Origin: an uncultured Chlorobiaceae bacterium
Lineage (GTDB): Bacteria; Bacteroidota; Chlorobiia; Chlorobiales; Chlorobiaceae
Direction: 5' to 3'
Length of the DNA: 59,404 bases
Assembly (NCBI GenBank): GCA_903869365.1
Contig: CAIPYV010000125.1
Coordinates: forward strand, 1-59,404
Under the pieces are notes generated by a model. That model had not been told where the DNA came from, did not search any database, and saw only the letters and a list, made by a program, of their open reading frames with translations. Positions within the stretch are counted from its first letter, which is position 1. The number at the start of each line of letters is the position of its first letter. Position numbers and translations under genes: made by a program. Of the stretch, positions 1 to 59,404 are shown in pieces.

Positions 1-1
1 A

Positions 2-136
2 GTAGCAGAGTATCTGGATCGGCGTGATGGTAATGGCAAGGCTGAGAATATGCTGGATGCTGAAAATCAGACCCACAAAAAAAAGAAGAAAAAAGGTAAG
101 AAAACTGATGAAGCACTCTCTGAAAAACCCTTATGA
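2..136 (+). CDS. csgG: CsgG-like curli secretion channel, C-terminal end (partial)
   Basis: The reading frame is open from the window edge and stops with TGA at 134-136, giving the last 44 residues of a protein. They match the tail of the complete CsgG-like protein at 57391-58323: both share VAEYL, then RRDGNGK/RRDGHGK, then an ENQT segment and a lysine-rich end (KKKKKKGKK here, KKNKKGKK there). CsgG forms the outer-membrane pore that exports curli subunits. This copy carries nine extra residues after the lysine block. Its stop overlaps the next start codon in ATGA, so the following curlin is probably translationally coupled. The identification rests on this paralogy; the CsgG domain itself lies outside the window. 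Confidence 0.8.
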   Translation, partial: VAEYLDRRDGNGKAENMLDAENQTHKKKKKKGKKTDEALSEKPL

Positions 137-1032
137 AATCAATGAAAGCAACACTTTTTGCCTTATCAGCATTTCTGCTGATTAACTCTCCTGCTTTTGC
201 AGGAATAGGTAGCGACAGTGCTTATATCACGCAGGCGGGCGATAACGGCACCGTTACAACCTCCCAGACAGCAAATGGGAACCCAAATACGATTACCGTA
301 ACTCAATATGTAGGTTCATCAAATGAGACTGCAGACGTAACGCAAGACGGTATCAGCGATCTCAAGGCAACGATTAAACAGTATGGCACAGGCGATAATA
401 CCACAGTGATACAGAGAGGCGAACATGATTACGTACGGCTTGATCAATCTGGCGAAGGGGGGAACAGCGCCGATGTCACTCAGGACACAGCATCTGTAGG
501 GGTATTAGCAACTATCACTCAGGTTGGCAGCAGCAATACGAGTGAAATTATTCAGAACGGTTTGAGTGACAAAGCAACAATCTATCAGGAAGGAAGTGGT
601 AACGGTGCTACTGTCAACCAAGGGGTTTTTTCTCAATTTGAAGAGGCGTCTATCACTCAATACGGTGTCGGCAACACTGGTGAAGTCATTCAGAATGGTT
701 TTAATGACTCCGCAACCATAACGCAGTCCGTGGGTGGCAACTGGGCCCAGATTACTCAGGAGAACGGAAGTGACAACAGAGCAAGCATCAGTCAGGGGGG
801 TGGTTACAACCACGCAAGTATAGCACAGAACGGCAGTTCCAACAATGCGACCATTGATCAGCCTGGCAACAACAACTCAGTTACTATAGGGCAGAATGGC
901 AACGACAACATAGCAAAAATTGACCAACCTGGTGACAATAACACAGCGACCATTGACCAGCACGGAAATTCACACTTTTTACAACTGACGCAAAACGGCA
1001 AAGGTAGTAACGCGACAGTTACTCAGCATTAA
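133..1032 (+). CDS. Curlin repeat protein (major curli subunit-like), copy 1
   Basis: 299 residues with a Sec signal peptide (MKSMKATLFALSAFLLINSPAFA, cleavage expected after AFA near residue 23). The rest is almost entirely curlin repeats of the N-x-A-x-I-x-Q-x-G type at about 11-residue spacing, for example NNATIDQPGNN and NDNIAKIDQPG, ending in TVTQH. In the curlin family such repeats stack as beta-strand-turn-beta-strand units and self-assemble into extracellular amyloid. It is about twice the length of E. coli CsgA. The middle part shows a 46-residue super-period shared with the curlin at 55585. There is no obvious Shine-Dalgarno; the start overlaps the preceding csgG stop. Confident as a curlin; whether it is a fibre or nucleator subunit cannot be told. 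Confidence 0.92.
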   Translation: MKSMKATLFALSAFLLINSPAFAGIGSDSAYITQAGDNGTVTTSQTANGNPNTITVTQYVGSSNETADVTQDGISDLKATIKQYGTGDNTTVIQRGEHDYVRLDQSGEGGNSADVTQDTASVGVLATITQVGSSNTSEIIQNGLSDKATIYQEGSGNGATVNQGVFSQFEEASITQYGVGNTGEVIQNGFNDSATITQSVGGNWAQITQENGSDNRASISQGGGYNHASIAQNGSSNNATIDQPGNNNSVTIGQNGNDNIAKIDQPGDNNTATIDQHGNSHFLQLTQNGKGSNATVTQH

Positions 1033-1163
1033 CAGACAAGGGACGTTGTTTAGTAGGTTAAGTTAATTCCTCAAATCACCCATTATTGACTTCTGCATTT
1101 TTCATATTCAAACCCCCAGGAACTTTTTTACAAATATAAACAGCAGCTCCAGGCATGGCTCAA

Positions 1164-1295
1164 CTATGCCAACCCGAAACGCTGCATTCTCATCCCCGGC
1201 TCATTTCTTTCCCACTCCCGCCAAATACCCATCCAGGCATCGAACTCCGCAGCAAAACCCGTCAGATAGTTGTTCCATAGGGTGTGATTGGTTTG
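1164..1295 (-). pseudogene. Remnant of an unknown gene in the 1033-1355 spacer
   Basis: On the minus strand an open stretch runs from an in-frame TAA (1296-1298) to a TAG at 1164-1166. It encodes about 43 residues with protein-like composition: NYLTGFAAEFDAWMGIWREW, then ERNEPGMRMQRFGLA at the end. There is no usable ATG at its beginning, so it looks like the 3' end of a gene that has lost its 5' part. I do not recognise the family. The rest of the 323-base spacer shows no gene; the plus-strand ORF over it (1166-1348) is low-complexity and reads as a shadow. Confidence 0.35.
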
Positions 1296-1355
1296 TTACC
1301 AGGAATTCATTTTTTAAATTGAACCCAGAAGTCATCCTTTTTCCGTAGATACCTT

Positions 1356-1778
1356 ATGACACTTGATCTGACAAGCCTCCACAGAGCAATAGTATCCCTG
1401 GAAAAGTCAATTTTCAGCTATCGGTCGCTCTCCGAAAACAGCACTCTGACTATGGACGATCTCGATACCGTCAAAGCCGGAGTGATACAGAACTTTGAAG
1501 TTGCCTATGAACAGTGCTGGAAATTTATGAAGCGCTGGATTGAACGGAATGTCAGTCCTGATATTGTGGATGGTGTAACCAGAAGAGAGCTTTTTAGAGT
1601 CAGCGCTGAAAACCGCCTTATTGATGATGTTTCAGTGTGGATGGAGTTTCACCAGTCAAGAAACTTGACCGCTCATACCTATGATGCTGAAAATGCAGGT
1701 CATGCATTTAGTGCAGCACTGATTTTTATTGATTCGGCAAAGGATTTTCTCAAACGCTTGGAGGCTCGTCATGATTGA
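1356..1778 (+). CDS. HEPN-type nucleotidyltransferase substrate-binding protein (HI0074 family)
   Basis: 140 residues, all-helical in appearance, matching the HI0074-like partner of minimal nucleotidyltransferases. It carries the HEPN signature R-x4-H (RNLTAH, near residue 105), and the surrounding SVWMEFHQSRNLTAHTY is typical of the family. HEPN proteins in such pairs act as RNase toxins or as the target of modification by the partner. The gene overlaps the next one by 8 bases, so the two are coupled. The spacer upstream shows no clear promoter. The family is clear; toxicity in this organism is inferred. Confidence 0.85.
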   Translation: MTLDLTSLHRAIVSLEKSIFSYRSLSENSTLTMDDLDTVKAGVIQNFEVAYEQCWKFMKRWIERNVSPDIVDGVTRRELFRVSAENRLIDDVSVWMEFHQSRNLTAHTYDAENAGHAFSAALIFIDSAKDFLKRLEARHD

Positions 1779-2070
1779 TGTAAGTCCCAACCATATCGAA
1801 ACAGTTCTCGGCATTCTGGCCAGGCATGTTCCGGAATGCGAAGCAAGAATTTTCGGTTCACGCTTCTCAGGAACAGCAAAACGCTATTCCGATCTTGATA
1901 TAGCCCTTGTAGGGCGTGAAAAGCTCGACTGGCGGGTTATGGCAGCTATAAAAGAGGAATTTCAGGAGTCTGAGCTTGCTTTCCGCGTTGATATTCTTGA
2001 CTGGAATGCTCTTTCAGCTGAGTTTCGAAAGGCAATCGAAGAGAGTGGTTATCAGGTACTGCATCAATAA
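1771..2070 (+). CDS. Minimal nucleotidyltransferase (MNT/MntA type antitoxin)
   Basis: 99 residues from the ATG at 1771. It has the nucleotidyltransferase active-site pattern G-S-R-F-S-G followed by SDLDIAL (GSxFxG...SDxD), near residues 29-45. In HEPN/MNT pairs this enzyme neutralises the HEPN partner, in studied cases by adding AMP to it. An upstream in-frame ATG at 1729 would add 14 residues of unrelated sequence deep inside the HEPN gene, so 1771 is preferred. It lies between a gene remnant and a housekeeping operon, a usual place for a mobile toxin-antitoxin pair. Confidence 0.87.
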   Translation: MIDVSPNHIETVLGILARHVPECEARIFGSRFSGTAKRYSDLDIALVGREKLDWRVMAAIKEEFQESELAFRVDILDWNALSAEFRKAIEESGYQVLHQ

Positions 2071-2115
2071 ACCATTGCCTCTGTTGTCCTTGAACTCACT
2101 TCCTTCCCAGATATC

Positions 2116-2391
2116 TTATTTTTTGTTTTTCCCGCTGAACAAGCTTATATCCACAAGCCCGTCAACAAGTTTAGCCGTCTCGGGCGAGAGACCCGAAGGA
2201 TTGATTTTGCTGATGACTTTGGCCAGGGTGTAGATTTTTCCTTCAAGCGGCAGAAATTTGTTGACCACCACAATATTATCCTTTCTCACTCGGCACTCTC
2301 CACCCAAAAAATTACCTTTTTCAAAGCGCACAGTATAACCAAGCTCTTTAATGGTCTTTTCAAGCAGTGACAACTGTGCAGTTTTCTTCAT
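2116..2391 (-). CDS. Small conserved hypothetical protein
   Basis: 91 residues starting MKKTAQLSLLEKTIKELGY and ending in a lysine-rich tail (SGKNKK). No signal peptide or membrane segment. The region GNFLGGECRVRKDNIVVVNK looks like a small beta-rich domain, and helices flank it on both sides. I do not recognise a named family. It is the last gene of a minus-strand run, 22 bases after the NUDIX gene, so it is probably cotranscribed with it. It has the composition of a real gene and no competing ORF. Confidence 0.7.
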   Translation of the reverse strand: MKKTAQLSLLEKTIKELGYTVRFEKGNFLGGECRVRKDNIVVVNKFLPLEGKIYTLAKVISKINPSGLSPETAKLVDGLVDISLFSGKNKK

Positions 2392-2413
2392 GAACCTCTC
2401 TTTTGTAGAGTGT

Positions 2414-2974
2414 TTATCTTGCCAGCGTCAAAAGGTACTTCAGTATCGGAGCAGCGTGCAGAGCCTGCATCATGCTCCCATCAAGCACAATGGAGCGGAG
2501 TTCATCAATCGTGACAAGGTGCACACTTATCTCCTCAGTGGCATCAAGATTCTGCTTGCTGATCAGTTCAACCCCTTCGGCCAGAAAGCTGTACGTGATA
2601 TTGTTCTGCAAGGCAGGATTGGCACTCAACTCCATCAACGGCTTCCATAAGCCAGCGCCGAAACCGGTCTCCTCGAGCAGCTCGCGTTGAGCCGACTCAA
2701 GTACCGACTCTCCCGTCTTGTCGTGAACTCCTGCAGGAAGTTCATAACAAACCTTGCCGATCCCGTGCCGGTATTGCCGAATCAGAACAAATTCCTGTTT
2801 TTTTGTTATTGCAAGCACATTGCTCCAAGGCGGAAACTCCCAGATGTAATAATCGTCGATGACTCTGCCGTTCGGAAGCTGAACGGTATCCTGGCGCATG
2901 GTGAGCCATGGCCTGTTATAGAGGTATTTAGTGTCAAGTGTTGTCCAGAACTTCGGCTCGTCTTCGATCTTCAT
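2414..2974 (-). CDS. NUDIX hydrolase, ADP-ribose pyrophosphatase-like
   Basis: 186 residues. The NUDIX box is complete: G-x5-E-x7-REL-x-EE-x-G runs from GESVLESA into QRELLEETGFG, at about residues 107-125. The upstream PAG (ELPAG) and the family length fit ADP-sugar pyrophosphatases, which cleave ADP-ribose or similar compounds into AMP and a sugar phosphate in the cytoplasm. It starts 2 bases after the permease stop, so it sits in an operon with that gene and with the 91-residue protein that follows. The exact substrate cannot be read from the sequence. Confidence 0.87.
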   Translation of the reverse strand: MKIEDEPKFWTTLDTKYLYNRPWLTMRQDTVQLPNGRVIDDYYIWEFPPWSNVLAITKKQEFVLIRQYRHGIGKVCYELPAGVHDKTGESVLESAQRELLEETGFGAGLWKPLMELSANPALQNNITYSFLAEGVELISKQNLDATEEISVHLVTIDELRSIVLDGSMMQALHAAPILKYLLTLAR

Positions 2975-2976
2975 GA

Positions 2977-4455
2977 TTATCCTCTCATTCTTGGGTCCAG
3001 GGCATCGCGGACACCGTCACCGATAAGGTTGAAACACACAACAGTAGTCAGGATGGCGATACCCGGGAAGGTTGAAATCCACCAGTAGTTCAAAAGGCTG
3101 TCCCGCCCCTCATTAATAATATTTCCCCAGCTCGGTGTTGGAGGCTGAACTCCGAGACCTAGAAAGGAGAGTCCCGCCTCAGTAAGGATAATACTCCCGA
3201 TCCTTAATGTTGCGGCAATAATGACCGGAGTCAGGGTATTGGGTGCAAGATGCCGAAAGATAATTCGCATGCTGGAAAGGCCGAGCGATTTTGCCGCAAG
3301 AATGAACTCCTGCTCCTTGAGCGAAAGTACCTGGCTTCTGACAATCCTGGCGACACCCATCCATCCTGTAAAAGACAGGGTGATGACAATGAGGTAAATG
3401 GAGTTGCCAAAGGTGGCAATAATGATAAGAATAAGAAAGAGAGCAGGAAATGCGATAAGGATATCCACAATTCTCATCATGACAGCATCAATCCAGCCGC
3501 CGAAATATCCTGAAGTGACTCCGATAACGGTACCGAGCGTGACAGAGATCAGGACGACAAGAAAGCCGATCGAAAGCGATATTTTTGAACCATAGATTAC
3601 CCGACTGAGAATGTCCCTCCCATATTGGTCGGTACCGAAAATAAAGGTTCGTGCAATCACAAAATCCGGCACAGCCTGCCCGTTAATTTTTCCGGTTCCC
3701 GCAAGTTCATCGATAGCGATTGTCTTTGTACGAATGCCCTGGCGGTAAATCACCCTGTTTCCATCAATCCGGTACTCGTCGATAAACCTTACCGTATTGG
3801 GTTCATTGCGTGTTTTCAGACTCTGGAAATCGCTGATCAGGCTGTTGGCAAGCTCTACCGTTGTTCCGTTGCCTGCCTGTAAAGGAATGATCAATGTTTT
3901 AGGCTGTTTGAGCACCAGAGCATGCAGCCGGGCAAATGGCGGCTGATAAGCGGTGACTAAAAAGTCCTGTTGATCATAAGGACTGAAAGGGGCTATAAAC
4001 GGAGCAAGGAAGGCCAAAGAATAAAGTATAAAAATAACAGCTGAAGCGTACAGAGCTATTGACTGGCGCATGAAAGCTCTGAAGCTTATCTTCCCGAGAC
4101 TGAGTTCACTCTTTTCCAGCTCTTTCGTTGCGTCCTTTTTTTTGAAAATTTTTCTGCCGACAGCTGCAAGAGATACCGGTATCCCAATAAGATAGATGGC
4201 CCCTATCCAGAATTCAAGAATTTCAGATGTGAAAATTTCCTTCAAAGATTCCGGTGCTCTGAAAAAAAGAATTGCTGCGGTAAACATGGAACGAAAACTG
4301 ATCAGCACAAGATCAGCCTTGAAGAGCAGGATAAGGAGAAACGCAATGAAAGAGACCGAAAGAAAAACAATCGATCCTTTATTTTGTAAACGTTTTGCTC
4401 CTGCCTTGGGAATAAGGCTGTGCAGGGATGATGTTGTGCCGTTCTCTGTTTTCAA
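2977..4455 (-). CDS. ABC transporter permease, OppC/DppC type, with extra N-terminal region
   Basis: 492 residues. The C-terminal two thirds is a binding-protein-dependent permease of the DppC family: the segment after FGTDQYGRDILSRVIYGSK, the coupling-loop region EFILAAKSLGLSSMRII, and the ending DALDPRMRG. Typical DppC proteins have about 300 residues. The extra length is an N-terminal region of about 125 residues with two hydrophobic segments (about 28-50 and 76-100) and a long insertion between the first core helix and the GTDQYGRD motif. No partner permease, ATPase or binding protein is adjacent, so the rest of the transporter must be elsewhere. Substrate unknown; peptides are the family default. 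Confidence 0.85.
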   Translation of the reverse strand: MKTENGTTSSLHSLIPKAGAKRLQNKGSIVFLSVSFIAFLLILLFKADLVLISFRSMFTAAILFFRAPESLKEIFTSEILEFWIGAIYLIGIPVSLAAVGRKIFKKKDATKELEKSELSLGKISFRAFMRQSIALYASAVIFILYSLAFLAPFIAPFSPYDQQDFLVTAYQPPFARLHALVLKQPKTLIIPLQAGNGTTVELANSLISDFQSLKTRNEPNTVRFIDEYRIDGNRVIYRQGIRTKTIAIDELAGTGKINGQAVPDFVIARTFIFGTDQYGRDILSRVIYGSKISLSIGFLVVLISVTLGTVIGVTSGYFGGWIDAVMMRIVDILIAFPALFLILIIIATFGNSIYLIVITLSFTGWMGVARIVRSQVLSLKEQEFILAAKSLGLSSMRIIFRHLAPNTLTPVIIAATLRIGSIILTEAGLSFLGLGVQPPTPSWGNIINEGRDSLLNYWWISTFPGIAILTTVVCFNLIGDGVRDALDPRMRG

Positions 4456-4474
4456 GCGTGTATGGCTTTCGGTG

Positions 4475-4512
4475 AAAAAAAAAGCTGCTTTTCCCTGAAG
4501 AAAAGCAGCTTT
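4475..4512 (-). terminator. Strong intrinsic terminator after rplY
   Basis: A 13-bp perfect inverted repeat (AAAGCTGCTTTTC at 4481-4493 and its complement at 4500-4512) encloses a 6-base loop. Read on the minus strand it is followed by a run of T (4475-4480 plus the stem end). It lies between the rplY stop (4555) and the permease start (4455), separating prs-rplY from the permease-NUDIX run. Confidence 0.9.
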
Positions 4513-4554
4513 GTAAAGTAAAGAATCCGAGTCGAAAAAGAAGTTGAACAGTTC

Positions 4555-5148
4555 TCAGCTGACCGTAGCTGCTTCCTCAGTGGTTTCTGCTTCCTTTTTA
4601 GAGGCAAGAACAGTAATGACAGGAGTATCCGGATCATCCATAATGATAAGGTCTGTATACGCATCCATAGGAAGTTCCTTCACATGGATGGAGTGTCCGA
4701 TTTCCAATGCTGTAACATCGATGACGAAATGATCGGGCATATGTTCCGGTTTGCCCTTGATCGTAAGCGCATGCTTGATGATCTGGAGTCTGCCACCTTT
4801 CTCCACGCCGGCACTCTCGCCAGAAAAAGCTACCGGTACTTCAAGCTCAATGATTTCATCAGCAGAGAAAAGCTGAAAGTCAGTATGAATAATTCTATCT
4901 GTTACCGGATGAAACTGAACATCCTTGATAAAAGAACGCTTAATCTTACCGTCCGGGAACTGAAGATCAATAATGTGAGACTCAGCTGAGTGTACAAGCT
5001 TCCTCAATGCAAGTTCATTGACGCCTACGGCCACGGTTTCTTCACCTTTATGATAGATAACTGCGGGTACAATACCGCTCTTGCGCAGTTTTTCAGCTTC
5101 GTTCTTTTTGATAATACGAGGTTCTACTCCCAATACAATAGTTTCCAT
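4555..5148 (-). CDS. rplY: 50S ribosomal protein L25/Ctc family
   Basis: 197 residues, the long two-domain TL5/Ctc form. The N-terminal 5S-rRNA-binding domain (about 1-95) contains RKSGIVPAVIYHKGEE and a FIKDVQFHPVTDRIIHTDFQ-like core. The C-terminal beta domain (about 96-185) starts at VPVAFSGES and includes HALTIKGKPEHMPDHFVIDV. The end is acidic and threonine-rich (EAETTEEAATVS). The start has a good AAGGAAG box. It follows prs by 33 bases, a common prs-rplY pairing, and is ended by the strong hairpin at 4475-4512. Confidence 0.95.
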   Translation of the reverse strand: METIVLGVEPRIIKKNEAEKLRKSGIVPAVIYHKGEETVAVGVNELALRKLVHSAESHIIDLQFPDGKIKRSFIKDVQFHPVTDRIIHTDFQLFSADEIIELEVPVAFSGESAGVEKGGRLQIIKHALTIKGKPEHMPDHFVIDVTALEIGHSIHVKELPMDAYTDLIIMDDPDTPVITVLASKKEAETTEEAATVS

Positions 5149-5181
5149 GTGTTCTTCCTTTATCTCTTTTATCGCTTGTGT

Positions 5182-6153
5182 TTAGTGAAGGTTCGTAAGT
5201 TTCTCAATGATGTTCTTGCTGTCAAAAAGGCAGCTGACAGAATCATCTTCATAAATACGCTTGATAGCTTCTCCGAAGAGGTTGCTGACGGTTACCGTTT
5301 CAATTTTCGCTGAATATTCATGCTTTGTGATCACAGAATCAGTGACAATTACCTTTTCAAGTATTGATGCATCGATTCGTTTGATAGCAGGCCCTGACAG
5401 AATCGGATGTGTAGCTGCAGCATAGATTTTAAGCCCCCCTGCATCACGGATAGCTTTTGCAGCGTTGACAAGGGTTCCCGCAGTGTCAATCATATCGTCA
5501 ACAAGAAGGACATTTTTTCCGTTGACATCACCGATAATATTCATGACTTCAGCAACATTAGCTGCCGGTCTTCGTTTATCGACAATCACCAGATCAGTAC
5601 CGAGTTCTTCGGCAAATTTTCTGGCCAGCTTGACGCCGCCCACGTCAGGAGAGGCAACGACAAGGTTTTCGCGAAATTCTCTATGCCGGATATGGTCTAT
5701 AAGGATCACGCTCGAATACAGGTGATCAAACGGAATATCAAAAAATCCTTGAATCTGTGGAGCATGCAGATCCATGGTTAAAATACGATTTGCTCCAGCC
5801 TCGGTCAGGAGGTTGGCAACAAGCTTTGCTGTAATGGCAACCCGCGGCCTGTCCTTTCTGTCCTGCCTGGCATAGCCATAATAGGGAATAACAGCGGTTA
5901 TCCTTGCCGCTGAAGACCTTCTTGCTGCATCAATCATGATCAGCAGCTCCATAAGGTTATCGCCGGGTGGATTGGTAGACTGTACAATAAACAGATCTGA
6001 CCCGCGGATCGATTCAAAAAAGTTGACCGAAATCTCACCGTCAGAAAAGTTTTCAACCTTTGCATTGCCAAGTGACATGTCGAGATACTCAGCAATCTTC
6101 TCAGCAAGCGCAGGGTTACTGCGTCCTGCAAAAATTTTAATGGGTTTTGCCAT
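5182..6153 (-). CDS. prs: Ribose-phosphate pyrophosphokinase (PRPP synthetase)
   Basis: Makes PRPP from ribose 5-phosphate and ATP for nucleotide, histidine and tryptophan synthesis. Recognised by KIFAGRSNPALAEKIA at the N-terminus, the ATP-binding YYGYARQDRKDRPR region, DLHAPQIQGFF, and the PRPP motif VLLVDDMIDTAGT. I chose the ATG at 6153 (MAKPIK...) because AGGA sits a few bases upstream of it; an in-frame ATG at 6165 would add four residues. From 6153 it has 323 residues, normal for the family. It is the first gene of the prs-rplY operon and is divergent from lpxD. Confidence 0.95.
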   Translation of the reverse strand: MAKPIKIFAGRSNPALAEKIAEYLDMSLGNAKVENFSDGEISVNFFESIRGSDLFIVQSTNPPGDNLMELLIMIDAARRSSAARITAVIPYYGYARQDRKDRPRVAITAKLVANLLTEAGANRILTMDLHAPQIQGFFDIPFDHLYSSVILIDHIRHREFRENLVVASPDVGGVKLARKFAEELGTDLVIVDKRRPAANVAEVMNIIGDVNGKNVLLVDDMIDTAGTLVNAAKAIRDAGGLKIYAAATHPILSGPAIKRIDASILEKVIVTDSVITKHEYSAKIETVTVSNLFGEAIKRIYEDDSVSCLFDSKNIIEKLTNLH

Positions 6154-6335
6154 CGTGTCCTGCATATTCAGATGAAAGGGATTATATTATGGCAGTCGTT
6201 TTACGCACCAGAGTATCCTTAACCGTTTTTCCCGAAGATGGATTGAATAATCACGAGAATCCAAATATAATTAAAAAGGCTGAAAAATTAACTATTTTTT
6301 TCCTCTTTCTAAAGCACTGTTATTGATAAAAAAAT

Positions 6336-7388
6336 ATGACTATTCAGGAGATCAGGGACTACCTCGGGCGATTTTTTGGAGCTGTTGAACTGGTCGGTAA
6401 CGCAGATGAATTGATTTCCGGGCCGGCTAAAATCGACTCCGCACAAAAAGGGCAGGTCAGCTTTATAGCCAACGAAAAATATGCCCGATATCTTGCCACA
6501 ACCGAGGCCTCGCTTGTTATTGTACACAAGTCAGTTTCTGTTGATGAATTCAGCCACCGCACCTCTTTTCTCAAGGTCGGTGATCCCTATACCGCCTTTG
6601 TCTTTCTTCTTCAGACATTTGCAACCCCGAGAACAATAGCGTTGAACGGTATTGCTTCGACAGCAGTTATCGGTGAAGGTGTTTCTATCGGCGAAGGTGT
6701 CTCCATCGGCGAGTACGTTGTGATCGGTGATCGATGTACAATCGGCAGTAATGCGGTCATTGGCGCTCATACTGTTCTTTTTCACGATATCTTCCTTGGC
6801 GATGACGCAGTTTTATTTCCGAATGTGACCATTTATGATGGATCGCTTATCGGTAAAAGGGTTGTTATTCATTCGGGAAGCGTCATTGGAGCCGATGGTT
6901 TCGGGTTTGCTCCCCAGAGCGACGGATCTTATGTAAAGATTCCCCAGATGGGCATTGTTGAAATCGGTGACGATGTTGAAATTGGGGCCAATGCCACTAT
7001 AGACAGGGCAACGATGGGAAGTACCGTTATCGGCAGAGGTGCCAAAATCGATAATCTTGTTCAGATCGCCCACAATTGCAGGATCGGCGAAGATACTGTC
7101 ATTGCTGCACAGGCTGGTATTTCCGGAAGCGTAACCATAGGCAGGCAATGCATGATCGGAGGACAGGCAGGATTTGCAGGTCACCTTGAGCTTGCCGATC
7201 GCATACAGGTTGCCGCCCAGGCCGGTATTTCAAAATCATTTCTTGAACCAGGTATTGCCCTCCGAGGATATCCAGCGCAGCCAATGCGTGAACAACTCAA
7301 GCACGAAGCCATGCTGCGCAACCTTGGCGCCATGAAAGAAAAGCTGAATCTCCTCGAAGCTGAACTGAAAGCACTCAAAAATTCATAA
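6336..7388 (+). CDS. lpxD: UDP-3-O-acylglucosamine N-acyltransferase
   Basis: 350 residues. Adds the N-linked hydroxyacyl chain to UDP-3-O-acyl-glucosamine in lipid A synthesis. The N-terminal uridine-binding domain (about 1-105) is followed by a left-handed beta-helix of hexapeptide repeats (from about residue 108: [15 protein letters not shown]) and a C-terminal helix (about 325-350). The catalytic histidine region [14 protein letters not shown] is present. No Shine-Dalgarno is visible before the ATG. Other lipid A genes are not adjacent. A UUCG hairpin follows the stop. Confidence 0.95.
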
Positions 7389-7398
7389 TAGACTCCAG

Positions 7399-7420
7399 GC
7401 GCCCTTCGGGGCGCAGTTGT
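7399..7420 (+). terminator. UUCG-loop hairpin after lpxD
   Basis: GCGCCC-TTCG-GGGCGC (7399-7414) is a 6-bp GC stem with a very stable UUCG tetraloop, followed by a moderate T-rich stretch. It lies between the convergent lpxD and the GH15-DUF547 gene, so it could serve either strand. Confidence 0.65.
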
Positions 7421-7452
7421 TTATTATGTATGCAATTGAAACTGCTCAATTA

Positions 7453-10116
7453 TTATTGCAGTGTGCTGTTCAAATGCCAGTTATAGGGAAGGTAGCGAAT
7501 GCGCATTGAGGAGAGATTTTTTTCAATCCATTCTTTTTTTTCTTCCGTAAGATAGGGAAGCAGAGCAATGACCGTTTCGCGTTTACTGATCCCGAAATCT
7601 TCCTGATACCAATTAAAGATAGAGGATATCCAGAGTGTTGTGCTTTGACGGTCTATCTCGATTCCTTTCCGGTTGATAAAACTTCTCGCCGCCGTATCAA
7701 GCTGTCGGTCAATGATAGCTGCATCGTAGAATTCAACAGGAGGGCAGGATGAGGCTGCACAAACTAATGCAAAATGGATACGGGGGTCGAATGAGTTGAC
7801 GATGAACAGTTGGCGTTGATCTGAGCTGGAAAAAGGTTTGAAAGGGAAGAGTGGATGGGTGCGGTTTTGCCGGAGAATACCATGCTCGATGTCATCGGGA
7901 GTAAAAAAGAAGCCGCCGATATTGTAGCCTATCCTGTCGAAAAAATTAATGATTTCAAGTACTGAACCACGAATATTGAACTCAATAACGCCGTGAATGA
8001 TAAGAATATTATAAATGTTGATCCAGAAAGCCTTTTTTTCATCATCAGTTCGAAGTGTTTCAGGATTGAAGTTGTTCAGCGACTCCGCAAGCTTAAGATA
8101 TTTGCTGAACCCTTCAGATTGTTTCATTGCCACGTAATTGACCAATCCTGTCTCAAGATTGAAAAATCCTCCCTGCAGCATGCTCAGTGTTTTCTTTAAC
8201 TCGGCACCAATAGCTTGAGTTGTTTTCGGGTGGATGGACTGGCTTTTATTAAGTGTTATCTGGAACGGGATAAGATTTCGCAGCCATGCAGTGAACGATG
8301 ATTTTTTTTCTGTATTGGACGAGGGTGTGTGTGCCCCTATAATGGCAGAAACCGCATTAATATAGCCGATATGACTGAAAGCCTGTGGAAAATTTCCCAG
8401 CATCTCGCCGGTTGCGCTGTTAAACTCTTCAGAAAAGAGGCCGAGATGATTCGATGCCGTCAGCGTCTTTTTAAGGAGGTCAAGGGCCTCATGAGATTTT
8501 CCGGAAAGTGCTAGGCACTCAACCAGCCAGAAGTTGCATAGCACAAAACCGCCCTCCTCCCCTTTAAGTCCATCATCAGACCTGTAGCGAAGGAGAAATC
8601 CACGATACATCAACTGTTTTTCGCATTCCTTTATTGTCCCCTGCACCCTTGCATCGTCAATGGGGAGAAATCCGTAAAGCGGCAGCAACAGAAGGCTTGC
8701 ATCAAGCTCGCTTGACCCGTATTTCTGGACAAAACTGTTAAGTTTCTGATCGAAACCTTTGATAAGGATATCCTCCTTGATCCGGTCGCGTTCCTTAAGC
8801 CACAGATCAAGAGGAGCATCAAAGCCGTAACGGCGCGCAATGGTGATCCCTCTGTCCAAGGCAACCCAGCACATGACTTTTGAGTAGACAAAATGATGTG
8901 GCCCGTTGCGCACCTCCCAGATGCCGTCATCGGGTTTTTGCCAGTTCTCCATAGCAAGACCGCAAACCTCCCTGAAAAAAGGCCAGAGCTGCTCATCAAT
9001 TTTCCCCGCGTAATTTGATAGTCGGAGAGCAGAGTCCATGACTTCACCATAGACATCCCACTGGTTCTGCTGGTGCGCATCATTACCGATTCTGACTGGA
9101 CGTGAATTTCGATATCCTTTCAGATGATCAAGATTCACCTCCTTAAGCCGGTCGTTCCCCTGCAGGGTATACATGATCTGGAGGTTGCGGCTTCCATATT
9201 TGCGATAAGTGGCATTCAGCCAACGCATGTAGGCATCAGCTTCATTGACATGACCAAGCGTAAAAAGAGCCTTAAGAGTAAAAGCAGCATCTCTCAGCCA
9301 GCTGAAACGGTAATCCCAGTTTCTTTCACCGCCCAGTGTTTCCGGAATGGAAGTTGTTGCTGCTGCAGCAATCGCTCCAGTGGGTTGAAAAGTGAGCAGT
9401 TTCAGTAACAGAAGAGAACGGTTTATCATCGCAGTGAACTCTCCTAAAAATGCGCACCGCTCGCCCACGCAATGATGAACCCACTCTTGCCAGAACGCCC
9501 TGTTTTTTTCAAAAGGACAAAACAGATGATCTGCAGTTTCCAGTGATCCATAGAGAAAATCAATGTGTGCCTCCTCAAGAGCCTCAAGCTCTATGGCGAG
9601 AGTGAGTTGACCATTATCATTACTGATCATGGTAGTATTGCGGCAATCAAGAGCGAGCGTCAGAGTTTCCTGGTTGTACCTGATGATAAAGCGATTTTTC
9701 GTTTCTTCAGTCAGTGAGGGAACTTCCCTTGCATAATCAGGTCTTGGCATCAGTGTCAACGTAAAAGACATGCGGCCCCGAATGACCTTTAAACAGCGGT
9801 GGATGTGATGTTTTTGTTTCTTCCCGCTCAACGGGATTTCAACAGGCATGAAGTCATAAAGCACTGCTTCTGCGTGTTCAGTTATGAATCTGCAGGAGAG
9901 GATGTTGGTGTTGGTGATATATTTCTGTTCGGAAGAGAAAGGTTCCGACGGTTGCAAACTGAAAAAGCCCCCTTTCTCGTCATCAAGCAGTGCAGCAAAG
10001 ATTGTAGGAGAGTCGAGCCAGGGAAGGGAGCAGTATTCAACAGAACCATCTTTCGAAACAAGTGCGACTGAATGGAGATCCCCGATAAGCCCGTAATCGG
10101 CAATGCTTCTGTACAT
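7453..10116 (-). CDS. GH15 glucoamylase/trehalase-like enzyme fused to a DUF547 domain
   Basis: 887 residues. Residues about 1-610 are a bacterial GH15 protein: N-terminal beta domain (MYRSIADYGLIGDLHSVALV...), the (alpha/alpha)6 signature GGERNWDYRFSWLRDAAF near 263-280, the conserved EEGGF near 520 and the LFSEEFN region with the probable catalytic glutamates. GH15 enzymes hydrolyse alpha-glucosides; some bacterial members with this N-terminus are trehalases. From about residue 650 to the end it becomes a DUF547 protein: KKAFWINIYNILIIHGVIE and HFALVCAASSCPPVEF. No signal peptide. One uninterrupted frame spans both parts, so this is a true fusion. Substrate is not settled by sequence. Confidence 0.9.
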   Translation of the reverse strand: MYRSIADYGLIGDLHSVALVSKDGSVEYCSLPWLDSPTIFAALLDDEKGGFFSLQPSEPFSSEQKYITNTNILSCRFITEHAEAVLYDFMPVEIPLSGKKQKHHIHRCLKVIRGRMSFTLTLMPRPDYAREVPSLTEETKNRFIIRYNQETLTLALDCRNTTMISNDNGQLTLAIELEALEEAHIDFLYGSLETADHLFCPFEKNRAFWQEWVHHCVGERCAFLGEFTAMINRSLLLLKLLTFQPTGAIAAAATTSIPETLGGERNWDYRFSWLRDAAFTLKALFTLGHVNEADAYMRWLNATYRKYGSRNLQIMYTLQGNDRLKEVNLDHLKGYRNSRPVRIGNDAHQQNQWDVYGEVMDSALRLSNYAGKIDEQLWPFFREVCGLAMENWQKPDDGIWEVRNGPHHFVYSKVMCWVALDRGITIARRYGFDAPLDLWLKERDRIKEDILIKGFDQKLNSFVQKYGSSELDASLLLLPLYGFLPIDDARVQGTIKECEKQLMYRGFLLRYRSDDGLKGEEGGFVLCNFWLVECLALSGKSHEALDLLKKTLTASNHLGLFSEEFNSATGEMLGNFPQAFSHIGYINAVSAIIGAHTPSSNTEKKSSFTAWLRNLIPFQITLNKSQSIHPKTTQAIGAELKKTLSMLQGGFFNLETGLVNYVAMKQSEGFSKYLKLAESLNNFNPETLRTDDEKKAFWINIYNILIIHGVIEFNIRGSVLEIINFFDRIGYNIGGFFFTPDDIEHGILRQNRTHPLFPFKPFSSSDQRQLFIVNSFDPRIHFALVCAASSCPPVEFYDAAIIDRQLDTAARSFINRKGIEIDRQSTTLWISSIFNWYQEDFGISKRETVIALLPYLTEEKKEWIEKNLSSMRIRYLPYNWHLNSTLQ

Positions 10117-10212
10117 TTCGGAATTCCTGTTTTGTCAGAAAAAAACCTGAAAAAAAGACTTAAACCTATCTACTCCCCGTTATTGTTCCGCTGAAAGCTT
10201 CAAAAATGAGCA

Positions 10213-10656
10213 TTACGAGAGATTTCTTGGAACCTGTGAGGAGTGGTGGTGAAGAATGGGTTTAGGAAATGAGATATCCATGATAAAGGTAAATCGAGAA
10301 GGAAAGGAAAGAAGCACTTGATCAACCTCAAATTCAAAAGAATAAATTCCGCTCAAAGCATAAACTGTCTCGCTCAGCGACTGCTTTCTGAGTGCTTTAC
10401 TGTGCAGTCGCACTCCCAGTCCATCTCTTGAAGCAAGCTGTCCGAAGTAGTTTCTGACACCTTCCGGTGCCGTGACGGTATGGGGGGAAAATGTAGGGAC
10501 AAGAACAGCAGACTCATGATAAAGTTCTGCAATATCATCTGCATTTCCGCTGCAGACACGTGAAACCCATTGAAATAGAACCTCTTCAGCATTTTTGAAA
10601 AACATAATGGTACGCATGTTTTTGTATTCCTGATAGTTGTCTGACAGCATAATCAT
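10213..10656 (-). CDS. SnoaL/DUF4440-like small protein
   Basis: 147 residues from the first in-frame ATG; a start at 10617 (MRTIMFFKNAEE) has a better-placed AGGA and may be the true one (134 residues). It looks like the NTF2-like cone fold of the SgcJ/EcaC-DUF4440 group: SGNADDIAELYHESAVLVPT, the central EGVRNYFGQL, and the characteristic ending PILHHHSSQVP. Such proteins bind small ligands or act as isomerase-like enzymes; the function of this subgroup is unknown. It lies 96 bases upstream of the GH15-DUF547 gene on the same strand, so cotranscription is possible. Confidence 0.75.
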   Translation of the reverse strand: MIMLSDNYQEYKNMRTIMFFKNAEEVLFQWVSRVCSGNADDIAELYHESAVLVPTFSPHTVTAPEGVRNYFGQLASRDGLGVRLHSKALRKQSLSETVYALSGIYSFEFEVDQVLLSFPSRFTFIMDISFPKPILHHHSSQVPRNLS

Positions 10657-10805
10657 CCATGCTGTCTCAGCTCGTAAGGCCGGAAATGTAAGCTTTTTTT
10701 TTGAGGGAGTGCTAACAAAAAACGAGCGTCTTCTTTAATCGCTCTTGTCATGGTGTATAATGTTGGCAATATAAAATCAACGCAGCCCATTGATTATCGA
10801 GACGC

Positions 10806-10835
10806 TTATGAGACATACTATAGTGTTTATGAGAC
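10806..10835. repeat. Paired 9-bp direct repeat in the 10657-11050 spacer
   Basis: TTATGAGAC occurs at 10806-10814 and again at 10827-10835. The 21-bp start-to-start spacing equals two helical turns. It lies about 40 bp upstream of the candidate promoter of the sugar dehydratase gene, a plausible place for an activator or repressor dimer. No regulator is identified. The rest of this 394-base spacer is AT-rich, with no gene seen. Confidence 0.4.
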
Positions 10836-10871
10836 GATTTTTTTTGACGACAGACACTAAAGCGATAATTC

Positions 10872-10901
10872 TTGTCCGGTATAACTATGTATAAATATAA
10901 T
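10872..10901 (+). promoter_or_regulatory. Candidate sigma-70 type promoter for the sugar dehydratase gene
   Basis: TTGTCC (10872-10877) and a perfect TATAAT (10896-10901) are separated by 18 bases. This would give a start near 10908 and a 5' leader of about 150 bases. The -10 is ideal and the -35 fair. It is the best promoter-like pair in the spacer, but the surrounding DNA is AT-rich, so chance matches are possible. Confidence 0.45.
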
Positions 10902-11056
10902 GGTTAGTTATTAACTGATTGTTCAGTTTTTAGTTAAGATTTTTTCATGGCGTCGGGTTGATATATGGTATGATAATTGCAATACAAGGATGAAAACTTT
11001 TTCGTGCCTGTAAGGCTTAGAGTGTAGGAAGACTCGGTTCTAATGGAGATATGGTT

Positions 11057-13021
11057 ATGATGAATAATACCGCAGAGTTGCAGTTAGTTGATAACAGTTT
11101 TTATCCTGACATCCAAGGTACAAAAAAAACGGTGGTTGCAGCTATTTTGTATAACAAACGTTTTTTTGTGGTAGCTCTTGATATGCTGTTAGCGCTTCTG
11201 ACAGTCTGGATGGCATTTTCACTTCGTCTGGAACTTCTGCACACTCCTACAGGGAGTCAATGGCTTATCTATCTCCTTGCTCCCCTCCTTATGTTGCCGG
11301 TTTTTATCTATTCCGGCCTCTATCAGGCAGTCTACCGTCATAGCGGTTTTACAGCGTTCGTTACTGTCGTAAAGGCAGTTGCAGCGTACGGTCTGTTTTT
11401 TTTATCAGCATTGATGTTGTTGAATATTCCCGGAGTTCCTCTTTCAATCGGAATTCTGCAACCGATGATTTGTTTACTGATGATAGGTGGAAGTCGCGGG
11501 TTGATCAGATTCTGGTATATCACGATTGATGCTAAAAAACAAAATAAAGGTGTGCAGGAAAAGCTTCTTATCTATGGAGCAGGTTCTGCCGGAATGGCAA
11601 TAGTTAATTCCATAAACCGAAGTTCAAAGTTTGATGTTGCAGGCTTTGTTGATGATAATCCAAAGTTGCATGGTCTTACGCTCAACGGTCTGAAGGTCTA
11701 CAGCCTTAAGCAGGCTGAACAGTTAATCGCGAACCGGGTTATAACAAATGTTTTACTTGCCATGCCATCGGCAAGCCGCATCAGGCGTAATGAAATTGTT
11801 GAAAAATTACACAAATATCCTGTTCATATTCAGATGCTTCCGGGTGTTGAAGAGCTGATTGACGGGAGAGTTACGGTATCAGATATAAAGGAAATTCAGA
11901 TTGAAGATTTGCTTGGTCGTGATCCTGTCTCTTGTAATAAGGTTATTCTCAATGATATCATTGCAGGAAAGGTTGTCATGGTGACCGGTGCAGGCGGGAG
12001 CATAGGCAGCGAACTTTGCCAGCAACTCCTTACTGCATACCCCTCGAAACTTCTATTGGTCGATAATACTGAGTACAATCTTTTCAACATTCACAATGAA
12101 TTGGAATCCCGCTGTTTACGCCTAAATGTCAAAACAGAAGTTGTTCCCCTCCTTGGTGATGTTACCGATAAAAAACGTCTGGCTGAAATCTGCAGGGCCT
12201 TTGAGCCTTCGGTTATTTACCATGCTGCAGCCTATAAGCATGTTCCCATGGTTGAACATAATCCGGTTCAAGGAGTTCGCAACAACGTACTTGGTACGCT
12301 TGCAGTCGCTGAAGTAGCTGTACAGTTTGGCGTATCGAGTGTTGTTCTGGTCAGTACAGACAAAGCAGTTCGTCCTACCAATGTCATGGGGGCAAGTAAA
12401 CGATTGTGCGAATTGATCTTTCAGGCTCTTGCTGATAATCCCAAGCATAAAACCTGTTTTTCCATGGTACGGTTTGGTAATGTTCTCGGCTCAAGTGGTT
12501 CAGTCGTCTCCCGTTTCCGTCAGCAAATAAAGGAAGGAGGCCCCGTGACCATTACTCATAAGGACATTACCCGTTACTTTATGACTATTCCCGAGGCCGC
12601 GCAGCTTATTATTCAGGCAGGAGCAATGGCTTCTGGAGGTGACGTATTTCTGCTTGACATGGGTGAACCAGTAAAAATAATAGACCTTGCCCGCCGAATG
12701 ATAGCACTTTCCGGTCTCTCAGTGCGTGATGTAGCAATTTCAGTTACAGGCCTTCGTCCCGGCGAAAAGCTTTACGAAGAGTTACTGATTGGTAATAATC
12801 CGAGCCCGACATCCAATCTACGTATATTTAAAGCTAAAGAGAACTTTATGCCATGGTCGCAACTCCATAAAGAACTTGCACATTTGACTATTGCTATCAA
12901 CAACAATGACTCCGTAAAAGTCAAGCGTCTCGTCATGAGGCTTGTACCGGAATATCAACCCACCGCAACAACAGCAGACTTTATCGCCATACAGCAAAAG
13001 AGACAACTCTCTGCCGCTTAG
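11057..13021 (+). CDS. Membrane-anchored nucleotide-sugar 4,6-dehydratase (CapD/WbpM/PglF family)
   Basis: 654 residues from the ATG at 11057, chosen because GGAG ends 8 bases before it; in-frame ATGs at 11051 and 11060 also exist. Four hydrophobic N-terminal segments (about 30-150) anchor the protein. A CoA/NAD-binding-like domain follows (KLLIYGAGSAGMAIVNS), then the SDR dehydratase domain with VTGAGGSIGSELCQQLL and the STDKAVRPTNVMGASKR region in which methionine replaces the usual catalytic tyrosine, as in long WbpM-type enzymes. They convert UDP-GlcNAc-type sugars to 4-keto-6-deoxy sugars for surface polysaccharides. It stands alone, convergent with the ParA gene two bases away. Confidence 0.9.
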   Translation: MMNNTAELQLVDNSFYPDIQGTKKTVVAAILYNKRFFVVALDMLLALLTVWMAFSLRLELLHTPTGSQWLIYLLAPLLMLPVFIYSGLYQAVYRHSGFTAFVTVVKAVAAYGLFFLSALMLLNIPGVPLSIGILQPMICLLMIGGSRGLIRFWYITIDAKKQNKGVQEKLLIYGAGSAGMAIVNSINRSSKFDVAGFVDDNPKLHGLTLNGLKVYSLKQAEQLIANRVITNVLLAMPSASRIRRNEIVEKLHKYPVHIQMLPGVEELIDGRVTVSDIKEIQIEDLLGRDPVSCNKVILNDIIAGKVVMVTGAGGSIGSELCQQLLTAYPSKLLLVDNTEYNLFNIHNELESRCLRLNVKTEVVPLLGDVTDKKRLAEICRAFEPSVIYHAAAYKHVPMVEHNPVQGVRNNVLGTLAVAEVAVQFGVSSVVLVSTDKAVRPTNVMGASKRLCELIFQALADNPKHKTCFSMVRFGNVLGSSGSVVSRFRQQIKEGGPVTITHKDITRYFMTIPEAAQLIIQAGAMASGGDVFLLDMGEPVKIIDLARRMIALSGLSVRDVAISVTGLRPGEKLYEELLIGNNPSPTSNLRIFKAKENFMPWSQLHKELAHLTIAINNNDSVKVKRLVMRLVPEYQPTATTADFIAIQQKRQLSAA

Positions 13022-13022
13022 G

Positions 13023-13766
13023 TTAATTTTTGAGGTCGACGTTCAGTTCCTTCCAGAGATTACGGTAGGCTTTGGCAGCAGAATTGTTTGGTCGAACGGC
13101 ATTAAGCGGAGCTCGATAGATCCCCATTTTTTCAACTTCAGAATTGTAGGGAATGGTTTGTGAAAGGAATCCAGGTGAATGACGGAATTCACCCATGATA
13201 TCTCTGTGCAATTTTTTCCTTTTTTCCACCATGGTAAAAAAAAACCGGATTTTTGAGCAGTCAAGGTTGTTGGCTACAAAAAAATCATTGAGCTGAACGT
13301 AGGTACGAATTGAAAGTGTCGTAGGAATCATCGGCACAAGGATAATATCGGAGGCGGCAAACACACTTTCAGACAGCAGAGTAAGGTTCGGCGGGCAGTC
13401 GAAAAAGATACACTGGTAATCATCGCTCAGATCTTCAAGGTTTTTCTTGAGTTTTTTTCTTGGTTTTTTTTCTTCAGAAAGCTCAATATCAAGGTTGCGG
13501 TAAGAAAAGTCAGAGGGAAGCAGATCAAGGTAATCAAAGTCGGTAGACTTGATATTGTTATGAATTTTTTTGTTTCCTTTGAGAAATTTATCGCTGTTGA
13601 ATTTTTTTGAGGCAGTGATTCTGAAATAGAAGGAACTTGCGCCCTGTGGGTCAAGATCGCAGATCAGGGTGGGTTGGGATCTCTGGGCTGAGAGATAGGA
13701 GAGATTCACTGCTGTAGCTGTTTTTCCTACCCCTCCCTTGATACTGTAGAGTGCTATTGTTTTCAT
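13023..13766 (-). CDS. ParA/MinD-family ATPase
   Basis: 247 residues with a deviant Walker A motif at the N-terminus ([17 protein letters not shown], both lysines present), the switch region [14 protein letters not shown] and Walker [16 protein letters not shown]. These ATPases position DNA or protein cargo by cycling on the nucleoid or membrane. No ParB or cargo gene is adjacent, so this is an orphan ParA whose cargo cannot be named. A lysine-rich insertion near residues 85-115 ([14 protein letters not shown]) is noticeable. Its 3' end abuts the 3' end of the dehydratase gene. Confidence 0.88.
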
Positions 13767-13946
13767 AGTACTGAAGTGTTTGAAGAATCAAACTGCAACA
13801 TTAGAAGCAAACAGGGCAGTGCGGGTTTACCTGGTACGTGACTTTATTTACCTTTTAACATATTTGCAATAATACATTATTTCTAATTGATCTACCTTTC
13901 CTATAATTGAACATATCGAGATATGACGTTATTGACGGGTAGAATC

Positions 13947-13976
13947 AACCATGAAATGGCTATATTCGCCATGGTT
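13947..13976. repeat. 7-bp inverted repeat upstream of the ABC importer
   Basis: AACCATG (13947-13953) and CATGGTT (13970-13976) face each other across 16 bases, about 40 bp before the permease start. It could be an operator or part of the leader. No regulator gene is nearby. The site is short and may be chance. Confidence 0.25.
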
Positions 13977-14017
13977 ATACCTCTTAGGGAGAGCTCTGCT
14001 GACAATGGACTGTTTTC

Positions 14018-15742
14018 ATGGCCATGGTAGAAAAGAATAGTAAAAAACACCTGCCTTATTTCTGGGACATCGTTGCCTTTGCCTTGGTTATGGGGCTCAT
14101 TACCCTTATGGCATGGGGAAGCCGTCAGATGGCCGTACCCTACATGCCCGGAGAGCAGATACCGCTCTCCCTTGACCCCGTCCATCTCCCAATGTATGCT
14201 CTGCGCACCGTTCTTCGGATGGTTGCCGCCCTCATGCTCTCTTTTGCTTTTACCTTCATCTACGCAACAGTAGCCGCCAAAAGTCGTCGAGCCGAAAGCA
14301 TTCTTGTGCCACTGCTCGACATTCTTCAGTCAGTTCCGATCCTTGGCTTTCTCTCCATTACCGTCACCGGTTTTATAGCCCTTTTTCCCGGCAACCTTCT
14401 TGGCGTTGAAATGGCCGCCATTTTTGCCATCTTCACCTCCCAGGCATGGAACATGGCTTTTAGTTTTTACCAGTCGTTGAAAACCGTCCCCAGGGAACTT
14501 CAGGAAGCTTCAGACCTTTTCGGACTCTCATCCTGGCAAAGGTTCTGGAAACTCGAAGCTCCTTTTGCCACGCCGAACCTGATCTGGAATACCATGATGT
14601 CCGTTTCAGGGGGCTGGTTCTTCGTGGTGGCTTCAGAAGCCATCACCGTAGGCAAGACTGCTGTGACGCTTCCCGGCATTGGTTCCTATGTGGCACAGGC
14701 TATCCAGCATAAAAACCTTTCGGCAATTGGCTTTGCCCTTCTCACCATGTTGATTGTCATTCTTGTCTACGATCAGCTACTCTTTCGCCCGCTGGTGGCA
14801 TGGGCTGAAAAGTTCAAGTTTGAACTGACTGAAAGTCAGGATGCAGCTGAATCCTGGATTCTAACCTTGTTTCAACGTGCCCACCTGCTTCGTAACCTCA
14901 TAAAAGGTATCGGTACTCAATTGACTCTCCTCAGCGAGAAGTTCCCGAAATTGCCACGGGGAAAGCAGCACTTCAAGGAAAGCTCTACCTTGGTGATGAA
15001 GTTACAGGGAGTGACCTGGTATGGGATCGTCATCAGTGGAATGGCGTTAGGTGCATGGATGCTGTTGAGCTTCGTCATGAGCGGGGTTAATCATGCCGAA
15101 ATCGTCAAGGTTTTTATATTGGGGTTCATAACACTCACCCGTGTCATGGTTTTATTGCTCCTCGCAAGTCTGCTCTGGGTCCCGCTTGGAGTTATTATAG
15201 GTCTTAATCCTCGACTTGCCACAAAAGTGCAGCCTCTTGCGCAGTTTCTGGCAGCCTTTCCAGCAAACCTTTTTTTCCCGGTTGCAGTCTTTTTTTTGGT
15301 TCGATACCATCTTTCACCGGAAATATGGACGGCGCCACTCATGATCCTCGGTACTCAGTGGTATATTCTTTTCAACGTTATCGCCGGAGCATCAGCCATT
15401 CCAACCGATATGCGAGAGGCCGCTCAGAACCTTGGTCTTAAAGGGTGGCGACTCTGGAAGCACTTGCTGCTTCCTGGCATCACTCCTTCACTGATTACCG
15501 GACTGATCACTGCTTCTGGAGGTACCTGGAACGCCAGCATCGTTGCAGAGGTTGTCAGTTGGGGCAGCACAACCATTACAGCAACAGGTCTTGGCTCCTA
15601 CATTGCCCAGTGGACAGAAAAAGGCGACTATCCCCATATTGTTCTTGGTATCGCTGTCATGAGCCTCTACGTTGTTTTTTTTAACCGCTTTTTCTGGAGG
15701 CGGCTTTATAACATCTCACAGACCCGTTTTCGTCTGGATTAG
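14018..15742 (+). CDS. ABC transporter permease with two fused permease domains (NitT/TauT type)
   Basis: 574 residues. Two complete binding-protein-dependent permease domains lie in tandem (about 60-270 and 340-565). Each has the EAA coupling loop: REL-QEASDLFGLSSWQRFWKLEAP in the first, and MREAAQNLGLKGWRLWKHLLLP in the second. Transporters of this class use a paired permease for oxyanions, sulfonates or similar small substrates. A single chain carrying both halves makes the transmembrane unit complete. The ATPase follows after 12 bases, but no periplasmic binding protein is present in the locus. Substrate unknown. A second start at 14024 is possible. Confidence 0.88.
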   Translation: MAMVEKNSKKHLPYFWDIVAFALVMGLITLMAWGSRQMAVPYMPGEQIPLSLDPVHLPMYALRTVLRMVAALMLSFAFTFIYATVAAKSRRAESILVPLLDILQSVPILGFLSITVTGFIALFPGNLLGVEMAAIFAIFTSQAWNMAFSFYQSLKTVPRELQEASDLFGLSSWQRFWKLEAPFATPNLIWNTMMSVSGGWFFVVASEAITVGKTAVTLPGIGSYVAQAIQHKNLSAIGFALLTMLIVILVYDQLLFRPLVAWAEKFKFELTESQDAAESWILTLFQRAHLLRNLIKGIGTQLTLLSEKFPKLPRGKQHFKESSTLVMKLQGVTWYGIVISGMALGAWMLLSFVMSGVNHAEIVKVFILGFITLTRVMVLLLLASLLWVPLGVIIGLNPRLATKVQPLAQFLAAFPANLFFPVAVFFLVRYHLSPEIWTAPLMILGTQWYILFNVIAGASAIPTDMREAAQNLGLKGWRLWKHLLLPGITPSLITGLITASGGTWNASIVAEVVSWGSTTITATGLGSYIAQWTEKGDYPHIVLGIAVMSLYVVFFNRFFWRRLYNISQTRFRLD

Positions 15743-15754
15743 ACCTACTGACCT

Positions 15755-17074
15755 ATGGAAACATTGCATCCCGAGAGTGACCTGCTGAATCTGACGAATA
15801 TCAGCAAATCCTTCAAGAAATCCGGAGGGGAAGAGCATCTTGTGCTTGATAGCGTCAGTCTCACCATCAAAGAGGGTGAAATTGTAGCTCTTCTGGGACG
15901 CTCAGGGTCGGGCAAGTCCACTCTTCTCCGTATCATATCTGGCCTTGCAAGGCCGGGAAGCGGGGAAGTATTGTACTGCGGAAAACCGGTGACCGGTCCA
16001 GTGAAAGGACTCGCCATGGTGTTTCAGACCTTTGCCCTTTTTCCATGGTTTACGGTGCTCGAAAATGTCGAACTCGGGCTCGATGCCATGGGAGTGCATA
16101 AAGAAGAACGAAGGAGGCGCGCACTGGCCGCGATTGACCTCATCGGCCTTGATGGTTTTGAATCAGCCTATCCAAAGGAACTTTCCGGTGGAATGCGACA
16201 GAGGGTAGGGTTTGCCCGTGCGCTCGTCGTTGAACCGACACTGCTCCTGATGGACGAAGCCTTTTCAGCTCTTGATGTCCTCACAGCCGAAACGCTCCGT
16301 ACCGATCTGATCGAACTTTGGCTCGAACGACGTATTCCAACCAAAGGGATTCTTCTTGTCTCCCATAATATCGAGGAAGCTGTTCTTCTTGCTGATCGCA
16401 TTGTCATTCTTGGAACCAATCCAGGCACAATTCTGGCAGAGATTAAAATTCCTCTTGAACATCCCCGTGATCGTGAAGCTCCCTCATTTCGCCAACTCGT
16501 CGATCAGGTCTATGAACTCATGACCAAACGACCACGCAGTGCTGCCGGCAAGGTTGAAGCTGTTCCATTATCTTACCGACTTCCAAGTGCTCACATCAAT
16601 CAACTTGCAGGTTTGATGGAAGCACTCGCCGCAGAGCCCTATAATGGAAGAGCCGATCTTCCGGAACTGGCCGATCAGATGGGATTTGGCGTTGAGGAAC
16701 TCTTTCCGCTGCTCGAAGCACTGGAAATTCTGTCGTTCGCACGAACCGAAGGTGGTGATGTTGAACTGACCCCTTCAGGGAAAAGCTATGTGGACGCCGA
16801 CATTCTGCTGCGCAAGGTTATTTTTGCCGAACATGTCATCCGTCATGTTGCCCTGGCAGCCCATATCCGCCACATAATCGATGAACGCCCCGGCAACCGT
16901 GCCCCCGAAGACCGTTTCCTCCGTGAGCTTGAAGACTTCTTCAGCGAAGATGAGGCCGAAAGAGTGCTGCAGGTAGCCATCGAGTGGGGCCGTTATGCCG
17001 AACATTTCGCCTACGAAGAAGGATCAGGCATTCTCAGTCTCGAAAACCCAGCAAGTACCCTTACAGCCCCATAG
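15755..17074 (+). CDS. ABC transporter ATPase with C-terminal AAA-associated domain
   Basis: 439 residues. The N-terminal 260 residues are a NitT/TauT-type ATPase: Walker A GRSGSGKST, the signature LSGGMRQRVGFARAL and Walker B LLLMDEAFSALD. Residues about 285-430 match the AAA-associated C-terminal domain found on a subset of these ATPases (HINQLAGLMEALAAEPYNGR onward, helical, with a winged-helix-like start at LPELADQMGFGVEELFPLLE). The role of that domain is not established; a regulatory or sensing role is inferred. It forms a two-gene operon with the double permease. No binding protein is encoded nearby. Confidence 0.9.
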   Translation: METLHPESDLLNLTNISKSFKKSGGEEHLVLDSVSLTIKEGEIVALLGRSGSGKSTLLRIISGLARPGSGEVLYCGKPVTGPVKGLAMVFQTFALFPWFTVLENVELGLDAMGVHKEERRRRALAAIDLIGLDGFESAYPKELSGGMRQRVGFARALVVEPTLLLMDEAFSALDVLTAETLRTDLIELWLERRIPTKGILLVSHNIEEAVLLADRIVILGTNPGTILAEIKIPLEHPRDREAPSFRQLVDQVYELMTKRPRSAAGKVEAVPLSYRLPSAHINQLAGLMEALAAEPYNGRADLPELADQMGFGVEELFPLLEALEILSFARTEGGDVELTPSGKSYVDADILLRKVIFAEHVIRHVALAAHIRHIIDERPGNRAPEDRFLRELEDFFSEDEAERVLQVAIEWGRYAEHFAYEEGSGILSLENPASTLTAP

Positions 17075-17130
17075 GGTATCCAGTGACTTGTTCTTCAAGC
17101 ATGCAATCAAGACAGAGTACACCTGTACTT

Positions 17131-17733
17131 TTATTTTGACGGCGACTTGACTAATTCAACGTCCAGCAAAATGTTTACCTCTTCCCCGACAGCCACTCCG
17201 CCCGTTTCCAGCACCTGATTCCAGACCAGCCCGTAATCTTTGCGGTTGATAGTTGTGCTTGCTGAAGTTCCCCGTCTCAAATTACCCCAGGGATCCTTGC
17301 TCTCTTTCGAAAACGGAGCCACATTCAGGACTACCGATTTGGTGATTCCGTGGATAGTAAGATCTCCGGTAACCTTCAAGGCTCCCTGGCTTGCCTGCGT
17401 CCATTTTTTGGAGACAAAGGTCAAGGTCGGGTATTTAGCTGTATCAAAGAAATCAGCACTCCGCAGATGTTCATCCCGTTTCTGAACATTCGTGTTGATT
17501 GAGCTGGCATCAATAGTGACGCTGACAGTAGATTTCGTGATCTCTTTGTCGTTGATATCAACAATGCCGCTATACTTGTTGAAATTGCCCTTCACGTGCG
17601 ATACCATAAGATGACTGACACTGAATCCCACATTGGAATGATCAGAATCAATACTCCATGGGGTTGCAGTAGCCAATGCCGGTGCGGCCATGATTGCCAC
17701 AGTGAGCAGAGCCCTGGTGATGTTTTTTCTCAT
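17131..17733 (-). CDS. YceI family periplasmic lipocalin-like protein
   Basis: 200 residues with a signal peptide (MRKNITRALLTVAIMAAPALATA). The mature start WSIDSDHSNVGFSVSHLMVS is the classic YceI beginning, followed by IDASSINTNVQKRDEHLRS, FDTAKYPTLTFVSKKW and GDLTIHGITKSVVL. YceI proteins form a beta barrel that binds long isoprenoid-type molecules; the cellular role is uncertain. It is transcribed as a single gene, separated from arsA by about 250 bases including an inverted repeat. Confidence 0.93.
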   Translation of the reverse strand: MRKNITRALLTVAIMAAPALATATPWSIDSDHSNVGFSVSHLMVSHVKGNFNKYSGIVDINDKEITKSTVSVTIDASSINTNVQKRDEHLRSADFFDTAKYPTLTFVSKKWTQASQGALKVTGDLTIHGITKSVVLNVAPFSKESKDPWGNLRRGTSASTTINRKDYGLVWNQVLETGGVAVGEEVNILLDVELVKSPSK

Positions 17734-17945
17734 CTTTGTTCTCCATTATTATTTATTCTTTTCCCTCATAAGCATCATGTATGGCAACAAATGTGCGGCG
17801 ATTATTTCTTAATATAGGCGTTGAGGCCTATGGTCACCAGGTTGCCAGGCTTTCCGTTTTTGATTTGTTTGGTCAGATTGGCCAATATAACGAAAAGAAG
17901 CGGCTGCAAGTATCTCTTCCAATACGAAGATAGCAAAATAGCTGA

Positions 17946-17980
17946 GAACAAGGAAAGAGCATCTATGCCCTTTCTTGTTC
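17946..17980 (-). terminator. Inverted repeat immediately after arsA
   Basis: GAACAAGGAAAG (17946-17957) pairs with CTTTCTTGTTC (17970-17980) with one bulged base, directly after the arsA stop. The T-tail on the minus strand is poor, so it may be a weak terminator or an mRNA-stabilising end for the ars operon. Confidence 0.5.
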
Positions 17981-19735
17981 TTACGTTTTGATAAGTTGAC
18001 GGAGTCGCTCTCTGCCTGTGGGTTCTTCCTTCAACAAGGGGACAGCAGCATAGCGAGTGGCATGGTGATGTGCAACAGCATCAATCTCACTGACTTCATT
18101 TTGCGCTCGTTGTTTTAAGAGTGGGGAGCCAGGATTGGCTGCAGCGACACTATTGTTGATAATCCAGGCCCAAGGTTCGATGCCGGCTCGGCGCAAATCC
18201 TCCTGCAGATTGACAGCTTCAAGCACAGGGGTTGTTTCGGCTAAGGTGACAATCAGCACCTTGGTCTGTTTCGGGTCTTGTAATTGCATCATGGGTGTCA
18301 AATCGTGCAAGCCGGTATCTCCCGCCTGACGGCTGACTTCGCGGTGATATGCACCGGTCGCATCGAGCAGAAGTAACGTATGACCGGTTGGCGCGGTATC
18401 AATAACAACAAATTTTTTGTTCGCTTCACGGATGATTCGTGAAAATGCCTGAAATACAGCGATTTCTTCTGTGCAGGGCGAACGCAGCTCTTCTTCAAGC
18501 AGAGCGAACCCTTCGGCATCGAGCTGTGCGCCTTTGGTCTCCAAAACCTGCTGCCGATAGCGTTCGGTTTCTTCTTCAGGGTCAATGCGGCTGACGATAA
18601 GGTTTTCCAGTGTTCCTCGTAATGTTCCGGTGAGATGAGCAGCCGGGTCGGTAGTTGTAAGATGTGTCGGAAAGCCTCGATGTGCCAGCTCAACGGCAAC
18701 AGCAGCTGCCAATGTGGTTTTGCCAACTCCGCCTTTACCCATAAACATGATGAGTCCCCGACTATCGGCAGCGATCTCATCAACCAGCGCTGAGAGTTTG
18801 GGAGCGTCGATGGTGACGGGTTGATCAGCTGTGGTCAGCAACGGCAAAACGCTCATCGTGAGCAATTGGCGTAAGGCCTCAAGACCGACAAGATTGAAGG
18901 GCTTGAGAGCAAGATGATCACAAGGCAATGTTTTGAGAATAACCGGCATTGCTGCGATCGCTGCCTGCTCACGGTCAAAGATTGCTTCGGCGAGTGAGTC
19001 CTGCAGTGTTTCGCTTTCGGGCAACAGTCCGTTTATGACAAGAAAGTGTTGTGAGATGCCAATTGCTGCGAGCTCTTGACAGGTTCGAGCGACTTCCTGC
19101 AAGGTTGCGTTCTGGGCTCGGGCAACCAGCACCATTCGTGTATGCTGGGGATCGGCTAATGCGTCAACAGCTGCCTTGTACTGTGTCCGTTGCTTGAGCA
19201 GTCCGGAAAGCGGACCGAGGCACGAAGCGTCCCCTTTCCCCTCTTCGATAAAACTGCTCCAGGCACCGGGAAGCTGCAGCAGCCTGATGGTATGGCCGGT
19301 CGGCGCGGTATCGAAAATGATATGGTCATAGTCGGCATGCAACACGGTGTCAGTCAGTAACGAGGTGAACTCGTCGAAAGCAGCGATTTCAGTGGTACAG
19401 GCTCCCGAAAGTTGTTCTTCAATGCTTTTGACTACGTTTTCAGGGAGTAAACCGCGCACCGGTTCAACGATGCGGTCTCGGTATGTCTGAGCTGCTGCCT
19501 GGGGATCAATTTCCAGGGCAAAAAGGCGTTCCACTAAAGGAATGGCCGTAATCTGATTGCCTATGGTGACGCCAAAAACCTGCCCGACGTTGGATGCAGG
19601 GTCGGTGCTGACAAGGAGCACTCTTTTGCCGTCATGAGCAAGTTTTATGGCCGTTGCGCATGCAAGAGATGTTTTCCCGACGCCTCCTTTTCCGGTAAAG
19701 AAAAGGAAGCGCGGTGGTTGTTCGAGAAAGAGCAT
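17981..19735 (-). CDS. arsA: Arsenical pump-driving ATPase ArsA (two-domain)
   Basis: 584 residues from the ATG at 19735 (MLFLEQPPRFLFFTGKGG), which lines up with E. coli ArsA in start and length; the longer frame back to 19819 runs into arsD. Two ATPase halves are visible, with P-loops GKGGVGKTS near the N-terminus and GKGGVGKTT near residue 320. The three cysteines known to bind As(III) are present in context: SGACTTEIAAFDEF, GDASCLGPL and RSPCTEEIAVFQAF. DTAPTGHT occurs in both halves. ArsA powers arsenite extrusion through the membrane pump. It follows arsD by 13 bases and is the last gene of arsR-arsC-acr3-arsD-arsA. Confidence 0.95.
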   Translation of the reverse strand: MLFLEQPPRFLFFTGKGGVGKTSLACATAIKLAHDGKRVLLVSTDPASNVGQVFGVTIGNQITAIPLVERLFALEIDPQAAAQTYRDRIVEPVRGLLPENVVKSIEEQLSGACTTEIAAFDEFTSLLTDTVLHADYDHIIFDTAPTGHTIRLLQLPGAWSSFIEEGKGDASCLGPLSGLLKQRTQYKAAVDALADPQHTRMVLVARAQNATLQEVARTCQELAAIGISQHFLVINGLLPESETLQDSLAEAIFDREQAAIAAMPVILKTLPCDHLALKPFNLVGLEALRQLLTMSVLPLLTTADQPVTIDAPKLSALVDEIAADSRGLIMFMGKGGVGKTTLAAAVAVELAHRGFPTHLTTTDPAAHLTGTLRGTLENLIVSRIDPEEETERYRQQVLETKGAQLDAEGFALLEEELRSPCTEEIAVFQAFSRIIREANKKFVVIDTAPTGHTLLLLDATGAYHREVSRQAGDTGLHDLTPMMQLQDPKQTKVLIVTLAETTPVLEAVNLQEDLRRAGIEPWAWIINNSVAAANPGSPLLKQRAQNEVSEIDAVAHHHATRYAAVPLLKEEPTGRERLRQLIKT

Positions 19736-19748
19736 TTTTTTAGAGTTT

Positions 19749-20111
19749 TCAGCAGCAGCTTCTGCCTGAGCAGCAACTTTTTGCGGGTTTATTTTCAGCA
19801 TCAGGCAGCGTAATGTCAATCCATCGGGCGATCTCTTCTCTGGTTGGATATCGCCCTGCCAACACTATGGCTCCATCAAGGAGAAGAAGCGGAAGCCCAT
19901 CCTGGCCTGAAAGTTCAAGGAATGCTTTTACAATCTGATTTTCTGCGAATGCCATTGGCTGCTGTGCCAGATTGAATCGTTCAATTTTGGCGCCCTGTTG
20001 CCTTGCCCACTCGACATCTGCTGAGAAGTTGATCAATGCCTGATCTGCATCGACACCACATACCCCGGTTGAACAGCAAAGGGCTGGATCAAATACCTGT
20101 ATTTTTTTCAT
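19749..20111 (-). CDS. arsD: Arsenite metallochaperone/repressor ArsD
   Basis: 120 residues from the ATG at 20111 (MKKIQVFDPALCCSTGVCG); an ATG three codons upstream is also possible. ArsD delivers As(III) to ArsA. The metalloid-binding cysteines at 12, 13 and 18 are all here (CCSTGVC). The C-terminus has the two vicinal pairs seen in E. coli ArsD (CCSGRSCC at the very end). It lies between acr3 and arsA on the same strand, as expected, since arsD and arsA work as a pair. Confidence 0.95.
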   Translation of the reverse strand: MKKIQVFDPALCCSTGVCGVDADQALINFSADVEWARQQGAKIERFNLAQQPMAFAENQIVKAFLELSGQDGLPLLLLDGAIVLAGRYPTREEIARWIDITLPDAENKPAKSCCSGRSCC

Positions 20112-20190
20112 GTTGAACATTACTTAACGGTTTAATGAAGCTTATGCTGGAAGTCACGAAAAACTGCAATGTGATGATCATGGGCTGCTC

Positions 20191-21246
20191 TCAGGCTTCT
20201 GTTGTTTCGCCAAAATATTTGCCTCTGAACCAGAGGGCGACATTGACGAGTGCGATAAGAGCGGGAACCTCGACGAGCGGGCCTATTACTGCTGCAAAGG
20301 CTTCGCCTGAGTTGATGCCGAAAACAGCTATGGCTACGGCAATAGCAAGCTCAAAGTTGTTGCTTGCGGCTGTAAAGGAGAGCGTTGCGGTTTTGGAGTA
20401 GTCTGCCCCGACTCTCTTTCCCATATAAAATGAAAGTAGAAACATGATGACGAAGTAGAGCACAAGTGGTATGGCGATACGTACCACATCCATTGGTATT
20501 TTAACAATATATTCCCCCTTCAGTGAAAACATGACGACAATGGTGAAGAGCAGTGCCACGAGCGTGAGCGGGCTGATGCGTGGAATGAACTCTTGCTCAT
20601 ACCACCCTCTGCCTTTAAGGCGAAGCATGAAAAAACGGGTCAGAAAGCCGGCGATAAAGGGGATGCCCAGATAGATGAAGACTGAAGTGGCAATGTCCAT
20701 TATGGAGATGTCAACAGCAAACGAGGCAAGACCAAGCCATTTTGGCACTACCGTCAGAAATATCCACGCATAGAGGGGGAAAAAGAGTACCTGAAAGACC
20801 GAGTTGAAAGCGACAAGTCCAGCGGCATACTCCGTATCCCCTTTGGCAAGTTCGTTCCAGACAATCACCATGGCAATGCAGCGGGCAAGGCCAATCATGA
20901 TGAGACCAGCCATATAGTGCGGCATATCGGAGAGCAGAAGTACCGCCAAAAAAAACATGAGAATGGGTCCGATTACCCAGTTCTGCACCAGTGACAGGGC
21001 CAGCACTTTTGTGTTGCGAAACACGTCACCCAGCTCTTCATACTTGACCTTTGCCAGAGGTGGGTACATCATGACGATGAGCCCGGCAGCTATGAGGACG
21101 TTGGTTGTGCCTGACTGAAAATGATTCCAGAATCCGGAGATACCAGGGAAGAGAGAGCCTGACAGCACGCCTGCCGCCATGGCAAGAAATATCCAGAGGG
21201 TCAGATAGCGATCAAGAAATGACAATTGCTTTGCTGCTGTGCTCAT
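20191..21246 (-). CDS. acr3: Arsenite efflux permease ACR3
   Basis: 351 residues with about ten hydrophobic segments of the ACR3/BASS fold: [20 protein letters not shown], the conserved [19 protein letters not shown] segment (holding the cysteine required for As(III) transport in studied ACR3 proteins) and the [17 protein letters not shown] segment. It exports arsenite across the inner membrane and can be energised by ArsA. It starts 4 bases after the arsC stop. The gap to arsD (about 80 bases) has no separate promoter that I can see. Confidence 0.94.
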
Positions 21247-21250
21247 TGCG

Positions 21251-21679
21251 TTACTTGCCGGTTAGATTATCGTTGTAAAACTTTCGGAAACGCTGGTTGA
21301 TTTCGTTTCGAACCCTTCGGAACACTGCCAGAACCTCTTCCTGTGTACCGGTGGCTTCAGCAGGATCGTCAAATCCGATATGCAGCCGGTGCTCCACACT
21401 ACCAGTAAAGAGGGGGCAGGACTCTTTTGCCGCATCGCAAACGGTTATGACATAGTCGAAGGGTCTCAGGAGAAATTCGTCAACGCTTTTGGGTTTGTGC
21501 AAACTGATATCGATCCACTCTTCAAGCATCACCTTCACGGCAAGCGGATGAACTGAATCCGAGGGTTTCGTACCTGCGGAATAGACTTCGAGCGAACTGT
21601 CAAATGAACGAAGAAAGCCTTCGGCCATCTGGCTGCGGCATGAGTTTCCGGTACAGAGAATGAGCACTGATTGTTTCAT
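21251..21679 (-). CDS. arsC: Arsenate reductase, thioredoxin-coupled LMW-phosphatase type
   Basis: 142 residues. The N-terminal P-loop C-x5-R ([14 protein letters not shown]) and the second cysteine pair [10 protein letters not shown] match the S. aureus pI258 type of ArsC, which reduces arsenate to arsenite through a three-cysteine relay regenerated by thioredoxin. [16 protein letters not shown] is the usual family segment. It lies between arsR and acr3 with tight spacing, so the product passes straight to the pump. Confidence 0.95.
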
Positions 21680-21704
21680 GGTGATTCTATAAGGGATTTT
21701 GAAG

Positions 21705-22064
21705 TCATTTCATCTCTCTTGATGGTTCTATGCACTGGGGGCAAATTGCCTGTGCACTGAAATCGCCGCATTTTTCAGGATTTCCTCCACAGCACTCATC
21801 AGTGAGGTAGGCAATCAGTTCCAGCATTAACGGCAGGTTGGCTCGGTAACGCTGAAAGCGGCCTTCCTGCTCCACAAAGAGAAGACCGGTATGCGTGAGT
21901 GTTTTTAGATGGAACGAAAGATTTGTGGGCGGCACATCGAGTACTGAGCCAATCTCGCCGGCGACCATTCCATCGGTGCCTTTTTTGACGAGTAATCGAT
22001 ACACATCTAACCTAACCCCGGATGAGAGCGATTCAAAAATTGTTGTGGCGGTAATTTTTTTCAT
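21705..22064 (-). CDS. arsR: ArsR-family metalloregulator
   Basis: 119 residues from the ATG at 22064; a TTG at 22070 would add two residues. Winged-helix repressor: RLDVYRLLVKKGTDGMVAGE and the recognition helix region PPTNLSFHLKTLTHTGLL. Cysteines cluster at the C-terminal side (DECCGGNPEKCGDF, then ICPQC), a possible As(III) site different from the E. coli helix-3 CVCDL motif. It is the first gene of the ars operon. A TATAAT sits directly before the start. Confidence 0.92.
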   Translation of the reverse strand: MKKITATTIFESLSSGVRLDVYRLLVKKGTDGMVAGEIGSVLDVPPTNLSFHLKTLTHTGLLFVEQEGRFQRYRANLPLMLELIAYLTDECCGGNPEKCGDFSAQAICPQCIEPSREMK

Positions 22065-22069
22065 ATTCA

Positions 22070-22098
22070 ATTATACGATAATTTTTGAAATATTGAAA
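22070..22098 (-). promoter_or_regulatory. Candidate ars operon promoter, possibly leaderless
   Basis: On the minus strand TATAAT (22070-22075) lies 17 bases downstream of TTTCAA (22093-22098). The expected start of transcription falls at about the arsR ATG (22064), so the mRNA may be leaderless. TTTCAA is repeated 8 bases on (22085-22090), within the region an ArsR dimer would cover. The -35 is weak. Confidence 0.4.
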
Positions 22099-22140
22099 TG
22101 ATGCGTTAAATAAAAATTGATACATCTGTGTTCGGTTGTT

Positions 22141-22794
22141 TTATCGATTTGCGCGCGATGGATTATTTCGTTCTTTCCTGTATTTTATTACTGCAAAAGC
22201 GATGATAACAACAAACAGCAGAGTTACAGGGATGCTGTACATCACAACAAATCCACCGATATTCTGCCAGTGTTGACCGAGCAGATAACCTCCGTAGACT
22301 AAGAGCATATTCCAGACAAATGAGCTTATCCCGGCCGCAAGTGCAACCAGAAAAGCATTCAGATGCATTAACCCTGACATAGGAGAAATCAATGACCGGG
22401 AACCTAAAAGAAAACGATTGATCAGAACAGCCAGATAACCGTGTGCCGCAAACCGTTGTCGTATAAATTCCATCTCTGCCGGCGGAAAAATCCGATGAAC
22501 TCTTTTACCCCATTGAGGCGGTATCGATGTGGTATCTCTTGCATAAAGTTTCAGTCCGAACTTTCTGCTTATCAGGTAGATGACCATAAATCCCAGTGTT
22601 GAGCCAAGTGACGGCCACATAATAGCGAGAAAGATGCTAAGTTTTTTATAGATAATCAGATATCCTGTCAAAGCAATAGGGAGATCAAGGGGCACAAGAG
22701 GAATAAAGTTTTTGAGAAACGCACTGAGGAAGAGGAACAGATATATTGTAGTTGGATCTGCTGACTGTACATAAGCAATCACTGAATCAAGCAT
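22141..22794 (-). CDS. DedA/VTT family membrane protein
   Basis: 217 residues with several hydrophobic segments. The family core is visible: NFIPLVPLDLPIALTGYLI, the glycine-rich LGSTLGFMVIYLISRKFG, FAAHGYLAVLINRFLLGSRS and a C-terminal membrane hairpin. DedA-like (SNARE-associated/VTT) proteins move lipids such as undecaprenyl phosphate between leaflets in studied bacteria. The PE-like loop reads FPPAEMEF. It stands alone between the ars operon and the exporter, on the same strand as the latter but about 76 bases after its last gene. Confidence 0.85.
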   Translation of the reverse strand: MLDSVIAYVQSADPTTIYLFLFLSAFLKNFIPLVPLDLPIALTGYLIIYKKLSIFLAIMWPSLGSTLGFMVIYLISRKFGLKLYARDTTSIPPQWGKRVHRIFPPAEMEFIRQRFAAHGYLAVLINRFLLGSRSLISPMSGLMHLNAFLVALAAGISSFVWNMLLVYGGYLLGQHWQNIGGFVVMYSIPVTLLFVVIIAFAVIKYRKERNNPSRANR

Positions 22795-22870
22795 GACTCT
22801 TGATGGTTAATCTTTTCAAGGACAAAAAGTAATAACATACTATAAAAGTTGAAATTGACATCCACTCATC

Positions 22871-24112
22871 CTACTTCGGTCTCAATGCTTCCACCGGATC
22901 AAGATTGGCTGCTTTCCATGCAGGAAAGAGACCAAACGTCATACCGATTGTGGAGCAGACAATCATGGAGACGGTTATCCATACCCAGGGGAATATTGGC
23001 GGCAGATTAAAATTCAAGGCGACGAGATTGCCTGCCGCAGTACCGACCATAATACCGATCATACCCCCGGCTAAGGAAAGAAAAAGCGATTCAAAGAGGA
23101 ACTGGCGAAGAATGCTTCTTTTCGGTGCACCGATTGACTTTCTGATCCCGATCTCCCTTGTTCTTTCAGTCACACTGACCAGCATGATGTTCATGATACC
23201 CACACCCGCAGTCAGGAGTGCCATAAAACTGATGATGAAAGCTCCGGTACTGATGGCACGTTGTATATCTCTGAACGAGTCAATAAGTGATTCGTTTGTT
23301 CTGATCTCAAAATCGTTGACATCCTTTACGGTCAAACCCCTTGCGAGCCTCATGGCCCCGATTGCCTGGTCAATGGCAATCGGATACTCTTTGCGTGAGA
23401 GGGCTTCGACCGTGATGCTCAGGCTGCTCTTTTCATTGATATGATCCAGGTAGCGGGTAATGGGAATAAGAATGAAATTATCCTGGCTTTGGCCGAATGC
23501 CGCCCCCTTTTTACCAAAAACACCAGTAACGGTATAGACCTCTCCGTTGACTTTGATAAATTTGTTCTGCGGGTTTTCGCCTGAAGGAAAAAGTGTTGCT
23601 GCAAGCTCGCTGCCAAGAACGGCACTGTTTCTTGCTGACTTGATATCATTTTGTGAGAGATTCCGACCCATGACAACATTATAACCGTTGGATGCGGAAA
23701 AATTTTCATCACCTCCGGTCAAGATCACATCAGGATTGGTCGTGCGATTGGCATATTTAGCAAGATTTGCCTGACTGGAAATGGTGAAGCCGATATTGCG
23801 GGCATGTGCTTCCATGCTTTTTCTGAATAACAGAGCCTGCGGATAGGTGATATCCTTCCTGTTGGCATAGATGTTCCGTTTGTGGCCGCTGCCGAAAACT
23901 GTGGCAGGGTTTTTCTGTATCTGGAAGGTGTTGGCTCCGAGGCTTGTCAACCCCGATTCAACGCTTTTGTCAACGGCATCAAGCGCAGTCATGACGGCAA
24001 TGATGGAAAAGACTCCTACAGCGACACCCATAATGGTGAGCCATGATCGAAGCTTGTTGACGGTCAGCGAATAAATCGCCTGGGTGATGGTTTCACGCAG
24101 CAGCATAAGCAC
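22871..24112 (-). CDS. MacB-like ABC exporter permease (second of two)
   Basis: 413 residues: an N-terminal transmembrane helix (about 20-42), a large periplasmic MacB-PCD domain and three C-terminal helices of the FtsX type. Diagnostic stretches: RSWLTIMGVAVGVFSIIAV, the IMNIMLVSVTERTREIGIRK coupling region and the C-terminus WKAANLDPVEALR. It has no ATPase domain of its own, unlike E. coli MacB; the ATPase is the separate gene at 25381. The two neighbouring permeases differ in sequence and probably form a heterodimer. It lies 2 bases after the other permease. Confidence 0.9.
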   Translation of the reverse strand: MLMLLRETITQAIYSLTVNKLRSWLTIMGVAVGVFSIIAVMTALDAVDKSVESGLTSLGANTFQIQKNPATVFGSGHKRNIYANRKDITYPQALLFRKSMEAHARNIGFTISSQANLAKYANRTTNPDVILTGGDENFSASNGYNVVMGRNLSQNDIKSARNSAVLGSELAATLFPSGENPQNKFIKVNGEVYTVTGVFGKKGAAFGQSQDNFILIPITRYLDHINEKSSLSITVEALSRKEYPIAIDQAIGAMRLARGLTVKDVNDFEIRTNESLIDSFRDIQRAISTGAFIISFMALLTAGVGIMNIMLVSVTERTREIGIRKSIGAPKRSILRQFLFESLFLSLAGGMIGIMVGTAAGNLVALNFNLPPIFPWVWITVSMIVCSTIGMTFGLFPAWKAANLDPVEALRPK

Positions 24113-24114
24113 TC

Positions 24115-25380
24115 CTATTCATAACGCAGCGAATCTGCCGGGTCGAGTTTAGAAGCTGTAACGGCAGGAGCAAGACCCGAGATAATACCGGTAATTACTG
24201 AAACGGCAAGACTTGCCATAACAAGGTCAAGGGAGAACTGTATCGGAAAATCGGGCACAATTTTTTCAAGAGCAAAGGTAATCAAAAGGGCGGTGCAGAG
24301 CCCGGTCAACCCTCCGATAAGGCAGATCATCACCGATTCGATAAGAAACTGCAGAAGAATGGTCTGCCGTCTTGCGCCAAGTGCCTTGCGAAGTCCGATC
24401 TCTTTTGTGCGCTCCTTCACGCTGACAAAGGTGATATTCATGATGCCGATAGCTCCGACAAAAAGCGACATTCCTGTAATGAAGATACCCGCAATTGCAA
24501 TGCCGTTTTTTATTGGATCGAGCTGGCTTTTGAACGCTCTCTGTTCATTGATCGAAAAATCCTCCTCTTTTCCTGCCGGAATCCTGCGGATTCTTCTCAT
24601 CAGACCCAGCAACTCCTCCTTTGCTTCGGTTATGTGTGTCTGTTCTTTGATTTTGACCCTGATGGTTGTGAACATTTTTTTGCCGTAGATCTTTTCAAAC
24701 GCTCCGAGCGGCATGATGATCTGATTGTCAAAACTGAAAAGCCCGAGGAACTTTCCCTGTTTTCTGAAAACACCGATAATGCGGCACTTGCCATTTTTCA
24801 ACTGGATTGATTTGTCCAAGGCAGGCTCATTCGGAAAGAGGCCTGTGGCAATATCATCACCGATAACGCAGACCATTGCACTTGCCGCGGATTCTGCAGC
24901 TGTAAAGAAGCGGCCATCGGTGAGCCCTCCTGATGCCGTTTGCAGGTATTCATTGTTGGTACCGAGAGAAAAAACCTGTTCAAGAATTCGATCCTTGTAT
25001 TTTGCTGATGCCTGATAGGTTGACATCTGCGGTACCGCCATGAGAAGTTCTGAGCGTTGATTGTCAGCAATAATCCTGTTGAGCTGATCGGCATACTCTG
25101 TTTTGAGGTCCGGACGGTTGCGGTAGAGCCACCACTGCCCCATGGTACTCCATGATGACTTCTGGACGTAGATAACATCGTAGCCAAGCATGGCAAGGCT
25201 TTTATCAAAACCCCGGTCGATACCGTTGATCGCGGTGCCCATCATGGTAATGGCAACAATACCGATGATGACCCCGAGTGCGGTAAGAAAAGAGCGTGTT
25301 TTATTGGCCCTGATCTGGAAGAGAGCCATTTTCAGGCTTTCAGTGGTTTCATAGCGAAACTGTCGATAGGTCAGGTTCAT
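24115..25380 (-). CDS. MacB-like ABC exporter permease (first of two)
   Basis: 421 residues with the same architecture as its neighbour: N-terminal helix (TRSFLTALGVIIGIVAITMM), periplasmic MacB-PCD region, and three C-terminal helices with IMNITFVSVKERTKEIGLRK and ending SKLDPADSLRYE. It starts one base before the ATPase stop, so it is tightly coupled to that gene. The two permeases, ATPase, MFP and TolC form one transport unit spanning both membranes. The cargo is not shown by the sequence; drugs, lipoproteins or siderophore-like compounds are all known for the family. Confidence 0.9.
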   Translation of the reverse strand: MNLTYRQFRYETTESLKMALFQIRANKTRSFLTALGVIIGIVAITMMGTAINGIDRGFDKSLAMLGYDVIYVQKSSWSTMGQWWLYRNRPDLKTEYADQLNRIIADNQRSELLMAVPQMSTYQASAKYKDRILEQVFSLGTNNEYLQTASGGLTDGRFFTAAESAASAMVCVIGDDIATGLFPNEPALDKSIQLKNGKCRIIGVFRKQGKFLGLFSFDNQIIMPLGAFEKIYGKKMFTTIRVKIKEQTHITEAKEELLGLMRRIRRIPAGKEEDFSINEQRAFKSQLDPIKNGIAIAGIFITGMSLFVGAIGIMNITFVSVKERTKEIGLRKALGARRQTILLQFLIESVMICLIGGLTGLCTALLITFALEKIVPDFPIQFSLDLVMASLAVSVITGIISGLAPAVTASKLDPADSLRYE

Positions 25381-26070
25381 TTATCGCCTGGTGTCGCTTT
25401 CGATTTTTCCATCTCTGAGACGGATGACGCGGCGGGTGTAGCGGGCAATATCCTCTTCATGGGTAATCAGGATGATGGTGTTGCCTGCATCGGAAAGTAC
25501 ACCGAAGATATCCATGATATCGTGACTGGTTGCGGTGTCGAGGTTTCCTGTAGGTTCGTCGGCAAGTATGATCGACGGTTTGTTGATCAATGCCCGTGCT
25601 ATGGCTACTCTTTGAATCTGCCCTCCGGAGAGTTCAGCTGGTTTGTGAGTAATCCGGTCGCCGAGACCCACGTTGATAAGTGCTTCCGATGCCCGCTGTT
25701 CACGTTCTTCAGGCGGGACGCCGGCATAGATTAAAGGAAGTTCGACATTCCGAAGACAGTTAAGACGCGGAAGCAGGTTGAAGGTTTGAAAAACAAAGCC
25801 GATTTCCCGATTTCTGATACGCGCCAGTTCATCGTCATCCATAGTGGCGACCTGCTGACCGTTGAGTTCATAGATACCGGAAGTCGGCGTATCAAGACAG
25901 CCGATAATATTCATAAGTGTTGATTTCCCACTGCCGGATGGCCCCATGATTGCCGCATAGTCATTTCGCTTGAAATCGAGGTCAATCGAGTCAAGAGCCC
26001 TCACCACCTGATCGCCCATAGTATAGAATTTACAGAGCGATTTCATGATAATAATAGCTTGTGACGTCAT
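25381..26070 (-). CDS. MacB/LolD-type ABC exporter ATPase
   Basis: 229 residues from the ATG at 26070 ([16 protein letters not shown]), 7 bases after the MFP stop; the longer frame to 26253 overlaps the MFP gene and is not believed. Walker [14 protein letters not shown]-loop [12 protein letters not shown], signature [15 protein letters not shown] and Walker [13 protein letters not shown] are all intact. It powers the two FtsX-like permeases that follow. Confidence 0.94.
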
Positions 26071-26077
26071 GACGTGG

Positions 26078-27331
26078 CTATCGCTGCTGCTTTTTAACAA
26101 GGCATCCCTCTTTGAGCTGACTGGTAATGGCTGTGTAGCTTCCTGATACAACCTCTTCTCCTTTTGTGAGTCCCTCGGTGATAATAATATGGGTATTGTC
26201 TGTTGTACCGGTTTTAACCGGACGGAATGACGCTTTACCTGATTTGATGACAAATACCCCTTGCTGGCTCTCGGTTATTTTGGTTTTGGCAGCGATGGTT
26301 ACCGTGTTTTTTTCAGGTATCTCTCTTTCGGCAGTTCCGGGTGCGCTTCTGATGGTCACGCTTTGAATAGGGACGACAAGGGCGTTGTTAACCCGTTGAG
26401 ATTCAATATCTGCTGTAGCACTCATGCCAGGTTTAAGCAGGCGATCATGGTTGAGAATATGAATCTTGACCGAAAAATTGGTGACCTCCTCCTGTGTTCC
26501 GGTAGCCTTGGAAATGGCTGAATTCGATATTTCATGCACCACTCCCTGAAATATTCGATCCCCGAAAGCATCGACCTTGATAGAAACCGGATTGCCGGGT
26601 TTGACATTGACAATGTCGTTTTCATTGACCTCAACTTTGACCTGCATGCTGTCCAGGTTGGCAAGCCGGAGAACTTCGGTACCCGGGAACTGCCCTGTAC
26701 CGACAACACGTTCGCCAAGCTTGTTGTTCAGAACAATGATGGAGCCGCTGATCGGAGCACGGACCACAGTCTTTTTGAGACGATCCTGATTCTGGTCAAG
26801 CAGGCTTTTGTTCTGTTCTATGGCATGAAGAGAAGCCTGGTAGATGGCTCGAGCCGCTTCAACATTGGTTTTAGATGCCATGTAATCAGTTTCGGAGATC
26901 AGTTTATCCTTGAACAGAAGCTGGGCTTTGTGAAAGTCATCTTCCGACTTCAGTTTTTTTGATCGTGATTCAAGACTTTGTGATTTGGCGGAATTAAGCT
27001 GGGCAAGGCTCTGCTCAACCTGATTAATATAGAGGTCAGGCTGAATTTTAAGCAGCAGATCCCCTTTTGTTACGCTCTGTCCGTCCTGGATGGGCAGTTC
27101 AATAATTTCACCAGAAACGTCCGGTGAAATGGCAACAACAAGAACAGGTTCTATTTTTCCCGTTGCGGTAACGATATGGACAACCTCTTTTATGGAAACC
27201 TTTTCGGTTGTGACCTCGATGGGTTTTTCCCGGAGGCTTAGAAAAGCGAACATTGCTCCTCCTGCAACGAGAATTACTGCAAGGGTGATCAATATGGTGT
27301 TGCGATTCAACAGGGATTTCTGTTTGCTCAT
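26078..27331 (-). CDS. HlyD/MacA-type membrane fusion protein
   Basis: 417 residues. One N-terminal membrane anchor ([20 protein letters not shown]), a lipoyl/barrel-sandwich half ([21 protein letters not shown]), a coiled-coil hairpin (about 95-185, rich in [20 protein letters not shown]) and a second lipoyl half ([21 protein letters not shown]), then beta-barrel domains. It bridges the inner-membrane permeases and TolC through the periplasm. It follows the TolC gene by 24 bases and precedes the ATPase by 7. Confidence 0.93.
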
Positions 27332-27355
27332 GGATTGCTTACTGGATTCTGGTTG

Positions 27356-28816
27356 CTATGGTATGGCTATGGTGCCAGTCGCGAAATCAAGAACGCTTTT
27401 TTGAAGCGCCAGATTATAGGTGGCCTGTGAAAGATTGGAGCGTGCATTGAAAAGAGAGGCACGTGCTGCGCTGAGTTCAACAAAACCAGTTGCTCCGAGC
27501 TCATATTTTCTCTTGATGTCTTCAAAAGCTGAGCTTGATGCTGTCAGGCTGACTTTGGATGTTTCGATTTGCATTAATGCTGCGGCATAGTCATTGGTCG
27601 CAAGTTGAAGGTCAAGGATGATGTTATTTTTCAGATCCTCATAATCAAGCTTTTGGTTGAGATGGTTGATTTTGGTTGATTCCACATTGTAGTGTCTCTG
27701 GAAACCGTCGAATATCGACCAGCTGAGGTTCACTCCCACAGAGTATCCAATTGAGTTTCGCAGCTGATCTGAGAGGGGAGGATAGGAATATTCTGTGCTA
27801 TATCCACTGTAGCTCTGTCGCAGAAACCCTGTTCCGCCACTACTTGCATTGACGTTAAGGTCCAGACGTGGAAACCATGCCGCTCTGGATTGTGTTATCT
27901 GCCATTCTGCTGCCTTGGTCTCAAGACTCTTGCTTTTCAGGTCGCTTCGACGTTCAAGGGCAATGGTGACAAGAGAGTCAATATCGGGCTTCGAAGAAAG
28001 GAGAACGTTCAGTTCGCTCTTGGCAGGTTCAAGAGAAATGTTACTCATCGGGTCGATCTGCAGCCGACGAAGCAATTCGAGGAGACTGCGCTTCATTCGA
28101 GTTTCTGCCTGAAGAACAGAGAGGCTGCTTTCGGCCGCCGCGGCCTGTTGCTGATAGAGATCAGTTCTGGATTTAAGGCCGATCTGAAATTGCCGGTCAG
28201 TAAGGGTAAGCTGATTTTTAACCGACAGGAGATTTTCACGGGCAATATCAAGAAGTTCCCGGTTCAGAAGTACCTGGAAATAATACTGGGTAACATCATA
28301 GACTATGGTCTGGAGCGCCCGTGACAGGGTGTATTCAGCTGCTTTTTCTTTATTGAGCGCCGATTGCAGGGATGCGTAATCACTGAAACCATTGAAAAGA
28401 TTCAGGGAGGTTGTAAGAGTGAGATTAAGCGATTCGCTCTCTGTTTTGATTTTGAAGGGAGGAATGGAAGGGTCATATTGAACAAAGCTTTTGCTGAGCG
28501 AATAGGGCGTAAAGCTGGTCGAAAAAGAAATCTTTGGAAGGAAGGCCCCGTAACTTCTCAAAACATCAGCACCCTGCAGCCTCAGGGTGTATTTCGCTTT
28601 CTTGGCTGCTGTGGCATTGTTCAGCGCTATCTCGATACTGTTGGCAAGAGAGAGCGTTTTTTCCTTCACTTCGGTGCCCGTAACGGCTGAAGGTTGCGCA
28701 AGAACGAGCGCTGCAATACAGAGAGATAGAAATAACCGTAAAACCAAAATACTGTGTTCTAACCGTTTAGTTGTCATTGTTGAGGTGAATATAATGACTT
28801 CTATACGTTCAGTCAT
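27356..28816 (-). CDS. TolC-family outer-membrane efflux protein
   Basis: 486 residues from the ATG at 28816, which has AAGGA upstream; a start at 28777 (MTTKRLEHS) would give a tighter signal peptide but lacks a ribosome site. Hydrophobic signal LFLSLCIAALVLAQPSA. Two TolC repeats follow: the first around LSLANSIEIALNNATAAKKA and LNLTLTTSLNLFNGFSDYAS, the second around VTIALERRSDLKSKSLETKA and VGVNLSWSIFDGFQRHYNVE. It forms the trimeric channel-tunnel for the MFP and permease genes that follow. It is the first gene of the five-gene exporter operon and starts 44 bases after the TPR gene. Confidence 0.92.
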   Translation of the reverse strand: MTERIEVIIFTSTMTTKRLEHSILVLRLFLSLCIAALVLAQPSAVTGTEVKEKTLSLANSIEIALNNATAAKKAKYTLRLQGADVLRSYGAFLPKISFSTSFTPYSLSKSFVQYDPSIPPFKIKTESESLNLTLTTSLNLFNGFSDYASLQSALNKEKAAEYTLSRALQTIVYDVTQYYFQVLLNRELLDIARENLLSVKNQLTLTDRQFQIGLKSRTDLYQQQAAAAESSLSVLQAETRMKRSLLELLRRLQIDPMSNISLEPAKSELNVLLSSKPDIDSLVTIALERRSDLKSKSLETKAAEWQITQSRAAWFPRLDLNVNASSGGTGFLRQSYSGYSTEYSYPPLSDQLRNSIGYSVGVNLSWSIFDGFQRHYNVESTKINHLNQKLDYEDLKNNIILDLQLATNDYAAALMQIETSKVSLTASSSAFEDIKRKYELGATGFVELSAARASLFNARSNLSQATYNLALQKSVLDFATGTIAIP

Positions 28817-28860
28817 GCTAAATAATTCCTTTCACTGAAGGTAGCCGGAACAGTTCAGTG

Positions 28861-29481
28861 TTAAAGGCGATTCAGGAGTGAATCAATCTCTTCCCTGTAA
28901 TGTTCAGCGTTGTGTGGTTTCAGCTCTATGAGAATCGTATAGATTTTTATGGCTTTTTTGTAGGCTCCTTGCGCTGTAAAAAGATTGGCTAAGCTTTCCG
29001 TCGGTACAGCAATGGCGGTATCATCCGGAAAAGGCTGCTTTTGTTCAAAAATTGAAGTTGGGTCAGAGTTTTCAGACGCATGTACCGGACTGAATTTCAT
29101 GAGTGCCGCTGTGATCTTTTCAAGTTCATCGGAGACAGGGTCGAATATGGGAGATGAGCTACAGTTTTCTTCTCTTTCACCTGAAGCCTGAAGGTCAGCG
29201 AGTTCTGCCCATGCAATCTGGTTGGCAGGAGCAATAATGCAGCATTTCCGTAAATGTTCTCCGGCAAGAGCGTGGTTGTCAAGACCTCGGAACGCTTTTG
29301 CGCATAACAGGTGAAAAAGATATGAGTCCGAAAAATAGTCGGACATTGGTATAAGTTTGTCAAGACCAGACTTGAATTTTCGTCTCGACAGGTCAAGCGA
29401 AACCTCTGCAAAAAAAAGATGTGGTTTACTCATCATGGCATTACCCTCTTCCTGCTTGGTATCAGAGTAAGTAAAGGTCAT
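28861..29481 (-). CDS. Tetratricopeptide-repeat hypothetical protein
   Basis: 206 residues. Two regions look like TPR helical pairs: near the N-terminus ([20 protein letters not shown] to [18 protein letters not shown]) and at the C-terminus ([20 protein letters not shown], then [18 protein letters not shown]). An acidic, serine-rich linker joins them. No signal peptide. Its ATG overlaps the ddl stop (ATGA), so it is translationally coupled to ddl. A role in protein-protein contact near cell-wall synthesis is only a guess from that coupling. Confidence 0.7.
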
Positions 29482-30584
29482 GATTTGCTCTCAGCAAAGG
29501 TGCATGGTTCGTTCTTTTCAAGTGCGAGCATCAGCAGTCGATCTGCGAGTTCCGGAAAACCTATGCCGGTCGCCTCCATGAGCCTCGGAAACATACTGAT
29601 ATCGGTAAAGCCCGGAATGGTATTGACTTCGTTGAGTATCACGGCTCCACTCTCTTCCTCAACAAAAAAGTCAATTCTTGACATACCCTTGCATCCAAGT
29701 GCCTTGTACACCTTGAGTGCGGCAGCTTGGACCTCTTTTTGAAGTTCACCGGGAATACGGGCAGGAATAAAAAGCTTTGCCGTGTTGCGAATGTATTTGT
29801 CCTGATAGTCATAAAAGTCGCCACCTGGCTCTATTTCACCGCATATTGAGACTTGCGGCAACTCATTGCCGAGCACGGCAACCTCGATCTCCCTTCCTGT
29901 CATTGCTTTTTCAACAAGTACTTTCGAGTCCAGCGAGCAGGCACGTTCAAGGGCTGCAGGCAGTTGTTCGAAACAATGTACTTTTGAAATTCCTACCGAA
30001 GAGCCGAAATGAGCTGGTTTGATAAAAAATGGGTAGTCGAACTCATGTTCGATGCTTTCATGAACCCTTTCAGGGTCAGCATGGTAATCGGAGCTGAACA
30101 CTGTTATGGATGGGGCTACAACCAGACCGGCATCAACAGCACACAGTTTCGTGAGTGCCTTGTCCATGGTCAGTGCTGAGGCGAGAACCCCGCACCCGGT
30201 ATAGGGAACGCCGCAGGTATCAAGAAAACCCTGAATACGGCCGTCTTCTCCATACGAACCGTGGAGAGCAAGAAATGCGACATCAATACCTGCCGCCTTG
30301 AAATCAAGATCGAATGGCTTTTGATTGGTTTGCTGAACCATGTTCCTGAGATGTTTGGACACTGATTCAGGCGATGAAGCTCTCAAAAGAGCCGACAGAT
30401 CTAAGTTCAGAATGTCTCGGGCTATGCCTTCACAGAGCCATACGCCTTCATGGGTGATATAGAGCGGTATGATTCTGTAGCGTTCAGTGCTGATATTCGC
30501 TCCTATTGATCTTGCCGAGATAATCGATATTTCATGTTCAGCTGATCTGCCTCCAAAAATAAGAGCAACAGTGATAAGTTGCAT
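29478..30584 (-). CDS. ddl: D-alanine--D-alanine ligase
   Basis: 368 residues, the longer VanA/DdlA-like form. It joins two D-alanines for the peptidoglycan stem. Visible: [20 protein letters not shown] at the N-terminus, the [20 protein letters not shown] segment, [17 protein letters not shown]-grasp residues around EVAVLGN, and the C-terminal [20 protein letters not shown] then [14 protein letters not shown]. It stands apart from the usual mur cluster. The TPR gene overlaps its stop. Confidence 0.95.
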
Positions 30585-30861
30585 GGGTGCTTTTGTAACG
30601 GTTAAAGATGATTATGCTCCAAGGGCGACAGCTTCGTCCAAAGCGGGTGGGACATCAACATATTTTCGCAAAATACCCGTATCGATGGACACAAACAATG
30701 TAACAGGCAAAAAAAATCAGAAAATGAGCTTTCTCCTCTCAGTGGATGGCAACTTTCGTATTATTGACGTCAATGCTTTCTCTTTTTGTAGCAATATCCT
30801 TTTTCAACTATCTTTGCATTTTATTATTTCGTGTTTTCATCTATCCGTAAGGATTTGAGCT

Positions 30862-31683
30862 GTGAATGTCATTTTTTCCAAGGTTTATTATATTGATACC
30901 GGCTTGCATTCTGGTGAGGAAAATATGGAGTTTGACCGGCGCCTCATGGCGGCATTTCTTGATGGCCGGTTTCAGCGCTATTATGGACAGAAGAGTTGCC
31001 TATGGCGTTTTTATGCCTGGCAGCCTTATGCCGTTACTCTTGGGTACAATCAGGACGCATCGGGGATTGATGCCGACAAATGCCGCAGTGCAGGTATTGA
31101 TGTTGTCCGAAGGCCGACCGGCGGGCGGGCGGTTTTTCATGCTGATGAATTCACCTACAGCTTTTTTTCAGACTCTTCTGAACAGAATGCTGTGCTCTAC
31201 CGGATGGTTCACGAGGTGATTCAACTTGCTCTCGAAGGTCTGGGTATTCATGCAGAGTTCTGCCGATCGACACTGCAGAGAGCGCAGGGAGCGCAGACAG
31301 CTGGATCGGTCAGCTGTTTTACTGCATCGGCCCGCCATGAATTACAGGTGGAGGGGCGGAAATTGGTTGGTTCGGCACAACGCAAGAGCAGAAATGTACT
31401 TCTGCAGCATGGGTCGCTTCCGCTTTCAGGACGTCATAAAGATCTGTCTGAGTTTATTACTTTTTCTCAAGGGGATGCCTTCGAGAGTATCAGGGATGAA
31501 ATGGAACGAAAGACCATCTCGCTCGACGAGATTCTCGGCTACATTCCACAATACAACCGTCTGACGGAACTGATGCGGAATGCTCTTGAAAAGCGCTATG
31601 GTCTTGAGGTTGAAGAACTTTATCCCGATCAGTTGTCGGATATTCTCGAAGAGCATGAATTATCTAAACCATTAAAGCGGTAA
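30862..31683 (+). CDS. Lipoate ligase/octanoyltransferase (LplA/LipM family)
   Basis: 273 residues from the GTG at 30862, supported by AAGGA about 8 bases upstream. The biotin/lipoyl ligase fold is shown by [27 protein letters not shown] and the conserved lysine in [13 protein letters not shown] cysteine in [11 protein letters not shown] sits where LipM octanoyltransferases carry their catalytic cysteine, so transfer of octanoate from ACP is at least as likely as ATP-dependent lipoate ligation. It sits 5 bases before panB. The activity is not resolved by sequence. Confidence 0.85.
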
Positions 31684-31688
31684 GCACC

Positions 31689-32522
31689 ATGAACAGTCGC
31701 GCTCAACACAAAGCTTCTCATGTTACAACGAGAAGACTGCTTGATATGAAGCAGGGTGGCGAAAAAATCTCTGTATTGACAGCTTACGACTATACAATGG
31801 CAAGGATTCTTGACCGTGCCGGTGTTGATGTCATTCTTGTAGGCGATTCAGCAAGCAATGTTTTTTCCGGTCATAGTACGACACTGCCAATCACAATCGA
31901 TGAGATGATCTATCATGCGAAAGCCGTTGTCAGGGGAGTGAAAGACGAGACCAACAGGGCGATGGTGGTTATCGACATGCCGTTCATGAGTTATCAGCTT
32001 TCCGGTGAGGAGGCGCTGCGTAATGCAGGAAAGATCATGAAAGAGCATGAGTGTGATGCGGTAAAGCTGGAAGGGGGCAGCATTATTGCCGAAACCGTCA
32101 AGAGGATTACCGATGTCGGTATTCCGGTTATGGGCCATCTCGGCCTCATGCCGCAGTCGATTTATAAGTACGGCAGTTACAAGGTAAGAGCCCAGGAAGG
32201 GATGGAGGCTGCACAACTTCTTGAAGATGCCCGGGTTCTTGAAGAGGCTGGAGCATTTGCCATAGTGCTCGAAAAAATTCCATCTGCACTTGCAGCCGAA
32301 GTTACGAGTTCTCTTACCATTCCTACGATCGGTATTGGTGCAGGTGCGGAATGTGACGGCCAGGTTCTGGTTATCAACGATATCCTTGGCCTGAACAGGG
32401 AATTTCATCCTCGTTTTGTCCGCCGGTACACTGATTTAAACACGGTTATAGAAAATGTCGTCCGCCAGTACGTTCACGATGTCAGGGAGAAGGAGTTCCC
32501 TACAGCAGATGAAAGTTACTGA
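31689..32522 (+). CDS. panB: 3-methyl-2-oxobutanoate hydroxymethyltransferase
   Basis: 277 residues. Forms ketopantoate from ketoisovalerate and methylene-tetrahydrofolate, the first committed step to pantothenate and CoA. Motifs: [40 protein letters not shown] (metal-binding aspartate), [20 protein letters not shown] and [20 protein letters not shown]. The length is normal. It probably shares a transcript with the ligase just upstream. Confidence 0.96.
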
Positions 32523-32653
32523 GGGAGGCCTCTCTTCTTTTTTTCTGTTTAATATCTTGCTGAAAAGATTGTACTTTTCAAAGTAACACCCTAAAATGGC
32601 ACTGTTGTGCCTTTCCGGATAATCTTTATTCTGATGTTCGATACTTTTATTAT

Positions 32654-33454
32654 ATGGATGATTCTGGTAAAAAAAAGGCTCTGAAACGCTACCCTCCTTT
32701 TCTGAAAAACAGTTCACAGGATCGTCCACAGTTATTTTCGTTCGTCTCGCGTTCATTCGTTCCGTCCGTTTTTACCGTCATGAACATGGTTTCCGGCTAT
32801 ATCGCCATTGTTATGGCTGGAGAGGGAAGTTTTATGACGGCATGCTGGTTTATTATTCTTGCCGCTTTTTTTGATACCATCGATGGGTTTGTGGCCAGAA
32901 TCACCAATGGCACCTCTGATTTTGGAGTTGAGCTCGACTCACTGTCAGATCTTGTCTCTTTCGGAGCGGCTCCGGCATATCTTATCTACAAGTTCGGTCT
33001 TGAAAGTCTGCCGGGGATTACTGGTATATGTGTCAGTGCTCTGCTCATGATCGGCAGCGGTCTGAGGCTTGCGCGATTTAATATCAGCATGATCGGCTAT
33101 ACCAAAGAATCCTTCTCCGGTCTCCCGACTCCGGCTCAGGCGTTAACCATAGCAGGCTTTGTTCTCTGGATGAGCGTTGACCCCGTTTTTCCCGCAAAGT
33201 CGATGCATGTTGTCCTGGCATGGCTTTCTACTGCGCTTTCCATACTCATGGTCAGTAAGGTGAATTATGATGCTCTCCCAAAGCCAACGGTAGAATCTTT
33301 CCGGCAGAAGCCTCTGCAGATGTCACTCTATATTGTTGCCATTTTCTGTGTTCTTCTCTTTCATGCCAAGGCTTTTTTTCTTGCCATGTTATTGTATATT
33401 CTGCTCGGTATTGTTCGGTCGTTCACTTTGTTGTGCCGTCAATGGCAGCTTTGA
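32654..33454 (+). CDS. pssA: CDP-diacylglycerol--serine O-phosphatidyltransferase
   Basis: 266 residues, an integral membrane enzyme making phosphatidylserine. The CDP-alcohol phosphotransferase motif is complete: DTIDGFVARITNGTSDFGVE followed by LDSLSD (D-x2-DG-x2-AR-x8-G-x3-D-x3-D). Six or more hydrophobic segments surround it. A basic N-terminus (KKKALKRYPPFLKN) precedes the first helix. It lies upstream of purS with a 30-base gap. Confidence 0.93.
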   Translation: MDDSGKKKALKRYPPFLKNSSQDRPQLFSFVSRSFVPSVFTVMNMVSGYIAIVMAGEGSFMTACWFIILAAFFDTIDGFVARITNGTSDFGVELDSLSDLVSFGAAPAYLIYKFGLESLPGITGICVSALLMIGSGLRLARFNISMIGYTKESFSGLPTPAQALTIAGFVLWMSVDPVFPAKSMHVVLAWLSTALSILMVSKVNYDALPKPTVESFRQKPLQMSLYIVAIFCVLLFHAKAFFLAMLLYILLGIVRSFTLLCRQWQL

Positions 33455-33484
33455 ATTTTTTTCCATTCAACTATACCTCTCATA

Positions 33485-33739
33485 ATGCCCTATACTGCAA
33501 AAATCAAGGTTACCCTTCGACAGTCGATTCTTGATGTTCAAGGAAAAGCCGTAGAGCATGCATTGAAAAATCTTGGCTATGGTACCGTGGAGTCGGCCAG
33601 AATTGGTAAGTATATCGAAGTGACTATCAATGAACAGGATCAGCTTCAAGCCGAACGCATTGCCAATGAGATTTCTCAGAAACTGTTATCGAATCCGGTT
33701 ATGGAAAATTATTCCTTTGAGCTGGAACCCGTTAAATAA
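33485..33739 (+). CDS. purS: Phosphoribosylformylglycinamidine synthase subunit PurS
   Basis: 84 residues, the usual PurS size. KIKVTLRQSILDVQGKAVEH and ALKNLGYGTVESARIGKYIE are diagnostic. PurS bridges PurL and PurQ in the three-part FGAM synthase. purQ follows 13 bases later; purL is not in the window. Confidence 0.95.
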   Translation: MPYTAKIKVTLRQSILDVQGKAVEHALKNLGYGTVESARIGKYIEVTINEQDQLQAERIANEISQKLLSNPVMENYSFELEPVK

Positions 33740-33752
33740 ATAGCATTCAACT

Positions 33753-34457
33753 ATGGCAGATGTACTTGTAGGCGTTGTTGTTTTTCCCGGTTCAAACTGT
33801 GATCATGACACTGAATATGCTGTAGCTTCTTTTGATGGTCTCAGGCCGGTTATGCTCTGGCATAATGAGCATGATCTTAAAGGGGCACAGGCAATTATTC
33901 TCCCTGGCGGTTTTTCCTATGGCGACTATCTGCGAGCTGGCTCAATTGCCCGTTTTTCACCGATCATGCAGGAGGTTATCGAGTTCGCACGCAAGGGTTT
34001 TCCTGTACTTGGCATCTGCAATGGATTTCAGGTATTGCTTGAAAGCGGCCTGCTTGAAGGCGCTCTTTCCCGGAACAGAGATAAAAAGTTTCTCTGCTGT
34101 CAGACAAACATCAGACCTGTAAACTGCTCTACGATCTTTACCACCCGGTATAAAGAGGATGATGTGCTCACGATACCCATCGCACATGGTGAAGGTAACT
34201 ACTTTGCCCCTTCTGAAGTGATCGAAAGCCTTGAAGAGCACGACCAGATTGTTTTTAAATATACCGACGCAGCGGGTGAGGTAACCGATGCAGCCAATCC
34301 TAATGGTTCACTGAAAAATATTGCCGGTATCATTAATCGCCAGGGCAATGTCCTCGGCCTTATGCCGCATCCGGAAAGAGCCAGTGAAAAGCTGCTCGGA
34401 TCGCTTGACGGAAGACCACTGTTTGAATCGCTCTACCAGCATATTCTCGGCTCGTAA
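33753..34457 (+). CDS. purQ: Phosphoribosylformylglycinamidine synthase glutaminase subunit PurQ
   Basis: 234 residues, a class I glutamine amidotransferase supplying ammonia for FGAM synthesis. The nucleophile cysteine is in [11 protein letters not shown], and the His/Glu pair in [23 protein letters not shown] and [14 protein letters not shown] are typical of PurQ. It forms a pair with purS. The degraded island begins just after its stop. Confidence 0.96.
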
Positions 34458-34573
34458 TAGTTGGCGGTGTTATAGGTACCTTTCACCGTACGGCCGAAGC
34501 TCCATCACCTTGTTTCACTGGTTGATCGGAAATTCATCGATGGGTACAAAGCGCATCATTTGAAACCAATTCC

Positions 34574-34841
34574 AGCAGAGACATCAAAGACGGAATCTTA
34601 GTACACAAGCAGACCAAGACAGGAAGCAACAAGCATCTCCCAATCTCGAAAACAGCGATGGCATATCTTGACCAGCAGAAGAAACCTGGTGATCTGCAAT
34701 TTTTCTATACCACAAAAACAGTTTTTTAAGCGATGGGTGAAGGCCTCAGGCATAAAAAAGAACATCACCATGCACACCTACGCAACTCTTCTCCTCACCG
34801 CAGGCGTTGACCTTTTCACCGTCAGCAACCTGTTAGGGTGA
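34574..34841 (+). pseudogene. Tyrosine recombinase (integrase), C-terminal remnant
   Basis: Two adjacent frames give recognisable integrase sequence. The first reads RDIKDGILVHKQTKTGSNKH, LPISKTAMAYLDQ, up to a TAA at 34727. Skipping one T of the T6 run at 34722-34727 continues as FKRWVKASGIKKNITMHTYA, TLLLTAGVDLFTVSNLLG. A further one-base shift at GGG would read on as DKNAMLGIHV. The usual HTARHTxAT box has lost four residues, including the catalytic arginine. There are thus at least two indels, a deletion and no N-terminus. It lies directly after purQ, and marks a former mobile element. The 34458-34573 stretch before it holds nothing that I can assign. Confidence 0.8.
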
Positions 34842-34978
34842 CAAAAATGCCATGCTTGGTATTCATGTTTTTCCTAACTTTACCTCCGCACTCAGCAATA
34901 AATTGTGGTAAATTAAACCGATAAATCAGGCAAGGTTTGAAAAAATGTAGAGGTAAAGAAAGAGGGATAAAAGAGACT

Positions 34979-35761
34979 ATGCAAAATTTAATATCAGAGA
35001 AGCAAGACGATTCATCCGTCAAGAACACCGCCGATGTTCTCTCATCCTTCCATGACAAATTTATTTGTGGTGACGCACTGGATGTGATGCGCAAGATGCC
35101 AGATTCTTGTTTGGATCTTGTCGTGACCTCCCCGCCGTACAACCTGAAAAATTCCACAGGTCATGGTATGAAGGACGGACGAGGTGGCAAGTGGGCTAAC
35201 GCCGCTCTTGTCAATGGGTACACGGACCATAATGATAACATGCCACATGATGAATATGCCAAATGGCAGCGTGATTGTTTAACGGAAATGTTTCGGCTGA
35301 TTAAGGATAATGGAGCAATTTTTTACAATCACAAATGGAGAGTACAGGCGGGTCTGCTGCAAGATCGTCAAGATATAGTCGCTGGCTTTCCTGTGCGGCA
35401 AATAATAATTTGGCGAAGGAAAGGAGGGTTCAACTTCAATAAGGGTTATTTTTTACCTACTTACGAAGTAATCTATATGATATGTAAAAAAGATTTTGTC
35501 TTGGCTAAGGGAGCGAACTCTCACGGTGATATTTGGGAATTCACTCAAGAGATGAAGAATGAACATCCCGCACCTTTCCCTGTGGCTCTTATTGAACGTA
35601 TTATATCAAGTACTGATGCTCAGATTATTTTAGACCCTTTTATGGGAAGTGGTACGACTGCTGTCGCTGCTAAAAAGCTTAATCGCAATTTTGTCGGTAT
35701 TGAGTTATCGTCAGAATACGTTGAGTTATCAAAAAAGCGCTTAGACTCCGAGAAAGATTAA
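34979..35761 (+). CDS. Orphan site-specific DNA methyltransferase (beta class, TSPPY type)
   Basis: 260 residues from the ATG at 34979; the longer frame would need a TTG at 34937. Catalytic motif IV is DLVVTSPPYNLKN near residue 45, and AdoMet motif I comes late as ILDPFMGSGTTAVAAKKLN, an order typical of beta-class amino-methyltransferases. TSPPY favours N4-cytosine or N6-adenine modification of a short target. HGDIWEFTQEMKNEHPAPFP is the usual pre-motif I region. No restriction enzyme gene is adjacent, and the gene lies between an integrase remnant and a gene fragment. It is therefore an orphan or the survivor of a lost restriction-modification system. Confidence 0.9.
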   Translation: MQNLISEKQDDSSVKNTADVLSSFHDKFICGDALDVMRKMPDSCLDLVVTSPPYNLKNSTGHGMKDGRGGKWANAALVNGYTDHNDNMPHDEYAKWQRDCLTEMFRLIKDNGAIFYNHKWRVQAGLLQDRQDIVAGFPVRQIIIWRRKGGFNFNKGYFLPTYEVIYMICKKDFVLAKGANSHGDIWEFTQEMKNEHPAPFPVALIERIISSTDAQIILDPFMGSGTTAVAAKKLNRNFVGIELSSEYVELSKKRLDSEKD

Positions 35762-35850
35762 GAGACTGGCATCAGGGAAAAAAAGAGAACCTTTAGTCAC
35801 TTCATACCAACCATAGATCTCCGTAAAGTCGTGGCTTTTTTATTGCGGAG

Positions 35851-36018
35851 TTGTTCTATGTCAAGCGGTACGACGAACGCTATGTCTGGACAGTCATAGA
35901 AAGCGATGATGGCCAGTGGTACTTGAGCCCTGGTTTCCATTTCATTAACCGTATCGGCTACATTATCACAAAGCAACCACACGACGACGTATGTGATGTT
36001 AAAATAGACCTGCAATAA
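35851..36018 (+). pseudogene. Small ORF or gene fragment after the methyltransferase
   Basis: An open frame from an upstream TAA (35824) to the TAA at 36016-36018 encodes ELFYVKRYDERYVWTVIESD, then DGQWYLSPGFHFINRIGYII, then a short acidic end. The composition is clearly protein-like, but the only start is a TTG at 35851, so it may be a 55-residue gene or the 3' end of a broken one. I do not recognise the family. The minus-strand ORF over the same bases (35797-36063) reads as its shadow. The remaining parts of the 35762-36234 spacer hold the hairpin at 36118 and nothing else clear. Confidence 0.4.
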
Positions 36019-36117
36019 ACACCTGAACCTTGGATCGCAATCCTGCAATCCGTCATTGATCAAAAACGAAAGAGTTGGAATGACTCATTAAATGTGTTAG
36101 TTTTAAGCATACTCGTT

Positions 36118-36152
36118 GCCTCCCGACCGGTCATTGGGGGGCTTTATTTTTT
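36118..36152 (+). terminator. Intrinsic terminator at the end of the island
   Basis: GCCTCCC (36118-36124) pairs with GGGGGGC (36136-36142), one G-U pair included, over an 11-base loop, followed by TTTATTTTTT. It would stop plus-strand transcripts from the methyltransferase/fragment region before the MFS gene. Confidence 0.75.
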
Positions 36153-36234
36153 ATCGGAAATGTTGCTTTTTGTAGCTATTTAGGCACTCTTTGCAAAAAT
36201 CAAATGTCTGTATAAATCATTATATGTATCAGTT

Positions 36235-37497
36235 ATGCCTTATACGCAGAAATATAAAGTGTTTTCATGGTTGCTCTTTGATTTTGCAAACACTTCTTTC
36301 AGCGTTATAATGGTTACCTTCGTCTTTCCCCTTTACTTCAAAAACGTCATCTGCAACGGAGACCCATCCGGAGATGCGTTATGGGGGTTCAGCATCAGCC
36401 TCTCGATGCTGCTTGTTGCACTTATCTCACCCGTCCTTGGAGCTGCAGCCGATTATTCCGGAAAACGTAAACGGTTTCTTTTCGTTTTTACTCTGATTTC
36501 AGTTATTGCCACGGCTTTGCTCTCCCTGTCCGGTCCAGGAATGGCAGTTGCCGCGATCGCTCTTTTTATTCTTGCCAATATAGGTTTTGAGGGCGGACTT
36601 GTTTTTTATGATGCCTATCTCAAGGAAATCGCTACGGATAAAAGTGTCGGCAGAGTTTCCGGGTATGGTTTTGCCATGGGCTATCTTGGAGCTTTTGCCA
36701 TACTGCTGTTGACAAAACCATTGTTGAGTAAAGGAATTGTCCTTTCCAATGCCCCGAATGTACAGTTCAGCATTTTTATCGCCTCACTTTTTTTTGCACT
36801 TTTTGCTGCACCGATTTTTTTTGTGCTTCGTGATCAGCAAAAAGAGGAAAGACAGGCCATCTCTTTTACAGCACTCGCAAGTTCTCTAAAAGAAGTGAAG
36901 CATACGGTTCGCCATATCATGAGCTATCCCGATCTTGTGCGTTTTCTCCTGGCATATTTTTTCTATAATGATGCTATTTTAACCGTTATCGCCTTTTCTT
37001 CTATTTATGCCCAGAATACCCTTGGCTTTACAACCGGTGAACTGATCGTCTTTTTTATGCTGGTGCAGACGACCGCTATTGCCGGTTCCATTATTTTTGG
37101 TTTTGTTACTGATAAAATCGGACCGAAAAGAACCATTGTTATTACGCTCCTTATTTGGTTTGTTGTTGTTCTGGCTGCTATTTTTGCAGACAGGAAAGAG
37201 TTGTTTTTTTATACAGGAATGCTTGCCGGATTATCTATGGGTTCATCCCAGGCTGCATCCCGGTCTATGATGGCCAGACTGACACCACGAGAGCATGTTA
37301 CCGAGTTTTTTGGTTTTTATGACGGCACATTCGGTAAAGCTTCGGCCATAGTCGGGCCTCTTGTGTTTGGTTTGGTATCGGCCCATGCCGGAAGCCAGAA
37401 AGCCGCACTTGCGTCGCTGTTGATGTTTTTCACCATTGGTTTGCTGCTGATGACAAGAGTCAGATCTGTTGCAAGCGAGTACAGTCCTGGAGAGTGA
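36235..37497 (+). CDS. MFS transporter, UMF1/Atg22-like
   Basis: 420 residues with about 12 hydrophobic segments. The N-terminus YKVFSWLLFDFANTSFSVIM and the following LGAAADYSGKRKRFLF loop are characteristic of the UMF1 (Atg22-like) group of major facilitator proteins. The second half has FGFVTDKIGPKRTIVI and the conserved SSQAASRSMMARLTPREHVT, EFFGFYDGTFGKASAIVGPL. Members may export amino acids; the substrate here is unknown. yihY starts 15 bases later. Confidence 0.9.
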   Translation: MPYTQKYKVFSWLLFDFANTSFSVIMVTFVFPLYFKNVICNGDPSGDALWGFSISLSMLLVALISPVLGAAADYSGKRKRFLFVFTLISVIATALLSLSGPGMAVAAIALFILANIGFEGGLVFYDAYLKEIATDKSVGRVSGYGFAMGYLGAFAILLLTKPLLSKGIVLSNAPNVQFSIFIASLFFALFAAPIFFVLRDQQKEERQAISFTALASSLKEVKHTVRHIMSYPDLVRFLLAYFFYNDAILTVIAFSSIYAQNTLGFTTGELIVFFMLVQTTAIAGSIIFGFVTDKIGPKRTIVITLLIWFVVVLAAIFADRKELFFYTGMLAGLSMGSSQAASRSMMARLTPREHVTEFFGFYDGTFGKASAIVGPLVFGLVSAHAGSQKAALASLLMFFTIGLLLMTRVRSVASEYSPGE

Positions 37498-37512
37498 AGA
37501 AAAAAAAGAACC

Positions 37513-38796
37513 ATGGAAGAGGCCGAAAAAACAATTAAAAAGCCCGCAGTCAGCACCCGTTCTGACATCCCGCAGTATGTGCGTGCTTTTGTGCCGTTTT
37601 TCTGGAAAAATTTTATTCATGACAGGATTTTTCTTGGAGCAGGTTCCCTGGCTTTTCAGACGCTGCTTTCAATCGTACCTGTTCTTGCAGTCATCTTGTC
37701 AATATTAAGTGTTTTTTCTGTATTTGCTCCCTTTAAGCGCTCAATTGAAGATTTTCTTGTCCAGAATTTCATGCCAGGCGCTGGTACGGTGCTCCATCAC
37801 TATCTCACAGATTTTATAGGGAAAACATCCAGCGTCCCTCTTCTTGGCGGGGTGTTTCTGTTTATTATTGCCCTCTTTCTCATTTCGACTGTCGACCATA
37901 CCCTGAATGAAATATGGGAGGTGCATGCTCCCCGAAAGGCACTGCAGGGCTTTACCCTCTACTGGACGGTACTGACGCTTGGACCGGTGCTTATCGGTAG
38001 CAGTCTTGCAGCAAGCTCATACGTCTGGTATACGGTGTTTACTGAAGGCCCCCTGCTCGAACTGAAAACCCGACTGCTCTCCTACCTTCCCTTTATTAAT
38101 TCGATTTTTGCATTTTTTCTGTTGTACATGCTTGTGCCGAATCGTCGGGTAAGGTTTGTTCATGCCATGTCCGGAGGGTTCCTTGCCGCAGTGATGTTCG
38201 AACTCTCAAAAATATGGTTTGTCTTTTATGTCACTCATATTTCCACGTTTGAGCATATTTACGGGGCATTGTCGGTTATTCCCATGCTTTTTTTCTGGAT
38301 TTATCTCGGATGGGTTGTTGTGTTGACAGGTGCGGAATTTGTTTTTTGTCTTGGAGCTCTGAAACCCCTTGGCGGAGTAGTTGAATCATTCAATCCATTG
38401 CGGGGTGTTCCAGTGATTCTTTCGGTACTCGGTTTAATATGGAACGGTCAGAAAAACGGTCGTGCAATGAATATGAAGAAGATTTTAAAGACGGTTTATG
38501 CGCTGCAGCCTTCCGATTTAAGAAAAATTATTGATATTCTGCTTCAGCACGATGTAGTTCATATAACGGCAAATGGTGACCTGGCTGTCAGTCGAGATCT
38601 TTATGTTCTGACGCTTTACGATCTCTATGCAATACTTCCGCCTGGATTTACAAGTGACGAAAACGCTTCGCTGATTTCAGAAGGTAATAGCGTACATTTG
38701 GAAACAATCAGAAAAGGGGTATCGGATTGCCTGAAAAACACTCTGAATATGCCCGTTGCTGCCTTGTTAGAGGATATTAATCAAGAACATTTATGA
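37513..38796 (+). CDS. YihY/BrkB family membrane protein
   Basis: 427 residues. About six hydrophobic segments in residues 35-280 match the YihY/BrkB family (once wrongly called ribonuclease BN): FIHDRIFLGAGSLAFQTLLS, the TVDHTLNEIWEV segment and IPMLFFWIYLGWVVVLTGAE. Residues about 290-427 form a soluble C-terminal extension with helices, perhaps winged-helix-like (LKTVYALQPSDLRKIIDILL). Function of the family is not settled. Its stop overlaps the dnaX start in ATGA. Confidence 0.88.
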   Translation: MEEAEKTIKKPAVSTRSDIPQYVRAFVPFFWKNFIHDRIFLGAGSLAFQTLLSIVPVLAVILSILSVFSVFAPFKRSIEDFLVQNFMPGAGTVLHHYLTDFIGKTSSVPLLGGVFLFIIALFLISTVDHTLNEIWEVHAPRKALQGFTLYWTVLTLGPVLIGSSLAASSYVWYTVFTEGPLLELKTRLLSYLPFINSIFAFFLLYMLVPNRRVRFVHAMSGGFLAAVMFELSKIWFVFYVTHISTFEHIYGALSVIPMLFFWIYLGWVVVLTGAEFVFCLGALKPLGGVVESFNPLRGVPVILSVLGLIWNGQKNGRAMNMKKILKTVYALQPSDLRKIIDILLQHDVVHITANGDLAVSRDLYVLTLYDLYAILPPGFTSDENASLISEGNSVHLETIRKGVSDCLKNTLNMPVAALLEDINQEHL

Positions 38797-39959
38797 CGTA
38801 TCAGGTTATAGCCCGGAAATATAGACCCGCCAAATTTGCTGATATTACCGCACAGGAGCATGTTACCCGTACTATCCAGAACTCGCTGAGGATGGGAAGA
38901 GTTGGACATGGGTATATTTTTTCAGGATTGAGAGGCGTGGGCAAGACAACTGCGGCAAGGGTTTTCGCCAAAGCAGTTAACTGCCTGAAAATGATGGAAG
39001 ACCCTGAATACCTGCAGCAGGTGACCGAACCTTGCGGTGAGTGCGAAAGCTGCAGAGACTTTGATGCAGGCACCAGCTTCAACATTGCAGAGTTTGATGC
39101 CGCCTCCAACAACAGTGTCGATGATATCCGCATGCTGCGTGACAATGTCCGGTATGGACCGCAGAAAGGAAAGTATCGTGTCTATATTATCGATGAGGTG
39201 CACATGCTTTCCATAGCAGCCTTCAATGCATTTCTCAAAACCCTGGAAGAGCCCCCACCGCACGCTATTTTTATTTTTGCCACTACCGAGCTTCACAAGA
39301 TCCCGGCTACAATTGCTTCACGGTGTCAGCGTTTCAACTTCAAGCGGATTCCTCTCGAGGATATCCAGCGTCAGCTTCAGCTTGTCTGTGATGCCGAGCA
39401 TATAACCGTTGATAGTGATGCTCTTCAGCTTATTGGCCGCAAGGCTCAGGGATCGATGCGCGATGCCCAGAGTATTCTGGATCAGGTTATAGCCTTTTCA
39501 GCAGAGAATGATCATGAAGGCTCTATCAGTTACCAAGGTGTTGCCGAGCTGCTGAACTATATTGATGATGATCAGATGTTTGCCGTTACTGACGCCGTTA
39601 CGGAGCACAATCCTGTCAGGATGCTTGACGTTGCCCAGTTTGTGATAAGAAATGGGTATGACGAACAGGATTTTCTTGAAAAACTCATTGAGCATTTGAG
39701 GAATTTTCTGGTGGTGCAGAATCTATCTTCGACTCGTCTTGTTGAGCGACCCGATGCGATACGTGATCGTTATCAGCGTGATGCTGGCAATTTATCTCCA
39801 CGCTCTGTCATGGAGATGGTTGATTTTCTTCTGCTGACCCAGAAAGAGCTGAAGTTTCAGTTTGAATACCAGTTTCGTTTTGAGCTTGCACTTCTGAAGC
39901 TTATTGATATTGTGCATCCGGCTGTTCCTCAAAAAAAAAAGTCCCTGACAAGCCTCTGA
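38793..39959 (+). CDS. dnaX: DNA polymerase III gamma subunit (zero-frame product of dnaX)
   Basis: 388 residues. Clamp-loader ATPase: Walker A GLRGVGKTTAARVF, zinc cysteines in CLKM and CGECESC, Walker B VYIIDEVHML, and sensor region ATIASRCQRFNF. Domain III extends to about residue 380. The frame closes with PQKKKSLTSL right after a run of ten A (39931-39940). This is the position where E. coli dnaX shifts frame. The zero-frame product is the right size for gamma. The start overlaps yihY (ATGA), so it is translationally coupled. Confidence 0.93.
   Translation: MTYQVIARKYRPAKFADITAQEHVTRTIQNSLRMGRVGHGYIFSGLRGVGKTTAARVFAKAVNCLKMMEDPEYLQQVTEPCGECESCRDFDAGTSFNIAEFDAASNNSVDDIRMLRDNVRYGPQKGKYRVYIIDEVHMLSIAAFNAFLKTLEEPPPHAIFIFATTELHKIPATIASRCQRFNFKRIPLEDIQRQLQLVCDAEHITVDSDALQLIGRKAQGSMRDAQSILDQVIAFSAENDHEGSISYQGVAELLNYIDDDQMFAVTDAVTEHNPVRMLDVAQFVIRNGYDEQDFLEKLIEHLRNFLVVQNLSSTRLVERPDAIRDRYQRDAGNLSPRSVMEMVDFLLLTQKELKFQFEYQFRFELALLKLIDIVHPAVPQKKKSLTSL
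39935..39941 (+). promoter_or_regulatory. dnaX slippery heptamer A AAA AAG
   Basis: In the zero frame the codons are CAA AAA AAA AAG, so A35-AAA-AAG is the same heptamer used by E. coli dnaX for -1 frameshifting. It is the end of a ten-A run that could also cause transcriptional slippage, as in Thermus dnaX. TCTGAAA (39955-39961) can pair with TTTCAGA (39996-40002) downstream as a weak stimulator. Confidence 0.75.
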
Positions 39960-40531
39960 AAAAGCTCACGGTATCCTCTCCCTCGGCTCCGTCGGTTTCA
40001 GAACATCTCCCAACCCTTAAGCCCTCGGAAACAGGGGATATCGATCTTGGCTCCTGGCAAAAAAAACTTTCAGGTTTTGCCTCGAATCCATCTGTTCAGC
40101 AGCTTCGAGCTAATGTGCCGACAAACACCATAAGTGAGGCTGGCGCAGTTGCGCTCGAAAAGATAGCCGATCTTGATACTCTGAAGCTTGAATGGCGTCA
40201 GTTTCTTGATCATATTTCAAGGAAAACCCAGAACTTCATGGCAACCCACCTGCAATCCTGTGAACTTGAAGCGTGCAGCCCAAGTGGAGTACTCGACATT
40301 GTCTGCTGCAAAAAGTTTTCCTATGAAGAACTCCTGCTCGATATCGCCGTTCTTCAAAAGGAGGTATCAGAGTTTTACGCACTGCCCCTGAAGCTCCGTA
40401 TTCTCTATGATGCGGAGAAAGATGCATGTACAAAAGAGAAGACACTCTTTACCATTTTTCAGGAACTCGCGGAAAGCAATGAGGTCATAAGGTTTATTAT
40501 CAGGGAATTCGGGGGCGAACTTGTTTACTGA
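39942..40531 (+). CDS. dnaX: DnaX tau-specific C-terminal region, reached by -1 shift
   Basis: After the A-run the -1 frame is open without a stop to TGA at 40531. It begins VPDKPLKKLTVSSPSAPSVS (a proline/serine linker) and ends with a folded domain: LKLEWRQFLDHISRKTQNFM, EVSEFYALPLKLRILYDAEK, RFIIREFGGELVY. A -1 shift at 39935-39941 gives a tau-like protein of about 579 residues, normal for tau. An independent start at 40115 is possible but has no good ribosome site, and a tau tail alone is not known as a gene. A sequencing error in the homopolymer is the other explanation. Confidence 0.8.
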
Positions 40532-40628
40532 GGGGCTCAAGGTGTTTTATATATTATTAAAAATTCTACATATTCAGTTTTTTCAGGCGGGTTAAAATTT
40601 TTTCAATGTCAAAGGACGATAGAACAAT

Positions 40629-42449
40629 ATGAGTAAAGCTGCATGGAGCACGCAGACTCTGAAAAACCGGTTCCGCTCTGATTATTGCGGGTTATTAAGT
40701 CCGGAGCTTGAGCATACCTCAGTGAAGCTTGCAGGATGGGTTCATAGAAAAAGGGATCATGGTGGGTTGATTTTTATAGATTTGAGGGATCATACCGGTA
40801 TCAGTCAGCTTGTTATACAGCCGGAACAGCGTGAACTGTTTGCAAAAGCCGAACAGCTTCATGTTGAATCGGTTATCAGAATAGAGGGTATCGTTGTCCG
40901 GCGCGCTCCGGGGGCAGTCAATCCCCGTCTGGCGTCAGGTGAGATCGAGGTTGTGGTCAGTCAGATCACCGTTGAAAGTCACGCGCAACCATTGCCTTTT
41001 CCTGTAGCCGATGAGGTGCCGACATCGGAGGAACTCCGTTTGAAGTACCGCTTTATTGACCTGCGTCGCGAAAAAATTCATGAGAATATTATTTTTCGCA
41101 GCCGACTGACGGCAGCTGTCCGTCGCTATCTCGAAGAGAAAGAATTTATTGAAATACAGACGCCGATTCTTACCTCAAGCTCTCCGGAAGGCGCAAGGGA
41201 CTTTCTGGTTCCAAGCCGTCTTCATCCAGGTAAATTTTATGCACTTCCTCAGGCCCCGCAGCAGTTCAAGCAGCTGCTGATGGTATCGGGCTTTCCCCGT
41301 TACTTCCAGATAGCCCCCTGTTTCAGGGATGAAGATGCCCGAGCCGACCGCAGTCCCGGTGAGTTCTATCAGCTCGATATGGAAATGGCTTTTATTGAGC
41401 AGGATGATCTGTTCGCCATTCTTGAAGGCCTGATCGAGCATCTTACCACGACCATGTCGCAAAAGCGGATTTCGCAGTTTCCATTTCCGCGAATCAGCTA
41501 TAAGGAGGTTATGAACCGTTTCGGGACAGATAAACCCGATCTGAGAATTCCGCTTGAAATCAGTGATGTTACTCCGCTCTTTGTGGATTCAGGGTTCAAG
41601 GTATTTGCAAATAATACCAGAGAGGGGTGTTGCGTGAAAGCTCTTGTTTTAAAGGGCCGGGCTCATGAATCAAGACTGTTTTTCGACAAAGCGGAAAAAC
41701 GGGCCAAGGAGCTCGGTTCTGCAGGGCTGGCTTATATCCAGTTCAGGGAAGAAGGCCCGAAAGGCCCGGTAGTCAAATTTCTTTCTGAAGAAGATCTCTC
41801 ACATCTTCAAGAGCAGCTTGTTCTTGAAACTGGCGATGTTGTCTTTTTCGGTGCCGGTAAATGGGAACACACCTGCAAAATTATGGGAGGCATGAGAACC
41901 TATTTTGCTGATCTCTTTACGCTTGACAAAGACGAACTCTCATTTTGCTGGATTGTTGACTTCCCGATGTATGAATACAACGAAGAAGCCAAAAAGATCG
42001 ACTTTTCACACAACCCGTTCTCCATGCCGCAGGGAGAGATGGATGCGCTCGAAACAAAGCTTCCGCTCGATATTCTCGCCTATCAGTACGATATCGTCTG
42101 TAATGGTATCGAACTTTCAAGCGGAGCCATCCGTAACCACCGACCCGATATCATGTATAAGGCATTCGGTATTGCCGGATACACCAAAGATGAGGTGGAC
42201 GAGCGGTTTGGTCACATGATCGAAGCCTTCAAACTTGGCGCTCCACCCCACGGAGGCATAGCTCCCGGCCTTGACCGTCTTGTGATGATTTTGCGGGATG
42301 AGCAGAACATTCGTGAAGTTATTGCCTTCCCCATGAACCAGCAGGCCCAGGATCTCATGATGTCCTCACCTTCGGAAGTAACCCCCGCACAGCTTCGTGA
42401 ACTGCATCTGAAAGTTGATTTACCCAAAAAACCGGAAGAGAAGAAATAA
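40629..42449 (+). CDS. aspS: Aspartyl-tRNA synthetase
   Basis: 606 residues, the long bacterial AspRS. Order of domains: OB-fold anticodon-binding (about 15-115, [20 protein letters not shown]), class II core beginning near 145, GAD insertion (about 300-420), and C-terminal core. Motif 2 is [20 protein letters not shown] and motif 3 [30 protein letters not shown] binds aspartate. Bacterial enzymes with this plan may be non-discriminating (also charging tRNA-Asn) where GatCAB is present; that cannot be read here. Confidence 0.97.
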
Positions 42450-42453
42450 ATAC

Positions 42454-42490
42454 AACAACAAGAGTCTGGCAGTGTCAGACTCTTGTTGTT
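42454..42490. terminator. Bidirectional terminator between aspS and menI
   Basis: A perfect 15-bp stem (42454-42468 with 42476-42490, AACAACAAGAGTCTG and its complement) encloses a 7-base loop. It lies between the convergent aspS (ending 42449) and menI (ending 42489, inside the stem). The long stem with A/T-rich outer ends could stop transcription from either side. Confidence 0.8.
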
Positions 42491-42932
42491 ATGGTTCTTT
42501 CTTCAGGACAGCAACAGTAAAACGGCTGACACAGGTCAGTTTACCCTCTTCATTTCTCACCTTGATATCCCATACCTGAGAGCTTTTTCCAAGGTGCAGG
42601 GGAGTGGCGGTTGCATAGACAAATCCTCTCCTTACCGGGCGGATATGGTTGGCATTTATCTCCTGTCCCACAATGTAGAAGAAGTCGCGGTCAACGCAGT
42701 AGGATGCGGCAATACTTCCCACAGTTTCAGCAAGAGCCAGTGATGCGCCTCCGTGCAGAATACCGATGCGCTGAATGGTACGGTGATCGACAGGCATTTT
42801 TGCCGTCATGAAATCTACTCCGATCTCGGTCATTTCAATACCGAGATGGCGGGCCATCTGGCCATCAATGATTTGCGTGCTGTTGATTTCCTCAACACTG
42901 ACAGGGGTAACGAAAATAGAGGAGAGAGTCAT
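42489..42932 (-). CDS. menI: Hot-dog thioesterase, MenI/YdiI-like (DHNA-CoA hydrolase)
   Basis: 147 residues, PaaI-type hot-dog fold. The stretch MPVDHRTIQRIGILHGGASL, ALAETVGSIAASYCVD, with VGQEINANHIRPVRRGFVYA, is close to E. coli YdiI (MenI), including the catalytic glutamate (ALAE). MenI hydrolyses 1,4-dihydroxy-2-naphthoyl-CoA in menaquinone synthesis. That fits an organism relying on menaquinone-type quinones. No other men gene is adjacent, so a different acyl-CoA is possible. Confidence 0.82.
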   Translation of the reverse strand: MTLSSIFVTPVSVEEINSTQIIDGQMARHLGIEMTEIGVDFMTAKMPVDHRTIQRIGILHGGASLALAETVGSIAASYCVDRDFFYIVGQEINANHIRPVRRGFVYATATPLHLGKSSQVWDIKVRNEEGKLTCVSRFTVAVLKKEP

Positions 42933-42974
42933 GAGAGAGAATGAGCCAACAGAAAAGAATTATATCCCGAAATG

Positions 42975-43047
42975 AGCGGGTGACGAGATTCGAACTCGCG
43001 ACATTTTGCTTGGGAAGCAAACACTCTACCAACTGAGTTACACCCGC
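42975..43047 (-). tRNA. tRNA-Gly (anticodon CCC)
   Basis: Minus strand: the acceptor arms GCGGGTG/CACCCGC pair perfectly, with D loop AACTCAGTTGGTAGAGT and T arm CGAGTTCGAATCTCG. The anticodon arm TTTGC-TTCCCAA-GCAAA gives CCC. The discriminator is U, as usual for glycine. CCA is not encoded. It lies 9 bases downstream of tRNA-Met in the same direction. Confidence 0.95.
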
Positions 43048-43056
43048 TTTTTTTTG

Positions 43057-43130
43057 TGGTGAGAGAGGGAGTTGAACCCTCGACCTCAGGGTTATGAATC
43101 CTGTGCTCTAACCAACTGAGCTACCTCACC
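43057..43130 (-). tRNA. tRNA-Met (anticodon CAU), elongator-like
   Basis: Minus strand: acceptor GGTGAGG with its complement at the 3' end, D arm AGCTCAGTTGGTTAGAGC, T arm GAGGGTTCAACTCCCTC, anticodon loop TTCATAA. The D arm closely resembles elongator tRNA-Met. A CAU anticodon is also used by tRNA-Ile2, so this is not fully excluded. The anticodon stem has an A-C mismatch next to the loop (CAGGA / CCCTG). Confidence 0.92.
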
Positions 43131-43210
43131 ATTTTCCGGGCTGAAAATATACCATAGCAGAGAGGAATAAACAAGCTGTGCGAACGTTTTATTTGTTCTT
43201 TTTTAGCGTG

Positions 43211-43942
43211 TTAAGACCATGAAGCCCTCTGGCTGAAAATCGCTTCCGCAACAGGAATATCTTCCGGTGTTGTGATTTTTATATTGTGATAGCCTGTTTC
43301 AAAAATTTTGATGGGCTGTTCAGGAAAAAAACGTTCCACCAGTGCGGCGTCATCCGTTGCATACCAGCGTTCCAGTTCTGCCTGTTCATGAGCCTGGATG
43401 AGAAGCTCGCAGCGAAATCCCTGTGGAGTCTGAACCTGAAGCAGCCTGCTTCGATCCGGTGTTTCCCCGAAAAAGTCAGGATTAGACCCGATATACTTGA
43501 TGGTGTCTTTTGGTCTTGTTGCAGGAACACAAGCTCCGAACTGGAGCGATAGACGCGATATTTCATCGATCTCTTCTGGCTTTATGAATGGGCGGGCTCC
43601 GTCATGAACAAGAATGGTGTCCGGTTCATTTCCCGTCAGGCGAATTTCATGCTCAATTGCCTTGATGCAGTTCTTCACCGAATCCTGACGCTCTTTGCCA
43701 CCCTCAAGAACAGCGGTTACCTTACTGAAGCCCGCGGATGCAGCCATACCCTTCAGTGTGGCAATGTTTTCCTCTTTTGTGGCAATGTAGATGGCGCTGA
43801 CTGAAGAGGCTGCCTGAAATGCCTTTATGGTATGATGAATAACAGGAAACCCGGCAATTTCAAGCAGCTGTTTACACTGTCCATCCATGAGCTGCATTCG
43901 CTTTCCGATACCGCTTGCGGCAATAATGGCAATGGCCTTCAT
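43211..43942 (-). CDS. ispD: 2-C-methyl-D-erythritol 4-phosphate cytidylyltransferase
   Basis: 243 residues. Makes CDP-methylerythritol in the MEP isoprenoid pathway. Motifs: AIIAASGIGKRMQL with CKQLLEIAGFPV, TILVHDGARPFIKPEEIDE, VPATRPKDTIKY and LLQVQTPQGFRCELLIQAHE. The usual PKQ near residue 23 reads CKQ. It follows queA by 30 bases at the end of a long minus-strand run. Confidence 0.95.
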   Translation of the reverse strand: MKAIAIIAASGIGKRMQLMDGQCKQLLEIAGFPVIHHTIKAFQAASSVSAIYIATKEENIATLKGMAASAGFSKVTAVLEGGKERQDSVKNCIKAIEHEIRLTGNEPDTILVHDGARPFIKPEEIDEISRLSLQFGACVPATRPKDTIKYIGSNPDFFGETPDRSRLLQVQTPQGFRCELLIQAHEQAELERWYATDDAALVERFFPEQPIKIFETGYHNIKITTPEDIPVAEAIFSQRASWS

Positions 43943-43972
43943 AGTGAGAGAGATCAGTCCCTTCAGGGGGTT

Positions 43973-45013
43973 TTAATGAATAAACATGGCATCTCCATAA
44001 GCCAGGAAACGGTAATCCTCTTTCAGTGCTGATTTATAAGCTTCCATAAGCAGTCGGTGTTCGGCAAATGCACTGACGGCCATGAGCAGCGTTGTTTCAG
44101 GAAGCTGAAAATTGGTGACAAGAGCATCGGTAACCTTGAACTGGTATGGGGGATAGATAAACTTGTCCGTCCAGCCTCTTCCGAATTTTATTTTTCCGTC
44201 AACGGTAGCATTGGCCTCAAGAACCCGGCACGTCGTTGTTCCGACAGCGATAATCCGTCCGGTTTTATTAACCTTGGTATCATTGATTTCCATTGCTGTC
44301 TGATAGGGAATATTAAAATATTCCGAATCCATTTTATGTTTGGAAACGTCTTCCACTTCAATGGCATTGAAGGTGCTCAAGCTTGGATGAAGGGTTATCG
44401 GCAGAATTTTTACCCCGATTTTCTGGATTTTCTGGAGGAGTGGCATGGTGAAATGCAATCCTGCCATGGGGGCTACCACTGCCCCGGTCTGGCTGGCATA
44501 GACGGTCTGGTAGTTTTCCTTGTCCGAGGCAATGGGCTGGCGGGTGAAATAGGGCGGAAGAGGAATCGTGCCGATTCTTTCAACAAGACTGAAAACATCT
44601 ATGTCAGGATTAAGAAATCTTATCGTTCTCCCGCGGGATGTGGTATTGTCAACCACCTCGGCAACGACATCTTCATCAAAATAAATTTTGTTTCCAACCC
44701 TTACTTTTCTTGCCGGATCTACCAGTACATCCCACAATCCAGCTTCTTTATTGAGAACTCTAAGCAGGAATACCTCAATTTTCGCGTCCGTCTTCTCCTT
44801 CTGTCCGAATATTTTGGCAGGAAAAACCCGACTGTTGTTTAAGACAAGCAGATCACCCTTTTTAAAATAGGATGCGATATCTTCAAAAACCTTATGCTCG
44901 ATATCCTTTTTCCGCCGGTTCAATACCATCATTTTGCACTTATCCCTGGGCGTAGATGGCTCTTCGGCTATTTTACTTTTAGGCAGTGTATATCGAAAAT
45001 TTGAAAGGCGCAT
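43973..45013 (-). CDS. queA: S-adenosylmethionine:tRNA ribosyltransferase-isomerase
   Basis: 346 residues, normal for QueA. It transfers the ribosyl group of AdoMet to 7-aminomethyl-7-deazaguanine in tRNA, making epoxyqueuosine. Motifs: FRYTLPKSKIAEEP at the start, GDLLVLNNSRVFPAKIFGQK, GAVVAPMAGLHFT, and VTNFQLPETTLLMAVSAFA near the end. It lies 37 bases after the GH65 fusion gene and 30 before ispD; the co-location with sugar enzymes looks like operon drift. Confidence 0.96.
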   Translation of the reverse strand: MRLSNFRYTLPKSKIAEEPSTPRDKCKMMVLNRRKKDIEHKVFEDIASYFKKGDLLVLNNSRVFPAKIFGQKEKTDAKIEVFLLRVLNKEAGLWDVLVDPARKVRVGNKIYFDEDVVAEVVDNTTSRGRTIRFLNPDIDVFSLVERIGTIPLPPYFTRQPIASDKENYQTVYASQTGAVVAPMAGLHFTMPLLQKIQKIGVKILPITLHPSLSTFNAIEVEDVSKHKMDSEYFNIPYQTAMEINDTKVNKTGRIIAVGTTTCRVLEANATVDGKIKFGRGWTDKFIYPPYQFKVTDALVTNFQLPETTLLMAVSAFAEHRLLMEAYKSALKEDYRFLAYGDAMFIH

Positions 45014-45050
45014 AAAAACAGATCCAATAGGTCAAAAAAATATAAGATGT

Positions 45051-48000
45051 TCAAACCGAAGCGGAGTGGTACGCAACTCCCTTTTTCAGGGTGAGATGTT
45101 TTCCAGCAATACATGCCGGCGCCTCATCTCCCTCTGCCTGAAGCAACGTGATTATAATATCATGCTCTGCAATGGTGATAGCGTAACGGTTTTTCCTGAA
45201 ACAGATGCTCAGGCTGAGATTTTTCCAGTGATTCGGCCTGTTGGGATGCACATTGAGCTTCTCATTGTAGAAGGAAATACCTGCAAAATAACGGATAACC
45301 GTATCAAGTGTTCCAGCCATGACACCGCAATGTATTCCTTCCTGGGTAGTTCCACCCTGTGTGTCCTGAATGTCACTTTTAAGTGCCTCTGAAAACCATT
45401 TCCATGCCATTTCATGACCATCATGCAGGTAACTTGAAATGATACTGTGAACCACTTTGCTCAACGTTGAACCGTGGCTGGTTCTTGGTTCGTAGAACGC
45501 GTAATTGTTTCTGACAAGAGTCAGGTCATCTGGAACTTTATACCCGATTTTTCCAAGCAGTTCAGCAACTTCACCTGGTGAGATCGTATAGAATGTCATC
45601 AGAACATCAGGTTGTTTGGCAACCTTGTAATTATCTGGAGTATCTCCCTCGGCTTTCAGGATCCTGTCCATGCGGTGGATATTGCCATATCTTGAGCGAT
45701 AGTGAGTCCAGTCAAGCTCTTTGAGACTCTTGTAGCCATCGAACTGTTCAAGGACGCCATTGCTGTCAACAAGAATATTCATGTTGCTGCTGATATCCCT
45801 CCACTGCTTGAGTTCATCAAAACCGAGATGGATTTTCGAAATAAGGTGTCTGAGTATGGCCGGATCAATTTTCTCACCGACCTCAGCCGCTTTGTCAAAA
45901 AGCCAGACAGCCATAATATTGGTGTAGGCATTGTCTTTCAGTCCCTCCTTGCCACTTCCAGGCAAGGACTCATGAAATTCATCCGGTCCCATTACTCCCT
46001 CTATGTGGTACTTGCTGGTATCAGGCGAATAGGTGGCAATCGATGCCCAGAATCTTGCAATTTCAAACATCAGTTCTGCGCCGTACTCATTCAGAAATTC
46101 CGTGTCATCAGTGTCGTAAATATAGCGCCAGACATTGTAAAATACTGCTATCGAAACATGTCGCTGCAGACTGCTGAGGTCAGGTCCCCATGCACCGCTT
46201 TTTGGATTGAAATGGAGGATCTGCGTATCCTCGCGTCCATCATCCGCCGTCTGCCAGGGGAACATGGCTCCCTTGTAACCTTTTTCACGCGCATACTCCC
46301 TTGCGGCATCAAGCCTGTTATAGCGGTACATCAGCAGCGCTTTTGAAATATCAGGGAAGTGGCGGTTGAAAAACGGCAGTATAAAGATTTCATCCCAGAA
46401 AATATGACCACGGTAAGCCTCCCCGTTTAGACCGCGGGCCGGCATTCCGACATCAATAGTTGGATTGTGTGGTGAAGCTGTGCACATCATGTGATAGGTG
46501 TGCAGTCTAAGCAATTTCTGGCTGAAGCGATCACCCTGTATGATAATATCCGCCTTTTCCCAGATTTTTTCCCAAGCTTTGGCATGGGCCTCAAACAGTG
46601 AGTCGAAAGAGTCCTTGCTTTCAAGAGAAAGACGAGCAGCTTTAACTGGACTGGCGTATTTCTCATCCAGTGTCGTATGAATGGAGGCCAGTTTTTCTAT
46701 GGTGCAGCCTTTGTTTGGATTGAGATGCAGTTTAAATGACTCTCCGATATATCGTGTATCACTTAATGTGGTTCGCTCGATGTTCAAAGGTTTTCCATGG
46801 CTCAGCACCCTGGTTTTGGCCGCGGTCACAATGCCGTAATGTGAAACATTGGTTTTGACATGAAGCAGCATGATATCTTTTTCACGGCTGCTTTCGATGT
46901 GTTCAAGATGGTCATTTGTCAGGCCGTTGTATCGCGCGACATTCTTGTTTTTCACTCGTCCGTCTATTGCTGAGCGGAACTCGACTTCAGCACTGTAATT
47001 GATCGGCTTCAGGGTGAGTGTCAGCGCACAGCGGTGAGGATCATCCATGCTTGCAAATCTGCGGGTGCGGATATTTGTTATTCTTCCCAAGTTGTCCTGG
47101 ATGACAATATCACGCTCCATCAGACCGTTGCGCAGATTCAGGTTCTGATTGTAGCTGAGTATTTTCTGCGCAAACGGATCAATAAACTCACCACCACCTA
47201 TTCTGAACTCAATAGGGAGCCAGTTCGGTGTATTGACAAAGTCATTATTGAAAATCGTCTGTCCGTGAACTTCAGAAGGAACTCTATTAAAAATACCGGC
47301 AATATAAGTGCCGGGATAGTGGTAATGAGAAATGGAAGAACCTTCATAAGCGCCTCGTACTCCCAGGTATCCGTTTCCAGTTGATGTAAGAGTTTCGCGG
47401 AGCTTCTCATCCTTGGCCGAAGAATCGGTATAGGTCAGATTCCAGCCCTCGAATTCAAGACCTTCACTGAACCAGCGCTCGATATCAGCAATAGTGATTT
47501 CCGCAAGATCCCGGACCACAATATCGGCACCTTCTACCCTCAGCTTCGATCCTTCGATGTCACGGGCAATACCAAGCACCATCCCGAAATTACCGCGGGA
47601 TCCTGCCTGAACACCAGAAATGGCATCCTCGACAACAACGCATTCATGAGGTTCAAGACCAAGATTTTTGGCTGCCCTGACAAAAATATCCGGGTTTGGC
47701 TTGCCCTTCAAACCGAGCTCAATGGAAACCTCTCCATCAACACGGGTTTCAAAAAGATGTTCAAGCTTGGCAAGCTGCAGAATAAGCTGGCAATTGCGGC
47801 TTGATGAGGCGATTCCGATTCTTATACCTTTCTTGATGAGCTCATTGATGAGTTCAACAGAGGATGCATAAACCTCAGGACCTTCCTTGATGAGAATTTC
47901 AGAAAAAAGGTTGTTTTTACGGTTGCCAAGACCGCAGACCGTCTCTTTTTCAGGAATGTCATCAAGTTCTCCGTAGGGAAGCTCGATATCCCGCGACAAG

Positions 48001-48215
48001 AGAAAGCTTTTTACACCCTCCATACGAGGCTTGCCATCGACATATCGGTGATAATCATGAGCAGGATCAAAGGGGACGTATGGTTCATCGTTTATTTCTG
48101 CATAATTTTTCAAGAAATAATTAAACATCGATTCCCAGGCAAGGCTATGTACTTTTGCAGTGCCTGTTATGACACCGTCAAGATCAAATATTGCCCCTTT
48201 AAAGTTGTTGCTCAT
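45051..48215 (-). CDS. Beta-phosphoglucomutase fused to GH65 alpha-glucoside phosphorylase
   Basis: 1054 residues. The N-terminal 245 residues are a HAD-type beta-phosphoglucomutase ([50 protein letters not shown]). Residues about 260-1040 are GH65: an N-terminal beta domain ([20 protein letters not shown]), then the (alpha/alpha)6 barrel with the acid residue in [15 protein letters not shown] and the phosphate-binding HGSTLS near the end of the barrel. GH65 enzymes split trehalose, maltose or kojibiose with phosphate to beta-glucose 1-phosphate, which the mutase turns into glucose 6-phosphate. The fusion couples the two steps. Given its neighbour, trehalose is the likely substrate, but this is inference. 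Confidence 0.92.
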
Positions 48216-48252
48216 ACTGGTTTATTAATAATTAACATGAAGCAGATTTTTT

Positions 48253-49515
48253 TCATAGAGAGAGAAGGCCAAGAATGGTCAGCAGGATATCAGGATAGGG
48301 TACGGTAAAGCTGTTCGGGCAGATCTCCTCGACCTGCTTTTTTAACAACTCATCCCTCGTGACAAACACTGCCCAGACATCATCAAACATCTCAACGGCC
48401 TTTTTCAGCATCGGAATGTCTGAATGCGTATCACCACACACAAGAGTCGCACTCTTGGAGGAGTTTAATTCAAGCTTTTTGCAGATAAAGGAAAGCCCGT
48501 CACCTTTATCAAAATCCTTTATAGGCGCTTCGCCGGCAACCCCTTCAATGGTTAAAATAATTTCAATATCAAGACCGGTATCTTCAATTCTGAAATTATT
48601 GCCGCTCGGGTCAATCTCACGGACAATGCTTTTCACCTTTTCAAGAAACGCCGCGGATTCGGCCTCTTTGATGGAGTGGCTGATATCCTGGCGGGCGACA
48701 GTGGTCTGGCCGAATTTAATCTGTAATGCTGAACCTATAAAGTTGAACTTCTCGAAATGCGGATCCTGGAGGAGCACCAGCATACGGTCGTTTAAAAGAC
48801 GTATAAGTTTCTGCTTTTTCTCATCGATTGGAAAACTGTTGAATTCACCGTTGAGATCAATGAACTCTCTTCCCTTGGAACCCGCGTAGACAAATGTGTT
48901 GCTCGGATTGATGGAGACATTCAGGATACCGAAGTCTCTGAGTGGGGCAGAGGTGATAATAATAGGGTACTTGCAGCAGTTCTTTGCAAACCGGGTCAGA
49001 AATACTGAGTTATAGATAGGTTGTACTGAAGAACGGTATCGACCGCAGTAGTTATTCGTCGTGCCGTCACGATCAGTGATAAAGGCATTAAACCGCTTCC
49101 CCCTGAGAGCATTAACCCCGTTGTTGACATAGACCCGAAAGTCAGGAATAAACTTTGCAAGGTAATCGATAAATTTATCCTCTCCATACTCAAGATAGTA
49201 TATGTCCTTCTGGAGTTCCCTGATTTCGTAGGTAAGATCAACCTCTATCTGCTTCATGCCGTCAAGACGTAGAAGTCTTTGCCCGGTATCATCGTCAATA
49301 TAGATGGTTTCCAGTGAGTAAAGTGCATTTTTAAGCGACTCAACACACGTCTGTCCTACAACTCTCTGCTTGATGATGTTTCTGACGACAGGTTCCCGAA
49401 GTTCACGTGTTTCTGCCTTCAGGTGGTAGAGCTCTTTAAGGGTACGGATATCCTGTAACGTGATAGAAGTGGTGCATGTGCTTAACTGACGTTCTTTAAG
49501 AATACTCTCGTGCAT
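48253..49515 (-). CDS. HAD phosphatase, trehalose-6-phosphate phosphatase-like
   Basis: 420 residues. HAD motif I is [16 protein letters not shown] near residue 145, motif [14 protein letters not shown], and motif [22 protein letters not shown]. The cap region between motifs II and IV ([13 protein letters not shown]) resembles TPP-like phosphatases. The N-terminal 135 residues are helical and unlike common TPPs. It is upstream of the beta-PGM-GH65 gene (37-base gap), so it may produce the disaccharide the latter phosphorolyses. No trehalose-6-phosphate synthase is in the window, so the substrate remains open. Confidence 0.75.
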
Positions 49516-49691
49516 GGGGTGCTGTAAAGAAGTGAAGATGGAGTAATATGTTTCTCAATTTAAGCAAAATCTTTACAAAAACTGTACAAAAAGTTAACAA
49601 ATAACAGAAGGATTAAAATAATAGTTGCACTCCACTCGATTCTTCTGTTTATATGTCGCCTATATGTTTCTGTGCGCTAAAAAAATAGTAA

Positions 49692-50303
49692 TCAGGCAGG
49701 AAATCGCTCCTCAAGAAATGCTATGATTTGCCCTTGAATGGTCACTTCCGGCAAAAGTGCATCGATGCAGACAAAGCGTTCTTTGTTGCGGCTGATCATC
49801 TCAAGGTACCCTCGGCGTACATGTTGGTAGAATTCCAATCCTGAACGCTCCATACGATCAAGGAGCTCATGCTCAAATTTTCTGTGTAAAGCCTCTTCCG
49901 GTTCTATATCCAGATAAAAAGTGATATCCGGAACGGTGCCGCAGGTCGAAATGTCAATGATTGACTGCAGCAGCGAAAGGTCGATTCCACGGCCATAACC
50001 TTGGTAGGCGGTCGTAGAATCAAAAAAACGGTCGAGGATGACCGTTTTGCCAACAGCAAGCGCTGGCCTGATAACCTGTTGCACGAGTTCAACTCTGCTT
50101 GCCGAAAAAAGAAGCAGTTCACCGATAGGGCTGATCTCATGCCGGCTTTCAAGAAGGATAGTGCGGATTTTTTCAGCAACCTCGGTACCGCCGGGTTCCC
50201 TTAAGGTCAGAACCTCTCTGTTCTTGCTGTTCAGATAGGATACTAATTTATTAATCTGGGTGCTCTTGCCCGCTCCATCGATTCCTTCAAAAGTGATAAG
50301 CAT
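49692..50303 (-). CDS. tmk: Thymidylate kinase
   Basis: 203 residues. Phosphorylates dTMP to dTDP. P-loop [12 protein letters not shown] at the N-terminus, the DR-x motif in [20 protein letters not shown], and [20 protein letters not shown] normal bacterial Tmk. It is separated from the HAD phosphatase by 176 AT-rich bases and so is probably a single transcription unit. The 50304-50618 region upstream holds the fragment at 50318. Confidence 0.96.
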
Positions 50304-50317
50304 TTACCCTGAGATAG

Positions 50318-50488
50318 TTTGAAAGGCTTCCTGAAGAAGCTGACTTCCGATGGAAATTTCTGAAGATAGAACTTATAATTGATCCGTGCAATCCAAGAGA
50401 CAGAGACTCAAACAAACTGTTGATGGCGGTCGATGAAAGAAAGCGAGCGGAAGCCCTGAGTGGACTGGCCATGGTTAATTATTCTTGA
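50318..50488 (+). pseudogene. 3' remnant of an unknown gene between tmk and the DUF4214 gene
   Basis: Directly after a TAG (50315-50317) an open frame encodes 56 residues: FERLPEEADFRWKFLKIELI, IDPCNPRDRDSNKLLMAVDE, RKRAEALSGLAMVNYS, then TGA. The composition and the many charged residues look like a genuine protein end, but there is no start codon before M36. Either a 5'-truncated gene or a very short one starting at that ATG (50423). The family is not recognised. The minus-strand ORF on the same bases (50287-50472) is its shadow. The remaining 130 bases of the spacer are the upstream region of the next gene. Confidence 0.4.
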
Positions 50489-50618
50489 ACATCCCAGGTA
50501 GAACGCTTTTTTTGTGTAAGTTATGGCAGGCATATTAACTTTAACGTTGAGTGAAATAGCTTTGGTTACAATTGCAATGCCATCTTGAACACCGAATTTT
50601 AACTAATGGGAGTAAAAA

Positions 50619-51515
50619 ATGTCTATTCAAGACTATGTGGTTCAACAATCCAGTGTGGGTATTGACCAGATCACTGATTTCAGTTTACAACTATGGGATA
50701 GTGGTGATTTTGTTATGCTTGAAGGTCCTGTGAGTGTAAGCATAATAGAATTTCATCGTATGACACAGGCTGAACCATTTACTTATGAGTTTACACAAAA
50801 TATTGACATTGCTTTGGGACAAACCCAGAAGTTTTCATTGGAAGAGTTCAGTATTAACCATCCGGGAGACTGGAATATGGAGATTGTCTTTCATTTTCCT
50901 GTTATCGTTGGTAACGGAAACAACATCTTTCATGCTGGCTCAGGGAATGTATTCATTTATGGGGGCGCTGCAGTTGATACTGTTGTTTTTAATGGTATTG
51001 AACATAACTACACCATTACTTTAGCAGGAACAGGATTTTCAATACATGATAATGCCGGTATAGATGGTACTGTTACTGAAAGCTATGTTGAAAAACTTCA
51101 GTTCTCCGATCACACACTTACCATTGCTGCATCCCCAAGTGAAACACTCTTGGAGTCATACAGAATTTACAAGGCAGCATTTGATCGTTCACCTGATTAT
51201 GGCGGTTTAGGGTACTGGTATAAAGTTATGGAACATGGAGCATCTTTAACCGATATAGCCGGAGGTTTTATAGGGAGCAATGAGTTTAAAGCGATGTACG
51301 GTGATAACCCGAGTGACTCTACCTTTGTCAATTTACTCTATCATCACGTACTCGGCAGGGATCTTGATCAGGGCGGCTACGATTTCTGGATAAATGACTT
51401 GAAAGTAGAGACTCGTGCACAGGTGCTCGCTCATTTCTCGGAATCAGCAGAGAATATTGCAAATGTCGCAGGAGTTGTATCGCATGGCATTATCTATGAG
51501 GCCTATGTAGGATGA
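50619..51515 (+). CDS. DUF4214 protein with RTX-like beta region, probably secreted
   Basis: 298 residues from an ATG with GGGAG upstream. No Sec signal. Residues about 100-175 are glycine/asparagine-rich (GNGNNIFHAGSGNVFIYGGA, then EKLQFSDHTLTI), like the end of RTX-type beta rolls in type I secreted proteins. Residues about 185-290 are a DUF4214 region with two repeats: ESYRIYKAAFDRSPDYGGLG YW and LLYHHVLGRDLDQGGYDFW. DUF4214 is common in exported surface proteins of bacteria. No type I transporter is adjacent. The N-terminal 100 residues are unrecognised. A clear terminator follows. Confidence 0.8.
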   Translation: MSIQDYVVQQSSVGIDQITDFSLQLWDSGDFVMLEGPVSVSIIEFHRMTQAEPFTYEFTQNIDIALGQTQKFSLEEFSINHPGDWNMEIVFHFPVIVGNGNNIFHAGSGNVFIYGGAAVDTVVFNGIEHNYTITLAGTGFSIHDNAGIDGTVTESYVEKLQFSDHTLTIAASPSETLLESYRIYKAAFDRSPDYGGLGYWYKVMEHGASLTDIAGGFIGSNEFKAMYGDNPSDSTFVNLLYHHVLGRDLDQGGYDFWINDLKVETRAQVLAHFSESAENIANVAGVVSHGIIYEAYVG

Positions 51516-51544
51516 TGACAGAAAATCAGTAACAATACTACGAG

Positions 51545-51568
51545 CCCCGGCACTCCACCGGGGTTTTT
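51545..51568 (+). terminator. Intrinsic terminator after the DUF4214 gene
   Basis: CCCCGG (51545-51550) and CCGGGG (51558-51563) form a GC-only stem around a 7-base loop, followed by TTTTTC. It ends the DUF4214 transcript; the next gene converges from the other strand. Confidence 0.9.
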
Positions 51569-51599
51569 CATTTATCCTGATTTACATTGATGAGGAGTC

Positions 51600-52304
51600 T
51601 CAGTGCAACTGCCCCGTAGGACGAATCAGAATGTCGTTGACATCGACATGAGGCGGTTGGCTGACGGCGAACATGACCGCCCGGGCAATATCGTCAGGCT
51701 GTAACTCTTTGGCAGAGTCAGGTTTCTGCAGGTTATCCCAGAAGGGTGTATCAACGATTCCTGGCTCAACCAGGGTGACACGGATTCCAGTTCCAGCCAT
51801 CTCATTGCGGATAGCCTGTGCCATACCGGTGACAGCCCACTTGGTTGCCGAGTAGAGGTTTCGCAGAGAGGTGACACGACCAACCACAGATCCTGTAATA
51901 AGAAGATGACCACTGTTTTTCACCAGTTCCGGCAGTGTCAGCCGGGCAGTAGCGGCCGCCCCGAAAACATTGACCATAACCATCTTCTGCCACTCCTCAG
52001 GTTTATCCTCACCGCCGTAAAATGTTGAACCTTTGGAAAAACCGGCATTGGCAAAAACAACATCAATTCTGCCGAAATGTTGTATTGTTTGCTCTACCAT
52101 CTCCTTTTGCGATTGCCAGTTCGCCACATCGCAGGTGACGGCAAGTGTCCTCTCGCTGCCAAGTTCACTCTGCAGGCGTTCAAGTTTATTCGTTGAACGA
52201 GCTGCAAGCACAACCCTGAATCCCGCTTCTATGGCCCGTCTTGCTGTTGCTTCACCGATACCAGTCGATGCACCGGTAATGAGAAATACTTTACTCTCTG
52301 TCAT
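51600..52304 (-). CDS. Short-chain dehydrogenase/reductase
   Basis: 234 residues, classical SDR: cofactor motif TGASTGIGEATARRA at the N-terminus, NAG in VVFANAGFSKG, catalytic serine in LLITGSVVGRV and YSATKWAVTG with the Tyr/Lys pair, then PGIVDTPFW. An arginine in AARSTNKLERL suggests NADP. The substrate is not predictable. It follows the amino-acid permease by 9 bases. Confidence 0.92.
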   Translation of the reverse strand: MTESKVFLITGASTGIGEATARRAIEAGFRVVLAARSTNKLERLQSELGSERTLAVTCDVANWQSQKEMVEQTIQHFGRIDVVFANAGFSKGSTFYGGEDKPEEWQKMVMVNVFGAAATARLTLPELVKNSGHLLITGSVVGRVTSLRNLYSATKWAVTGMAQAIRNEMAGTGIRVTLVEPGIVDTPFWDNLQKPDSAKELQPDDIARAVMFAVSQPPHVDVNDILIRPTGQLH

Positions 52305-52313
52305 TTTCCGGTA

Positions 52314-53837
52314 CTATTTGTTAGGGTTGTTCAGTATGCTGTGCTTGCGCCCGTAGAAAAAATAGATGACAAACCCGATAAGGAGCCAGACAAAAAGCCT
52401 TATCCAGTTTTCAGGCGGCAGAGAGAGCATCAGGATAAGACAGGTAAAAATACCGGCAAAAGGAACAAATGGCACAAAAGGAGCCCTGAAGGGGCGTTCA
52501 GCTTCCGGATGTTTCTTTCTCATGATGAGCACTGCGCTACAGACGATGACAAAGGCGAAAAGTGTTCCGATATTAACCAGTTCAGCCAGCAGTCTTAAGG
52601 GAAGCAGTGCGCCAAGCAGAGCAACAAAAAGCCCTGTCAGTATGGTTGATTTCCATGGTGTTCTGAATTTTTCATGAATTGCACCGAAAAAGGATTTCGG
52701 CAGCAGGCCGTCCCTTGCCATGGCAAGAAAAATCCTCGGCTGACTCAGCATCATGACAAGCAATACCGAAGTGATACCCGTTATTGCGCCAAGCGAAATG
52801 ACAAACTGGGCCCAGCCGATACCGACCTGCTTGAAAGCATTTGAAACAGGGGCGTCAATATTGATCTTGTCATAAGGTACCATGCCCGTTATAACCAGCG
52901 CAACAGCAATATAGAGCAGGGTGCAGACAACAAGGGAGCTGATCAGGGCAATCGGTATGTCTCTCTGAGGGTTTTTTGCTTCCTCGGCGTGGGTTGAAAT
53001 AGAGTCAAAGCCGATATAGGCGAAAAAAATCATAGCGGCTCCTGCCAGTACCCCTACAGGGGTGCCGCCGGGACTTGCTTCACCGAGGACGGTATGGCCG
53101 AAGATGCTCAGTCCTGAATAGCCGAAAGGAGCAAAAGGGTGCCAGTTTGCAGGATTCACATACATTGCACCGAGAACGATGACAAGTAGAACAATGGCGA
53201 CTTTGACAATGACCATCCCTGCGTTGAATCCTGCACTCTCCTTGATTCCCTTCACCAGAATAGCGGTGACAGCAAACGTAATCAGTACGGCAGGTAGATC
53301 TAACCAGGAACCGGTCATGCTCATGATGCCCGTGTTTGGATCAAAGTCGAGCGGTGCATTGGCAAAGAGTTTTGGTACCTCAAGCCCGAATATTCCTATG
53401 AAATCCTGAAAGTAGTGCGACCATCCGTGAGCGACTGTTGCCGAAGCTACACCATATTCAAGAATCAGATCCCATCCGATAATCCAGGCAAACAGCTCCC
53501 CGAGGGTGGCGTAGGCGTATGTATAGGCCGACCCTGCTATCGGCACCATTGAAGCAAACTCCGCATAGCAGAGCGCTGCAAAAATACAGGCCAGACCGGC
53601 AAGGGCAAACGAAAGACTTATTGCAGGTCCCGCCTTGTCATGAGCGGCAACCCCTATAAGCACAAAAATTCCTGTTCCGATAATGGCTCCTACACCGAGA
53701 CTTGTCAGAGCAACAGGACCAAGAACCCTGTTCAATCGGTGTTCGCTTTTAATCTCCTCAAGCAGAAGCGCCAGCGGTTTTTTTCTGAAACTGTTTTTCA
53801 AGGCTATGTTGGGATTGATTTTAAAAACAAAGGGCAC
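52314..53837 (-). CDS. APC family amino-acid permease (cationic amino acid transporter-like)
   Basis: 507 residues and about 12-14 hydrophobic segments. GVGAIIGTGIFVLIGVAAHD near residue 50 and FFAYIGFDSISTHAEEAKNP near residue 275 are typical of the CAT subgroup of APC transporters. The first in-frame start is a GTG at 53837 that falls inside the terminator hairpin of the peptidase gene upstream; a TTG at 53801 (giving LKNSFRKKPLALL) may be the true start. It is cotranscribed with the SDR gene. Confidence 0.9.
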   Translation of the reverse strand: MPFVFKINPNIALKNSFRKKPLALLLEEIKSEHRLNRVLGPVALTSLGVGAIIGTGIFVLIGVAAHDKAGPAISLSFALAGLACIFAALCYAEFASMVPIAGSAYTYAYATLGELFAWIIGWDLILEYGVASATVAHGWSHYFQDFIGIFGLEVPKLFANAPLDFDPNTGIMSMTGSWLDLPAVLITFAVTAILVKGIKESAGFNAGMVIVKVAIVLLVIVLGAMYVNPANWHPFAPFGYSGLSIFGHTVLGEASPGGTPVGVLAGAAMIFFAYIGFDSISTHAEEAKNPQRDIPIALISSLVVCTLLYIAVALVITGMVPYDKINIDAPVSNAFKQVGIGWAQFVISLGAITGITSVLLVMMLSQPRIFLAMARDGLLPKSFFGAIHEKFRTPWKSTILTGLFVALLGALLPLRLLAELVNIGTLFAFVIVCSAVLIMRKKHPEAERPFRAPFVPFVPFAGIFTCLILMLSLPPENWIRLFVWLLIGFVIYFFYGRKHSILNNPNK

Positions 53838-53853
53838 CGGTCTGGCACCCTTT
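53823..53853 (-). terminator. Terminator of the YugP-like peptidase gene
   Basis: On the minus strand AAAGGGTGCC-AGACC-GGTGCCCTTT (53829-53853) makes a 10-bp stem with two G-U pairs, followed by GTTTTT. It ends the metallopeptidase transcript but overlaps the first codons of the permease ORF (GTG at 53837). Confidence 0.85.
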
Positions 53854-53861
53854 TGGAAGAA

Positions 53862-54554
53862 TTATGAGTTTCGACGGTTCATGACGGTGAGAAAGTAGAG
53901 TAACTGTGTAATAGCCTGTGCCGCAGCAGCAACATAAGTAAGCGCGGCAGCATCCAGTACGGCATTGACTCCTTTCATTTCAGCACTCGACACAATTCCC
54001 TGTGAAACAAGAAGCTCTTTTGCGCGGCGGCTTGCATCGAACTCTACAGGCAGAGTCACAAGAGCAAAAAGTGCCGTTGCACCAAAGAGCAGGATTCCTG
54101 CCCAGGCAAGGGTAGTTCCAAGTGTTCCGGCAAGGAACATACCAGCCATGAAAATAATTGGACCAAGATTGCTGCCGATTGAGACCGCGGGGACCATGAT
54201 TGATCGCAGTTGCAGCGGTAAATAGCCCGACTTGTCCTGCAAGGCATGACCTGCTTCGTGAGCGGCTACACCCACGGAGGCGATGCTTGGAAGGTTGAAC
54301 ACCTCTTCACTGAGACGTAACGCTTTGCTTCGGGGATCATAGTGGTCGGAAAGCATCCCCTGGGCGGTTTCAATAGTCACATTCCCGAGGCCTCCTCTCT
54401 GAAGAATACGCCTTGCAGCATCTGCACCAGTAATCCCTGTCTGGGTGCGTACCTGTGAATATTTTTTAAAAGCAGATTTCACTTTGAACTGGGCCCATAA
54501 ACCAAGCACCATCGGTGGCATGGCAAAAACAAAATACATTGGATCGAAATACAT
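53862..54554 (-). CDS. YugP-like membrane zinc metallopeptidase
   Basis: 230 residues from the ATG at 54554 (MYFDPMYFVFAMPPMVLGLW), which fits the family better than the ATG 13 codons upstream. N-terminal membrane helix, then FKVKSAFKKYSQV, the zinc motif HEAGHALQ near residue 120 (HExxH) and two or three C-terminal hydrophobic segments ending LTYVAAAAQAITQLLYFLTV. The family is widespread; its target is unknown. Single gene with its own terminator. Confidence 0.9.
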   Translation of the reverse strand: MYFDPMYFVFAMPPMVLGLWAQFKVKSAFKKYSQVRTQTGITGADAARRILQRGGLGNVTIETAQGMLSDHYDPRSKALRLSEEVFNLPSIASVGVAAHEAGHALQDKSGYLPLQLRSIMVPAVSIGSNLGPIIFMAGMFLAGTLGTTLAWAGILLFGATALFALVTLPVEFDASRRAKELLVSQGIVSSAEMKGVNAVLDAAALTYVAAAAQAITQLLYFLTVMNRRNS

Positions 54555-54741
54555 ATCAGTAAAGATTATCGTTTGCGTAAGTATAGTCAACATCAGCCAT
54601 CAAGGGAAAATAACTCTTAACAAGCTCCCTCCATAAAAGATACAACAGCGCTCTGATTTTAATAAATCCAGAAGTCACTTTTTAAGTAAAAAAACTGAAT
54701 AAATAATAGCGTAATATTTGGAGATCAAAACTTTATTTACT

Positions 54742-54780
54742 TTATTATTACGTTTATGAGCGTATTGTAACGTAAAATAA
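54742..54780. promoter_or_regulatory. Imperfect inverted repeat before the curli locus
   Basis: TTATTATTACGTT (54742-54754) faces AACGTAAAATAA (54769-54780), which is the reverse complement of the former but for one extra base, over a 14-base gap. It ends 23 bases before the curlin start, in a strongly AT-rich region. It may be an operator for a curli regulator; no CsgD-like gene is in the window. Confidence 0.4.
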
Positions 54781-54803
54781 CACTGTAAAGAAAGGATGGT
54801 CTT

Positions 54804-55538
54804 ATGAAACCGGTTAAATCAACACTCCTTGCTTTATCAGCATTGCTGCTGATAAACTTTCCTGTATTTGCCAGCGAAGCTGACGACATTGCCAATATCA
54901 CAGAGGGCGGATTTAACGGCACAGCCACGATAGATCAGAGTGTGTCACATGGAAATCCGAATCTGGCCCAAGTCAGTCAGCGCTCAGGCTCCTCGAATGA
55001 AGAGGTGCACATAACGCAATCTGGTAACGGCAATCACACCGCAACGGTCATGATGACCGGCGATAACGATGTCGAGAATGTGTCGCAGCTTGGCTCTATG
55101 GATTCGGCATTGATCATGCTGACTGGCTCGAGCCACAACAGTTCGACGATCTCTCAGGATGCAACGACTGATTCGAGTGGGGCCAATATCCATGAGAACG
55201 GTATCTCCAACACAGCCACGATCACTCAGAGCGGACAGAATCAGCAGGCACTTGTCAACCAGACAGGGAGCATGAACAACGCCACGATCACTCAGGAGTA
55301 CGGCGGCAGTAACAACAACGCTTCTATTTTGCAGACCGGCAGCTCAAACATCGCAGCAATTGATCAGCCTGGCATCTCAAACAACGCTCTCATTTCGCAG
55401 AATGGCCTCTCCAACACCGCTGAAATTGTACAGAATGGTAACTCAAACTCCGCAACGGTTGACCAGGCAGGAACTCTGAAGCTCGCCCAACTGACGCAGA
55501 CAGGCAACGGTAACTCAGTCACGATTACGCAGCATTAA
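54804..55538 (+). CDS. Curlin repeat protein, copy 2
   Basis: 244 residues with signal peptide MKPVKSTLLALSALLLINFP (cleavage about after VFA) and a good AAGG box. From residue 30 on it is curlin repeats: NGTATIDQSVSHGNPN, NHTATVMMTGDNDVENVSQ, NTATITQSGQNQ, NNATITQEYGGS, SNSATVDQAGT, with the ending NGNSVTITQH. It shares the N-terminus and C-terminal end with copies 1 and 3 but lacks the 46-residue super-repeat. It is the first gene of the run curlin-curlin-short curlin-csgF-csgG-DUF1566. Expected to be exported through CsgG and to form surface amyloid. Confidence 0.93.
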   Translation: MKPVKSTLLALSALLLINFPVFASEADDIANITEGGFNGTATIDQSVSHGNPNLAQVSQRSGSSNEEVHITQSGNGNHTATVMMTGDNDVENVSQLGSMDSALIMLTGSSHNSSTISQDATTDSSGANIHENGISNTATITQSGQNQQALVNQTGSMNNATITQEYGGSNNNASILQTGSSNIAAIDQPGISNNALISQNGLSNTAEIVQNGNSNSATVDQAGTLKLAQLTQTGNGNSVTITQH

Positions 55539-55572
55539 CGTTATCTCTTTTCTTTTTCATAACACCTAAAAA

Positions 55573-55584
55573 AAGAGCGCTCTT
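55573..55584 (+). promoter_or_regulatory. 12-bp perfect palindrome directly before the third curlin start
   Basis: AAGAGCGCTCTT ends one base before the ATG at 55585 and covers the place of the ribosome-binding site. It could fold in mRNA or bind a dimeric regulator. Short, but perfect and abutting the start codon. Confidence 0.45.
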
Positions 55585-56430
55585 ATGAAATCAATGAAAT
55601 CAACACATCTCGTCCTATCAGCATTTCTGCTGATAACATCCCCGGTTTTAGCTGACCCGCTTGGGGATACGGTCACTATCACGCAGGCAGGATCTAATGG
55701 TACCATCACGACAGACAAAACGGAAACGGCTGAGTATCCGGATACGATTACCGTCAACCAGGAGGGATCATCGTCCTGGGAGACGGCGGAAATAAAGCTG
55801 GCAGGTAACGGCAATCACACCGCAACAGTCAATCAGAGTGGAGATCATGATAACGCAAAAGTGTCGCAGTTTGGCGAGGGTGATACTGCAGAGATCAATC
55901 AATCTGGTGGGAGCGGCAACAGCACCACCATCACTCAGGGAGAGTTATCTGTTGGTGAAACTGCGACAATGACTCAGGTGGGCGGCGGTAATACTGGTGG
56001 CATCACTCAGAACGGTGTAAGTGATATTGCAACCATCAGTCAGGCAGGAAGTGATAACGGTGCCGCCATTATCCAGGGAGAGTTATCTGTTGGAGAAACC
56101 GCAACTTTCACTCAGGCCGGTGGCGGCAATAGGGGTGAAATCTCTCAGTACGGGCTGGGTGACAACGCAACCATCAGTCAGTCAGCTGAGGGTAACAAAG
56201 CAACGATCACCCAGGAATTGGGCGGCGATAACAACAAAGCCACGATTATTCAAAATACCGGTGGTAGCGGCAACACTGCTTCAATTGATCAGTATGGCAG
56301 CAATCAGACAGCTACCATCGATCAGCGCGGTAGCTCCAATGCTGCAACGGTCGACCAGTCGGGTATGTTGCAGCAGGCCCGTATCATACAGATAGGAAAC
56401 AGTAATTATGCCATGATTACTCAGCATTAA
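55585..56430 (+). CDS. Curlin repeat protein, copy 3
   Basis: 281 residues with signal peptide (MKSMKSTHLVLSAFLLITSP, cleavage after VLA). Curlin repeats throughout: DTVTITQAGSNGT, NHTATVNQSGDHDNAKVSQ, NNKATIIQNTGGSGNTASID, ending NSNYAMITQH. Its N-terminus and the 46-residue super-repeat (55936-56211) match copy 1 at 133 more than copy 2. The two curlins here are 46 bases apart. A palindrome covers its ribosome site and a hairpin follows its stop, so its output may be set separately from that of the short curlin downstream. Confidence 0.93.
   Translation: MKSMKSTHLVLSAFLLITSPVLADPLGDTVTITQAGSNGTITTDKTETAEYPDTITVNQEGSSSWETAEIKLAGNGNHTATVNQSGDHDNAKVSQFGEGDTAEINQSGGSGNSTTITQGELSVGETATMTQVGGGNTGGITQNGVSDIATISQAGSDNGAAIIQGELSVGETATFTQAGGGNRGEISQYGLGDNATISQSAEGNKATITQELGGDNNKATIIQNTGGSGNTASIDQYGSNQTATIDQRGSSNAATVDQSGMLQQARIIQIGNSNYAMITQH
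55936..56211 (+). repeat. Tandem 138-bp repeat inside curlin copy 3
   Basis: Two units, 55936-56073 and 56074-56211, each 46 codons. Both begin QGELSVGETAT and run through TQ, GGGN, an I-x-Q-x-G motif, and D-x-ATISQ. The first 20 bases are identical (CAGGGAGAGTTATCTGTTGG). A diverged form of the same unit is seen in copy 1 (ASVGVLATITQVGSSN; SQFEEASITQYGVGN). Confidence 0.8.
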
Positions 56431-56452
56431 TGTCGCTGTTAATTTTAAAAAG

Positions 56453-56482
56453 AGAGCCGTGCTTCGAAAGTCGCGCGGCTCT
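56453..56482 (+). terminator. Hairpin between curlin copy 3 and the short curlin
   Basis: AGAGCCGTGC (56453-56462) pairs with GCGCGGCTCT (56473-56482), 10 bp with one G-U, over a 10-base loop. No T-run follows, so it is more likely an mRNA-processing or partial-stop hairpin than a full terminator. It would let the long curlins be made in excess over the downstream minor subunit and export genes. Confidence 0.6.
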
Positions 56483-56513
56483 TGAAGGTAACTTCAAGAT
56501 ATGGGAGACGCAG

Positions 56514-56945
56514 ATGAATAAGCTGTCAGTAGCCTTGGTGAGCTTTGGTTGTGTGATCGGAGCTTGTGGTGCAGTATCTCAAGGCGATGAGGGAAATCAA
56601 ATGAACGCAAAAAATGGAGGGAGTGAAATGACAGGGAAAAATTATCAGGACGAAGTGTTGTCCAACCCTGAAAAAAGCGGAGCCGCTCGGGCGGAGGCAG
56701 TTCACAAAGGAGGGAATACCGCAATAATCAATCAGAACGGATACCGAAATGTATCAAATGTGGTGCAGACGGGCGACGACAATGTGGCTGAGCAGAGTCA
56801 AACAGGTGAATACAATGATCTGCGGGTAGAGCAGACGGGCCGTCATAATCGTTCTCATGAAAATCAGAGCGGTGATCATAATCGAAAAGTAAAAATACAG
56901 AACGGCACAGAAACGATCGTTGAGCAAGTAAAACCTCACAATTAA
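56514..56945 (+). CDS. Short curlin-repeat protein, possible nucleator (CsgB-like), lipobox-like signal
   Basis: 143 residues from the ATG at 56514 (GGGAG upstream); the frame back to 56430 overlaps the hairpin and is not used. The signal MNKLSVALVSFGCVIGACGA has I-G-A-C, acceptable as a lipobox, so it may be a lipoprotein anchored to the outer membrane. A polar linker (about 30-65) is followed by four or five curlin units: GGNTAIINQNGYRNVSNVVQ, TGDDNVAEQSQTGEYNDLRV, EQTGRHNRSHENQSGDHN. The repeats are richer in charge than in the long curlins. Short length, anchor and position suggest a nucleator, but that is inferred. Confidence 0.8.
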   Translation: MNKLSVALVSFGCVIGACGAVSQGDEGNQMNAKNGGSEMTGKNYQDEVLSNPEKSGAARAEAVHKGGNTAIINQNGYRNVSNVVQTGDDNVAEQSQTGEYNDLRVEQTGRHNRSHENQSGDHNRKVKIQNGTETIVEQVKPHN

Positions 56946-56962
56946 CCATCAGAGAGTCAGCA

Positions 56963-57370
56963 ATGGTATTTTTCAGCAGGTTGAAGGGGAGAGTGGTGCT
57001 TAGAGCAGGCGCTCTGGCTCTTTTGGCAAGCCATTCATCAAAAGCAGAAGCGAGCAGTTTTATTTTTCAAGGACAGAATGCCGGATTGTTTTCGAGTGCA
57101 AATCCTTCAGACACTTCCGTGCTGATGAACAGCGTCTCCAAACCGGTGGTGACTTCGTCGATCAGTTCAGCGACACTGATTGAGCAATCCATTGTCAGTC
57201 AAATCAGCTTGAAAATTTACAATGAGATTTTTAAAGGGTCAGCTGTTTCAGGCTCCTACGATCTTGGTGGCGGCAACTCAATCAGCTATAAACGGAGCAG
57301 TGGCTACATCACGGTTAATCTTACCAATCCCGGCAATGGTACCACGACGTTGACCGTCCTCGATCAATAA
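56963..57370 (+). CDS. csgF: CsgF-like curli assembly protein
   Basis: 135 residues with a signal peptide ending near SKAEA. The mature N-terminus SSFIFQGQNAGLFSSANPSD resembles the CsgF start that inserts into the CsgG pore (FxFxNPxFGG type). The middle has EQSIVSQISLKIYNEIFKGS, and the end is a beta domain (SYDLGGGNSISYKRSSGYIT then LTVLDQ), as in CsgF. In E. coli CsgF holds CsgB at the pore mouth. It lies directly between the short curlin and csgG, as expected. Confidence 0.85.
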   Translation: MVFFSRLKGRVVLRAGALALLASHSSKAEASSFIFQGQNAGLFSSANPSDTSVLMNSVSKPVVTSSISSATLIEQSIVSQISLKIYNEIFKGSAVSGSYDLGGGNSISYKRSSGYITVNLTNPGNGTTTLTVLDQ

Positions 57371-57390
57371 TCAAAATACAAGGTGTGGTC

Positions 57391-58323
57391 ATGAAAATAA
57401 AAAGTGTTCTCATGTTGCTTATCAGTATCGCCGCTCTCTGCAGTTGCTCGACGCGTTCGTTCTATAAGAATGCGGCTGTGTCGAAAGCGCATGTCACTGA
57501 TCATACGCGGGCAAGTGAAATTCTTATGGGGCTTCCTCCACCATTGGAGGCGATTCCTGTGGTTGTGTACGACTTTCAGGATCAGACCGGGCAATTCAAG
57601 AATAACGAGAAATACACGGAGTATTCAAGCGCAGTGACAAGAGGGGGTTACTCGATTCTGGTCAAATCGCTTCTCGATACGGGAAATGGCGATTGGTTCA
57701 CGGTGGCAGAACGCGGTGCGTTGAAGAATCTCCTGCAGGAACGCCAGATCGTGAAGGTCACACGCGGAGAATATTTGGGAGTTAACAATCAGAAGTTGCC
57801 CGCATTGCCGCCCATGTTCTATGGCGGCACAATGATCGAAGGCGGCATTATTTCCTACGACTCGAATGTGCAGACGGGTGGCCTGGGCGCTGTCTATCTG
57901 GGCATCGGCGGCAGTGTACAGTATCGCCGCGACCTTGTAACGGTCTACCTCCGAGCAGTCAGTGTCGAAACCGGAAAAGTTCTGTTGGCGGTCAACAGTT
58001 CCAAGACGATCTACTCAGTGGCTGTTGACGGGAATTTTCTGAAGTACCTGACGCCTACCAACCTCTTTCAATCAGAGGCAGGATTCACCTTGAACGAGCC
58101 GGTGCAGTTGGCAGTTCGGCAAGCGATTGAGACCGGAGTCTATTCGCTGGTGATGGAAGGATCGCTGAAGCACCTCTGGCAATTCAAAGACAAGGTTGCC
58201 GGAGACAAAGCGGTAGCGGAGTATCTGGTTCGGCGTGATGGTCATGGCAAGGGTGAAAATTTGCCGGATTCTGAAAATCAGACGAACCAAAAAAAGAACA
58301 AAAAAGGGAAGAAAACGGAATGA
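57391..58323 (+). CDS. csgG: CsgG curli secretion channel
   Basis: 310 residues from the ATG at 57391. A lipoprotein signal is clear: MKIKSVLMLLISIAALCSCS, with the lipid-bearing cysteine near 17-19. CsgG family stretches: IPVVVYDFQDQTGQFKNNEK, the GNGDWFTVAERGALKNLLQE segment and YYxxG-like MIEGGIISYDSNVQTGGLGA, then VQYRRDLVTVYLRAVSVETG. Nine such subunits make the outer-membrane curli export pore. E. coli CsgG has 277 residues; here a tail of about 30 residues rich in lysine (KKNKKGKKTE) is added. The tail is also on the paralogue at 2-136. Confidence 0.93.
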   Translation: MKIKSVLMLLISIAALCSCSTRSFYKNAAVSKAHVTDHTRASEILMGLPPPLEAIPVVVYDFQDQTGQFKNNEKYTEYSSAVTRGGYSILVKSLLDTGNGDWFTVAERGALKNLLQERQIVKVTRGEYLGVNNQKLPALPPMFYGGTMIEGGIISYDSNVQTGGLGAVYLGIGGSVQYRRDLVTVYLRAVSVETGKVLLAVNSSKTIYSVAVDGNFLKYLTPTNLFQSEAGFTLNEPVQLAVRQAIETGVYSLVMEGSLKHLWQFKDKVAGDKAVAEYLVRRDGHGKGENLPDSENQTNQKKNKKGKKTE

Positions 58324-58402
58324 TGGCAGGAGTGGGTTGCATGTCGTATATTCCGTTCACTCTTCCCATCGATGGTTTATCTTTCTCATCAACAAGTTGC
58401 TC

Positions 58403-58966
58403 ATGGTTATCGCATCCTCATTATTGTCTTCGGTTGCTTTCGGCGACAGGTATGGCGGTGGAATTGTCTTTTTCCTCGATAGCACTGGCTTGCATGGGCT
58501 TGTTGCGGCAATAGAGGATATCAGTGTCCGATATACAGATCCTTGGGATAAAGCACACTATGCCGGCGTCTACCGTTGGAGCACCGGCCAGAATTTGAGG
58601 ACCAATACCCCTGATTATGCCTGGCAGGAACTTTCCGATACAAGCACGGATCGAGGTCAAGGGGCAGAGAATACCGCAAAGATATTGGCAAAATATCCAG
58701 CCTCCTGTTACCCCTCAACTGCTGCCGCTGTTGCTGCAGCTTATCGAGGTGGCGGCTACAGCGACTGGTTTTTACCGAGCAGGGATGAATTACAGCAGCT
58801 CTACCTTGAAAAGAGGGCCGTTGGAGGTTTTGCTGCCAGCGGCTACTGGAGTTCATCTGAAAATAGCGCAGGAAACGCTTGGTTCCAGAACTTCAACAAT
58901 GGCCTGCAGTTCAACAGCTTCGGTAAAGGCAACTTCAAGCATGTCCGTCCCGTCCGATCTTTTTAA
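58403..58966 (+). CDS. DUF1566 (Lcl-like) protein at the end of the curli locus
   Basis: 187 residues from the ATG at 58403. The body is a DUF1566 domain: GGGIVFFLDSTGLHGLVAAI, then YSDWFLPSRDELQQLYLEKR, GYWSSSENSAGNAWFQNFNN and the ending FKHVRPVRSF. These C-type-lectin-like or surface domains occur in exported proteins. The signal at this start is short (MVIASSLLSSVAFG). The same frame upstream has a better one (RWFIFLINKLL before it), but there is no ATG in frame after the csgG stop except inside csgG. An ATG overlapping the csgG stop at 58320 is in a different frame. A frameshift near 58330-58400 or an unusual start is likely. Confidence 0.75.
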   Translation: MVIASSLLSSVAFGDRYGGGIVFFLDSTGLHGLVAAIEDISVRYTDPWDKAHYAGVYRWSTGQNLRTNTPDYAWQELSDTSTDRGQGAENTAKILAKYPASCYPSTAAAVAAAYRGGGYSDWFLPSRDELQQLYLEKRAVGGFAASGYWSSSENSAGNAWFQNFNNGLQFNSFGKGNFKHVRPVRSF

Positions 58967-59067
58967 TCGGCACTCCCCCCTCAGCACGTTCTTCAGTCCG
59001 TAGCCAAACCATTTAATTGTCGCTAACGATAATTGTAGACTTCCGAATTAAAACTCTGAACAAGCTT

Positions 59068-59199
59068 TCAGTGATTGATCTGACCCCTCGTTAGCAGCTT
59101 GGCGACTTCCAGAACCGGCTTGATCGCACTATACTTGATAACCATCGAAGTCGCTTCCAACGCTACCAAATAACCGAGCAAGGTCAAACCTGACTTCAT
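59068..59199 (-). CDS. Possible 43-residue ORF in the 58967-59352 spacer
   Basis: Minus-strand ATG at 59199 to TGA at 59068 reads MKSGLTLLGYLVALEATSMV, IKYSAIKPVLEVAKLLTRGQ, INH. It looks protein-like but is short, with no ribosome site that I can see, and may be a gene or IS fragment. Nothing else in the spacer is assignable apart from the AT-rich run-up to the transposase. Confidence 0.2.
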   Translation of the reverse strand: MKSGLTLLGYLVALEATSMVIKYSAIKPVLEVAKLLTRGQINH

Positions 59200-59352
59200 A
59201 CATAACAATCGTTAAGAACCCCGGAAAGCCAATAAAATCAAGGGATATTTTTGGTTTTGCCTTTGTAGTGCCTAATGAAATATATTATTTGATTTTTCGT
59301 TTTTATTTTGTATTTTTCTGGTAAAGTATTTCTCATTTTATCAGAATGCTCC

Positions 59353-59404
59353 ATGTTCGTGCGTGTCAAATCAACTCCGTTTTCACCGAGGCAATCCGTA
59401 CAGA
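59353..59404 (+). mobile_element. IS1634-like transposase, N-terminus (cut by the window end)
   Basis: The first 17 residues, MFVRVKSTPFSPRQSVQ, match the very typical start of IS1634-family (IS4-group DDE) transposases. The rest lies beyond the window. The left end of the element should fall in the AT-rich stretch between about 59260 and 59350; TGTAGTGCCTA near 59265 might be part of a terminal repeat, but I cannot confirm this without the other end. Confidence 0.65.

Follow-up and report, generated by a model that had tools for sequence, protein, structure and literature searches.

Run length and frame closure at the gamma/tau junction of dnaX point to probable transcriptional slippage in an uncultured Chlorobiaceae bacterium and its relatives

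In Escherichia coli, the design of dnaX (Rfam RF00382) rests on the heptamer A_AAA_AAG combined with a Shine-Dalgarno-like stimulator and a stem-loop. Thermus dnaX relies on slippage of the polymerase, by which the three frames are mixed (PMC1088944, PMC5009743), and a review ties the use of slippage in Thermus to two lysine tRNAs (PMC5009743). Two-ORF dnaX genes were described by Antonov 2013 (PMC3711429) as a set of 17 genes spread over 12 genera, for which slippage was proposed and of which nine genes have 10 A's; Chloroherpeton thalassium (9 A's), Chlorobium chlorochromatii (8) and C. phaeobacteroides (7) are named there. NCBIfam models NF011516 (PRK14955) and NF011515 (PRK14954) split the DnaX of green sulfur bacteria into a short form of 397 positions and a full form of 620 positions, and given these two models the tau tail of two-ORF dnaX genes is likely left unannotated.

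We analysed a 59,404-nt stretch of DNA from an uncultured Chlorobiaceae bacterium (hereafter the window; all features below lie on its forward strand), which comes from a 2.93-Mb draft assembly of 136 contigs. Its dnaX starts with an ATG at 38793, sharing the sequence ATGA (38793–38796) with the stop of the upstream ORF, and its zero frame runs to 39959, coding for a gamma-sized product of 388 aa that consists of DnaX domains I–III plus 8 residues past the glutamine at an A-run. This N-terminal part matched TIGR02397 (427 bits) and PRK14955 (816 bits), a 397-position model of the short form alone, and contained the Pfam domains DNA_pol3_delta2, DNAX_ATPase_lid and DNA_pol3_gamma3. The best match of the protein among the named genome contigs returned was an uncultured Chlorobiaceae MAG (87%), and dnaX was also present in the family and genus neighbours of the window genome. 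By our own reading of the ORF list, aspS follows downstream at 40629.

The junction is built around a run of ten A's (C-A10-G, 39931–39940), the proposed site of RNA polymerase slippage. The zero frame reads CAT CCG GCT GTT CCT CAA AAA AAA AAG TCC CTG ACA AGC CTC TGA and is shut by the gamma stop at 39957–39959. The −1 frame (AAA GTC CCT GAC AAG CCT CTG AAA AAG) stays open until 40531, encoding a tau extension of 196 codons plus the stop (39941–40531, TGA at 40529–40531), and joining it to the N-terminal part yields a tau of 579 aa. The third frame (AGT CCC TGA) is shut by a TGA at 39946–39948, which would end the product of A9 or A12 transcripts at 384 or 385 aa. On re-reading the sequence, we obtained the same gamma and tau sizes and the same coordinates as an earlier note on this DNA, and found A_AAA_AAG, a possible ribosomal −1 site, exactly in frame at the end of the run (39935–39941), as that note had it. 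The zero frame also stops soon after the run as the note described, but at the sixth codon past AAG (16 nt past the last A) rather than ten codons later. The third-frame TGA, absent from the earlier note, is the more informative feature. A second, shorter run (A8, 40059–40066) lies within the tau linker, where the tau frame reads TGG CAA AAA AAA CTT; slippage at this run would truncate part of tau.

The −1 tail matched positions 491–620 of PRK14954, the model of full-length DnaX with 620 positions (E 1.4e-55), and the same model separately matched the N-terminal part over residues 1–377, which together with the TIGR02397 and PRK14955 matches bears out the identification of the gene as dnaX and of its −1 tail as tau. 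When the −1 region was compared with the tau tails of relatives, the differences fell mostly at third codon positions: 5, 7 and 35 at positions 1, 2 and 3 of the −1 frame against the closest relative, and 5/9/31 and 15/18/43 against further relatives. The tail was open in every complete copy among the Chlorobiales relatives. These results indicate that the tail is a translated and constrained frame under purifying selection, and a tau C-terminus under such selection is not what a sequencing error would leave. The open copies and the third-position bias argue equally against a decaying tau tail, which, like a homopolymer error in the assembly, we consider very improbable.

A folded C-terminal domain of tau was placed at 40115–40528 from the PRK14954 match, an AlphaFold model and the structural neighbours of that model. 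A Pfam search with the window tail gave no match, and among the tails of relatives 1 of 33 reached PF20964 (DnaX_C, E 0.015); a PDB sequence search with the tail gave no meaningful match. The AlphaFold model of the tail had a mean pLDDT of 73.7, and its nearest structural neighbour was the complex of SirA and DnaA domain I (Z 10.3, 80 residues, rmsd 2.0), followed by a resemblance to the DnaB loader DciA (Z 8.0, 77 residues, rmsd 2.7). The known tau domain V was absent from the neighbour list of this model of mean pLDDT 73.7. Tau domain V has been described as having such a KH-like fold. As DnaA domain I/SirA and DciA are replication proteins, the modelled similarity is suggestive, though not proof, of a replication-protein interaction fold in the tail.

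About 170 relatives were compared in all. The Chlorobiales set comprised 93 sites, of which 83 came from Chlorobiaceae and the remaining 10 from three further families, the genomes being related and the site counts thus not independent. The run was A10 at 84 of these sites, A9 at eight and A11 at one. Since A9–A11 was found at 93/93 sites and a run of at least nine A's occurred in only 0.6% of 330-nt sense-strand control windows (Bacteroidota loci), the structure is not due to chance. In Chlorobaculum dnaX, lysine is encoded by AAG in 87% of cases, yet the run always consists of A. The constancy of A10 (84/93) also bears on replication slippage, or phase variation, by which the length of the DNA run would differ from cell to cell and gamma and tau would come from different genotypes. 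A10 tracts can mutate and lengths of 9, 10 and 11 do occur among species, but an essential subunit made by only part of a population is implausible, and we find this explanation scarcely credible. A10 is not rare in itself, as the window genome holds 18 exact A10 runs, which counts against the weight of the run taken singly. The 17 other runs (G000, L236–L252), at least 10 of which lie inside sense ORFs of at least 150 aa, are possible further slippage sites.

The template frame of tau varied across the order. Tau requires one extra A (the −1 frame) at 77/93 sites, the window included, and is encoded in the zero frame at the other 16, for example L161 and L162. Genomes assembled as a single contig were found in both groups, L145, L155 and L157 needing the extra A and L161 and L162 having tau in the zero frame. 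A maximum-likelihood tree built from the N-terminal DNA required at least 11 changes of the tau frame between 0 and −1; shuffled labels on the same tree gave 14.2 changes on average, with a minimum of 11. Counting only A10 genes, at least eight switches remained, so that homopolymer miscounts do not explain them. The indels responsible were located upstream of the run (L116 and L173 have a common extra T, with A10 kept), inside it (A11 in L107; A9 in L147 and L157) and downstream of it, in Chlorobaculum.

These data also speak strongly against a miscounted run in the window. Homopolymers are error-prone and the source is a draft of 136 contigs, but the closest relatives carry A10, and the same frame break recurs at 76 other Chlorobiales sites, including the single-contig genomes L145, L155 and L157; we rejected assembly error on these grounds, and the relatives gave no sign of the miscount that the earlier note had raised as a refutation. 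The note had also held that relatives with one uninterrupted dnaX frame and no slippery site would speak against its reading. Single-frame relatives exist, but the A-run is retained in them and their other two frames are closed, so that they support slippage rather than refute it.

Closure of the frames not used by tau was the second conserved property. Both non-tau frames stop within nine codons at 82/83 Chlorobiaceae sites, compared with 18.4/83 expected by synonymous resampling of the tau codons and 4.5/83 by shuffling of the linker codons, and 2.8% of control positions further downstream had both frames closed. In the three other Chlorobiales families, both frames were closed within nine codons at 7/10 sites. 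The stop codons and their offsets differ between lineages, which argues that the stops are not one inherited word. The third frame alone was closed within nine codons at 82/83 sites versus 46.7 or 30.2 expected, but this is the weaker test because in some species the amino acids force the stop, and in the window itself the expectation was 0.9. A −1 ribosomal mechanism would have no use for a third-frame stop. One genome carried two different dnaX loci, L148 (G048:C60) and L169 (G048:C82), the latter being the sole Chlorobiaceae site with the third frame open (150 codons); the second locus could be contamination or a duplicate.

We considered a programmed −1 ribosomal frameshift at A_AAA_AAG, like that of E. 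coli with the products reversed, so that the zero frame would give gamma and the shifted frame tau. The heptamer is in frame at 39935–39941, Atkins 2016 lists C. phaeobacteroides as an unpublished candidate for ribosomal shifting with E. coli-like signals, and two-ORF relatives all need exactly the −1 frame and never +1. This direction (103/103 two-ORF sites require one extra A for tau, 0 require two) was dropped as a test of mechanism, since insertion-biased slippage and a −1 ribosomal shift both predict it. The features specific to a ribosomal signal were lacking. RF00382 had no match in 39600–40600 (E≤5) or at the site in a genome search (E≤10), a search in which 1/14 control genomes scored over the cut-off. 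The 70-nt segment downstream gave no structure signal (fold z −1.25 in the window, mean 0.12 over 93 sites), and no Shine-Dalgarno-like site was detected, the best pairing of the 20 nt upstream being −1.7 kcal/mol (mean z −0.22 over 93 sites). The genome has tRNA-Lys with both CUU and UUU anticodons, and signatures of both were found in about nine tenths of the genomes of the order. Furthermore, the Chlorobiales keep at least nine A's although six or seven would provide the heptamer, and the heptamer is lost with the run kept in L179, L181 and L183 (A10-T) and in many Bacteroidota (A10-C). Together with the unneeded third-frame stop, this makes ribosomal frameshifting an improbable source of tau.

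The earlier note had called the site E. coli-type and had added that a ribosomal and a transcriptional route were both conceivable. Judged from one sequence alone, the second statement is fair. The label itself finds no support, as the heptamer is present but simply follows from A10-G in that phase, neither the phase nor the final base is conserved, the stimulators are absent and both tRNA-Lys are present. A combination, in which polymerase slippage would give most of the frame mixing and ribosomes would add some −1 shifting on A-rich codons, is permitted by the sequence, and A-runs are generally known to be slippery to ribosomes and polymerase alike (see also PMC4363877); but no ribosome-specific feature is conserved, and we hold such a dual origin to be just as unlikely as ribosomal shifting by itself.

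We therefore favour transcriptional slippage, and consider it quite likely that the window dnaX makes gamma and tau in this way. RNA polymerase would realign on the ten templated A's, so that mRNAs with different numbers of A's would coexist. Messages made without slippage (A10) would be read to the zero-frame TGA, giving gamma of 388 aa, while A11 messages, with one extra A, would bring the tail in frame to give tau of 579 aa. A9 or A12 messages would run into the stop at 39946–39948 and yield gamma-like proteins of 384 or 385 aa. That slippage takes place, how often it does so and that the cell contains both proteins are inferred. Since every product other than tau would be gamma-like, the template frame would not matter, and within the family it could have been free to drift as long as the run persisted. 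Across these genes, the conserved properties are run length and closure of all frames except that of tau, and not the phase, the next base or the heptamer, a pattern that fits slippage better than a ribosomal shift. Antonov 2013 reports runs of just 7 or 8 A's in some Chlorobium species, which is short for slippage and counts against it.

The pattern extended beyond the order. A first set of loci outside Chlorobiales was found by patterns in the N-terminal domain only and is unbiased as to the linker. In the 330 nt behind domain III, a run of at least nine A's was present in 48/67 Bacteroidota, 2/3 Ignavibacteriota and 0/9 loci of other phyla. The Bacteroidota and Ignavibacteriota set (L010–L088; 50 of 70 loci with a run) had lengths of A9–A10, rarely 11–13, and in Bacteroidota the run was nearly all-or-none (≥9 or <7), length 7 occurring in only two loci and length 8 in none. 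At the 50 sites, the phase of the run was 0 in 9, 1 in 24 and 2 in 17, and the following base was C in 28, G in 15 and T in 7; A_AAA_AAG was in frame at 8/50. Tau was encoded in the zero frame at 40 sites and needed one extra A at 10, and both other frames were closed within nine codons at 46/50 versus 17.4 or 10.0 expected. One Bacteroidales family contributed 25 more A-run sites; tau was in the zero frame at 9 of them and needed one extra A at 16, and both other frames were closed in 25/25. This distribution indicates that a device for two products, gamma and tau, at an A-run would be conserved across the whole phylum.

Many dnaX genes without an A-run were observed in one Bacteroidales family, that of genome G098 (locus L062) and its relatives. 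Their zero frame ends in TAG right behind domain III, at 361–383 codons, and the tau tail goes on in the same frame past the TAG for 182–259 codons (L062:6000–6200, L034, L048, L254–L256, L260–L264, L268, L269, L271, L272, L275, L277, L280, L281 and L311–L340). The stop after domain III was TAG in 46/46 loci. It is followed by AT[T/A] GC[A/T/C] AG[A/G] and then by a short GC-rich inverted repeat, for example CGCC-TCA-GGCG or GUC-CUAA-GAC. A 31-nt sequence model with strict filters found exactly one copy in 103/190 genomes of the family; 246 genomes from the rest of the order had none. Of 39 distinct tails of these genes, 7 themselves end in TAG, which means that this codon still serves as a stop in the family. 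An Rfam search with the element returned nothing, and no paper on a UAG element in Bacteroidales dnaX was found in a literature search. The element is thus a likely candidate for programmed UAG readthrough that would make tau in place of slippage, with re-initiation at AUU/AUA as a possible alternative. Another Bacteroidales dnaX, L019, had neither A-run nor TAG element; from about 378–382 codons in, its tail is found in a different frame (266 aa open), owing to an error or to yet another device.

Taken together, these observations lead us to lean towards a joint reading in which the ancestor of Bacteroidota, Ignavibacteriota and Chlorobiota already had a phase-indifferent A9–A10 slippage site behind domain III. 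Slippage would populate every frame, so that the frame in which the template encodes tau would drift almost neutrally (Chlorobiales by themselves show at least 11 switches), and one Bacteroidales family would have swapped the device for an in-frame UAG followed by a conserved element, that is, for programmed readthrough. The gamma/tau pair would then have persisted across the phylum through a device that leaves the encoded frame nearly irrelevant, a comparative pattern relevant to the long-standing debate on whether gamma is functional. The pattern also suggests a way to tell polymerase slippage from ribosomal frameshifting by sequence comparison: run length is kept, phase and next base are free, and the non-tau frames are closed. 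It matters more than the window gene itself, the tau of which annotation probably misses. A literature search, with most subscription papers outside its reach, found no description of the run across the phylum, of the switching between frames or of the statistic on closed frames.

Of the known systems, E. coli dnaX resembles the window gene in having A_AAA_AAG in the zero frame at the gamma/tau boundary. It differs in that the window has neither the Shine-Dalgarno-like stimulator nor the stem-loop and does not match RF00382, its tau is not in the zero frame, and it has ten A's instead of six; a single tRNA-Lys (UUU) reading AAG is an E. coli feature, whereas the window genome has two tRNA-Lys. 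The resemblance to Thermus thermophilus dnaX is closer: a sense-strand run of at least about nine A's (A10 in the window) behind the common N-terminal part, stops just downstream in both non-tau frames (here 39946–39948 and 39957–39959) and two tRNA-Lys. In Thermus, however, tau is the template frame and slippage has been proved, whereas the window template encodes gamma, its tau would need an extra A, and slippage is deduced by comparison; by this analogy the window dnaX would work like that of Thermus with an arrangement that is not identical. The two-ORF genes of Antonov 2013 share with it a dnaX split by a −1 shift at poly-A into an ORF for domains I–III and an ORF for the tau tail, with 7–10 A's at the junction and A10 in the window; the window species is not known to be in that set. 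The slippage trick itself is known, and the window dnaX is a further case of an arrangement already reported, to which our analysis adds the closure of the other frames, the frame switching on the tree, single-frame relatives that carry the run, the phylum-wide spread, and the tRNA and structure tests.
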